From positions 1 through 34,929 of the IMG/VR virus record IMGVR_UViG_3300045993_001215: 34,929 bases of DNA. One strand, 5' to 3'. Positions 1 through 34,929 of the stretch are shown here, piece by piece; position 1 is the stretch's first letter; each line of letters starts with the position of its first letter. The position numbers and the translations under genes are program-made. Below the pieces are notes generated by a model. It worked only from the letters and a program-made list of their open reading frames with translations. It was not told the origin of the DNA and did not search any database. The stretch is from a virus.

Positions 1-534
1 TGCTACACCACCAGACCATGTAGCATCAATAATAGTCTGTGTTGGTGGCTGGTAGTAATAAGCAAGGGCGGTAGCCTGAGCTGCAACAACTGTGGCTGCT
101 AGTGTGCCTGTTGTGGATGCAGTGACTGTACTAAGCAAGGTACCCATATAGGTACCAGTAGCAGTATAGAATTTTGTACCTGCAACATGAGTAACTGCAG
201 CAGTAAATGTAAGTGCAGCAATTGCTGCCAACATTGTAGTTGGTCCAGCTAACAGGGCACCAGGAGCAGTTCCAGATCCACCGGTGAACGGAATCATCTT
301 AACGTTTCTACCGTCAATAGTTAGACCACCATTAATAGAGGTGGCAGAAACTGTGACTGAATCTAGGGAACCGTTTGAAGCGCCAGGAGAAGAAATATGA
401 CCAATGTTGTACCGAGTATCGGTATCAACAATTAACTTACCATTGTTTTGTAGATAGACGTCAACACCAGCCGCAGGCTGAGGTGCCTGACAGAGATCAA
501 AATTGCAAGATGCTTCATGAATAAGAGATGCCAT
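1..534 (-). CDS. Virion structural-like protein, Ala/Thr-rich (C-terminus outside window)
   Basis: An open frame of 178 codons runs from the ATG at 534 to the window edge without a stop, so the C-terminus is missing. It begins MASLIHEASCNFDLCQAPQP and continues into a beta-rich, Gly/Ser/Thr/Ala-rich region with repeated short Ala-Thr stretches from about residue 95 on. There are no Walker, zinc or catalytic motifs. This composition is typical of tail, fibre or capsid-decoration proteins, and the candidate late-promoter motif 25 nt upstream agrees with a virion role. The specific protein is not recognised. Confidence 0.7.
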   Translation of the reverse strand, partial: MASLIHEASCNFDLCQAPQPAAGVDVYLQNNGKLIVDTDTRYNIGHISSPGASNGSLDSVTVSATSINGGLTIDGRNVKMIPFTGGSGTAPGALLAGPTTMLAAIAALTFTAAVTHVAGTKFYTATGTYMGTLLSTVTASTTGTLAATVVAAQATALAYYYQPPTQTIIDATWSGGVA

Positions 535-558
535 TAGATTACCTTATCGTTAAATTCT

Positions 559-568
559 AATTATTTAA
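559..568 (-). promoter_or_regulatory. Candidate late promoter (TTAAATAATT)
   Basis: On the minus strand this reads TTAAATAATT, 25 nt before the ATG of the virion-like gene at 534. It resembles the T4 late promoter core TATAAATA but is not identical. Two further copies (TTAAATACTT) precede the genes starting at 3603 and 3901. It overlaps the stop codon of the upstream gene, so some of the match could be coincidence. Confidence 0.35.
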
Positions 569-1017
569 GGCATCTTAATCTTAGATTTGATGTATTCCCA
601 TATAGCAATACCAACCACCACAACTATACCCCATGCTATACCCGAGAAAATTTTCTTTTTAATTTCTAGAGTTAGTATCTTTTTATCAACAGCCCTATCT
701 TCTTCTGCCACATGAAAGGAGTTGTGCTTTCCAACACCCTCCAGTCCGTTGGGGATAGCAGAAACGAGAGTTTTCTGATCAGCAGACACCTTTTTAATCT
801 CATTGATCGTTGCCTGCATCATCTGAGATAATTTGTTGTACTGATCTGTAGATCTAGAAGAATTTGCATGGATTTCATCTAAAATATCTTTGAATTTTGT
901 CATCTCATCTTCGGTATGAGATTTTAGTTCTTCAAATATCTTTTCTTGAGAATCTTTTACTTCTTGCTTAAGATCTAAATATAAGGAAGCATCATGGATA
1001 TCGTTTTCGTTAGTCAT
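565..1017 (-). CDS. Coiled-coil protein with C-terminal membrane anchor
   Basis: 150 residues. About residues 10-80 are charged, heptad-like helix (coiled coil). Residues about 125-142 (GIAWGIVVVVGIAIWEYI) form one transmembrane segment followed by a Lys-rich tail, which predicts a tail-anchored protein with its bulk in the cytoplasm. The start overlaps the stop of the upstream gene by 8 nt (ATGACTAA), implying translational coupling. It belongs to a run of five small membrane or coiled-coil genes (565-2396). Function is unknown; a lysis or membrane-remodelling role is only a guess. Confidence 0.75.
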   Translation of the reverse strand: MTNENDIHDASLYLDLKQEVKDSQEKIFEELKSHTEDEMTKFKDILDEIHANSSRSTDQYNKLSQMMQATINEIKKVSADQKTLVSAIPNGLEGVGKHNSFHVAEEDRAVDKKILTLEIKKKIFSGIAWGIVVVVGIAIWEYIKSKIKMP

Positions 1018-1450
1018 TTAATGCAAAACATCCATGTTCGAAGGTATTTTTCTTATCAACTAAGGAAAAAATAGGTCTCCATCGCATTATAGTTTTGACA
1101 CAATAGGTGCCGCTTGGTGTACTTAGAGGGAGTACGTATGTTCTATGTACGCTATTGGATCCAGGTGTGTATACAACATCACCCACATTGATTTCTATTT
1201 GGTAGCCAGTATTTTTATTGATGAAAATTTTACTTATATTGCCTACAAAACTTTCATCTGCTTCGGTCGCAACCAAAGATGTTACAAGGAAAAAATCTCT
1301 AGTCTTTGTGTAAGTGTAATCGGTTCTAATATCTTCTACCGGAACTTCATTATTTGCTAAAGTTTGATAAAGAACAAAGCACACAGAAAATGTAACTATG
1401 AATACTATTATTCCTATAAGTCTAAGTACTAAAGAATTATTCGGATTCAT
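1010..1450 (-). CDS. Small protein with N-terminal membrane anchor
   Basis: 146 residues. Residues about 8-30 (LVLRLIGIIVFIVTFSVCFVLY) are one hydrophobic segment without a clear signal-peptidase site, so a signal anchor is likely. The remaining 115 residues are soluble and mixed alpha/beta, with Cys near 117 and 141 that could form a disulfide outside the cytoplasm. The ATG overlaps the upstream stop as ATGA. No family is recognised. Confidence 0.7.
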   Translation of the reverse strand: MNPNNSLVLRLIGIIVFIVTFSVCFVLYQTLANNEVPVEDIRTDYTYTKTRDFFLVTSLVATEADESFVGNISKIFINKNTGYQIEINVGDVVYTPGSNSVHRTYVLPLSTPSGTYCVKTIMRWRPIFSLVDKKNTFEHGCFALND

Positions 1451-1683
1451 ATGTTAAGCTTTTTTTCTATTGCCACAATCTTTTCTTCTATAATGCAGAT
1501 TTTTGCCAGCAAAGTATCAAATGTGTTCATTTTTCTTCTTTCACCAAACATCACAGTATCCGGAAACTCTGCACTTTCTGAAGAAAACGCCTTTTTAAAA
1601 GCATAATGAAGCACCCATAAAAATAAAAATGTGACAAAAGTTGCAGCAATTGTCGCAAAAACCAATGATTCCCAGGCCTGCAT
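1447..1683 (-). CDS. Small single-span membrane protein
   Basis: 78 residues from the ATG at 1683, chosen because GAGG lies 8 nt upstream; a longer frame with an upstream Met would overlap the preceding gene and has no better ribosome site. Residues about 6-28 (SLVFATIAATFVTFLFLWVLHYA) are a transmembrane segment, and the last 30 residues form an amphipathic helix. The size and layout (membrane helix plus helical tail) resemble small lysis or spanin-like proteins, but nothing identifies it. Confidence 0.65.
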   Translation of the reverse strand: MQAWESLVFATIAATFVTFLFLWVLHYAFKKAFSSESAEFPDTVMFGERRKMNTFDTLLAKICIIEEKIVAIEKKLNI

Positions 1684-1684
1684 T

Positions 1685-2104
1685 TTATATCCTCGTTTTA
1701 TATCCAGACCGAACAAATACCCAGCATGCACCTAATGTCAATGCAAATTCACCGGCCAGCCCAGAAGGCGGCGGGGTCATAGAATTATACATAGAAATAA
1801 TTATAAGAAGCCAAAATGCTGCATTCCAACCGGCAAACACTTGAGCTTCTCGAGAAAAATAATTCTGTGTCAATATAAAGAACAATTGTATCATTGCAGA
1901 ACCACCAAATAGAATAACCCAGACATGTTCCGGAACTATCTGAGCCATTATACTGTAGATTTGTCGGTCAAATGAAGTGGAATGAAAAAATAGCGAAAAT
2001 GCCCAAACTAATTCTGCAATAAAAAGCACAAATCTAATTGCATGCAAATCAGAAAAGAATATGATGTGGGTTAGATGCCTTGCGGCCAAGGTCCTGTTTG
2101 GCAT
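1685..2104 (-). CDS. Multi-spanning membrane protein (four predicted helices)
   Basis: 139 residues with hydrophobic segments near 20-40, 57-80, 88-107 and 113-132, so a three- or four-span inner-membrane protein. A holin is one option because of size and spans, but holins are too diverse to assign without a lysis test, and no endolysin gene is in the window. The stop lies directly before the ribosome site of the next gene, so the two are probably co-translated. Confidence 0.7.
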   Translation of the reverse strand: MPNRTLAARHLTHIIFFSDLHAIRFVLFIAELVWAFSLFFHSTSFDRQIYSIMAQIVPEHVWVILFGGSAMIQLFFILTQNYFSREAQVFAGWNAAFWLLIIISMYNSMTPPPSGLAGEFALTLGACWVFVRSGYKTRI

Positions 2105-2108
2105 GATT

Positions 2109-2396
2109 TCAATTCTTTGTTATAGAATTTGAAATGCTTTTTTGGCCTCTCAATATTTCTAACAAAAGTTGTTTTTGATCTTGTTGTTCTTTTTGTATAT
2201 TAGCTGTTCTCTCGTCCAAACGCGACTGAGATTCAGATATAGTTTCAATCTTTTGTTGCTTAATTACAGAGGAATTAAGTTTAGCTTCAAGCTCCGTAAC
2301 TTTTGCGGTAGTTTGACCCCAAGCAATTCCAGCCGAAATTAGGGCAATGAACAGAAACCAATTTGTTTTCAACCAGTTGATAGTAGTATTGTTCAT
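2109..2396 (-). CDS. Membrane-anchored coiled-coil protein
   Basis: 95 residues. An N-terminal membrane segment (about residues 9-27, WLKTNWFLFIALISAGIAW) is followed by a Gln/Glu/Lys/Ser-rich coiled coil to the C-terminus. This is the layout of i-spanins (Rz-type), but no embedded o-spanin lipoprotein frame was found, so the spanin reading is speculative. It sits between the four-span protein and a larger coiled-coil virion-like gene. Confidence 0.7.
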   Translation of the reverse strand: MNNTTINWLKTNWFLFIALISAGIAWGQTTAKVTELEAKLNSSVIKQQKIETISESQSRLDERTANIQKEQQDQKQLLLEILRGQKSISNSITKN

Positions 2397-2401
2397 AATT
2401 G

Positions 2402-3136
2402 TTAACTATAAGTGTATGAAAGACGATTGGTCCAAACTTTGTCATAGTTTGAATTGCCAGATGCCCAGGTCTCGGAAACATCATTGTCTACGCTGGCGAT
2501 AGTTACCTTACGAATTCTCCAAACCGGAGAAGTTTCAAGAGAACCAACTGGAGCCTCAGCCTTGTATAGTTCGTTGTCAGTAATAAAATCGATTCGCTTG
2601 GCAAACGGCATTTCTTCATCGGTCACAGTAGTGCCGCCGGGGTTTGTAGTTGGGATTGTGAATACAATCTTATTTAATGCTGCCGAGTAGGTCATAATTG
2701 CACCATCTACCAGACCAGTCTTATCTAGGTCATCCATACGAAGAATACGAACTTCACCAGAACCAGCGCCACCAAAACCAGATGCTACATTAGGTTTTGC
2801 ATCCAGTTGTTTCTTGAGATTGGCAATGTCATCTTGAAGTTTCTTGACCACCGATACAAGTTTCTTCTCGGAGGTATCAGCTAGGGCGGAAACCTTTTCG
2901 GATACTAGCTCTTGAACTTCATCCTGAGAAATAATCTTGGCTTCAAGTTCATCTACCTTTGTAACAACGTTGGCACGTTTTTGCTCGGTTACTTTGGCCG
3001 TGGAGACGGTTTTGAACAGTTCTGTGAGTAATGGAGAAAACTCTGCCTTCTTACGCTCTTGTTCTTGAAGTTCTTTGAGGCGTTTATCCTCTTTGCCCCT
3101 ACGGATTAGTTCTGCGAATGAATTCAAATCAGCCAT
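2402..3136 (-). CDS. Coiled-coil virion-like protein with C-terminal beta domain
   Basis: 244 residues. Residues 1-115 are strongly charged and helical with long coiled-coil potential (KKLQDDIANLKKQLDAK near 101-117). A Gly-rich hinge (GFGGAGSG, about 122-129) leads to a beta-rich C-terminal domain. This rod-plus-adhesion-domain layout is common in phage fibre, whisker or neck components. Its start shares one base with the upstream stop (TAATG). The specific protein is not recognised. Confidence 0.7.
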   Translation of the reverse strand: MADLNSFAELIRRGKEDKRLKELQEQERKKAEFSPLLTELFKTVSTAKVTEQKRANVVTKVDELEAKIISQDEVQELVSEKVSALADTSEKKLVSVVKKLQDDIANLKKQLDAKPNVASGFGGAGSGEVRILRMDDLDKTGLVDGAIMTYSAALNKIVFTIPTTNPGGTTVTDEEMPFAKRIDFITDNELYKAEAPVGSLETSPVWRIRKVTIASVDNDVSETWASGNSNYDKVWTNRLSYTYS

Positions 3137-3603
3137 TATTTTATCACCAACATTAGATTTTGCAACGGTTCGATCATTTTTGCCGCTGACAGATTTTTGA
3201 ATAGTTTCTTAGGAGTCACGATAGGATCAAGTTCAAGCAATTGCGCACATACATATGAACAAAATTTCTTATCATCGGAAGTCCAATTTACACCAAAAAG
3301 GGACATTATGGCACCTGGCCAGTCATATGCTTGTTGACCTTCATATAGCTTAAACCAAAGATAGCATATGTTTTCTTGTTCTACTGAAATTTCAGTGCCA
3401 TCTGGATTCTTTAGATCAAAGATTTCCCACTTTGTATTTTGTTCTATATATTTAAGACGTACACCGCCATCACGTGGTGAAGCTGATCCGAATTCACCAC
3501 TTGGGAATACAAGTTCACAATGTGAATATTTAGATATGGTAAAGAAAGAAATTAACTTATCTTGCCAATTGCCGTTTTTGGCCAGGTAAAAAGCAATTTT
3601 CAT
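3136..3603 (-). CDS. Permuted NlpC/P60 (YiiX-like) papain-fold hydrolase
   Basis: 155 residues. The N-terminal KIAFYLAKN strand, then SKYSHCELVFPSG (His near 28) and later DDKKFCSYVCAQLL (Cys near 115) follow the permuted NlpC/P60 order, in which the catalytic His precedes the Cys. Members of this superfamily cleave peptide, amide or acyl bonds; in a phage late region a cell-wall amidase/peptidase or virion-maturation role is possible, but the substrate is not visible. The start at 3603 has GGAG 8 nt upstream and a candidate late-promoter motif 20 nt upstream. Confidence 0.65.
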   Translation of the reverse strand: MKIAFYLAKNGNWQDKLISFFTISKYSHCELVFPSGEFGSASPRDGGVRLKYIEQNTKWEIFDLKNPDGTEISVEQENICYLWFKLYEGQQAYDWPGAIMSLFGVNWTSDDKKFCSYVCAQLLELDPIVTPKKLFKNLSAAKMIEPLQNLMLVIK

Positions 3604-3622
3604 GAAAGCTCCGTATAGTTGT

Positions 3623-3632
3623 AAGTATTTAA
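3623..3632 (-). promoter_or_regulatory. Candidate late promoter (TTAAATACTT)
   Basis: Minus-strand TTAAATACTT, 20 nt before the ATG of the papain-fold hydrolase and just downstream of the terminator at 3636-3660, a logical position for a new transcript start. The same ten bases recur at 3940-3949. Confidence 0.4.
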
Positions 3633-3635
3633 TGC

Positions 3636-3660
3636 GAAAAAGGGAACCGAAGTTCCCTTT
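3636..3660 (-). terminator. Rho-independent terminator with UUCG loop
   Basis: On the minus strand a perfect 9-bp stem (AAAGGGAAC / GTTCCCTTT) closes a TTCG tetraloop and runs into a short T tract. It lies just downstream of the small gene 3680-3901 and separates it from the next late unit. Confidence 0.88.
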
Positions 3661-3679
3661 AAGATCTAAGTACTTAGAA

Positions 3680-3901
3680 TTAAACGATCGTTACAGTCTT
3701 CCAAACCACACCAGTGCTCCAGCAAAGAGCGTAAGGAGCAGCAGCACCAAACGAACCAAACATGCCTGGGTTCAAAGCGGCTGGGTATGCTGCTTCCATA
3801 GCAATCAAAGAAGCGGCAACTGGAGCTGCAGAAAGTTGTGTGCTCAATGGAGCTGTAAGACCAGAACCTCTAAGTTCTAGTTCGCGAGTAGATAATGCCA
3901 T
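3680..3901 (-). CDS. Small Ala-rich protein, possibly structural
   Basis: 73 residues beginning MALSTRELELRGSGL, then an Ala/Pro/Gly-rich body. AAAGGAAAA lies upstream of the ATG, giving a strong ribosome site. It is flanked by its own candidate late promoter (3940-3949) and a strong terminator (3636-3660), so it looks like a highly expressed single-gene unit. That pattern suits a virion or abundant accessory protein. No family is recognised. Confidence 0.7.
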   Translation of the reverse strand: MALSTRELELRGSGLTAPLSTQLSAAPVAASLIAMEAAYPAALNPGMFGSFGAAAPYALCWSTGVVWKTVTIV

Positions 3902-3939
3902 GGTAGTTTTCCTTTATAATTCCGTTGTCAACGTCGACC

Positions 3940-3949
3940 AAGTATTTAA
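3940..3949 (-). promoter_or_regulatory. Candidate late promoter (TTAAATACTT)
   Basis: A second exact copy of TTAAATACTT on the minus strand, 39 nt before the small gene starting at 3901. It overlaps the stop of the helicase gene. Repetition next to late-type genes is the evidence; the sequence is not a canonical T4 late promoter. Confidence 0.4.
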
Positions 3950-5385
3950 TCGAACTTGAAGTCGTCAAACCCTGCTTTTAGTGGATTTATTGTATGCAGA
4001 ACGTCAAGATTAAAATTGTCACCGAAGGTGTCATTGGCAGTTTCAATCTTTGGTTTTGGCTTAGCACCACCATTCTTGATACCAGAGTTGAAATTGATCT
4101 TAGATGCAGACTCTTCCAAATCAAACAATCGCATTTTACCGTAGTCAACTCCCTCTAGGAACTTGTTAGGTTCGTCAAGATTCTTATACCGATTCTTGAG
4201 TTGTTTGAACATAATTTGCTTGAGTTGCTTGAGTTCTTCTGTGTTGATGATGGCACACATCCAGTCAGCAATAGCCGGTACGCCGAAGGATTCAGAAGTT
4301 TGAGACATATCGACATCAGAATTACCAACACCAGCTCGGGTAGTCTGAACGGCAGAAATGCATGCAAAGTTGTTCACAATTGCTAATGCTCGGAGTTCGG
4401 CACCAATTGACTTCACAATGGTGTAAGAATTTGCCCCACCACCAGCTTTGTGGCGTTCAGAGAGACAAATGGACATATAGTCAACAACGACCAGATCTGG
4501 TACAAAATTCTGCTTGGTCCTGTATTCTTCCAGTAGTGCTCGGAAATGTCCCGGGTGAGCACCTTCCGTTGGATATTCCTTGATCCTCAGCTTGCCCTTA
4601 GACATAGCAGCGACCTGGGCGAATTTGTTATCAAACACCGGCTTAGAAATCGACTCAAGCGTATCAAAGTCAATGTCCATAAGGTTAACGTCAATACGTT
4701 TGGCAATTTCAAACTCGGCCATTTCCATCGTTATGTACAGCACATTGTAGCCGGCCTTGAGTGCGCCAGCTGCAAAGTTCGTCATAATGAGAGATTTACC
4801 ACCGTGGGGTGGAGCCAGAAGAACATTCAGAGTCTTACGAGGGAAACCACCACGAGTAATTTCATCAAAGATCTTGAAGCCAGTTGGAATTCTAGCCTCG
4901 TTCAAATGGTAGTAATCATACCGATCATCTGCCTCTTCAATGTAGTCGTGGCCTACGGTAGTATTGAAGCAGATCGAGAGTGCTTCCTGTAGGATAGATG
5001 GAATTGCCTCTGGTGTTTTTGTCTTATCCTGACCATCTACAATCAGCACAGACTCACGGAGTGCATTAAAGATTGCTCGCTGCTTACAGAACTTCTCTGT
5101 TTCTTCCACTAGGAAATCTATGCCTTCATGGAATTCCTCAGTCGAATCCAACACAGAAACCAGAGCATCGTACACAGTCTTTGAACCCTTGAGATTATCA
5201 ATCTCAATTCTCATTGCTTGTTTTGATGGGATCTTATTGTACTTATTGAAGTACCGTGTATAGATCTTGAATAGATTCTTATCCTCTTGAGATGAGAAGT
5301 ATTCTTCCTTTAGATGGGGTATGACTTTACGAACATACTCTTCATTCAGTAGTAATTGTGAGAAAATTAGTTGTTCTGGTTTCAT
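3946..5385 (-). CDS. 41: Replicative DNA helicase, T4 gp41 / DnaB family
   Basis: 479 residues, close to T4 gp41 (475). An N-terminal helical domain (1-150) precedes a RecA-type motor: Walker A APPHGGKS (191-198), the ITMEMAEFE segment (218-226) and Walker B LVVVDYMS (298-305). The family forms hexamers that unwind the lagging-strand template 5'-3' and recruit primase. It is the last gene of the polymerase-uvsX unit. No Shine-Dalgarno sequence is visible before the ATG, and the only upstream element is the hairpin at 5402-5434, which may limit or time its expression. A primase (gp61) and helicase loader (gp59) are not in this window. Confidence 0.95.
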   Translation of the reverse strand: MKPEQLIFSQLLLNEEYVRKVIPHLKEEYFSSQEDKNLFKIYTRYFNKYNKIPSKQAMRIEIDNLKGSKTVYDALVSVLDSTEEFHEGIDFLVEETEKFCKQRAIFNALRESVLIVDGQDKTKTPEAIPSILQEALSICFNTTVGHDYIEEADDRYDYYHLNEARIPTGFKIFDEITRGGFPRKTLNVLLAPPHGGKSLIMTNFAAGALKAGYNVLYITMEMAEFEIAKRIDVNLMDIDFDTLESISKPVFDNKFAQVAAMSKGKLRIKEYPTEGAHPGHFRALLEEYRTKQNFVPDLVVVDYMSICLSERHKAGGGANSYTIVKSIGAELRALAIVNNFACISAVQTTRAGVGNSDVDMSQTSESFGVPAIADWMCAIINTEELKQLKQIMFKQLKNRYKNLDEPNKFLEGVDYGKMRLFDLEESASKINFNSGIKNGGAKPKPKIETANDTFGDNFNLDVLHTINPLKAGFDDFKFD

Positions 5386-5401
5386 GTATAAAAGCTAAGA
5401 A

Positions 5402-5446
5402 GGGCCGACATGATCTATTATATCACATCGGCCCAGTAAAGTACAA
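5402..5446 (-). promoter_or_regulatory. Promoter-like element inside an inverted repeat before gene 41
   Basis: On the minus strand GGGCCGA (5434-5428) and TCGGCCC (5408-5402) form a 7-bp stem. The loop contains TATAAT (5422-5417), with TTGTAC at 5446-5441 as an 18-bp-spaced -35 box. The element fills the uvsX-41 intergenic gap. It could act as a promoter whose -10 sits in a cruciform, as a weak terminator, or as an mRNA hairpin. Following bases are TTCTTAGCTTTT, not a clean T tract. Confidence 0.5.
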
Positions 5447-5448
5447 TC

Positions 5449-6522
5449 TTATTCAGCCGCTAGTTCTTCTTCGAGAGCAGCCTGTTCCTCGGCAAACATA
5501 GAGCCTGACGACACTTCATACTTAGTTTTTACAAAAGCATCAAACGTTGGGTCACCGAGGATCGAAGCCCAGAATGCATCTGTGTTCGTATCGGCCATGC
5601 GCCAATTCTTAGTATCAAGTTCTCCAGTCTCTGGATTGCACTTGCAGTACCAACCGACCTTTGGTTTCACCACGTGCTTGGATTCGAGAGCAATGTCCAT
5701 AAGAGCAGAGTACTTGTTCATACCCGAGCCATGAAGAACCTGCACTGGGATCTTGGATTTTTCACGCACCATACGAGATTTTTCAACGTTGATGATGAAG
5801 TTGTATCCAACGAGGCTATCCTTGTCCTTTTCTTGTTGGCGGCCAAGAATAAAGATAGCAGAGGCAGAGTAATAGATACCAGTACCACCAGATACCACGG
5901 CCTTTGAGAACATCTCTTGGGTCATGTAAGTGTGATTCACAACGACCATGGGAAGTTGCTTCAGAGTCAGGTGTGGAGTAACCATGCGGAACAGCGACTT
6001 GAGTTGCTTGGCACGAGTCATATCAGCAACGGATTTACCATCCAAAGCATCATCAACTTCCTTCTTGGAGGCAATATTACCAGCCGAATCCAAAGCGATG
6101 AAGACCTTGTCGCCGCGTTTGATTTCTTCCAACTGCTTCATGATGTCAAACTTGAGTTCTTCAATAGTAGTCACAGGAGTATGAACGACACGAGTCATAT
6201 CGATGCCAACCGAATCAAAGTATGCCTGAGGTGTACCAAATTCTGAGTCATAGAACAGACCGATAGCATCTGGATACTTATCCAAATAGGATTTCAGCAT
6301 GAGCAATGTGAACATCGTCTTAAAGTGCTTTGATGGTCCAGCCCAGATGAACAGACCCGAGCCGAATCCACCATCAATAGACCCAGACAGAGCAATATTG
6401 ATAGCAGGAATAGATGTGCGGACATTGTCCGTGGCATCAAAGAAGGTAGAAGTGGCCAATACAGCCGTTTCCTTGATGGTTGAGTTCTTTTTGATTCTGT
6501 CGAGTAGTGCGTTATTTGCCAT
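5449..6522 (-). CDS. uvsX: UvsX-like recombinase (RecA/Rad51 family)
   Basis: 357 residues. Walker A AGPSKHFKT (61-69) matches the unusual UvsX form, and the Walker B-like VFIALDSAG lies near 140. The C-terminus is acidic (AALEEELAAE), as in T4 UvsX. UvsX forms filaments on single-stranded DNA, drives strand exchange, and starts recombination-dependent replication in T4. A strong ribosome site (AAAGGAAAA) precedes the ATG. It lies downstream of the polymerase and a P-loop protein in the same unit, so it should be expressed with the replisome. Confidence 0.95.
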   Translation of the reverse strand: MANNALLDRIKKNSTIKETAVLATSTFFDATDNVRTSIPAINIALSGSIDGGFGSGLFIWAGPSKHFKTMFTLLMLKSYLDKYPDAIGLFYDSEFGTPQAYFDSVGIDMTRVVHTPVTTIEELKFDIMKQLEEIKRGDKVFIALDSAGNIASKKEVDDALDGKSVADMTRAKQLKSLFRMVTPHLTLKQLPMVVVNHTYMTQEMFSKAVVSGGTGIYYSASAIFILGRQQEKDKDSLVGYNFIINVEKSRMVREKSKIPVQVLHGSGMNKYSALMDIALESKHVVKPKVGWYCKCNPETGELDTKNWRMADTNTDAFWASILGDPTFDAFVKTKYEVSSGSMFAEEQAALEEELAAE

Positions 6523-6537
6523 TTCGTTTTCCTTTGG

Positions 6538-7020
6538 TTAAAATACTGGGGTGCCAATTTTTAGCACATAAAAATCATCCGTGAACAGATCTTGAGCTTT
6601 AAGTTCCGTTAGTAATTCCGAGAAGTTATTCTCATGTTCTTTTCTCATGAAACTATATTCATCTACCAAGAACAATGAGTATTTCAGTCCGCGTTGTCTA
6701 ATGCCACGATTAAACCTAATGACTGAAAACATTTCATCAAACGTTACCACATTTGATCGGTTCAGTGCGTATTTGTCGATGCAACAATTATCTAACATTC
6801 TTTGATTAGCGACAAACATCACAGATGAGAATGTGTCCTTCAGCTCGAGTAGGTACTTAGTCTTACCCGATTGCCGAGGCACACCCAAAGTAATAGTTCT
6901 AAGTTCCCCGATATATGTTGAAAAGGGCATACAGTCCAGATATTTCCGAGAATTTTCTCTTTCTTCAAGAAATACCATTGATGCTTTGTGCAGATTTTCT
7001 ATATTATAATTTGAGGTCAT
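6538..7020 (-). CDS. P-loop NTPase-like protein of unknown role
   Basis: 160 residues. GVPRQSGKT near 46-54 is a Walker A, VMFVANQRM follows as in helicase motif Ia, and YSLFLVDEYSFM near 113-124 is a Walker B with acidic pair. The size covers a single RecA-like lobe, so it is either a minimal ATPase or a translocase-like regulator. AAGGAA lies upstream, directly after the polymerase stop. The position between polymerase and recombinase suggests a replication or recombination accessory. No named family is recognised. Confidence 0.7.
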   Translation of the reverse strand: MTSNYNIENLHKASMVFLEERENSRKYLDCMPFSTYIGELRTITLGVPRQSGKTKYLLELKDTFSSVMFVANQRMLDNCCIDKYALNRSNVVTFDEMFSVIRFNRGIRQRGLKYSLFLVDEYSFMRKEHENNFSELLTELKAQDLFTDDFYVLKIGTPVF

Positions 7021-7028
7021 ATTGTTCC

Positions 7029-9515
7029 TTAAGCGAAGAAGTCATCAAGGGAGTTTTCCTCTTCTAGTTTCCAGTTCAGAGCATCCATGATCTTGACTAG
7101 AGGGTCAAGGAATGCCTTAGAGAATTGAGTTTCATAGTCGATGTACCGATGGAGATTGAACTCTTCTGGTAATTCAGACGGAAAGCCAATAATGTTTTCA
7201 CGTAGAGTATTTGGTTCCGTGAGAGCGACATATTTGATCTTGTCACCCTCTTTAACCAACTCATACTTTTTAGTCAGATTAAGCTTAGTGATCCGATCAT
7301 TGTACAGTAGAGCCGCTCTAACGGCAATCGGACAACCCTTGGCATAGATTGCATTGGAGTCCGAGTATTCTCTCATGTTGTTCACACCCCGTGGGAAGGC
7401 AATTTCCTCCACCGAGTATGAATGGAAGTTCTTATGGCATTGCTCAACATATTCCAGCAGAGTGTCACGGTCAGTAGTATCTAAGATAATCTGAATTGCC
7501 TTCGTAAGCCACTCACGCACTAAGTCGGGAGTTGAAGATCGGTTGGTTTCAATTCCGGTGATCTTGTATTCAGGTTCTGCATACCGAACACCTTCGTTAT
7601 CAAGTACCTTCTGACAATTTCTCTTTTTGGCGAGAACCACAGTAGTTGAAGAAATTGCCTCTGGCTTGAAGTAAAGTTTGTTTTCATAGAAATTCAGCCG
7701 TTTAGAGATTGCCTCGGTAGATTTGTTGAGTTCCTTACCAAGGAAGTCCTTAATGAACTTGAGCACAAAGTCTGCCGTAGCATCATCGGTCATTTTCTTG
7801 GGTGAAAGCTTCACGAGATTGTCAAAGCAGACACATAGCGAATCGGTATCATTATAGACCACATAGTCCATTTCATTCTTACACACCTTAGACATGTAGG
7901 CATTAGCGGTACGAGATACTGCTTGAATTGCATACTGACCGGTAGTAGTAATACCTTCGGCAATCCGATTATCAAAGAAGAGAAAGTATTTATTGGCCAT
8001 CGCCCCGAATAGAGAGTTCAGCTGAACCTTAACTGCCAATTGTAGCACACCAAAGCGTGCCGAAGCCTTCTTGAAACTTTCGTCATGAGTGGCCTCGTAC
8101 TCACGTTTGAGTCGTAGCATTTCATCCTTAGCAGCCTTCCGCTTACCGAACATAGATTCAGTCAGCCGTGGCATCACTCCCCTAATATCTCTGCGATAAC
8201 GAGAACCATTAGCAGCAAGAGCATAATCGGATTCGTTACTAATGTCTGTATTAAGAAGTGCGTCAATTGAAACTCCGTCAATCATATCTACAAAAGTCTC
8301 GGGTGACATGTTCAGCGACATAATGAAACATGGATACAACGAGGTAGCATCCAGAACACCTGTCCATTTGTACAATCCCGGAACAACATCTTTCACATAT
8401 CCACCAACGATCTGATGATCAGACGATTGATGTTTCTTCATTGGGCAGAAAGTATTTTCCTCGTACAGAGTAGAGAGGATGTAAGACTCCCAAGTCTTCA
8501 CGGGTGAATACACATCTGAATAGTTTACCTTAGTCAGATAAGCCAGAGTAACGGCAAGATAGATTAGACCAAGTTTATCCTCAAGCTTCACAAGCAAGTT
8601 CACGTCCTGAATGTTGTAAGAAACAAATCCATCTGGACCTTCGGTTGTATCGTTCCAACCTTTTTCATAGTGCTCACGGAACGAAGCATATTTGTTCTTG
8701 GTCTTAGTTTCACCAATTTCGACTTCACCAATGTACCCGAGTTTATAGCTTGGGCGGTTAATGAATCGGAACTTTTTGTACAGATCTAACATATCGAGCA
8801 CAGTACGACCAGAGATTTCATACTTAAGAAACTCACGGTCCATCAGAGTTTCGGTCTTCATATCCACATGACCGAATGGAGACAGACGATCAAGCGCCTT
8901 TTGGCCAAGCAGTTTGATAATGCGTGAACCAAGATATGCCATGTCGAACTGAACTACATTCCATCCAGTCATAATGTCAAAGTCGACTTCAATGCAATAG
9001 TTGATCCACTTGAGTAGCAGATCCTTTTCGTCACGGCAGACAATGTAATCAGTACCCTTGGCATTGCTTGGTTCGACGCCAAACGTCACCATTTTTGCCT
9101 GCTTATTAGAATAACACGTGATCAGAAGAACAGTCTCTGGGGCGTTTCTAGTGTCAATAGCACCCTGGCCAGTGGTCGTTTCGATGTCGAGATATAGAAG
9201 TGATAGCGCTGCCAATTCTACATTGAGTTCGCCTTTGAAGTTACGATGGATGAAGTCGTACTCATACCGATCGTTGCCGTGGATTTCCATCACATCGGCA
9301 TATGCTTTGATGTAGTCCCGAGCCTCACGGATGTCACCGAATTGGATCTCGGATAGACTTTGGCCGAAAAGTGATTTGTAATCTACCGATTGCCCGGGCA
9401 CATACAGAGTCGGTCTATGAAGCGCATCTGCCGTCTGGACACGTTTACCATCTTTATACCCACGGAAATAGATCTTATTGTATCTTTGTTCAACTGCTGT
9501 ATAAATTATTGCCAT
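7029..9515 (-). CDS. 43: DNA polymerase, family B (T4 gp43-like)
   Basis: 828 residues against 898 for T4 gp43. Exonuclease motif I is YLDIET (D110, E112) and exo III includes YNIQD (300-304). Polymerase motif A is DATSLYP (389-395), motif B is KVQLNSLFGAMAN (496-508) and motif C is YNDTDS (554-559). Proofreading and polymerase sites therefore both look intact. The extreme C-terminus (SLDDFFA) is a good clamp-binding tail, like the gp43 C-terminus that binds gp45. It has its own promoter (9541-9568) directly after a terminator, separating it from the clamp/loader unit. Confidence 0.97.
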   Translation of the reverse strand: MAIIYTAVEQRYNKIYFRGYKDGKRVQTADALHRPTLYVPGQSVDYKSLFGQSLSEIQFGDIREARDYIKAYADVMEIHGNDRYEYDFIHRNFKGELNVELAALSLLYLDIETTTGQGAIDTRNAPETVLLITCYSNKQAKMVTFGVEPSNAKGTDYIVCRDEKDLLLKWINYCIEVDFDIMTGWNVVQFDMAYLGSRIIKLLGQKALDRLSPFGHVDMKTETLMDREFLKYEISGRTVLDMLDLYKKFRFINRPSYKLGYIGEVEIGETKTKNKYASFREHYEKGWNDTTEGPDGFVSYNIQDVNLLVKLEDKLGLIYLAVTLAYLTKVNYSDVYSPVKTWESYILSTLYEENTFCPMKKHQSSDHQIVGGYVKDVVPGLYKWTGVLDATSLYPCFIMSLNMSPETFVDMIDGVSIDALLNTDISNESDYALAANGSRYRRDIRGVMPRLTESMFGKRKAAKDEMLRLKREYEATHDESFKKASARFGVLQLAVKVQLNSLFGAMANKYFLFFDNRIAEGITTTGQYAIQAVSRTANAYMSKVCKNEMDYVVYNDTDSLCVCFDNLVKLSPKKMTDDATADFVLKFIKDFLGKELNKSTEAISKRLNFYENKLYFKPEAISSTTVVLAKKRNCQKVLDNEGVRYAEPEYKITGIETNRSSTPDLVREWLTKAIQIILDTTDRDTLLEYVEQCHKNFHSYSVEEIAFPRGVNNMREYSDSNAIYAKGCPIAVRAALLYNDRITKLNLTKKYELVKEGDKIKYVALTEPNTLRENIIGFPSELPEEFNLHRYIDYETQFSKAFLDPLVKIMDALNWKLEEENSLDDFFA

Positions 9516-9540
9516 GTATTTCCCATGATGTGTAATAACT

Positions 9541-9568
9541 ATTATACCACATTAGAATGGTTTGTAAA
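9541..9568 (-). promoter_or_regulatory. Sigma70-type promoter for gene 43
   Basis: Minus strand TTTACA (9568-9563), 16 bp, TATAAT (9546-9541). The spacer contains ATTCTAAT followed by TGTGG just before the -10, nearly the same as the promoter at 13323-13351. It sits between the terminator at 9571-9595 and the polymerase start. Confidence 0.85.
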
Positions 9569-9570
9569 CT

Positions 9571-9595
9571 AAAAATGGCTCCTAACTGGAGCCAT
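9571..9595 (-). terminator. Rho-independent terminator
   Basis: Minus strand ATGGCTCC / GGAGCCAT, an 8-bp perfect stem with a 5-nt loop and a following T run. It ends the clamp-loader-regA-hsp20-dsbA transcript 3' of the 53-residue gene. Confidence 0.9.
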
Positions 9596-9614
9596 TCTTG
9601 TGTGGGTTTGCCTA

Positions 9615-9776
9615 TTATTCTTCGGCAACTGCTGCAGGGCCGGCCATTTCTTGTTTGACGATCGCAACAACCTCAGACAACTTCCTCACAATTTTGCGGA
9701 AACTCTTGTCTTCGGCATTCACATACACCAAAAATCCACCATCAATCTTTTCGATTGAAATATTTACTTCATTCAT
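9615..9776 (-). CDS. Small conserved-looking protein (53 aa)
   Basis: 53 residues from ATG 9776 to TAA 9615, preceded by GGAG 6 nt from the start. It begins MNEVNISIEKIDGGFLVYVN, a compact beta-rich N-terminus, and continues with a helix (SFRKIVRKLSEVVAIVKQEM). It lies 4 nt after dsbA and before a strong terminator, so it is the last gene of the unit. Function unknown. Confidence 0.75.
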   Translation of the reverse strand: MNEVNISIEKIDGGFLVYVNAEDKSFRKIVRKLSEVVAIVKQEMAGPAAVAEE

Positions 9777-9779
9777 AAT

Positions 9780-10076
9780 TTACTCCTGTGTTTCTTCCTG
9801 AGATCCGAAGACCTTTTCATACAACTCAATGATGTTCTCTTGGTCAACCGACACAGCAGCCAGGTTTTGTTTGTGGTACAGCTGTGCCATTTTCTTCAAA
9901 TACGCCTTAGGCAATTCGGAACCTTCGGCCAAGTTGGCAAATAGTTCTTTCAGAAAATCCTTTTCACCCTCAATACGGGTAAATGATGCAGATGCCTCTT
10001 GCATAGCATCCTTAATTGCCTTCAACACGACCGGATCGTTGGGCATTGTTACTTGGTTTGTGTCAATGATAGTCAT
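9780..10076 (-). CDS. dsbA: DsbA-like double-stranded DNA-binding protein
   Basis: 98 residues. The C-terminal half, MAQLYHKQNLAAV then ENIIELYEKVFG, matches the pattern of T4 DsbA (ALYHKDNRDVF ... VVELYDTVF) as I recall it. T4 DsbA (89 aa) is a small helical DNA-binding protein that helps late transcription. The N-terminus is divergent. The gene follows an 81-residue unknown gene in the same unit. No strong Shine-Dalgarno sequence is visible, so coupling to the upstream gene is possible. Confidence 0.7.
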   Translation of the reverse strand: MTIIDTNQVTMPNDPVVLKAIKDAMQEASASFTRIEGEKDFLKELFANLAEGSELPKAYLKKMAQLYHKQNLAAVSVDQENIIELYEKVFGSQEETQE

Positions 10077-10096
10077 AATAAATTCACTTTCTCGGG

Positions 10097-10342
10097 TTAC
10101 AAAAGATACAACATCTTTATTAGTTTGTTCACTTCTTCCTCTTCGGTGAAGAACTGCATTTTAAAATTGTTGTCCAGAAGATCCTGTATCACTATAAGAA
10201 ATGTCTTCTCAGTAACACCAGTGTCGACCATGGACAGTTTGACCAGGAACCGATTATTTATAAGAAATTTCTTAGACTTAATCAGTTCCTGGAAGTAGCT
10301 TTGAGTTTTTTTAGTTTTCTTTTCCATATAGGTACCAATCAT
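10097..10342 (-). CDS. Small basic/acidic protein, unknown
   Basis: 81 residues from ATG 10342 (or 76 from ATG 10327). The N-terminal third is Lys-rich (MEKKTKKTQ) and the rest is alternating hydrophobic and charged, ending FFTEEEEVNKLIKMLYLL. The first candidate ATG lies in the loop of a hairpin (10328-10352) whose stem covers the AGGT ribosome site. The second ATG follows immediately after the hairpin. Its position next to dsbA recalls T4 gene 33, but I see no convincing similarity. Confidence 0.65.
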   Translation of the reverse strand: MIGTYMEKKTKKTQSYFQELIKSKKFLINNRFLVKLSMVDTGVTEKTFLIVIQDLLDNNFKMQFFTEEEEVNKLIKMLYLL

Positions 10343-10352
10343 TGATACCTAT
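10328..10352 (-). promoter_or_regulatory. Hairpin enclosing a start codon
   Basis: In the mRNA sense ATAGGTA (10352-10346) pairs with TACCTAT (10334-10328), with an 11-nt loop that includes the ATG at 10342. The 5' arm contains the only Shine-Dalgarno-like bases. This layout would block initiation when folded. Confidence 0.4.
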
Positions 10353-10362
10353 ATTTATTAGA

Positions 10363-10797
10363 TTACCTGATCGCAATGAGTGATGGCTCAACTTTCTTTG
10401 GAACTAATTTTTCCAGAGAAATTGTAAGAATTCCATCGGCCATCTCCGCGGCGGTAACCTTCATATTAGATTCCAATAGGAACCTTCGTTCAAAATTACG
10501 ACGAGCGATACCACACCAGATCCACTTTTGACCTTCCATGCTGGTAGTCTTTTCCTTTTTGCCGGTTACAATCAGAGTGTTGTCCAGACCATTCTCAAGG
10601 GTAATCTCCGACTTGGCATAGCCAGCTAGAGCGATTTCGATTGAATAGGTATTTTCGGACGTCTCGATGATGTTGTATGGTGGAAACGAACTTGGTTGCT
10701 GTTTGTCATAGAACAGACTTAGACGGTCTGAGAGGTTTTGAACACCGATAAAATCTTTGTATAGATTCTCGAATAATGAATTTGTCAATGCAGCCAT
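10363..10797 (-). CDS. Hsp20 / alpha-crystallin small heat-shock protein
   Basis: 144 residues from the ATG at 10797, chosen because AAGGAG stands 7 nt upstream; a longer TTG-initiated frame would start inside that site. The alpha-crystallin domain covers about residues 38-132, with YSIEIALAGYAKSEI, the ENGLDNTLIVTGKKE strand and MADGILTISLEKL, the A/G-x-L signature. A C-terminal SLIAI provides the I/L-x-I motif. Holdase chaperones of this family keep unfolding proteins soluble, and they occur in several T4-superfamily phages. It lies between regA and small replication genes, so it is probably made early. Confidence 0.93.
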   Translation of the reverse strand: MAALTNSLFENLYKDFIGVQNLSDRLSLFYDKQQPSSFPPYNIIETSENTYSIEIALAGYAKSEITLENGLDNTLIVTGKKEKTTSMEGQKWIWCGIARRNFERRFLLESNMKVTAAEMADGILTISLEKLVPKKVEPSLIAIR

Positions 10798-10837
10798 GCT
10801 TAACTCCTTTAAAAGCAAGTTTTCTAAATTACTACAG

Positions 10838-10865
10838 ACCCCGAAGGCATCTATAGATCTGGGGT
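10838..10865 (-). other. Intercistronic hairpin between regA and hsp20
   Basis: Minus strand ACCCC (10865-10861) pairs with GGGGT (10842-10838); between the arms is the self-complementary ATCTATAGAT. There is no T tract, so it is not a standard terminator. It may protect mRNA ends or tune translation of the Hsp20 gene. Confidence 0.4.
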
Positions 10866-10869
10866 AAAA

Positions 10870-11280
10870 TCACCCCGGATTCTTAACGCGATTGCCGATT
10901 GTATATTTAGCAATCAATGTCCATTCTTTCTTCTCTTTGAATGGAACAATTTTTATCTCCGAAACAGACGATAAAAATTCAATGTCAGCCTTATTTAATA
11001 TGTCACACAGTCCCCATTGGTTCAAAAACTTGGTAATTGTATTTCTCCTACGGAAGTCATCTTCTGAAATATCCGCGGTTTTGCCATCAAGAAGGAAAAG
11101 TTCCTTAAAATGGACGATATAATACTTACCTTGTTTATGCAGAATGTGGCACGTCTGAAATAGAGTTTTGTTCTTTTTCGAGGGGATGCCGATTCTTGTG
11201 AGGGTTTCCTTAATCAATAGAAATGAATCTGGTTTGTCTAAAGCGATCTCAATTCCGACACTAGGTTTTTGTTCTTTCAT
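10870..11280 (-). CDS. regA: RegA translational repressor
   Basis: 136 residues from the ATG at 11280. The segments SFLLIKETLTRIGIPS, TCHILHKQGKYYIVHFKEL and the C-terminal KEWTLIAKYTIGN align almost word for word with T4 RegA (FLKVKETLTRMGI, CHILQKKGLYYIVHFKEM, HEWKLVPKYTIGN, from memory). RegA binds near the start codons of early mRNAs, including clamp and loader messages and its own, and stops their translation. The start lies inside the end of gene 62 (20-nt overlap), so it is coupled. An ATG seven codons upstream of this one is possible but further inside gene 62. Confidence 0.95.
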   Translation of the reverse strand: MKEQKPSVGIEIALDKPDSFLLIKETLTRIGIPSKKNKTLFQTCHILHKQGKYYIVHFKELFLLDGKTADISEDDFRRRNTITKFLNQWGLCDILNKADIEFLSSVSEIKIVPFKEKKEWTLIAKYTIGNRVKNPG

Positions 11281-11674
11281 TATTATTCTTCCCACCATGT
11301 TTTCTCAGTTCGGCCTCTACGGCTTCTGAACCGAGCAATTTATAAATTTCTGTACCACGCTTAGTAGACACATTCATTCTAGAACAAATATACTCCACAT
11401 GGTCAGTATTTAATGAGGAAGAATCCTTCTTGGACCACATTTTTTGGAAACCGTTAGATTTTGGTATTCCCCTAAGATAGAAGTCGTACTGTAGTTTCTT
11501 ATCTAAGCCACAGTATTTATCCATGCATTCGGCAAAGAGCACAGTCCGATCAGAGTTCGAGAGAATCCGATTTACCATGAACGGAACATATTCTTTGTTG
11601 AACAGCTCGTCCGTGGTGTACAGATTTTCCTTCGTTTGAAGGACTGATTTAGCAATATCAAAAGGTGACGTCAT
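11261..11674 (-). CDS. 62: Clamp loader small subunit (gp62-like)
   Basis: 137 residues from the ATG at 11674, which overlaps the stop of gene 44 as ATGA. T4 gp62 is about 187 residues, so this version is short. Identification is mainly by position (44-62-regA is the T4 order) plus the SPFDIAKSVLQTKENL start and the all-helical character. gp62 forms a 1:4 complex with gp44 to open and load the sliding clamp. Primary similarity is weak, as is usual for this subunit. Confidence 0.85.
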   Translation of the reverse strand: MTSPFDIAKSVLQTKENLYTTDELFNKEYVPFMVNRILSNSDRTVLFAECMDKYCGLDKKLQYDFYLRGIPKSNGFQKMWSKKDSSSLNTDHVEYICSRMNVSTKRGTEIYKLLGSEAVEAELRKHGGKNNNERTKT

Positions 11675-12609
11675 TGGAATTGGCACTGAGCCATTACTTG
11701 CACACAGAAGGCGGCCGCATTGATTTCTTGGTCGATTGAGTGGGAAGCCTTGAACTGAGCCTCACCAATAAGCAGAATCAACTGGGGCACGGACTGGGGG
11801 ATTAGTTGTAATGAGATCTTGTCGTAGAAGAGCCTATAGAATTGGGAAGAGTCCATCTGATTGTTGGCGATCCACTGACGAACCTTAGTAAAGGATTTTT
11901 CCTTCAGGAAGGCACCAAGTTCATTGATGCCGGTGTCATCTATTGTAGCCAGGATACCCGAGTCAATAGTTCCGGAAGATGAATACCGCTGTAGTTCAAC
12001 GATAGTCTTACGGAAGTCTGGGAAGTTTTTGGATACCAGACCCGCCACTGATTTCTTGTCGTAAGTCACACCCTCGGCATCTAGCACTTTGCATGCAGAC
12101 TTGAACATCTGAGTCATGGCCGATTGCTTTTCTTCCTTGGAGAATTTGAAGTCAATACGAGTCAGACGAGATTGCAAAGGGGAGATAATCCGCTCGGGGA
12201 AGTTGCACGTGAAGATGAACAGAGCATTTGAGCTGAATTCATCCAAGAATCCGCGCAGAGCCGGCATCACAGAAGTCGGATTCAAATAGTCTGCTTCATC
12301 CAGTACAACGATCTTTTTAGAATCGGTGAAAGAAACAGTTGAAACAAACTGAGTAATTTTCGTGCGAAGCGTGTCGATATTTCCGTCTAGAGATGCATTG
12401 ATGAAAAGTACATCGGCATCAAGGAAACCAGAGATAGCATAGGCACAGGTAGTTTTACCAGTACCAGGTGCGCCAGCGAACAAGTAGTTCGGAAGTTTAC
12501 CGGACTCAAGTTGTTCCTTCAACATCTTTTTCACATTGGCTGGAAGCACAGTATCGTCGATAGTTTTCGGCCGGTACTTGTGCTCCCAAATCATGTCATC
12601 AAAACTCAT
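11671..12609 (-). CDS. 44: Clamp loader large subunit (gp44-like AAA+ ATPase)
   Basis: 312 residues (T4 gp44 is 319). Walker A GAPGTGKT (46-53), Walker B VVLDEAD (101-107), sensor 1 FIFTCNF (131-137) and the arginine-finger motif LQSRLTRIDF (145-154) are in order. The opening WEHKYRPKTIDD is typical of clamp-loader subunits. It loads the gp45 clamp with gp62. AAGGAAAG precedes the ATG, and the gene follows the clamp gene directly. Confidence 0.97.
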   Translation of the reverse strand: MSFDDMIWEHKYRPKTIDDTVLPANVKKMLKEQLESGKLPNYLFAGAPGTGKTTCAYAISGFLDADVLFINASLDGNIDTLRTKITQFVSTVSFTDSKKIVVLDEADYLNPTSVMPALRGFLDEFSSNALFIFTCNFPERIISPLQSRLTRIDFKFSKEEKQSAMTQMFKSACKVLDAEGVTYDKKSVAGLVSKNFPDFRKTIVELQRYSSSGTIDSGILATIDDTGINELGAFLKEKSFTKVRQWIANNQMDSSQFYRLFYDKISLQLIPQSVPQLILLIGEAQFKASHSIDQEINAAAFCVQVMAQCQFQ

Positions 12610-12630
12610 AATAAAACTTTCCTTGTCACA

Positions 12631-13290
12631 TTAAGACCAGGCAGAGTTCTTTTCACATGCCGCGAAGAATTCGTAGCTGATTGTCTTGGAACTGAATTGA
12701 GCAATCTTCTTGGAACTCAGACTGACCGTATAGATACTGGCAGGCATCTTCAGGTTTTCCAACTTGATGTAAGATGAGAATACCTGATCGGTAGTTCCTA
12801 CTTCAACTGCGAAGGTGTTGGAACTTGGATTCTTTGGATCCAACACGGTACAAGTAATTGTAGAGCCGTCACCTTGAATGAGCAAATCGGTAGCTGAAAG
12901 AACAGATCCAGCCTTCAGAAGGGATTTCAAATCTTCCTCTGCGAGTTCAAATTCTGCATCGGTCTTAGGCATTTTGATGGCCTTATCCGGATAGTCCAGA
13001 ACTTCAGGAGCAGCAAAGACATACTGCACTTTGTTCTTACCCTGAGAAATTGTAACCGAATTCTCATTGAATACAAACTCTGGGTCTGTAAACAGAGAAA
13101 TAACACCGAGCAGTTCTGGTAAATTATAAATGCCGAACTCTTGGTCAAACGTATCATCAACCTCAGCCGTCACAAAGATGTTCTTGGCCACAGTTCGTGT
13201 CGTAAGAGTTTTGCCTGCCTTGATCAGGATATTTTGGTTGATTGAGGAGAAGTTGCGAAGAACTTCAAGGGTCGTTTTAGAGAGTTTCAT
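12631..13290 (-). CDS. 45: Sliding clamp (gp45-like)
   Basis: 219 residues (T4 gp45 is 228). It opens MKLSKTTLEVLRNFSSINQN and has the two-domain beta/alpha clamp pattern; the position directly before 44-62-regA is the T4 arrangement. In T4 the trimeric ring tethers polymerase and also activates late transcription. A strong AAGGACC site precedes the ATG and a consensus promoter lies at 13323-13351, making it the first gene of the unit. Confidence 0.94.
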   Translation of the reverse strand: MKLSKTTLEVLRNFSSINQNILIKAGKTLTTRTVAKNIFVTAEVDDTFDQEFGIYNLPELLGVISLFTDPEFVFNENSVTISQGKNKVQYVFAAPEVLDYPDKAIKMPKTDAEFELAEEDLKSLLKAGSVLSATDLLIQGDGSTITCTVLDPKNPSSNTFAVEVGTTDQVFSSYIKLENLKMPASIYTVSLSSKKIAQFSSKTISYEFFAACEKNSAWS

Positions 13291-13322
13291 TTAGGAAGGT
13301 CCTTTTCATAACAAGATAGTTG

Positions 13323-13351
13323 ATTATAAACCAATTAGAATGGTTTGTAAA
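13323..13351 (-). promoter_or_regulatory. Sigma70-type promoter for gene 45
   Basis: Minus strand TTTACA (13351-13346), 17 bp, TATAAT (13328-13323). The spacer carries CCATTCTAATTGG, as in the gene 43 promoter. It should fire about 30 nt upstream of the gene 45 start. Confidence 0.88.
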
Positions 13352-14185
13352 TTATAGTTTGATCAGATTCACGTGCTGTTCTACTTCACGAGTAAGCAGA
13401 GTACCGTACGAAGTACGATAGTCCACATTCTTGTTCCATGCTTCACGGAGCACAGACATACCGTTTGAACCGGAGAATTTCAAAAATGCCGCACAGTCTT
13501 TATAGAAACATGCACCACCAAAGCCGCGGCGACCATCATGGCCGGGAACATCCATATGAGACGAACCAATACGAGGATCATTTCCAATTGCACGTTTGAT
13601 CACATTGTAATCGCAGCCGTTCTTTTCCGTTTCATCATAGAACTGGTTCCAGAAAGAAATCTTGGTTGACAGGAACGTGTTCATTCCGTATTTGACGAAA
13701 GATGCTTCTGTTGCCGACATGTGGAAAGTATTTGCTTCCTTACAGATTGAGTGATGCTTGTAAATCTGCTCGAGCTGTGTGGTATATTCCAACTTGCCTC
13801 CGTACACATTGGAGATTGGATTCTCAAAGTCCCAGAGTGCATTCCGTTCGGTCAGAAATTCTGGGTTGTAAACAAACTTTTCATAACGGGCAGCAAACCA
13901 TGATACCAGATTTGGTGGTACTGTTGACTTGAGAACAAGAAGGGTATCTACATAGCCTTCGAGTTCGTAAAGTACTTTAGAAACAATAGAAACATCGACC
14001 GAACCATCTGCTCCCATCGGAGTAGGCACACAGATAAAAACTGCATCCATTTTCTGATTTTTCAACAAGGAAGTATCCGTGCCCAAGTTTGGATCTACCA
14101 AGAACAAGTTGTTGTTCTGAAATCCATGTGCAGCCGCTTTCCCAACGAAGCCAAGACCAACAATGCCAATGTTCAATTTTCCCAT
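13352..14185 (-). CDS. UDP-glucose/GDP-mannose dehydrogenase-like protein (short form)
   Basis: 277 residues. The NAD-binding GIVGLGFVG (7-15), CVPTP (52-56), the LKSTVPP segment (85-91), the central YNPEFLTERNA (106-116) and the catalytic-cysteine motif GFGGACFYKD with Cys226 are all present. The family oxidises UDP-glucose to UDP-glucuronate in two NAD-dependent steps. Usual length is about 390-430, so the C-terminal UDP-binding domain is mostly missing. It precedes a UDP-xylose synthase-like gene going left to right; in transcription order it is downstream of it. GGAG lies upstream of the ATG. It may be a functional short form, since the stop is clean and no frameshifted tail is visible. 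Confidence 0.88.
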   Translation of the reverse strand: MGKLNIGIVGLGFVGKAAAHGFQNNNLFLVDPNLGTDTSLLKNQKMDAVFICVPTPMGADGSVDVSIVSKVLYELEGYVDTLLVLKSTVPPNLVSWFAARYEKFVYNPEFLTERNALWDFENPISNVYGGKLEYTTQLEQIYKHHSICKEANTFHMSATEASFVKYGMNTFLSTKISFWNQFYDETEKNGCDYNVIKRAIGNDPRIGSSHMDVPGHDGRRGFGGACFYKDCAAFLKFSGSNGMSVLREAWNKNVDYRTSYGTLLTREVEQHVNLIKL

Positions 14186-14210
14186 AATATACTCCGTAGT
14201 TTAGATATGT

Positions 14211-15149
14211 TTATTTAGTCTTGAAATATTCGATGGTCTTGTCTAGACCTTCATCGAGCATAACTTTTGGTTCCCAGTTAAGTACTCTTTGAGCTTTACT
14301 AATGTCGGGGCGGCGCTGTTTTGGATCATCACCTGGTAGAGATTTGAACATGAACACAGGCTTAATTCCAACCTTCTCGGCTACCATGTCGGCAAGTTCC
14401 ATAAGTGTGAACTCGTTTGGATTACCAATGTTGATCGGTTCAATAAAGAAGTCTGAAGTTTCATCCATAAGCTTACGGAAACCGGCAATCATATCGGATA
14501 CATAGCAGAAGGAGCGTGTCTGGCGACCAGTACCATAGATAGTAAATGGTTCATGGCGGAGTGCCTGCATAATGAAATTAGACACAACTCGTCCATCTTG
14601 TGGATCCATATTTGGACCATAGGTGTTGAAGATACGAACGATCTTCACTGGCACACCATACTGCTTGGAGAAGTCCGTGAGCATAGTTTCTGCAACACGT
14701 TTGCCTTCATCATAACAGGAGCGAGGTCCAACTGTGTTTACATTGCCCCAATATGATTCTACCTGAGGGTGAACTAATGGATCGCCATAGACTTCCGAGG
14801 TAGAAGTATGGAACACTTTGCACATACCAACACTGCGTGCGCACTTCAAAGCATTCTCAACACCCTTAACAGAAGTCATAAGAGTCTTATACCGATCAGC
14901 CTGATACGCTGGTGGTGAAGCAGGACATGCCAAATTGTAGATTTCATCAACTATAAAGTGATACGGTACGGTTACATCATGGTTAGCAAAACCAAAGTCT
15001 TCATTTCCACTGAACTGCTCAAGATTCTTCATCGAACCTGTGCTGAGATTGTCCATACCAAGGACAGAGTGACCATCATCAAGTAGGGATTTCACAAGAT
15101 GCGAACCTAAGAATCCTGCTGCGCCAGTAACTAAAATACGTTTTTTCAT
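14211..15149 (-). CDS. UDP-glucuronate decarboxylase / UDP-xylose synthase-like (extended SDR)
   Basis: 312 residues. TGAAGFLG (8-15) is the Rossmann motif; TSTSEVYGD (115-123) and SCYDEGKR (144-151, Tyr146/Lys150) are the catalytic segments. NLACPASPPAYQ and FNTYGPNM are characteristic of UDP-xylose synthases. The reaction is UDP-glucuronate to UDP-xylose plus CO2. With the dehydrogenase next door it makes a two-step UDP-glucose to UDP-pentose route. GGAG precedes the ATG. dTDP-glucose dehydratases share the fold, but the ACPASPP and YDEGKR signatures favour UXS. Confidence 0.92.
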   Translation of the reverse strand: MKKRILVTGAAGFLGSHLVKSLLDDGHSVLGMDNLSTGSMKNLEQFSGNEDFGFANHDVTVPYHFIVDEIYNLACPASPPAYQADRYKTLMTSVKGVENALKCARSVGMCKVFHTSTSEVYGDPLVHPQVESYWGNVNTVGPRSCYDEGKRVAETMLTDFSKQYGVPVKIVRIFNTYGPNMDPQDGRVVSNFIMQALRHEPFTIYGTGRQTRSFCYVSDMIAGFRKLMDETSDFFIEPINIGNPNEFTLMELADMVAEKVGIKPVFMFKSLPGDDPKQRRPDISKAQRVLNWEPKVMLDEGLDKTIEYFKTK

Positions 15150-15161
15150 TTTTGCTCCGAG

Positions 15162-15398
15162 TTAATCAAATAGAGAATTTTCTGGTTCCTTGATGGGCCA
15201 GGTAGTTTCTCTCATTGCCGATTTAGAATAGACCTTTAGCTTTGGTTGCTTGATCAGATCGGCAAATTCAAAGTAGTCTTCTTTGTTTCTGAAACGAACC
15301 ACTGCAACATATCCTGGTCCTTGTTTGTCGACCAGCTTAAAGGGTAGTTCGGAATTGTCATCGGCCGCTTGAGCCATTAGTTCTTCTAGTTCATTCAT
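15162..15398 (-). CDS. Small protein, paralogue of 15434-15718
   Basis: 78 residues. The central YVAVVRFRNKEDYFEFADLI then KQPKLK and TTWPIKEPE match the neighbouring 94-residue protein segment by segment. Related segments of the form (F/L)(R/E)(N/T)KED...FADLIGQ...WFP occur in small phage proteins, from memory. Function unknown. It has its own consensus promoter at 15405-15432. Confidence 0.75.
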   Translation of the reverse strand: MNELEELMAQAADDNSELPFKLVDKQGPGYVAVVRFRNKEDYFEFADLIKQPKLKVYSKSAMRETTWPIKEPENSLFD

Positions 15399-15404
15399 AG
15401 TTCA

Positions 15405-15432
15405 ATTATAACCAAATAGATTGAGAAGTAAA
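15405..15432 (-). promoter_or_regulatory. Sigma70-type promoter
   Basis: Minus strand TTTACT (15432-15427), 16 bp, TATAAT (15410-15405), with TTGGT directly before the -10. It fills the gap between two paralogous small genes and can drive 15398, UXS and the dehydrogenase. Confidence 0.8.
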
Positions 15433-15433
15433 A

Positions 15434-15718
15434 TTAAAGGTCTTCATCGGAAACCCAAATGTAATTTCCATTGGAACCGCGTTCGCCGCGTTCCAGTCTT
15501 GGGAACCATGTAGATTTCAAATTCGTCTTGGCTTCGTTCTTGAGTTGTGGCTGACCTATCAAATCGGCAAATGCATGTAGATCTTCTTTGGTCTCCAGAT
15601 TCACACACAGGACATACTCGGCCTCAGCCTGGTTCTGAACGTGATGCGGCATTCCAGACCAGACTGGAACATCTGTGTCAACTCCGAGCATTGAGAATAG
15701 ATTTTCCTTCTTACTCAT
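15434..15718 (-). CDS. Small protein, paralogue of 15162-15398
   Basis: 94 residues. AEYVLCVNLETKEDLHAFAD, LIGQPQLK and STWFPRLERGER align with the 78-residue downstream neighbour, which indicates a tandem duplication. The N-terminus adds LFSMLGVDTDVPVWSGMP. Its ATG overlaps the glycosyltransferase stop (ATGAGTAA), so the two are probably co-expressed. Function unknown. Confidence 0.78.
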   Translation of the reverse strand: MSKKENLFSMLGVDTDVPVWSGMPHHVQNQAEAEYVLCVNLETKEDLHAFADLIGQPQLKNEAKTNLKSTWFPRLERGERGSNGNYIWVSDEDL

Positions 15719-16658
15719 TTTCTATCTCCAGGTAATTTTCTACACCAGTTTCTTTGTAGGCAGAGCAGATGTTCTTTGAATCTTCCAATTTCACTAATTT
15801 CAAACCGTAGTTATTGTCACCAGTTGGTACTTCAACACCAGGTTTTAGTTTTAGCACTGAGAAATTTTGGAACTGAGAATAGTCAACTTGGTGATGATAC
15901 CGGCGATGCTTCTGAGTAATCTCTACATACTTCGGATGAGCCTTGGCAAGGGATGCGGCAAACTTAAATCGTGCATCATAGTTTGGATCGTCGTACTTAT
16001 ACACCTCGGAGTTGTTACCACCCTTGACGGCACCAGAATCTGCCTTGCCAATTGAGAAGTGGTTTGAAAGTAATGTGCAATCTCCATCTTCTAGGAACTG
16101 AAGCGAAAGATCAGTGTCCTCGTTGTATGGTGCAGGATTGTCATCCCAGTCAAGAACTCTCCAACGCTTGTCGGTTTCATTACTCAGCAGAATGCAAGAA
16201 TAGACTCGGGTGTTAATGTACAGAGGTTCTTTCTTCACAAAAGTCGGTTGGAAGAAATGATAGTTCATACCTGACATAGGAACATTTTGATACCGATCTG
16301 TCAGATCTTCAATACAACGGAATGGCACAGTTGACTTAACTCTCAGCTTGGTATTGTGGATTGACCGGTAAAGGTACCGAATGTTATCATCAAGAATCCA
16401 ATGGCGTTTGTGGCCCTGAGAAATAGAATATTCCCAGATCCAATTCCGAGCAGGAATGCCACCATGACCTAGATTAGAGAATGGAAGAACTAAGATCTTT
16501 TTGGGATCAATGACAGCTGCATACTTATCGTATTCTTGTTCTTCAACTACGATATGGTAGTCTGCACCAATTTCTTCTAGAGTTCGAGAAGTCATACGGG
16601 ACTCCCAACGACCCTTAGAGAGAATAAAAAGTGGGTATCTAGTTTGTTTCATTAGCAT
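15711..16658 (-). CDS. TET-associated-type glycosyltransferase (TAGT-like), probable DNA glycosyltransferase
   Basis: 315 residues from ATG 16658 (an ATG two codons later is equally possible; both overlap the end of the upstream gene). YPLFILSKGRWESR (8-21), the IVVEEQEYDKYAAVIDP block (36-52), LVLPFSNLGHGGIPARNW (56-73) and HWILDDNI (86-93) form the conserved core of GT-A-like transferases linked with phage and TET/JBP cytosine modification. The DD pair in WILDDNI is the likely metal or nucleotide-sugar site. Expected reaction: transfer of a sugar from a UDP-sugar to hydroxylated cytosine in DNA. The neighbouring UDP-pentose genes suggest a xylose- or arabinose-type donor. Confidence 0.8.
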   Translation of the reverse strand: MLMKQTRYPLFILSKGRWESRMTSRTLEEIGADYHIVVEEQEYDKYAAVIDPKKILVLPFSNLGHGGIPARNWIWEYSISQGHKRHWILDDNIRYLYRSIHNTKLRVKSTVPFRCIEDLTDRYQNVPMSGMNYHFFQPTFVKKEPLYINTRVYSCILLSNETDKRWRVLDWDDNPAPYNEDTDLSLQFLEDGDCTLLSNHFSIGKADSGAVKGGNNSEVYKYDDPNYDARFKFAASLAKAHPKYVEITQKHRRYHHQVDYSQFQNFSVLKLKPGVEVPTGDNNYGLKLVKLEDSKNICSAYKETGVENYLEIENE

Positions 16659-16950
16659 ATTTCCATTTGAAGCCAGTACAGTATTTAGCAATCTCTTTTT
16701 GATCAAAGAATCTTGAGCCGTCTGTGTAGTACATGTCCGTTACGGTCATTGCCGTTCCGTCTATCTGTACGAACAGTTGAGCATTGATACCAGAAATTGC
16801 CAGTAGCTTGGCAGGATTTTTGAAATTGGAATCATTAGCTTCAAAACTTTTGATCTTACCGGTTGCTACATTATATACACCCCGTTTTCCGAAGTGATGG
16901 AAAAAGACATGGGTGTAATTGGTGGGGCTTTTTACTATGAAATCTGTCAT
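16639..16950 (-). CDS. Unknown protein (103 aa)
   Basis: 103 residues opening MTDFIVKSPTNYTHVFFHHF, mixed alpha/beta, with no catalytic motif. GAGAAA precedes the ATG and a consensus-like promoter lies at 16975-17003. It overlaps the glycosyltransferase start by 20 nt, so it is the first gene of the modification unit. The FFHHFGKRGVYN segment could bind metal, but nothing more can be said. Confidence 0.72.
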   Translation of the reverse strand: MTDFIVKSPTNYTHVFFHHFGKRGVYNVATGKIKSFEANDSNFKNPAKLLAISGINAQLFVQIDGTAMTVTDMYYTDGSRFFDQKEIAKYCTGFKWKYANETN

Positions 16951-16974
16951 TGATGTTTCTCTACTAATTTGTCA

Positions 16975-17003
16975 ATTTTAACATGGATTTGAATCCAAGT
17001 AAA
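16975..17003 (-). promoter_or_regulatory. Sigma70-type promoter for the modification unit
   Basis: Minus strand TTTACT (17003-16998), 17 bp, TAAAAT (16980-16975). The spacer contains GGATTCAAATCC, an interrupted palindrome that could be an operator. Confidence 0.65.
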
Positions 17004-17252
17004 CTATTTAGTCTTTATTTCCCAAGCAATTTTTGTTTCGTATAAATTTTCTTTGTCTTTGAGTTCTAGGTAACGATCTTTGTCACACGTTGCATAGTCA
17101 CGGAATGGTTTCCGCCTATACATATAAACCGGTACTAGTTTGTCTAGCATTCCCTGCAGTATTACTAGTGCTTCCCCTGTCGACCAGATAGGTCTAGTCT
17201 GGTCAATATGGTATTCTATGGCAGACTTTATTGCCTGTAGATTTTCTTTCAT
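17004..17252 (-). CDS. Unknown small protein (82 aa)
   Basis: 82 residues, opening MKENLQAIKSAIEYHIDQ, with a helical N-terminus and a basic, Tyr-rich middle (VYMYRRKPFRDYATCDKD). Its ATG overlaps the upstream stop (ATGA). It is the last member of a six-gene chain of overlapping small genes (17004-18623). Function unknown. Confidence 0.72.
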   Translation of the reverse strand: MKENLQAIKSAIEYHIDQTRPIWSTGEALVILQGMLDKLVPVYMYRRKPFRDYATCDKDRYLELKDKENLYETKIAWEIKTK

Positions 17253-17428
17253 TCTTGGTCCCTAAGATTTAAATTTGGCCTGGCATCAAGTTGACCACAG
17301 TGACGGCACTTCCAAAGAGATCGTTTGTAGTTCCATGCTTGAATTTGATCACCATACAGGTTGCAATGGAACCTGTACTCATGTTTGCAGAGTATGTCTT
17401 TGATACCTTTAAACATGAAAATACTCAT
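17249..17428 (-). CDS. Small zinc-finger-like protein (59 aa)
   Basis: 59 residues from ATG 17428 to the TGA shared with the next start. It contains DILCKHEYRFHC and, 20 residues later, LWKCRHCGQLD, giving Cys14, His16, Cys22, Cys41 and Cys44 as possible zinc ligands. Both ends overlap neighbours as ATGA, which strongly supports it as a real gene. It may be a DNA/RNA-binding or host-interaction protein. Confidence 0.8.
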   Translation of the reverse strand: MSIFMFKGIKDILCKHEYRFHCNLYGDQIQAWNYKRSLWKCRHCGQLDARPNLNLRDQE

Positions 17429-17712
17429 TCTGAGTCCTTAAGTGCTCTGATATGAGCTTCCAGATGAACTGTGCCACCATGGAAACATACCATTTCAATT
17501 GCATCATCTACAGCACGGATATATTCAGCTCTACCGTAAGCTTCCATGTCTTCTTTAGTATAGTTGTCTGGAAATCCAAATCCTAGATAACTACATTTTC
17601 CACACCTTGGGTGCTGTTTTGCTTCATCACCCTTTTCACATTCATTGGAACCACACTTGGTACAGAGGAAGGAATACTTTTGTTCTGGTACGGGAGTTGA
17701 TTTCGAAATCAT
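17425..17712 (-). CDS. Small Cys-rich protein (95 aa)
   Basis: 95 residues from the ATG at 17712, chosen because it overlaps the upstream stop as ATGA. FLCTKCGSNECEKGDEAK then HPRCGKCSYLGFGFP contains four or five cysteines in CxxC pairs, so it probably binds zinc. The C-terminal half is helical. Unknown function; one of several CxxC proteins in this stretch. Confidence 0.78.
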   Translation of the reverse strand: MISKSTPVPEQKYSFLCTKCGSNECEKGDEAKQHPRCGKCSYLGFGFPDNYTKEDMEAYGRAEYIRAVDDAIEMVCFHGGTVHLEAHIRALKDSE

Positions 17713-17945
17713 TCTGAATCCCTGATTTGTTCTATACATTGAACACAATACATGACCCACGGCATTTCATCTGGGCCGACCTGGCCAGATTCTCTTTCTA
17801 TAACCTCACAAGATTCACAAATAGCTATGGCATCATTTAGACCTTTCTTATAGGCCTCAGATACTTCTTGACGCAGTCTAGCAATTTCGGCAGACTGATC
17901 ATTTGAATAATTTCCTAATGCACTCATATTAATAGTACCAGTCAT
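17709..17945 (-). CDS. Small coiled-coil/Cys-pair protein (78 aa)
   Basis: 78 residues from ATG 17945, or 72 from the ATG at 17927 (MSALGNYSND), which directly follows the upstream stop. A helix (SAEIARLRQEVSEAYKKGLN) is followed by CESCEVIERE and VMYCVQC, two Cys pairs that could hold zinc. Its sequence suggests kinship with the next gene's Cys-pair architecture. Function unknown. Confidence 0.7.
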   Translation of the reverse strand: MTGTINMSALGNYSNDQSAEIARLRQEVSEAYKKGLNDAIAICESCEVIERESGQVGPDEMPWVMYCVQCIEQIRDSE

Positions 17946-18183
17946 AATTTGTCTTTTCCCAAACTACAGATTTTGCTAAAAGAATTTCTGCCTTCTTTTG
18001 TGCGCGCAGCAATGCTACTGGGGCAAAATCATGTGGACCGTGTGGAGATGTATTTGTAGTAGTTACATAGTCAAAATGATCTACATACTTCCATCGGAAT
18101 CCAAATAAAGGTTTTTGTTCAACCGTATACTTTGATTCAAGTGGTGAGTGGACAATTCTCACTCTTTTCATTAAACTACTCAT
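17929..18183 (-). CDS. Unknown small protein (84 aa)
   Basis: 84 residues, opening MSSLMKRVRIVHSPLESKYT, then KPLFGFRWKYVDHF. The pattern of short beta strands and a C-terminal helix (LLRAQKKAEILLAK) suggests a compact alpha/beta domain. The ATG overlaps the MazG-like stop as ATGA. Function unknown. Confidence 0.72.
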   Translation of the reverse strand: MSSLMKRVRIVHSPLESKYTVEQKPLFGFRWKYVDHFDYVTTTNTSPHGPHDFAPVALLRAQKKAEILLAKSVVWEKTNYDWYY

Positions 18184-18623
18184 ACATACGGCTCCAGATT
18201 AGGTGCAACATAGTTTCTACCTTTGCCAATCTTGCCACCCGGGAGAATGACAGGACCATCGGGTTCAAATTTTGAGTCATTTGAATTCAGAACTTCATCA
18301 TCGGCACCATTCTTATCAAATCCTGCTAGGAATGCTACACCGTTCAGAGTCACATCAATATCACAGAGTGCATCTAAACAGTTAACACGGTTTTTGATGT
18401 CCAAAAGTTTTCCATCTTTCTTGAGACTGTGAGCAACAACTTTAAGTGAATCAATTGCATTATAGAGTTCTGTTTGTTCTATTGGCCCGTGTCCAAATGA
18501 AACCGTTTCGAGAAACTCTACAAATTCCTCAATCATCACACCGGTCTGAACCGACATAGTTTGTACCGATGGTTCTTTACCAGCAACTTTGAGCCAGTTA
18601 CTAACGCGATCATAATTTCTCAT
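18180..18623 (-). CDS. MazG-type nucleotide pyrophosphohydrolase
   Basis: 147 residues, all-helical. GVMIEEFVEFLE (28-39) provides the E-x-x-E cluster, and LDALCDIDVTLNGVAFLAG (83-101) provides the paired Asp helix typical of all-alpha NTP pyrophosphatases; VLNSNDSKF follows. The family cleaves (d)NTPs to (d)NMP plus pyrophosphate. In phages with modified cytosine this fold can serve as a dCTPase (T4 gp56 role), and its place beside the DNA-modification genes fits that; MazG/ppGpp-type housekeeping is the alternative. AAGGAAACAA lies upstream. Confidence 0.82.
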   Translation of the reverse strand: MRNYDRVSNWLKVAGKEPSVQTMSVQTGVMIEEFVEFLETVSFGHGPIEQTELYNAIDSLKVVAHSLKKDGKLLDIKNRVNCLDALCDIDVTLNGVAFLAGFDKNGADDEVLNSNDSKFEPDGPVILPGGKIGKGRNYVAPNLEPYV

Positions 18624-18852
18624 TTGTTTCCTTATTTAGTTTCCACACAACAATTTTTGTTCCACTATGCATAGTGAATCCAAGCACACAAATCAAATTT
18701 ACTATAGGTATTGATCCAAGTCCCACAGAAAAAACAACATCTTGTAAGGTCAGCTGCCTTACGCCATCCTTTTGATCATACGATGAGAGCCATAGCAGTA
18801 ACCAGATACTAATGGCAGCAGATACTAAGTATGCAATATACAGATTTGACAT
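18610..18852 (-). CDS. Small two-span membrane protein
   Basis: 80 residues. Hydrophobic segments at about 3-22 (LYIAYLVSAAISIWLLLWLS) and 37-63 (LQDVVFSVGLGSIPIVNLICVLGF region) predict two membrane helices with a short loop, and the C-terminus is Lys/Asn-rich. It lies 1 nt after the exonuclease stop. Function unknown; a membrane-directed exclusion or lysis-inhibition role is only one possibility. Confidence 0.7.
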   Translation of the reverse strand: MSNLYIAYLVSAAISIWLLLWLSSYDQKDGVRQLTLQDVVFSVGLGSIPIVNLICVLGFTMHSGTKIVVWKLNKETNEKL

Positions 18853-18853
18853 T

Positions 18854-19366
18854 TTACTTACCCTTATTTAGTACATCGATCATGTACTGAGCTTGAAATA
18901 TGGCATCATCTAAAGCATTATGATAGACACCTTGACGGACTGTGTCAGCTTTAAACATAGCCTTGAAAGTTCTAAAGCATCTTACTTCGGTATATTTCCA
19001 AGGATGCTTTTTACCTGCTGCTGCATAATTGGCTTCCATGATTACTATATCAAAATCTGGACCACATGCAAAGATGGGAACACTTTTAGATCCATACCAC
19101 TCTGAGAACTGATCTAGAGCATCATTTAGAGAAACCCTATTATTCTTTAAAGCTGCAAATGCTTCAGGTTTCTGAGTCTTCCACCAGTCGATAGTGGATT
19201 GACTAAAGTGTAGTCCAGCTGCTTTAGATGTTACAGGGTCTACATTGATATAGAATTTGTCTAGGATTTCTTTATCATTGAACTTTAAAGCACCAATGGA
19301 TGCTAGTGCAGCATTTTTAGCAGTACTAAAAGTTTCAATGTCAATCATTACTGAAAAGTCGGTCAT
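18854..19366 (-). CDS. dexA: DexA/RNase T-like 3'-5' exonuclease (DEDDh)
   Basis: 170 residues (T4 DexA is about 227). VMIDIETFS gives Asp9 and Glu11, FACGPDFDIVIMEANY provides the second Asp, and YHNALDDAIFQAQ contains the His and final Asp of a DEDDh exonuclease. Substrate is probably single-stranded DNA or RNA 3' ends. AAGGAAA precedes the ATG, and promoter 19387-19414 lies just upstream. The C-terminal domain of T4 DexA seems to be missing, so an RNase T-like role is the alternative. Confidence 0.87.
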   Translation of the reverse strand: MTDFSVMIDIETFSTAKNAALASIGALKFNDKEILDKFYINVDPVTSKAAGLHFSQSTIDWWKTQKPEAFAALKNNRVSLNDALDQFSEWYGSKSVPIFACGPDFDIVIMEANYAAAGKKHPWKYTEVRCFRTFKAMFKADTVRQGVYHNALDDAIFQAQYMIDVLNKGK

Positions 19367-19386
19367 ATGTGGTTTCCTTTAGGTCT

Positions 19387-19414
19387 ATTCTATCCAATTT
19401 AGATTCAAAGTAAA
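19387..19414 (-). promoter_or_regulatory. Sigma70-type promoter for the exonuclease unit
   Basis: Minus strand TTTACT (19414-19409), 16 bp, TAGAAT (19392-19387), with TTGGA before the -10. The same variant drives gene 32. Confidence 0.78.
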
Positions 19415-19621
19415 ATATTTAGCTAGGCCACTAGCTAACAGTCCGAGGGAACCGAGTGGCTGTGCAATAAGTGTAAGTCCTAGAGGTAGTCCAGGCCAGT
19501 TAAACCCTCCATTGCATTCCGGGTAAGCTAGTAGTCTAGCTTTTTATCCTTTAGAATTCTTCTTCCGCATGCCTGTAGGCGTACAGAGGAGAGAGCTGTG
19601 AACACTCTAAGGCGTTTCTAA
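19410..19621 (-). ncRNA. Structured RNA unit with own promoter and terminator
   Basis: This gene-free stretch (19367-19763) has no credible reading frame over its central 200 bases. On the minus strand a consensus promoter (19627-19655) points into it and a perfect hairpin plus T-rich tail (19419-19438) ends it. Inside are a 9-bp closing helix (CCTTTAGAA at 19624-19616 with TTCTAAAGG at 19557-19549) around two smaller hairpins (CTGTA-CGCC-TACAG and an AGAG/CTCT stem), then AAGCTAG/CTAGCTT at 19545-19526. The second half has TGCAAT/ATTGCA and GAGGG/CCCTC pairings that cross, allowing a pseudoknot. No known RNA family is recognised, and no tRNA T-arm is present. Confidence 0.6.
19419..19438 (-). 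terminator. Terminator of the 19410-19621 RNA
   Basis: TTAGCTAG and CTAGCTAA pair over 8 bp around TGGC; on the minus strand ATATTTTA follows. The arms also complement the CTAGCTT arm near 19532-19526, so an alternative antiterminator pairing is possible. The hairpin is symmetric, so weak activity on the plus strand cannot be excluded. Confidence 0.65.
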
Positions 19622-19626
19622 AGGTA

Positions 19627-19655
19627 ATTATAACACCCAATAGAAGACTTGTAAA
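19627..19655 (-). promoter_or_regulatory. Sigma70-type promoter for the structured RNA
   Basis: Minus strand TTTACA (19655-19650), 17 bp, TATAAT (19632-19627), with TTGGGTG before the -10 as in promoter 28670-28698. No coding region starts within 250 nt downstream, so its product is the structured RNA. Confidence 0.82.
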
Positions 19656-19702
19656 ATCTTTTTTACTGTGTAAGTTGTTGATCTATATGGGGTGCTAAAA
19701 AT

Positions 19703-19731
19703 TTTACTTTTGGTTCATTTTGTGGTACAAT
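19703..19731 (+). promoter_or_regulatory. Sigma70-type promoter for the rightward helicase
   Basis: Plus strand TTTACT (19703-19708), 17 bp, TACAAT (19726-19731), with TGTGG before the -10. This is the only clear plus-strand member of the promoter family and lies 33 nt before the helicase ATG. Confidence 0.78.
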
Positions 19732-19763
19732 CAACCATTCCATTTTAACAATGAAAGGCCTTC

Positions 19764-21419
19764 ATGGCAAATCGTGATCAAGAAATTCTTACTGCATTTA
19801 AAGTACTAGGATTTTCACCCCGGAACAATCAGGTCGAAATCATCAATGATATAGTATCGGCTTACTTGGATGATAAAAAGAAGAACGTAATTCTTTGTGC
19901 AGGAACTGGTATCGGTAAATCTATCATCGCAGCTGTAGTTGCTGAGGTTATGAAAACCGTTGCACCTTCCAACCTTGCCGGAATATATTTATCCTCAACA
20001 AACCAGCTGATTGACCAGTACGGGGATTCATTTAAGCATCTACCCGAGATGCAGTTCTTCCGAGTGAAAGGTGCTCGGAACTATGGTTGTGAGTACTTCC
20101 AAGAACGTGGTAACAAATATGCTACCGGTGAGGATTGTGTCAAGACTGAACTATCAGAGATGGAAGAAAACAAGTACTGCAAGCATTGCAAATATGATCA
20201 GAACAAAAAGATCATTAACAAGACTCAGAACCTGATCACAAACTATTCATACTTCATGATTTCCAAACTCAAGTCTGAACACTTGATGGAACGGAACCTA
20301 CAGGTATTTGATGAGGCTCACTTGCTTAACGAAACCTTCTGCTCTCAAGTTTCTATTGATGTCTCAGTTGAACTTATTGAAAAACTATGTACACTGTTAA
20401 ATGATCTGAATGGTAAAGCAGACAACCAAAAGGCAGAACTGATTCTATTCCGCAAGGATATAGAACGGAGAGCAGTTCACATCGGCAATTACAAATTGAA
20501 GATTAAAGAATTGTTAAAGATCTATGAATCGGTGGTAGATATTTGTTCACATCAGGCTGCACTCATTCCTGATCTGAAAGCCAAGAACAAAGTCCGTAAG
20601 GTTGGTTCTCGTTTCTCTCGCTTGGCAGATCTCATTGTTTCTTTCTTTGAGCACAACTATGACCACGTCTTCGATGACACCGTAGACAAACAGATCACCG
20701 TCAAGCCAATCTTCGTCTCAGATATGATGCACCTGCTCTTGGGTAACTACAATCTCTTCATGTCGGCCACGATTTCTAAAACTTTTGCCAAGACGACTTT
20801 TAATCTTGACCCGGCCGATACTGCTTACATCAATCCCGATGATGTGTTTCCCAAAGAGAACAAACCGATATTTTTCATCGGCAAGGAAAACCTGAACTAT
20901 CAAAAGATGAAGGATCCGCAGACATTCAAGGATATGGCCAAGGTGATTCAGTTTATTGTTGAGCACCACAAGAACGACAAGGGCATCATTCTGGTTCCCT
21001 CGTTCTATGCGTCTAAGATGCTGTCTAATGCGATTCCAAAGTCCGTCCGATTATTCCTACATGAACAAGGAACTAATTCAGGAGAGATCGTAGAATCGTT
21101 TAGAAAACATACCGGTTCGGGTGTGCTCATGTCGCCCTCTATATTTGAAGGCTTGGACTTTAAGGATGATGAATCTCGGTATCAGATCGTCTGTAAGACA
21201 CCATACGCCTCTCTTGGTGACCTAAGGGTCAAAAAGATTGCCGATTCATATGGGGATATTTATAGAGAGATGACCCTGTACAAGATCTTGCAGGGCATGG
21301 GGAGAAGCATTAGAAGTTCGGAGGATACAGCCGTGACTTATTTCTTGGATAAATCCTCCGAGACATTATTCAAGTCCACCCAGAACATCTGGAAGGACCG
21401 ATACGAACTTAAGAAGTAG
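19764..21419 (+). CDS. DinG/Rad3 (XPD)-like superfamily 2 helicase with Fe-S cysteines
   Basis: 551 residues. Walker A AGTGIGKS (46-53) and the DEAH box VFDEAHLL (181-188) flank an insert with Cys109, Cys125, Cys139 and Cys142 (CKHC). This four-cysteine order is the Fe-S cluster of XPD/DinG helicases. LMSPSIFEGLDFKDD and QGMGRSIRSSEDTAV near the C-terminus supply motifs V-VI. These helicases unwind DNA, R-loops or G-quadruplexes 5'-3'. AAAGG stands upstream of the ATG. It is transcribed opposite to its neighbours and overlaps the ClpP-like gene tail-to-tail by 11 nt. Confidence 0.9.
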   Translation: MANRDQEILTAFKVLGFSPRNNQVEIINDIVSAYLDDKKKNVILCAGTGIGKSIIAAVVAEVMKTVAPSNLAGIYLSSTNQLIDQYGDSFKHLPEMQFFRVKGARNYGCEYFQERGNKYATGEDCVKTELSEMEENKYCKHCKYDQNKKIINKTQNLITNYSYFMISKLKSEHLMERNLQVFDEAHLLNETFCSQVSIDVSVELIEKLCTLLNDLNGKADNQKAELILFRKDIERRAVHIGNYKLKIKELLKIYESVVDICSHQAALIPDLKAKNKVRKVGSRFSRLADLIVSFFEHNYDHVFDDTVDKQITVKPIFVSDMMHLLLGNYNLFMSATISKTFAKTTFNLDPADTAYINPDDVFPKENKPIFFIGKENLNYQKMKDPQTFKDMAKVIQFIVEHHKNDKGIILVPSFYASKMLSNAIPKSVRLFLHEQGTNSGEIVESFRKHTGSGVLMSPSIFEGLDFKDDESRYQIVCKTPYASLGDLRVKKIADSYGDIYREMTLYKILQGMGRSIRSSEDTAVTYFLDKSSETLFKSTQNIWKDRYELKK

Positions 21420-22134
21420 TCTTCTTGGTCCTCTTCACGGGGATCTTTTTAACCGGTGCCACTGGTGCCGGTTCATCCATCTCTACTAATTTTCCAGTTG
21501 GGTGAGCCAAGACTTTTGGCTTTTTCACTTTGACATGATGTGCAGCTGCTTCTTCGATGAATTTAACTTTGGTGCCTAGGCGTTTGGCAATTTCCTTGTT
21601 GTCAAACCAGAACTCAACACCTTTATGCACATCAACAATCTCAGCCGGAGTCAAGAATCCACCATAGGTGTTTTCCAAGATCTGCTTGATCTGCTTAGTA
21701 GAAAAATCTACATTGGACTTGATCTGCCCGGTTGAACCGTATGCACCATATGAAGCAGTATGCACTAGCATGTGGGCCGATTCGGTTACCATCACGTCGT
21801 CACAATTCAAAGAGATAATAGAAGCAGCGGAATGACACTTCCCAGTAATGATTGCTCGTACTGTAGAATTTGACGCTTTAATTGCTTCAATTATAGACAG
21901 AGCACCATCTAAATCTCCACCCGAGGAATTTACGATGAACACAAACTGGTCAAACTCTTCAGCCGAATAGAGCAAATGGATGAGTTCACGGTACTTTGAA
22001 GCCGTTCCAATATCCTCGTCAAAGAATACTGTATGAACGGCTACTGCTTGCCTATGAGATTTGATCATCGATGGCATAGGTTCTGCCTGAATCAACTCAA
22101 GAATAGAATCATTTTCATTTGTTCGCATTTTCAT
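21409..22134 (-). CDS. ClpP-like serine protease
   Basis: 241 residues. FVFIVNSSGGDLDGALSIIE (64-83) is the oxyanion strand and helix, GKCHSAASIISL holds the candidate nucleophile Ser102, and AHMLVHTASYGAYG holds His125. The Asp of the triad cannot be assigned with certainty. A Lys/Pro-rich tail (from about 200) is unusual for ClpP and could bind a partner. No Clp ATPase is in the window, so it may use a host chaperone or act alone, for instance in proteolysis of phage or host factors. The ATG overlaps the nuclease stop (ATGA). Confidence 0.88.
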   Translation of the reverse strand: MKMRTNENDSILELIQAEPMPSMIKSHRQAVAVHTVFFDEDIGTASKYRELIHLLYSAEEFDQFVFIVNSSGGDLDGALSIIEAIKASNSTVRAIITGKCHSAASIISLNCDDVMVTESAHMLVHTASYGAYGSTGQIKSNVDFSTKQIKQILENTYGGFLTPAEIVDVHKGVEFWFDNKEIAKRLGTKVKFIEEAAAHHVKVKKPKVLAHPTGKLVEMDEPAPVAPVKKIPVKRTKKTTS

Positions 22135-22799
22135 AGTTCAGTTTCCTTGGTTAGTTTTAATAATTCTTTGGACCACTTAATCATAGGTTCTTTAAAAACC
22201 TCAATATTTCCGCCACCTTCAACTACCATCAAGATTACCAACTCAGTGATCTTGATCTTGTATAGTTCCCATGCCATAAGAGCATATGCCGCACACTGTA
22301 GAAAATATGCATTGATGTCCTTTCGGTACTTCAAACCAGATGAAGTCTTGAAGTCAACAATACAAAGTTTCCCATCATATTCAGCAATACAATCTACTGT
22401 ACCTGCTAACTTTATCATCTTCGAGTACATCTGATGTTCAAGTACGAATACTCGATTCACATGTTCCTCTAAATGCTTTTTCATGGTAAGAAAATCCAGT
22501 TTATAGAACATAGATATTTCATCCCACTTCCTATTTAGGAGCAGGTTTTCGCAGGCTAAGTGAATAGCTGTACCACGTGTAGCGGCTGCCTTAGTGATCC
22601 GATCCGCTTCGGTGTGCCCAACGGCATCTCTCCATGCGGCAATGTCTGCCTTGCCAGAACTAAATTGACCCACAAAGGAAGTAACGGATCTGTACTTATT
22701 TCCTTCTGGGTCAATGTAGTATCTTATCGGCCCAGAATCATCCCTAATGAGTTCAAAATTCTGGGGTTTCACATCTTCATAACGAATAAAGTTTTTCAT
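22131..22799 (-). CDS. PD-(D/E)XK nuclease, RecB/Cas4-like
   Basis: 222 residues. RGTAIHLACE (75-84, His80), GTVDCIAEYDG (133-143, Asp136), LCIVDFKTSS (145-154, Asp149 and Lys151) and YFLQCAAYALM (165-175, Gln168) follow the RecB-nuclease order. No Cys cluster is present, so it lacks the Cas4 Fe-S site. It likely degrades or trims DNA ends, in host DNA breakdown or recombination. It directly abuts phoH (1-nt spacing) and overlaps the protease gene. Confidence 0.88.
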   Translation of the reverse strand: MKNFIRYEDVKPQNFELIRDDSGPIRYYIDPEGNKYRSVTSFVGQFSSGKADIAAWRDAVGHTEADRITKAAATRGTAIHLACENLLLNRKWDEISMFYKLDFLTMKKHLEEHVNRVFVLEHQMYSKMIKLAGTVDCIAEYDGKLCIVDFKTSSGLKYRKDINAYFLQCAAYALMAWELYKIKITELVILMVVEGGGNIEVFKEPMIKWSKELLKLTKETEL

Positions 22800-23621
22800 C
22801 TATAGTCCAAGTCGCTCACATGTAGTAATCCAAGATTTGCAGAATCCGCTTCGTACAACATCATCAGAAGTAAATCTAAAAGTTCTGAACTCTACCATAG
22901 ACAAAGCTACCTGTAGGAATTCTTTGAAGCCTGAAATGTCATTCTTTGATTTGATCAAGTCATTTTGAACCAAATCGCCACAGACAAACAGTTTTGAATT
23001 TGTTCCCATACGTGTCATCACGGTATTAAGTTCATGCCAATTGCAGGATTGAGATTCGTCGATGATCACAATTGCATCATTGAATGTAGTACCCCGAAGG
23101 AAACTAGTTGACATAAATTCAATCTTAAAAGCTTCCTTGAGTTTGTCGTATGCGTGATGATTTTTAGTTAGGTCACCACAAATATCCTTATACGGAAGTT
23201 CATATACGGCAGCCTTTTCAAGCTCTGTGCCTTTAAGAAAACCCATATCACGAATCTGAACCGATGATCTAATAAGAATGATTTTCTTGTAGATTGACCC
23301 GGCCGATAGAATTTCTCTGAGTGCTAAGTACATAGCAATGTAGGATTTACCAGTTCCTGCAGAACCATGAAGAACAAATCCTACATTATCTTCTGGTGAA
23401 TTTTCCCATGCATCAAAAACATTATGCTGGGTATCTGTCATCGGAGTAATTTTCTTTAGATCCGATAGCTTTGGCATTTTGCCGCCATTTGGCACTATCT
23501 TAACATTCATATCAACAAGCATTTCTTTTTCTAGAGCTTTTTGTTGCCGTGATATTCTTTTTGCCGTTCTTTCGGCTTGGGTTGAAGTTACTTTCCGTGG
23601 AGTTGCTGGTGCTCTGGCCAT
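22800..23621 (-). CDS. phoH: PhoH-like ATPase
   Basis: 273 residues. Residues 1-35 are Arg/Lys-rich. Then ITPMTDTQHNVFDAWE, Walker A GSAGTGKS (86-93), and VIIDESQSCN with Walker B (186-194), followed by FVCGDLVQND as sensor. It is a single SF1-type RecA fold, typical of PhoH, which is common in T4-superfamily phages. Function in phages is debated (RNA helicase or nucleotide metabolism). AAAGGG stands before the ATG. Confidence 0.93.
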   Translation of the reverse strand: MARAPATPRKVTSTQAERTAKRISRQQKALEKEMLVDMNVKIVPNGGKMPKLSDLKKITPMTDTQHNVFDAWENSPEDNVGFVLHGSAGTGKSYIAMYLALREILSAGSIYKKIILIRSSVQIRDMGFLKGTELEKAAVYELPYKDICGDLTKNHHAYDKLKEAFKIEFMSTSFLRGTTFNDAIVIIDESQSCNWHELNTVMTRMGTNSKLFVCGDLVQNDLIKSKNDISGFKEFLQVALSMVEFRTFRFTSDDVVRSGFCKSWITTCERLGL

Positions 23622-23639
23622 TAGATACCCTTTACGTTG

Positions 23640-23915
23640 TTATAAGAAAGTCGAGGTCTTGTCCAGTTGAGATCCCGGCGCTTGCCGGTGAATTTTGTTT
23701 AAGACTTCGCGGAACCCGTCTGGGATTTTATTCCCATACGAACCTTGGACGGTCACAGAGTAACCTACCATCGGTTTAGAAAGTAGCCTCGATAGTTTAC
23801 CTACAGTGCCGCAGCACACGCAGGTATCGAGGGCTACGTCATCTCGTTCTTCTATCTTTTTAGATAGTTCTACTGCTTGGTTACATTCCGTGCAGAGATA
23901 GTCATAGAGTGCCAT
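23640..23915 (-). CDS. FmdB-type zinc-ribbon protein
   Basis: 91 residues. MALYDYLCTECNQAVELSKK and CVCCGTVGKLSRLLSKP give the two CxxC pairs of the FmdB regulatory zinc ribbon, and the opening Y-x-Y-x-C is typical of that family. It could be a transcription or DNA-binding cofactor. The start overlaps the next upstream gene by 14 nt. Confidence 0.88.
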   Translation of the reverse strand: MALYDYLCTECNQAVELSKKIEERDDVALDTCVCCGTVGKLSRLLSKPMVGYSVTVQGSYGNKIPDGFREVLNKIHRQAPGSQLDKTSTFL

Positions 23916-24141
23916 TTGAAGCCTTTTCGTTAATTACCAACTTGGCTTTTTCAATCTTATACACAATGTCATACATCGTTGTGGGGATCATAACAATGGT
24001 GAACAATGCTCCAGCAATTGCAGAAACCGTGTGTAGAACTACAGCTGCTGGAATCATGACCAAGGTGTACACAAAAACTTTCAGTTGAGCAAGAGGAGAA
24101 AGTTTCTGTTCGTCCATCATAGCTTGAGTGATTATTTTCAT
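23902..24141 (-). CDS. Small two-span membrane protein
   Basis: 79 residues. Two hydrophobic spans at about 22-45 and 46-62 (KVFVYTLVMIPAAVVLHTVS and AGALFTIVMIPTTMY regions) share the short repeat VMIP, then a charged C-terminus follows. Both ends overlap neighbours (ATGA with the gene upstream). Function unknown. Confidence 0.72.
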   Translation of the reverse strand: MKIITQAMMDEQKLSPLAQLKVFVYTLVMIPAAVVLHTVSAIAGALFTIVMIPTTMYDIVYKIEKAKLVINEKASNGTL

Positions 24142-24437
24142 ACAAGAGTCAGTTTGGTTGGTGGTACAATGATCTTGGCAAAGCGCTCATTGTAATGATC
24201 GATCAATTCCTTATTTGGGAATGCAATACCGGTAACAGATGATGGCACGGCAAAACCGGCCTCTTTGTCGGCATACGGCATAAAGTCAAGCAGACCCATG
24301 CGTCCTTGCCCACGTTCATCTACATCAGTAACTAATTGTAGAATATCACGGCAGAAGTATGAACCTGAGTTCTCGGCTACAGTAGCCAAGATTTCAGTAC
24401 CGTCGATTAGTTTCAAAATTACGACTTGTTTATCCAT
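24138..24437 (-). CDS. Sm-like-fold small protein (99 aa)
   Basis: 99 residues from ATG 24437, chosen since it overlaps the upstream stop and follows GTGAGAAC; an ATG 18 nt earlier would also be in frame. VVILKLIDGTEILATVAENS then YFCRDILQLVTD is the strand pattern of short Sm-like barrel proteins. It then reads LLDFMPYADKEAGFAV and SVTGIAFPNKELIDHY. Similar phage proteins are common, but the function is not known; RNA binding is a reasonable guess. Confidence 0.6.
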   Translation of the reverse strand: MDKQVVILKLIDGTEILATVAENSGSYFCRDILQLVTDVDERGQGRMGLLDFMPYADKEAGFAVPSSVTGIAFPNKELIDHYNERFAKIIVPPTKLTLV

Positions 24438-24600
24438 TTTCGTTCTCACTTTCATTATAAGGGATTTTTTCTATTGTTTTGATGCTCTCGCATCCTTTAC
24501 ACTTCAGCCCAAAATGTATGAAGCCTTCCTCTTTCCAAGTAATGACGTCAACTCGGTTTTTGCCGATTATGTGTAAAATTTTATGGATCAGTTTTTTCAT
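24430..24600 (-). CDS. Small CxxC protein (56 aa)
   Basis: 56 residues, opening MKKLIHKILHIIGKNRVDVI, with LKCKGCES as a CxxC pair. The ATG lies 10 nt after the 3' arm of the terminator at 24605-24636, and no Shine-Dalgarno sequence is present, so expression must come by readthrough or a leaderless start. It overlaps the Sm-like gene by 8 nt, which supports it as a real gene. Confidence 0.6.
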   Translation of the reverse strand: MKKLIHKILHIIGKNRVDVITWKEEGFIHFGLKCKGCESIKTIEKIPYNESENENG

Positions 24601-24604
24601 AGCT

Positions 24605-24636
24605 AAAAAGGGACCAGACTTTATCAATCTGGTCCC
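24605..24636 (-). terminator. Rho-independent terminator
   Basis: Minus strand GGGACCAGA / TCTGGTCCC, a 9-bp perfect stem with 9-nt loop, directly followed by TTTTTAGC. It lies 35 nt after the stop of the helix-turn-helix gene and ends the gp32 unit. Confidence 0.93.
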
Positions 24637-24671
24637 TTGAGTTTTGATTGATACAAAACTATTTATGTGAC

Positions 24672-24908
24672 TTACATGTAGGCACGTGGTCCAGCAACCG
24701 AGAAGGCCATGGCGATCATGCGAGCACTTGGAGCACCCAAACGATACGAGGTACCTTCGGTAGTACGGCGAGTGTAGATGCAAGCACCCTTACGACGCAG
24801 ACGAGATACGACCTTTGATGGAGATGCTACACCAAGCAAACGGAGTTCGGTTGGGGTAACACCAGTTTCGGTAGCAGTGAGTTGGAGTGTAAATTTTTCT
24901 TGAGTCAT
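24672..24908 (-). CDS. Helix-turn-helix DNA-binding protein
   Basis: 78 residues. TPTELRLLGVASPSKVVSRL (18-37) is helix-turn-helix-like, and RRKGACIYTRR then TSYRLG resembles the wing. It is a plausible phage transcription regulator. AGGAAATCC precedes the ATG. The gene is flanked by two strong hairpins (24605-24636 and 24944-24972), so it is expressed as a unit following gp32. The target is unknown. Confidence 0.72.
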   Translation of the reverse strand: MTQEKFTLQLTATETGVTPTELRLLGVASPSKVVSRLRRKGACIYTRRTTEGTSYRLGAPSARMIAMAFSVAGPRAYM

Positions 24909-24943
24909 CGGATTTCCTATAATAAACAGTGCTTTTCAATACA

Positions 24944-24972
24944 GGGTACGGCTAAACACCAAAGCCGTACCC
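24944..24972 (-). terminator. Strong hairpin after gene 32
   Basis: Minus strand GGGTACGGCT pairs with AGCCGTACCC over 10 bp with a 9-nt loop, 8 nt after the gene 32 stop. No T tract follows, so it may slow 3' decay of the gp32 message or act as a partial terminator, letting some transcripts reach the helix-turn-helix gene. Confidence 0.6.
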
Positions 24973-24979
24973 AGATTTA

Positions 24980-25885
24980 TCAGTCGTTAACTAACGAGTT
25001 GAAAAATGCTTCTTCATCCTCATCGGGTGCAGTCACAGCTGGAGGAGCCTTCTTTGGAGCAGCAGGTTTTGCAGCAGCCTTAGTAGCAGGAACTTCCTCG
25101 GCGATCTTAGCCAGAGCATCAAGCTCTTTGTCATAATCTGCAGCAGGAGTAGACTTTTGAGCATCTTCACCACCGGTAACCCAAAGGAATTTCTTCTTGA
25201 GTTCTTCTGGTGTCTTGAACTTGTCAGCAGCAACTTCGTCTTCCAACTTGTAGCAAGCAGAAAGGACCTCATCGATCTTCTTTTTGCCACCAGCAATTGG
25301 CTTTTTACCCGAGAACTTTGACGTATCATAGTTAGGGAAGTTTGCAACGATAGTCATGCGAAGCAGGAAGTCAGCACCTTCTTCTGGGTCAAACACGTTA
25401 ATTGGTTCTTCTTCGAGATCTTCATCAGGCTTTGCAGCAGAGACGATCTTGTCAAAAATCTTTTTACCGAATTTGAACAGGAAAACCTTACCTTCATTCT
25501 CGGGATTTTCTTGGTCTTTGATAACCAAAATATTCGAGATGTAGTTCAGTTTACGCTTGCGAAGAGAAACAATTTTCTTGTTTTCATCCAAGCCGGTATT
25601 CCACAGCTCACGGTTCACATCGGCGATGTAGTCTTGGAGACCCAAAGTCGACAGTGAGTTTTCAATGTACCAACGCTGAGTGCTTGGATCTTTGAAAGAG
25701 TGAGTATAAAGACGCACGAACGGAATGTCAGTGATTTCTTTATTTGGGAGGAATCGGATAACAGCGGAAGCGTTGCCTGCCTTATCCTTGGTCAATCTCC
25801 AGTACCTTTCGGAACCTTCGTCATAATTTTTCTTTTTAGCCGTTACAGAGTCAATCTGAGTGAGCAGTGAGTCGAAATTCATCAT
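24980..25885 (-). CDS. 32: Single-stranded DNA-binding protein, gp32-like
   Basis: 301 residues, as in T4 gp32 (301). The start MMNFDSLLTQIDSVTAKK, the OB-fold core YWRLTKDKAGNASAVIRFLP, WYIENSLSTLGLQDYI and the acidic C-terminus (APDEDEEAFFNSLVND) match gp32 layout: basic N-terminus, core and acidic protein-interaction tail. In T4 the core holds zinc through His64, Cys77, Cys87 and Cys90; here His62 stays, but the cysteines are replaced (the SLSTLGLQ stretch has none) and the knuckle is shortened. It coats ssDNA for replication, repair and recombination. The leader has a candidate autoregulatory pseudoknot. Confidence 0.94.
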   Translation of the reverse strand: MMNFDSLLTQIDSVTAKKKNYDEGSERYWRLTKDKAGNASAVIRFLPNKEITDIPFVRLYTHSFKDPSTQRWYIENSLSTLGLQDYIADVNRELWNTGLDENKKIVSLRKRKLNYISNILVIKDQENPENEGKVFLFKFGKKIFDKIVSAAKPDEDLEEEPINVFDPEEGADFLLRMTIVANFPNYDTSKFSGKKPIAGGKKKIDEVLSACYKLEDEVAADKFKTPEELKKKFLWVTGGEDAQKSTPAADYDKELDALAKIAEEVPATKAAAKPAAPKKAPPAVTAPDEDEEAFFNSLVND

Positions 25886-25913
25886 AGTAGTATTGCTTTC
25901 TTTAGGTTATTTG

Positions 25914-25948
25914 GTGGTTTGTTATTGTCAGACCACACGTACTGACAA
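25914..25948 (-). promoter_or_regulatory. Candidate mRNA pseudoknot, gene 32 translational operator
   Basis: In mRNA sense: stem 1 TTGTCAG (25948-25942) with CTGACAA (25931-25925), loop TACGT, stem 2 GTGGT (25936-25932) with ACCAC (25918-25914), joined by TAACAA. Stem 2 abuts stem 1, the geometry of an H-type pseudoknot. It ends 29 nt before the ATG and is followed by A-rich unstructured sequence, as in the T4 gene 32 operator that gp32 uses for autoregulation. Confidence 0.65.
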
Positions 25949-25973
25949 ACTTATTTAATCAAGTTATAGTACT

Positions 25974-26001
25974 ATTCTATCACATTTGAAAGAAAAGTAA
26001 A
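25974..26001 (-). promoter_or_regulatory. Sigma70-type promoter for gene 32
   Basis: Minus strand TTTACT (26001-25996), 16 bp, TAGAAT (25979-25974), with GTGA before the -10. It puts the transcript start near 25967, giving an about 80-nt leader with the pseudoknot. Confidence 0.78.
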
Positions 26002-26007
26002 ATATTT

Positions 26008-26265
26008 TTAGACGAAATCAAGTTCTTGTGCTATTTTTATTTCAGCTGGCGTCACAGCGTAATGCCCATCTTTAATAGCAGTCATCAAAATTTCTATTTT
26101 CATCTGTGAATTTTCAATGAGAATATCTGGAGCTTTGAGTTTAGTTAGAGTAGAAAGTCTATCAGCTTCATGTTTTGCTGCACTTTGTAATTCTTCATAC
26201 AGTCTGACTGGTGTAGTTCTAAGCTCATCATAAAGCTCACCTGCAGTTTGAAAGGGATCATTCAT
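26008..26265 (-). CDS. Unknown small helical protein (85 aa)
   Basis: 85 residues, opening MNDPFQTAGELYDELRTTPVR; almost wholly helical with alternating hydrophobic and charged residues, and no motifs. Its ATG shares bases with the upstream stop (TAATG). It is the last gene of the Ro60-like unit. Function unknown. Confidence 0.72.
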   Translation of the reverse strand: MNDPFQTAGELYDELRTTPVRLYEELQSAAKHEADRLSTLTKLKAPDILIENSQMKIEILMTAIKDGHYAVTPAEIKIAQELDFV

Positions 26266-26681
26266 TATTTTGATGCAGCCGCAACCCTCTTCCGAAGGTC
26301 AGAAGAGGAAAAGCTGTGCTTTCGCTTATTGAAGTAGATGGGAAGGTCCAACTCAGAGCCGGTAAAAGTCTTACCTTGATATTCTTCGCCCATGATTCGG
26401 ACGTCGATATGGTAGGACAAAAGAATGTCCAGCAGTTCGGCTTCCGTAGTATAGGGGATAATCAAATCCACATACTTTGAGCCCTCTAGTTGAACATATC
26501 GCTCAAATAGTCCTTGAACTGGTTTGTTCTTGGTATCTGGTCGATCAACCGTTGGATCAGTCTGAAGAGCTACAATGAGAAAATCACATTGAGTCTTTGC
26601 CTCTTTCAAAGCTAAAACGTGCCCTGCATGAAACAAATCAAATGCAGAGCACATAAAGCCGGTTTTCATTCCGTTAATCAT
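26265..26681 (-). CDS. Cytidylyltransferase-like nucleotidyltransferase
   Basis: 138 residues. SAFDLFHAGHVLALKEAK (12-29) contains HAGH, the HxGH signature; FSSSDLRKRV near 126-135 is the ISSTxIR-like motif. The core is a small HUP-fold cytidylyltransferase, of the glycerol-3-phosphate or similar type. GGAAG precedes the ATG, and an ATG four codons on is also possible. It is encoded directly after the Ro60-like gene (2-nt gap), so it may be part of the same function. The acceptor substrate is unknown. Confidence 0.85.
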   Translation of the reverse strand: MINGMKTGFMCSAFDLFHAGHVLALKEAKTQCDFLIVALQTDPTVDRPDTKNKPVQGLFERYVQLEGSKYVDLIIPYTTEAELLDILLSYHIDVRIMGEEYQGKTFTGSELDLPIYFNKRKHSFSSSDLRKRVAAASK

Positions 26682-26683
26682 AA

Positions 26684-28105
26684 TTAAACTTCCAAAGTGT
26701 AGCGATCTTGCATCACTGCCTTCAGCATGATTGCTTCTGGTGTGAAGTCATCCATGTTACCAGACAGGATTGCCGAAGCAACCGCTGGGGAGAAACCAGA
26801 TACCAGTGCGGCACCAGTCTTGTCGAACTTCACAGGAACGTTGGAGCCAGCGTTCAAGTTCCAGAACACAATCTTTGGCACAGAGTAACCTGCAGCTTCG
26901 AACTTGCGTCCAATCATCTCCATAGCAGAGTCATCGTTGCGTACACAAGCATCAAATTGCATATCCGAAAATAGAATTAATGTCTCAGGCATATCTGCCG
27001 CAGGCACAGAGTTCTTCACTGCTGCATCCAAGATTGCCTTGAATGCACCATGCAAGTTAGTACCCATCTCCCAATCGGTCGCAACCATTTGGTTGATCTT
27101 TTGGTTGATGTTACCTTCAAGCTTCACCAACTTTGGGTGTGTGCTGAAAGTCAGCATACAATCCTTGAAGGCACCCTTGTTCTTGTCTGCAAAGTACAGG
27201 CCCAGAGACACTGCGATTTCCAAACAAGTAGTAGTACCCTTTTGACCAGCAAGGCAAGTCATCGAGCCAGATACGTCAACCAATGGCAGCACCGAAGTGT
27301 CACCAATGTAGTTAGGCATAGCAGCCCATTGAGCTTCGATCACATCGAGCTCTTGCTTGTTCCAAGTCATGTCGTAGCCGTTAATACGACCCTTGAGCAC
27401 GTCATGTGGGAAGATTGCCGAAGCATTGATCTTCACAGTTGGGTCATCACCCTTAACCAACTTGGTGATGTACTCAGCGTAGGTAGTACCGTGGCGCCCA
27501 AACGCCTTCTTGTAACGCGAGTGTGCGACGGACGGTACATGGCTGTAGTTGATCTCATCCCACTTTTGAGCACACATTTGTTGCTCAACAGTAGTTGACA
27601 TAGTCACCAGAGACTTGCGGTAGAACTTTGGGCTCATACCGAAGAACTCACGGATTTCACGTGCGACATCACCCTTACGAGGAGTCCACTTTGCAGCCAG
27701 ACCATTTTGGTTGCGCAGAGCGTCACCCAAGATAGTGTAGGCAGTTTCCTTCAATGGACGAGTCTTAAAGACGAACAAGTCGTCAAAGCGGCCCAATTCA
27801 GGAACCTTCTTAACCAGAGCCACAGCAGCTTCTGGGTTAGCGGTTTCAAGATGAGTCAGCACTTGGCGGAAGATTTCACGTTCGCCCGCGCCACCACGAA
27901 CGTCACGAGCCCATGCAACGATGCGCAAGGCAAGGTCAGAGTTCTCTACGAATGCCGCAGTGAATTGAGGGATGATGTTCTTGCCGCGGCTTGCACCGAT
28001 AGCGAAGAACAGGTCAACACAGGCGTTAGCTGTGGATGCACGAGCCTTCATACCGTTAGCGGTACGAGCTTCTTGGTTGCCGATGGCGTTTACGAATGCG
28101 TTCAT
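26684..28105 (-). CDS. Ro60-like protein: DUF2828/TROVE-type helical repeat plus vWA domain
   Basis: 473 residues. The N-terminal half has FFAIGASRGK (33-42), ALRIVAWARDVRGGAGER (59-76) and LGRFDDLF (104-111), the typical DUF2828 block, a HEAT-like helical domain related to the TROVE ring of Ro60. The C-terminal vWA domain has a MIDAS: DVSGSM (277-282), Thr349 (MGTNL) and Asp381 (FSDMQF). Ro60/Rsr proteins bind misfolded RNA and Y RNAs, and help exoribonucleases. DUF2828 proteins are not well studied, so an RNA role is inferred. The long structured leader before it supports RNA-based function or regulation. Confidence 0.85.
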   Translation of the reverse strand: MNAFVNAIGNQEARTANGMKARASTANACVDLFFAIGASRGKNIIPQFTAAFVENSDLALRIVAWARDVRGGAGEREIFRQVLTHLETANPEAAVALVKKVPELGRFDDLFVFKTRPLKETAYTILGDALRNQNGLAAKWTPRKGDVAREIREFFGMSPKFYRKSLVTMSTTVEQQMCAQKWDEINYSHVPSVAHSRYKKAFGRHGTTYAEYITKLVKGDDPTVKINASAIFPHDVLKGRINGYDMTWNKQELDVIEAQWAAMPNYIGDTSVLPLVDVSGSMTCLAGQKGTTTCLEIAVSLGLYFADKNKGAFKDCMLTFSTHPKLVKLEGNINQKINQMVATDWEMGTNLHGAFKAILDAAVKNSVPAADMPETLILFSDMQFDACVRNDDSAMEMIGRKFEAAGYSVPKIVFWNLNAGSNVPVKFDKTGAALVSGFSPAVASAILSGNMDDFTPEAIMLKAVMQDRYTLEV

Positions 28106-28663
28106 AATATTCTCTTTCTATAACAGGTCAATATCGACCTAAACTAACAGGATGGAGTGGATAGATATTTTATTATTCTGGTTGCGCATTTACGGCACGC
28201 CGGTTTCCACCGCAACCCTAGCAACAATTCATGTTGCCTATTCTCTGTGATTTTTCTACCAGAGACAATATATTCGGTACTTTGCCCACCTATTCCGTTC
28301 CTTCTGTGGTCCTGATTTTAAATCATCAGGACTGATATTTCTATCATCCTACCGGCACATTCTTCGGACATTAGCTTGTATTTTAAATGCTGTACTCATC
28401 CTTTACAAATAACAGGTTGGTTTGTGCTTTTTGTTTTTACAGTGAGAAATTCCAAACTCACTGTGATACCCGAAGATATCGGACTAGTGCGGCCGTTAAG
28501 CCGCTATATTTTTGCTGAAACCAAACCTCTAATCAAATTTAACAGGATCGTCTTTTAGATTTTTTACAAGACCCACCTTGTTTGCTTCCAGTATCCGGAG
28601 TTTGATGTCCGGATAACGTGGCAGCGTTCTGTAGTTAGTTTAAATTGCAGAACCGATCCTTAT
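28106..28663 (-). ncRNA. Structured non-coding region (5' leader or separate RNAs) before the Ro60-like gene
   Basis: About 560 bases without a credible minus-strand gene, transcribed from promoter 28670-28698. It holds at least nine perfect short helices. Examples, plus coordinates: 28592-28599/28608-28615 (TATCCGGA/TCCGGATA), 28439-28446/28457-28464 (8 bp), 28465-28470/28475-28480 (UUCG-loop), 28489-28493/28500-28504, 28309-28316/28325-28332 (8 bp), 28242-28247/28260-28265, 28221-28226/28232-28237, 28180-28186/28211-28217 (with inner CGGC/GCCG) and 28125-28129/28136-28140 right before the gene. Such density suggests one or several structured RNAs, possibly Y-RNA-like partners of the Ro60-like protein. 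Confidence 0.6.
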
Positions 28664-28669
28664 ACCTTC

Positions 28670-28698
28670 ATTATACACCCATTAGAAATGAATGTAAA
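28670..28698 (-). promoter_or_regulatory. Sigma70-type promoter for the RNA region and Ro60-like gene
   Basis: Minus strand TTTACA (28698-28693), 17 bp, TATAAT (28675-28670), spacer with TTTCTAATGGGTG. It lies directly after the upstream gene's stop. Confidence 0.85.
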
Positions 28699-28700
28699 AT

Positions 28701-29243
28701 TTATTTTTGTTTGTGTACCTCACATTTTGTTGAGATATACCCATGACCCCCAGTTTTACCAGGAGCACCACAATCTTCACAAGTTACACCTGACATAGAT
28801 TCTGCCATATAGACCATGCCTTCAATCACAGAATCACCACCAGTGTAATAAAATCTCAGTGTACCAAATTTCTCTTTGACCTGGCCAGCAACTACTTGCT
28901 CAATAAGATCAGGGACAACTCGACCTTCCGATTTCAGAAGTTGGTCCTTATATTTTTGCACCTGATCTTCGGTCTGAATGAAGTCGTAGTATTTATCAAA
29001 AGGTTTCCAGTTTCCAATTCCGGCCTGCTGCCGCATGATGTTGTACTCAATAGCAGATTTATGCTGTTTTGTCATACCGTTAATATGCCACTGAATGTTA
29101 TGGCAGAGTTGGTCAATGATATTGTACCAACCGTCGCCACAGTCAAGTCCCCAGCACATACACGTCTGAGTCATTGGAGCATTCCGATCCCTAAAGATCA
29201 GTGGATATTTAGCACACAACTGTGCATCAAGTTCAGGACTCAT
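28701..29243 (-). CDS. Unknown phage protein with C-terminal Cys-rich segment
   Basis: 180 residues from ATG 29243, the one at proper distance from GGAG (other ATGs lie a few codons earlier). CMCWGLDCGDGWYNIIDQLC near 30-49, KFGTLRFYYTGGD and VTCEDCGAPG then CEVH near the end. The CxxC...CxxH at the C-terminus looks like a zinc ribbon. The segment KFGTLRFYY is familiar from many phage hypothetical proteins, but no role is established. It overlaps the upstream gene by 11 nt. Confidence 0.8.
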   Translation of the reverse strand: MSPELDAQLCAKYPLIFRDRNAPMTQTCMCWGLDCGDGWYNIIDQLCHNIQWHINGMTKQHKSAIEYNIMRQQAGIGNWKPFDKYYDFIQTEDQVQKYKDQLLKSEGRVVPDLIEQVVAGQVKEKFGTLRFYYTGGDSVIEGMVYMAESMSGVTCEDCGAPGKTGGHGYISTKCEVHKQK

Positions 29244-29532
29244 CATCATCTCCATGAATTAGCTTATACCGTTCTCGGATTAGCCATTCTTGCATATTTA
29301 TAATACCAACGTTCAAATGACTCAATCGTTCAGAATCATTGAAAATAGATTCTCCTCGCGGCCGAGCAGTATAAACAATTTCATCTCCATAATCTGGACA
29401 GTGAACCGAAAATACACCATTTTTCAGTCTCATGTGAGCAACTTGATTGCCCTCATTATCATGAACATCATACTGCTCAGGGCATGCCGCGCAGGTTAAT
29501 GTCAACTGGTAACCGTGTATTAGCAGGTTCAT
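29233..29532 (-). CDS. Unknown phage protein (99 aa)
   Basis: 99 residues. The N-terminus YQLTLTCAACPEQYDVHD contains CAAC, and a beta-rich core (VFSVHCPDYGDEIVYTARP) precedes a helical C-terminus (LSHLNVGIINMQEWLIRERY) and an acidic end. Possible metal site with Cys14, Cys17 and Cys45. Function unknown. Confidence 0.75.
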   Translation of the reverse strand: MNLLIHGYQLTLTCAACPEQYDVHDNEGNQVAHMRLKNGVFSVHCPDYGDEIVYTARPRGESIFNDSERLSHLNVGIINMQEWLIRERYKLIHGDDDES

Positions 29533-29535
29533 TAT

Positions 29536-29895
29536 TTAACGTGGCAAGTTATATGCACGCCCTTGATTATCGACCCAGAGACCCGAGCGATAAGAATATG
29601 TCAGCCGAGTGCCGTCCTGCAGATAAACCACAGGTGGTTGTTCGACATACACAGGTGGAGCTGAGTAATACACTGGGGGTGGAGCAACGTATACTGGGGC
29701 TTGCTGAACAATCACAGGTTGCTGATTCTGGTAAATGGCCGCGGCACCCAATGCGCCGATCACTAGACCAATGCCCAGCGCACGGTCGTTATTTCCACCA
29801 TTACCACCGCGCTCGTTTCCTCTGTGTTGAGCAGAAGCAGTGAGAGCTACAGTAGCAAGTACGGTTGCGGCTACAATTTTGTTAAGTGTTTTCAT
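29536..29895 (-). CDS. Exported Pro/Tyr-rich protein
   Basis: 119 residues from ATG 29895 (AAGGAAATC upstream). MKTLNKIVAATVLATVALTA then SAQ is a classic Sec signal peptide with Ala-x-Ala-type cleavage near residue 22-23. The mature part has a Gly/Asn/Arg linker, a hydrophobic patch (ALGIGLVIGALGAAAIY) and a repeat region with APVYVAPPPVYYSAPPVYV. A C-terminal LTYSYRSGLWVDNQGRAYNL may be a small beta domain. It resembles bacterial envelope proteins; a phage copy suggests modification of the host envelope, for instance superinfection control. Confidence 0.82.
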   Translation of the reverse strand: MKTLNKIVAATVLATVALTASAQHRGNERGGNGGNNDRALGIGLVIGALGAAAIYQNQQPVIVQQAPVYVAPPPVYYSAPPVYVEQPPVVYLQDGTRLTYSYRSGLWVDNQGRAYNLPR

Positions 29896-29956
29896 ATGAT
29901 TTCCTTTTGGTCGAATTGATGATTTGTTAAACATACCGACCGTTATGTTATAACAA

Positions 29957-30850
29957 TTAGTTAGTAAGACTGTATTGAGCCATTTTGGCAAATTTTTCGC
30001 CTGTGAACTTTTGGCCGATGCGGATCACTTGGATCAGTGAGCGCATAGATACTTCACGAGCCTGTGCCTTGTACTGGTCGATGATCTTCAGGGCCGAGCG
30101 TTTGATGCTGATTTCAGTTTCAGGCATGAAAGCAGAATCTTCCAAGATGTGTTTCATACGTTCAATCTTCTCTTCCAGTTTCATGGACACATCAACACAA
30201 ACAGCACGGGTGCGCAAGGCTTGTGGGATTTTGTCCTTAGACAGGTTAGATATAAAGATAACGCCACCAGTGTAGCGGAAAGAGCGAGGCAGATCTTCAT
30301 CGCCGCGGCTTTCAGCATTCCAACACACAATCCGTTCGTCAGATGAATCCAAAGCGCTTTTCAGAACGTTGGCAGCATCAGCATCTTTGAACACTGAGTC
30401 ACAGTCATCCAAAACCAGAACCGAGTCTTTGTTTTCAAACAAAAGACGGTACAGAGCCTTGGCAGTCGAGTAACCCTTGATCACACGGTAGTGCTTACGA
30501 GGAAGAGCTTGACCTTCGACAAACGATTCCAGGTTCGACACATCAACGAAACCTTCGGCTTTCAAAGATTTGTTCACGGTGTAGGTTTTGCCAATGCCAC
30601 CAGAACCGGTCAAAATGACAGACGGTTGGATCTTTTCGGCAACCATGGAAACGTAGTTCTCAATGAACTCAAAACGTTCGTTGATGGAGAACTCAGATTC
30701 GGTAGCTTCAGTCACAGCTTCAGTCACGGCATTTTTACCGTAAGATTTCTTGAAGAGGTACTGAATGTGTGATTCGTTCTTAGATTTACGGACCTTGCCG
30801 TCTACATCTGTAAAGGAAAAGACACCAGAGTTGTTTTCGATTTTAGCCAT
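29957..30850 (-). CDS. AAA-type ATPase
   Basis: 297 residues from ATG 30850 (GGAAA upstream). Walker A LTGSGGIGKT (80-89), Walker B VLVLDDCDSVF (144-154), and the sensor/arginine-finger stretch QALRTRAVCVDV near 230. The N-terminal 60 residues are variable. It resembles single-ring AAA proteins that remodel nucleic acid or protein complexes; phages use them as loaders or chaperones. It has its own promoter (30884-30912). The exact function is unknown. Confidence 0.8.
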   Translation of the reverse strand: MAKIENNSGVFSFTDVDGKVRKSKNESHIQYLFKKSYGKNAVTEAVTEATESEFSINERFEFIENYVSMVAEKIQPSVILTGSGGIGKTYTVNKSLKAEGFVDVSNLESFVEGQALPRKHYRVIKGYSTAKALYRLLFENKDSVLVLDDCDSVFKDADAANVLKSALDSSDERIVCWNAESRGDEDLPRSFRYTGGVIFISNLSKDKIPQALRTRAVCVDVSMKLEEKIERMKHILEDSAFMPETEISIKRSALKIIDQYKAQAREVSMRSLIQVIRIGQKFTGEKFAKMAQYSLTN

Positions 30851-30883
30851 TTTATTTCCGTTGTGATTTGGAGAAGTTGGTTT

Positions 30884-30912
30884 ATTATAAAACAATGCTG
30901 AATATGTGTAAA
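30884..30912 (-). promoter_or_regulatory. Sigma70-type promoter for the AAA gene
   Basis: Minus strand TTTACA (30912-30907), 17 bp, TATAAT (30889-30884). The -35 begins right after the stop of the 57-residue gene. The spacer (CATATTCAGCATTG...) is close to that of the promoter 200 bp upstream, suggesting duplication. Confidence 0.83.
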
Positions 30913-31086
30913 TTAAAGCTTACGGCAACCAATGCCGAAACAGTTCTTCTTTTTCAGAAGGGACGAAAGATGCTTTTTGACAGCATCGGCAGTCGTTCTG
31001 AACGAATAATCTATTGCCATCCCGGCAGTAAAACCGATGACGGACTTCTGTTTCCAGAAGATTTCAAATTCGTATTTCGTTTCCAT
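30913..31086 (-). CDS. Small protein, possibly leaderless (57 aa)
   Basis: 57 residues from ATG 31086, opening METKYEFEIFWKQKSVIGFT; the end is Lys-rich with Cys51 and Cys56. No ribosome site precedes the ATG, and the promoter -10 at 31093-31098 would place the transcript start on or near the A of this ATG. It is flanked by two near-identical promoters. Function unknown. Confidence 0.55.
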   Translation of the reverse strand: METKYEFEIFWKQKSVIGFTAGMAIDYSFRTTADAVKKHLSSLLKKKNCFGIGCRKL

Positions 31087-31092
31087 GAATTG

Positions 31093-31121
31093 ATTATAAA
31101 CCAATGAGGAATATGTGTAAA
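31093..31121 (-). promoter_or_regulatory. Sigma70-type promoter
   Basis: Minus strand TTTACA (31121-31116), 17 bp, TATAAT (31098-31093). TTGGT precedes the -10. The expected start lies at about 31086, exactly at the downstream ATG. Confidence 0.8.
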
Positions 31122-31197
31122 TTATGCTACGAACGATCTATTTTGCTTGGGAATAGTAACATACCTACCCAGAACTGGACGATCATTCTACGACGAT

Positions 31198-31443
31198 TTA
31201 AGCAGGGCTCTTGATGATAGCCATGTTTCCATACGCATCAATATGTATCTTTGGAGCAAATATATCAACTCGATATTGATTTGGTTTAACTTCTTCACAT
31301 TCAAGATACGCACCGACATTCGAATACTTCTTAACCCATTTCATTAACTGTTTTACACGAGATAATGACACAAGTTTTGATTCAAGTTCATTTTTAGTGT
31401 AATTATAAATCTTTTCTGCTGAATCTGTAGAATATACTCTCAT
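31198..31443 (-). CDS. Unknown small protein (81 aa)
   Basis: 81 residues, opening MRVYSTDSAEKIYNYTKNEL, helical N-terminus (KQLMKWVKKYSN) and a beta-rich C-terminus (YRVDIFAPKIHIDAYG). Its ATG overlaps the upstream stop (ATGA). The 110 bases after it contain only a promoter and nothing recognisable. Function unknown. Confidence 0.7.
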   Translation of the reverse strand: MRVYSTDSAEKIYNYTKNELESKLVSLSRVKQLMKWVKKYSNVGAYLECEEVKPNQYRVDIFAPKIHIDAYGNMAIIKSPA

Positions 31444-31976
31444 TTGCCAATTCCTTTATCGATAACACACATACGAACTTCATTAAGCCGAGATAATGGC
31501 ACGGGATATTGGATATTAACCGATGCTTCAGAATCTGTACCCTGAGTCATAACGGACATTCCGAATTTCTTAGCAATATGTCGCATTGGGCCATTCTGTG
31601 ATAGGCAGACCATATAGATACGTGTTATCTGAAATTCTGTTACCAATTGATAACCCCGAGCAAAGAGCAGCTGACCGAGTTTCTGACCACGGTAATTCAC
31701 ATCGGTTGTGAACGCAAATTCAGCCACATCATTTCCTGTGGCCACATGTAAAGTGGCAATGAGATACTCTCCATCGTAAACACCATACCAGAAATTCAGT
31801 TGGTGTTCATCTGATAGTAGGGAATTCTCTACGTACATTGCCACTCGTTCGTCTGAGCAATTGTAACCAAAACGAAGATACCGGTCTTTTTCACCAAGTG
31901 CTATGATGTGGTTTACTATCTCCAACCCATGCCGCGCACGAAGTCGTATCAGTGAATAATCTTTAAAATCGGTCAT
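31440..31976 (-). CDS. GNAT-family N-acetyltransferase
   Basis: 178 residues. AEFAFTTDVNYRGQKLGQLL contains the RGxxxG acetyl-CoA motif, followed by RIYMVCLSQNGPMRHIAKKFGM, the N-x-x-x-x-x-x-(K)-F/G end pattern of GNAT folds. It transfers acetyl from acetyl-CoA to an amine; target unknown. Its ATG overlaps the dCMP deaminase stop (ATGA), so both come from promoter 32460-32488. Confidence 0.85.
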   Translation of the reverse strand: MTDFKDYSLIRLRARHGLEIVNHIIALGEKDRYLRFGYNCSDERVAMYVENSLLSDEHQLNFWYGVYDGEYLIATLHVATGNDVAEFAFTTDVNYRGQKLGQLLFARGYQLVTEFQITRIYMVCLSQNGPMRHIAKKFGMSVMTQGTDSEASVNIQYPVPLSRLNEVRMCVIDKGIGK

Positions 31977-32437
31977 GCTATAAATTTCTCAAGTCGGTTA
32001 AACATACGGCCGTATTTAGCACTGGTGTCCACAAACGATCTGTGTTCCTCTAGGAAGTAAACCTCTTTGATACCAGATTGCACCATCAGTGCAGCACATG
32101 GCATACAAGGAGAATGGGTTAGGAAAACCGTACCGCCTGCAATTGAAATACCACGTCTTGCAGCATGTGCAATAAGATTTGGTTCACAGTGGATTGTGTC
32201 TGGTTTTGTTACAAGATAAGGTTTTCCATGCGTATCAATAAGTGGATTTCCTTCTGAGTCCGTAAGCACATCTTCACAACAATTGTCCATGCCATGCACA
32301 GTACCATTGTAAGCAAATGCTACCATATCTCCACGGACATCACAAACCACACCGCCGACCTGAAGTCTAACGGCATACGATCTGAGAGCAGCCAGCTTGG
32401 CTACTTCCATGAAGAAAATTTGATCTTTTAGTTTCAC
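31973..32437 (-). CDS. cd: dCMP deaminase-like (cytidine/deoxycytidylate deaminase)
   Basis: 154 residues. The zinc site is HCEPNLIAHAA (His83, Glu85) and SPCMPCAALM (Cys111, Cys114). An upstream NCCED (Cys53, Cys54) recalls the additional metal site of T4 dCMP deaminase. Role: dCMP to dUMP, supplying dTMP synthesis and lowering the dCTP pool. It would support a modified-cytosine or thymine-rich genome. Own promoter at 32460-32488; T4 Cd is 193 residues, so this one is shorter. Confidence 0.9.
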   Translation of the reverse strand: MKLKDQIFFMEVAKLAALRSYAVRLQVGGVVCDVRGDMVAFAYNGTVHGMDNCCEDVLTDSEGNPLIDTHGKPYLVTKPDTIHCEPNLIAHAARRGISIAGGTVFLTHSPCMPCAALMVQSGIKEVYFLEEHRSFVDTSAKYGRMFNRLEKFIA

Positions 32438-32459
32438 ATTGAACCTTTCATTTAGTTCA

Positions 32460-32488
32460 ATTGTATCATAATAAGAAAGGGATGTAAA
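32460..32488 (-). promoter_or_regulatory. Sigma70-type promoter for dCMP deaminase
   Basis: Minus strand TTTACA (32488-32483), 17 bp, TACAAT (32465-32460). It lies between the stop of the 73-residue gene and the deaminase start. Confidence 0.8.
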
Positions 32489-32490
32489 AT

Positions 32491-32712
32491 CTATTTTAGC
32501 TCTGGGAACCAGCGACTGTGTTCGGACTCAAGTTCAAGTAGCGCAGATGCTATACTAAGACTAAAGCCTTTGCGTTCTAATCGGTCTCGTTCAATGAGAC
32601 CATTAACATAAGGCATAAATTCCTTTTCACCCCAAAATAATACCAAAGCTTGATACATCTCGGGCCGGAAGGATTTTATGATTTCTAGATTATCTTCAAT
32701 AATTGATAGCAT
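32491..32712 (-). CDS. Unknown small helical protein (73 aa)
   Basis: 73 residues from ATG 32712, chosen because GGAG stands 8 nt upstream; a GTG a few codons earlier would start in that site. MLSIIEDNLEIIKSFRPEMY then LVLFWGEKEF and a helical rest with charged residues. No motifs. It lies between an exported nuclease gene upstream and the deaminase promoter. Confidence 0.7.
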   Translation of the reverse strand: MLSIIEDNLEIIKSFRPEMYQALVLFWGEKEFMPYVNGLIERDRLERKGFSLSIASALLELESEHSRWFPELK

Positions 32713-32746
32713 AGACTTACTCCACACAAACCGGAGTTTTATTTAA

Positions 32747-33403
32747 TCAAAAATTCGTGGCCTGTTTGATCAAAGTGTTCACATATTTCTTCCCAAATTT
32801 GATTACTGGGGCATTTGTGGCATTTTGAGCATAGTAAAATTCAATCGGTAGATCATTCACATACACAATTTTCCAATATCCAGCAGGGACCGGGATGTTT
32901 GAACCAATTTTCTTGGGTTTGTTGTACATGGCCAATGTCACCACTTTGAAATCAACTGTACCGGCATCAAATTCTTTACGGATCTGATCTTCCATCTTTT
33001 TCCAAGAAACCTGGTTTAGTGTCGGTGCTTGCGGAGTCATATTGGTGAGAAGGAAAGTGTCATACATCTCGGTTGGACTAGATGCATCAGCTGCCGGAGC
33101 CATATGACCTCGGTCGAAACCAGATTTAGAATAATCTGTATTTACAGGACTTGCTGCTCCTACTCTAGAATCTGGTCTATAAGCATCTATTCTTGGTACC
33201 GATGCAGTAGGCTTAGATTTCTGCAATAATTCTACCGTCATAACAGTAGCTTTATTGCTTGCGTCAAATCTGCTTACATAGAATGAAGAACAAAGTTCTA
33301 CCGTTTTTGCTGGCATAGCAATGCCCTTGGGGTAAAATTTTGAACATGCAGCCCAAGAATTTACAACAAGAAATATAGAGAAAGCAAGGATTAGTTTTTT
33401 CAT
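32747..33403 (-). CDS. Exported DNA/RNA non-specific endonuclease (NucA/EndoG type)
   Basis: 218 residues. MKKLILAFSIFLVVNSWAA is a Sec signal peptide. The beta-beta-alpha-metal site is FDRGHMAPAAD (His100 catalytic), then LLTNMTPQAPTLN (Asn121, Asn130) and W134 nearby, the classic family pattern. It cleaves DNA and RNA without sequence preference. The signal peptide predicts a periplasmic or extracellular enzyme, which could degrade competing phage DNA at entry or released host DNA. Cys20 and Cys38 may form a disulfide. Confidence 0.92.
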   Translation of the reverse strand: MKKLILAFSIFLVVNSWAACSKFYPKGIAMPAKTVELCSSFYVSRFDASNKATVMTVELLQKSKPTASVPRIDAYRPDSRVGAASPVNTDYSKSGFDRGHMAPAADASSPTEMYDTFLLTNMTPQAPTLNQVSWKKMEDQIRKEFDAGTVDFKVVTLAMYNKPKKIGSNIPVPAGYWKIVYVNDLPIEFYYAQNATNAPVIKFGKKYVNTLIKQATNF

Positions 33404-33500
33404 TTAGTTATTTCGTCTAGTTTAGCATTTAGTTTATCAACCCATCCGCGGTTGCGCATTTCATAATTTATTAAATAGTACATAACTTTAAATATTTCTC

Positions 33501-34244
33501 ATGTATCATACAATCTATAAAACTACTAATCTACTTAACGGTAAAATCTACATTGGTAAACATTCCACGTCGGATCTTAATGATTCTTATTTGGGTTCTG
33601 GTTTACATCTAACTCGAGCCATTAACACTCATGGAAAAGAAAATTTCAGAAAAGAAATTCTTTTCGTATTTAATACTGAAGAAGAAGCATTTAAGAAAGA
33701 ACTTGAATTAGTAAATGAAACATTTGTTTCTAGAGATGATACATATAATCTGATGCTGGGTGGCCATGGTGCACCTTCTGGTGAGAATCATCCAATGTTT
33801 GGAAGAAATGGTGAATTGAATCCAATGTTCGGCAGACGACACACAGAAGAAACAAGAGAAAAAATATCAAATGCTAGAGAAAATCTAAGTGATGAATATA
33901 GACAACATATGTCAGATAGTCAAAAGGGTGAACTTGGATTTTGGTACGGTAAAAAAAGACCAGACCATTCAGAAGCTTTAAAAGGCAGATTTGCGGGGGA
34001 TAAAAATCCTAGATATGGCAAACCTGGTACTTTCCTGGGAAAACAGCACACAGAAGAAACAAGAGAAAAAATGTCTAAGGCAAATAAAGGTAGAAAAGCA
34101 TCTCAAGAAACAAAAGAAAAGTTAGCAAATATGCGCACGGGCATCAGATGGTGGTCCTGTGATGAATTGAAAATTAGTAAATATTCTAAAGAAGATAATT
34201 TAGATAAAAACTATGTTTGGTATAAAAGTACTAAGTACCGCTAG
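33501..34244 (+). CDS. GIY-YIG homing endonuclease (Seg-like) with NUMOD3-type repeats
   Basis: 247 residues. IYKTTN and KIYIGKHS (15-22) are the degenerate GIY-YIG motif pair, and Arg and Glu of the catalytic helix follow. From about residue 88 come repeats of the form HPMFGRNG, NPMFGRRHTEETREKIS, NPRYGKPG and GKQHTEETREKMSKANKGRK, the NUMOD3-like DNA-binding motifs of segA-type free-standing endonucleases. It sits on the plus strand, unlike its neighbours, is A-rich, and overlaps its tail-to-tail neighbour by 14 nt. It is a mobile gene that cuts intron- or gene-less alleles. Confidence 0.92.
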   Translation: MYHTIYKTTNLLNGKIYIGKHSTSDLNDSYLGSGLHLTRAINTHGKENFRKEILFVFNTEEEAFKKELELVNETFVSRDDTYNLMLGGHGAPSGENHPMFGRNGELNPMFGRRHTEETREKISNARENLSDEYRQHMSDSQKGELGFWYGKKRPDHSEALKGRFAGDKNPRYGKPGTFLGKQHTEETREKMSKANKGRKASQETKEKLANMRTGIRWWSCDELKISKYSKEDNLDKNYVWYKSTKYR

Positions 34245-34929
34245 AAATATTGTCTAATCTATCACTGAGTAGAGAAATAATTCCTCTATTTCTAAGATCC
34301 TTATAGAGTACATTTTCTATTGAAAATTCACCACCAGTTTCAAGACCGGCAGAGCGCATTTTCCAAAGCTTGGTTTTGAAGTCCAAAATATCTTGTTCCG
34401 TGCCAGACTTTACCAATTCTTTGGCCGTATGGATGTAGAACTGTACCTGGTCTAGCACCTTTGGATCTTTTAGAATATCCAACGAATCTAGATGTTTTGG
34501 AGCAATCAGCCATTTATCATGGAGTAGCGAATAGACGCCTTGACCATTTGGAAAATGTTCAGTTTCATTCTGAATGTAGTACTCAACTGGATAACCCTGC
34601 ATCTTGATCTCTGGGTGTGCCTTTGTCCATTCAGATTTCTTTTGGAAGTATTCAGTAGTATCCAAATCAATCTCATTGCACATGATATGAACGTCTATGT
34701 CTGAGAATTTGGTGTAGTTATAGTTACAATTTCCACCAGTCATTACGATGTCATTCACGGCTACTCTTGGTACATCGGCAAATGATGCAAACTTTCTGGC
34801 ATTCTTGACTAGGTAAGGAGCTATGCCATCTTTAAGCTCGGAGTTCTCCCAAAGCTTTGGGTTCAGCTTATCGTGGTATTTCAAAGTCAACTGGAACTTT
34901 TCTGAGATAAATTGTTTGAACGGAATCAC
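34231..34929 (-). CDS. Nucleotidyltransferase-like protein (possibly partial)
   Basis: At least 232 residues; the frame starts with GTG (codons IPFKQFISEKF) exactly at the window edge, so the true ATG may lie outside. MTGGNCNYNYTKFSDIDVHI (about 63-82) is the G-G/S...D-x-D motif of nucleotidyltransferase/RelA-SpoT-like folds. KYHDKLNPKLWEN and PEIKMQGYPVEYYIQNE follow. Similar proteins in phages often carry an FKQFI-type N-terminus seen in virion proteins, so they may be packaged. Substrate is unknown. Confidence 0.72.
   Translation of the reverse strand: MIPFKQFISEKFQLTLKYHDKLNPKLWENSELKDGIAPYLVKNARKFASFADVPRVAVNDIVMTGGNCNYNYTKFSDIDVHIMCNEIDLDTTEYFQKKSEWTKAHPEIKMQGYPVEYYIQNETEHFPNGQGVYSLLHDKWLIAPKHLDSLDILKDPKVLDQVQFYIHTAKELVKSGTEQDILDFKTKLWKMRSAGLETGGEFSIENVLYKDLRNRGIISLLSDRLDNISSGT

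What the first reader, a model, noticed from the sequence alone, without database searches (positions are those of the whole stretch)
28106..28698. Densely structured RNA region transcribed in front of a Ro60-like gene
Seen: about 560 bases with no minus-strand gene, a consensus promoter at one end, and at least nine perfect or near-perfect short helices, one with a UUCG loop. A 7-bp helix (28180-28186/28211-28217) encloses two overlapping, mutually exclusive inner stems. Known: Ro60 orthologues such as Rsr bind Y RNAs encoded next to them, and Y RNAs direct Ro60 to exoribonucleases. Inference: this region may encode one or several Y-RNA-like RNAs, or a long autoregulatory leader bound by the product. 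A stretch reading TGTCCGAAG (near 28369-28361) is faintly like the vertebrate Y-stem GGUCCGA; that is weak evidence. A phage-borne Ro/Y pair with the DUF2828 branch would be new to me.
Basis: partly seen in the sequence, partly recalled or inferred. Interest (0 to 1): 0.88.

Follow-up and report, generated by a model that had tools for sequence, protein, structure and literature searches.

The report
Tandem partner RNAs before phage Ro gene
The 560-base stretch in front of this phage's Ro60-like gene is a row of at least three structured RNA modules that share a closing stem and a CAGCAA signature; the same signature sits beside Ro-like genes of this family in phages, bacteria and archaea, and it resembles a family of amoeba RNAs of unknown role, so these are probably the RNA partners of a whole branch of Ro-like proteins.

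Summary
The gene is a DUF2828/DUF7788 protein whose model matches only Ro60 structures over its full length. Its leader starts at a consensus promoter and holds three tandem RNA modules plus a vestigial hairpin at the start codon. Each module is a 7-bp closing stem of variable sequence, then 3 nt, then CAGCAA, then a variable insert, with G(UU) after the stem. Comparative evidence is strong. In 49 independent upstream regions, 98 of 120 CAGCAA have their perfect complement at exactly this spacing, against 0-8 at other spacings. Related viral loci give 302 sense and 2 antisense modules. Of 80 distant DUF2828 loci in bacterial and archaeal genomes, 70 carry it. Of 19 contigs without the gene, none does. 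Loci of classical TROVE Ro genes lack it. Some relatives' modules carry a circularly permuted tRNA domain like that of the bacterial Y RNA YrlA. The small modules match Dictyostelium Class I RNA below Rfam's cut-off. Best reading: tandem Y-RNA-like partner RNAs of the Ro-like protein, probably with feedback on its own mRNA. Binding and expression are untested.

The parts
28670..28698 (-). Promoter TTTACA-N17-TATAAT; predicted start about 28662-28664, right before module 1
   Evidence: sequence
28544..28660 (-). Module M1: closing stem AGGATCG/CGATCCT, linker GTT, core CTGCAA (one change from CAGCAA), insert with hairpin CGGACAUCAAACUCCG; followed by GTTAA
   Evidence: (z -6.4); same layout in L001, L002-L004
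28414..28528 (-). Module M2: closing stem AGGTTTGG/CCAACCT with one bulged U (perfect AGGTTGG/CCAACCT in L001), CAGCAA, UUCG hairpin, hairpin CAGUGAG...CUCACUG, then AAAAACAAAAAG; followed by GTTAT
   Evidence: (z -5.6)
28149..28402 (-). Module M3 (type B, 254 nt): closing stem AGGATGA/CCATCCT (6 of 7 pairs), linker GTA, core CAGCAT; followed by GTTAG
28180..28217 (-).
28125..28140 (-). M4: hairpin AGGTC-GATATT-GACCT followed by GTTA, no CAGCAA; occupies the place of the last module that overlaps the ribosome-binding site in relatives
26684..28105 (-). DUF2828/DUF7788 (PHROG 850) Ro60-like protein, 473 aa, with conserved MIDAS residues D277, S279, S281, T349, D381

Best explanation
The leader is a row of partner RNAs for the Ro-like protein encoded right behind it. 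One sigma-70-type promoter makes a transcript that begins at the closing stem of M1 and runs through M1, M2, M3 and a vestigial hairpin into the mRNA (sequence; transcription inferred). In each module the two ends pair in a 7-bp stem whose sequence does not matter but whose pairing does, with CAGCAA three bases inside and G(UU) just outside (shown by comparison). I infer that this stem plus CAGCAA is the binding site of the DUF2828 ring protein, the job the lower stem of Y RNAs does for Ro60, and that the variable insert is an effector part that brings the ring to a partner (a nuclease, tRNA enzymes) or blocks it. Effectors of permuted-tRNA type occur in the same family in relatives, not in this window. 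In many relatives the last, smallest module overlaps the ribosome-binding site, so free protein probably shuts off its own translation once its partner RNAs are saturated (inferred). In the window this module has shrunk to a hairpin without CAGCAA.
For: (1) Architecture: 219 descriptor hits in 73 loci against 11 in shuffled sequence. In 49 distinct upstream regions not used to define it, 98/120 CAGCAA have the perfect 7-nt complement at offset 3 (0-8 at offsets 0-2 and 4-8), all 98 followed by G; 47/49 regions have a module. 302 distinct sense against 2 antisense modules, 63 distinct stems. (2) Covariation in helices not selected by the descriptor: compensatory changes in 14, 10, 6 and 2 sequences in a second helix of type B; 45/45 cells paired with 7 stems in a type-A hairpin. 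(3) Linkage to the protein: R1 found in 14/19 DUF2828 phages and 0/4 phages without; 8/8 contigs with and 0/19 without the gene; 70/80 DUF2828 loci at 32-55% identity from bacterial and archaeal genomes, 164 sense, 2 antisense. TROVE Ro loci: none. (4) Protein: Foldseek E<=0.001 only to Ro60 structures; VIA Z 13.3-9.7 for Ro60 chains, then 8.8 for vWA domains only. (5) Y-RNA-like effectors: permuted tRNA in 10/47 inserts of 70-125 nt, 0/940 shuffled; full-length YrlA matches of 47.8 and 40.1 bits, one in the nearest relative at a module.
Against: No expression or binding data for this virus. All three window modules deviate from the consensus (M1 core CTGCAA, M2 bulged stem, M3 core CAGCAT with 6/7 pairs), and the short-module covariance model finds nothing in the window at E<=10. 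The window's modules have no recognisable tRNA-like domain and no Rfam match at E<=5. Most YrlA matches are below Rfam's cut-off, and that model also rings on ordinary tRNAs. Some DUF2828 phages have no module near the gene, and in Aeh1 none was found anywhere. The protein model is of moderate confidence (pLDDT 74.5) with a large rmsd to Ro60.
Confidence: 0.75

Rival explanations
1. Purely cis-acting leader: the modules are protein-binding sites or attenuator stems that regulate translation of the DUF2828 gene and are never released as separate RNAs.
For: Tandem modules in the same transcript as the gene, last one at the ribosome-binding site in many relatives.
Against: Modules also lie downstream of the gene (mycobacteriophage, Felixounavirus, Klebsiella and Staphylococcus phages) and kilobases away in tRNA arrays. 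Large structured inserts and permuted tRNA domains are more than an operator needs.
Confidence: 0.15
2. RNA-processing or tRNA-array elements: the stems are cleavage or stability signals that separate tRNAs and mRNAs in phage arrays and have nothing to do with the Ro-like protein.
For: Many modules lie inside tRNA arrays.
Against: T4 and large contigs without DUF2828 lack them, while distant bacterial DUF2828 loci carry them right upstream of the gene.
Confidence: 0.06
3. Decoy or RNA-repair role: the RNAs and the Ro-like ring bait or repair tRNAs against host anticodon nucleases rather than steering a nuclease.
For: tRNA-like inserts in relatives, RtcB near the gene in a Listeria phage, RNA ligases near it in other phages, tRNA arrays next to it. 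The same idea is raised for YrlA in PMC7790460.
Against: Most modules, the window's included, are not tRNA-like. It shares the core claim (Ro-partner RNAs) and differs in purpose only.
Confidence: 0.25

Closest known systems
Bacterial Y RNA YrlA (Rfam RF02553) with Rsr (TROVE Ro60)
   Same: Ro-like gene adjacent, ends joined by a stem, modular effector; in several relatives a circularly permuted tRNA domain in the same topology
   Different: Protein is DUF2828, not TROVE. Stem signature is stem-3nt-CAGCAA...G, not YrlA's stem with AUGC and AcUuG. Tandem arrays in the leader; window modules not tRNA-like; matches below Rfam's cut-off
Dictyostelid Class I RNAs (Rfam RF01414; PMC7919456)
   Same: 6-bp covarying closing stem with first G fixed, UUACAGCAA next to the 5' strand (commonest phage linker is UUA), end CUGU, variable A-rich inside; the small phage modules are about as long. 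The Dictyostelium model finds modules in 8/19 DUF2828 phage records and 5/8 DUF2828 contigs
   Different: Below Rfam's cut-off (best 36.6 against 41.5 bits). Linker 3 nt against 4. Eukaryotic solo genes with a DUSE promoter. The known bound protein is the RRM protein Rnp1A; no Ro-like partner reported. One chance-level match each in T4 and in one contig without the gene
Ro60 family: human Ro60, Deinococcus Rsr, Thermus phage phiLo Ro60 (9l5y)
   Same: Whole-length fold match and conserved MIDAS residues
   Different: About 10-17% identity. Pfam TROVE not matched; DUF2828/DUF7788 instead
Metazoan Y RNAs and nematode stem-bulge RNAs
   Same: RNA partner of a Ro protein, closing stem
   Different: No GGUCCGA-type stem. 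Stem-bulge-like matches (RF01656, 34-37 bits, cut-off 38) appeared next to 3 of 4 TROVE genes but not next to DUF2828 genes

Membership tests
Ro60 protein family (fold) | HEAT-type ring plus vWA domain, matched by structure over most of the length | tested here: met
   top matches are Ro60 only, VIA Z 13.3-9.7 over 340-374 residues; model of moderate confidence
Ro60 protein family (fold) | Pfam TROVE domain PF05731 | tested here: not met
   DUF2828 and DUF7788 match, TROVE does not
Ro60 protein family (fold) | MIDAS motif D-x-S-x-S...T...D | tested here: met
   D277, S279, S281, T349, D381 invariant in 16 proteins
Bacterial Y RNA (YrlA, RF02553) | Encoded next to a Ro gene | tested here: met
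Bacterial Y RNA (YrlA, RF02553) | tRNA-like domain in at least one RNA of the species | tested here: inconclusive
   Nearest relative has one (L291:6349-6463, 31.3 bits) and others clearly do; none found in the window itself
Bacterial Y RNA (YrlA, RF02553) | Score over Rfam gathering threshold | tested here: not met
   no window match; best in relatives 47.8 against 69 bits
Bacterial Y RNA (YrlA, RF02553) | YrlA-type Ro-binding stem sequence | tested here: not met
   the stem part of the model does not pair on the module; the module has CAGCAA instead
Bacterial Y RNA (YrlA, RF02553) | Binds the Ro protein | not testable with these tools
   needs binding assay or CLIP
Dictyostelid Class I RNA (RF01414) | Covarying short closing stem starting with G, 3' end CUGU | tested here: met
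   (63 stems; stem position 2 is G in 289/302; UGU at the 3' side in most) against PMC7919456
Dictyostelid Class I RNA (RF01414) | 11-nt motif CCUUACAGCAA | tested here: inconclusive
   CAGCAA at the same place, preceded most often by UUA, but linker 3 nt not 4
Dictyostelid Class I RNA (RF01414) | Over Rfam gathering score | tested here: not met
   best 36.6 against 41.5 bits
Dictyostelid Class I RNA (RF01414) | Length 42-65 nt | tested here: not met
   window modules are 115-254 nt; about a third of the modules in relatives are of this length
Vertebrate Y RNA | Lower stem with GGUCCGA and bulged C | tested here: not met
   TGTCCGAAG present only in the window and L001; no Rfam match

The most novel reading that the evidence does not exclude
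DUF2828 proteins are a second, ancient branch of Ro RNPs with their own RNA partner class, marked by a covarying closing stem, CAGCAA and a CUGU end. The dictyostelid Class I RNAs, abundant amoeba RNAs reported in no other organism, belong to the same class. Ro-type RNPs of this branch would then span phages, bacteria, archaea and amoebae.
Probability: 0.4. Interest if true: 0.95.

Novelty: new variant of a known kind. Interest (0 to 1): 0.86.

Why it matters
DUF2828 is a widespread protein family without an assigned role; I found no paper that treats its function. Tying it to a defined RNA signature gives a testable function (Ro-type RNP) to hundreds of phage and bacterial genes. It explains odd 'pseudo-tRNA' and non-coding stretches near them, and it offers a possible protein partner and origin for the amoeba Class I RNAs. 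It also shows that each branch of Ro proteins may have its own RNA code.

Tried and rejected
Rfam on the window: nothing at gathering threshold or at E<=5 in the region. Vertebrate Y-stem similarity: not conserved. Overlapping inner stems as a switch: loop differs in relatives. MFE z-scores as evidence: rejected, since coding controls score as low. The abundant RNAs of Listeria phage CKA15 (PMC12282133) as expression evidence for the modules: rejected, because CKA15_059-061 coincide with a ROOL RNA about 1 kb upstream of the gene. YrlA matches under about 31 bits: not used, as the model rings on tRNAs in 7 of 14 control genomes and in T4. T4 and G018 matches to RF01414 read as chance: they fall inside coding-like sequence without a proper stem. 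Co-occurrence via polB and gp32 relatives gave too few contigs; UvsX relatives were used. A first loop count that included matches outside modules was discarded. A looser AGUUUCGA hairpin pattern gave no covariation signal because the register was not fixed. CAGCAA/CUGUUA pairing as a pseudoknot: rejected, as M1 keeps CUGUUA with CTGCAA.

Full report
What is there. On the minus strand a consensus promoter (28698-28670) is followed at 28660 by the first of three tandem RNA modules, M1 (28660-28544), M2 (28528-28414) and M3 (28402-28149). A small hairpin (28140-28125) and then the DUF2828 gene (28105-26684) follow. No ORF of 60 aa or more on the gene's strand lies in between. The 560 nt fold better than 100 shuffles (z -4.3) and single modules give z -6.4, -5.6 and -3.1. 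Coding stretches of the relatives are nearly as low, however, so folding energy is not my evidence.

How the modules were found. Upstream of the same gene in IMG/VR relatives, stretches of very different sequence repeat one plan: a 7-nt strand such as AGGATCG, AGGTTAG, AGAATGT or AGATTAA, three bases, CAGCAA, a variable insert, then the exact complement of the first strand and G(UU). In 49 distinct upstream regions fetched later and not used to define the plan, 98 of 120 CAGCAA have their perfect 7-nt complement downstream at exactly this spacing. All 98 are followed by G; other spacings give 0-8. Over the viral loci there are 302 distinct sense modules, 2 antisense, and 63 different stems. 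The descriptor requires pairing, so the stem's own covariation is partly by construction.

The window's own copies. They are slightly off consensus: M1 has CTGCAA, M2 one bulged U in the stem, M3 CAGCAT and six of seven pairs. A one-mismatch descriptor finds M1 and M3 in the leader, against 0.036 expected and 0 of 1000 shuffles reaching two. The nearest relative L001 (protein 90% identical) has the same three-module plan, with a perfect M2 stem. The covariance model of the short RBS module finds nothing in the window. The site of that module holds only a hairpin without CAGCAA.

Linkage to the protein. A covariance model (R1) built only from short modules of the relatives finds modules in 14 of 19 complete DUF2828 phage genomes with hosts from Campylobacter to Mycobacterium, and in none of four phages without the gene (T4, phiKZ, SPO1, P-SSM2). 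By the plain descriptor or by eye, four of the remaining five also have one: Bacillus PJN02, Cronobacter S13 and Enterococcus PEF1 and Vibrio nt-1. Among large contigs, 8 of 8 with DUF2828 and 0 of 19 without carry it; the 19 are mostly fragments, about 1 Mb in sum. In bacterial and archaeal species genomes, 70 of 80 DUF2828 loci only 32-55% identical have at least one module, mostly just upstream; 164 are sense and 2 antisense. Eight TROVE Ro loci from six Chloroflexota genomes have none. Three of the four loci scanned show weak matches to a nematode stem-bulge RNA, a Y RNA relative, instead.

The protein. Pfam calls it DUF2828/DUF7788 and PHROGs 'RNA-binding protein'. A profile search of PDB sequences gives Ro60 first, weakly (E 0.023). 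The AlphaFold2 model (pLDDT 74.5) matches Ro60 structures first: Thermus phage phiLo Ro60, Deinococcus Rsr and human Ro60 are the only Foldseek matches with E<=0.001. VIA Z is 13.3-9.7 for Ro60 chains, then 8.8 for vWA domains alone. It is not a TROVE-domain protein by Pfam.

Y-RNA-like effectors. Of 47 module inserts of 70-125 nt, 10 read as a tRNA only when their ends are joined; none reads linearly, and none of 940 shuffled inserts does. These are tRNAs closed at the acceptor and opened at the anticodon, the topology of YrlA's tRNA-like domain. Rfam's YrlA model matches such modules over its full length at up to 47.8 bits, below its cut-off of 69. One lies in a tRNA array about 10 kb upstream of the gene in the nearest relative, starting at a module stem. 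The window itself shows none.

A possible amoeba relative. Rfam's Dictyostelium Class I RNA model has a stem, CUUACAGCAA and a UG end. It matches the small modules at up to 36.6 bits (cut-off 41.5), mostly at sites also found by R1. PMC7919456 describes Class I RNAs as 42-65 nt with a 6-bp covarying stem, start AAG, end CUGU and an 11-nt motif, found in no other organism, and bound by the RRM protein Rnp1A. The commonest phage linker gives UUACAGCAA and the 3' end is (C)UGUU. DUF2828 relatives occur in giant viruses. Whether dictyostelids have a DUF2828 protein could not be tested here.

Mechanism and limits. I take the closing stem plus CAGCAA as the docking site of the DUF2828 ring, the insert as effector, and the module at the ribosome-binding site of relatives as feedback. 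Shown: architecture, covariation, linkage and fold similarity. Inferred: binding, release as separate RNAs, effector roles, feedback. In Listeria phage CKA15 the DUF2828 protein is found in purified virions (20 peptides, PMC12282133), so the RNP may travel with the particle; that too is inference.

Noticed in passing
L094:1470-2021; L180:919-1229 (Listeria phage cka15, OR088597): The extremely abundant non-coding transcripts CKA15_059-061 reported in PMC12282133 coincide with a ROOL RNA (88.5 bits, cut-off 99.1), not with the modules.
   Followed up: partly
L045:3319-3444, L025:1641, L013:2752, L035:700 and 900, L047:1820, L100:2585: Circularly permuted tRNA sequences (3' half before 5' half, joined at the acceptor) inside modules; linear tRNA finders miss them.
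   Followed up: partly
L390:1026-1122, L391:1258-1359, L392:3053-3118: Weak matches to nematode stem-bulge RNA RF01656 (34-37 bits) next to TROVE Ro genes in Chloroflexota: possible bacterial Y RNAs of the metazoan type.
   Followed up: no
L293:5206-5669: GOLLD RNA (203.5 bits) in the tRNA array of a 364-kb DUF2828 phage contig.
   Followed up: no
L187, L189: Close relatives of the window's family-B DNA polymerase have about 950 extra bases within the gene match: probable intein or intron.
   Followed up: no
L089:2905-3336 (Klebsiella phage KP2025, PP919962): An annotated 432-bp tRNA-Arg overlaps the start of the DUF2828 gene; probably an annotation artefact or a split tRNA.
   Followed up: no
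Listeria phage CKA15_055; also 'structural protein' labels: The DUF2828 protein was found in purified virions (PMC12282133) and is labelled structural in several phage records.
   Followed up: no
window:33501-34244 (+): Homing-endonuclease-like gene on the strand opposite to its neighbours.
   Followed up: no
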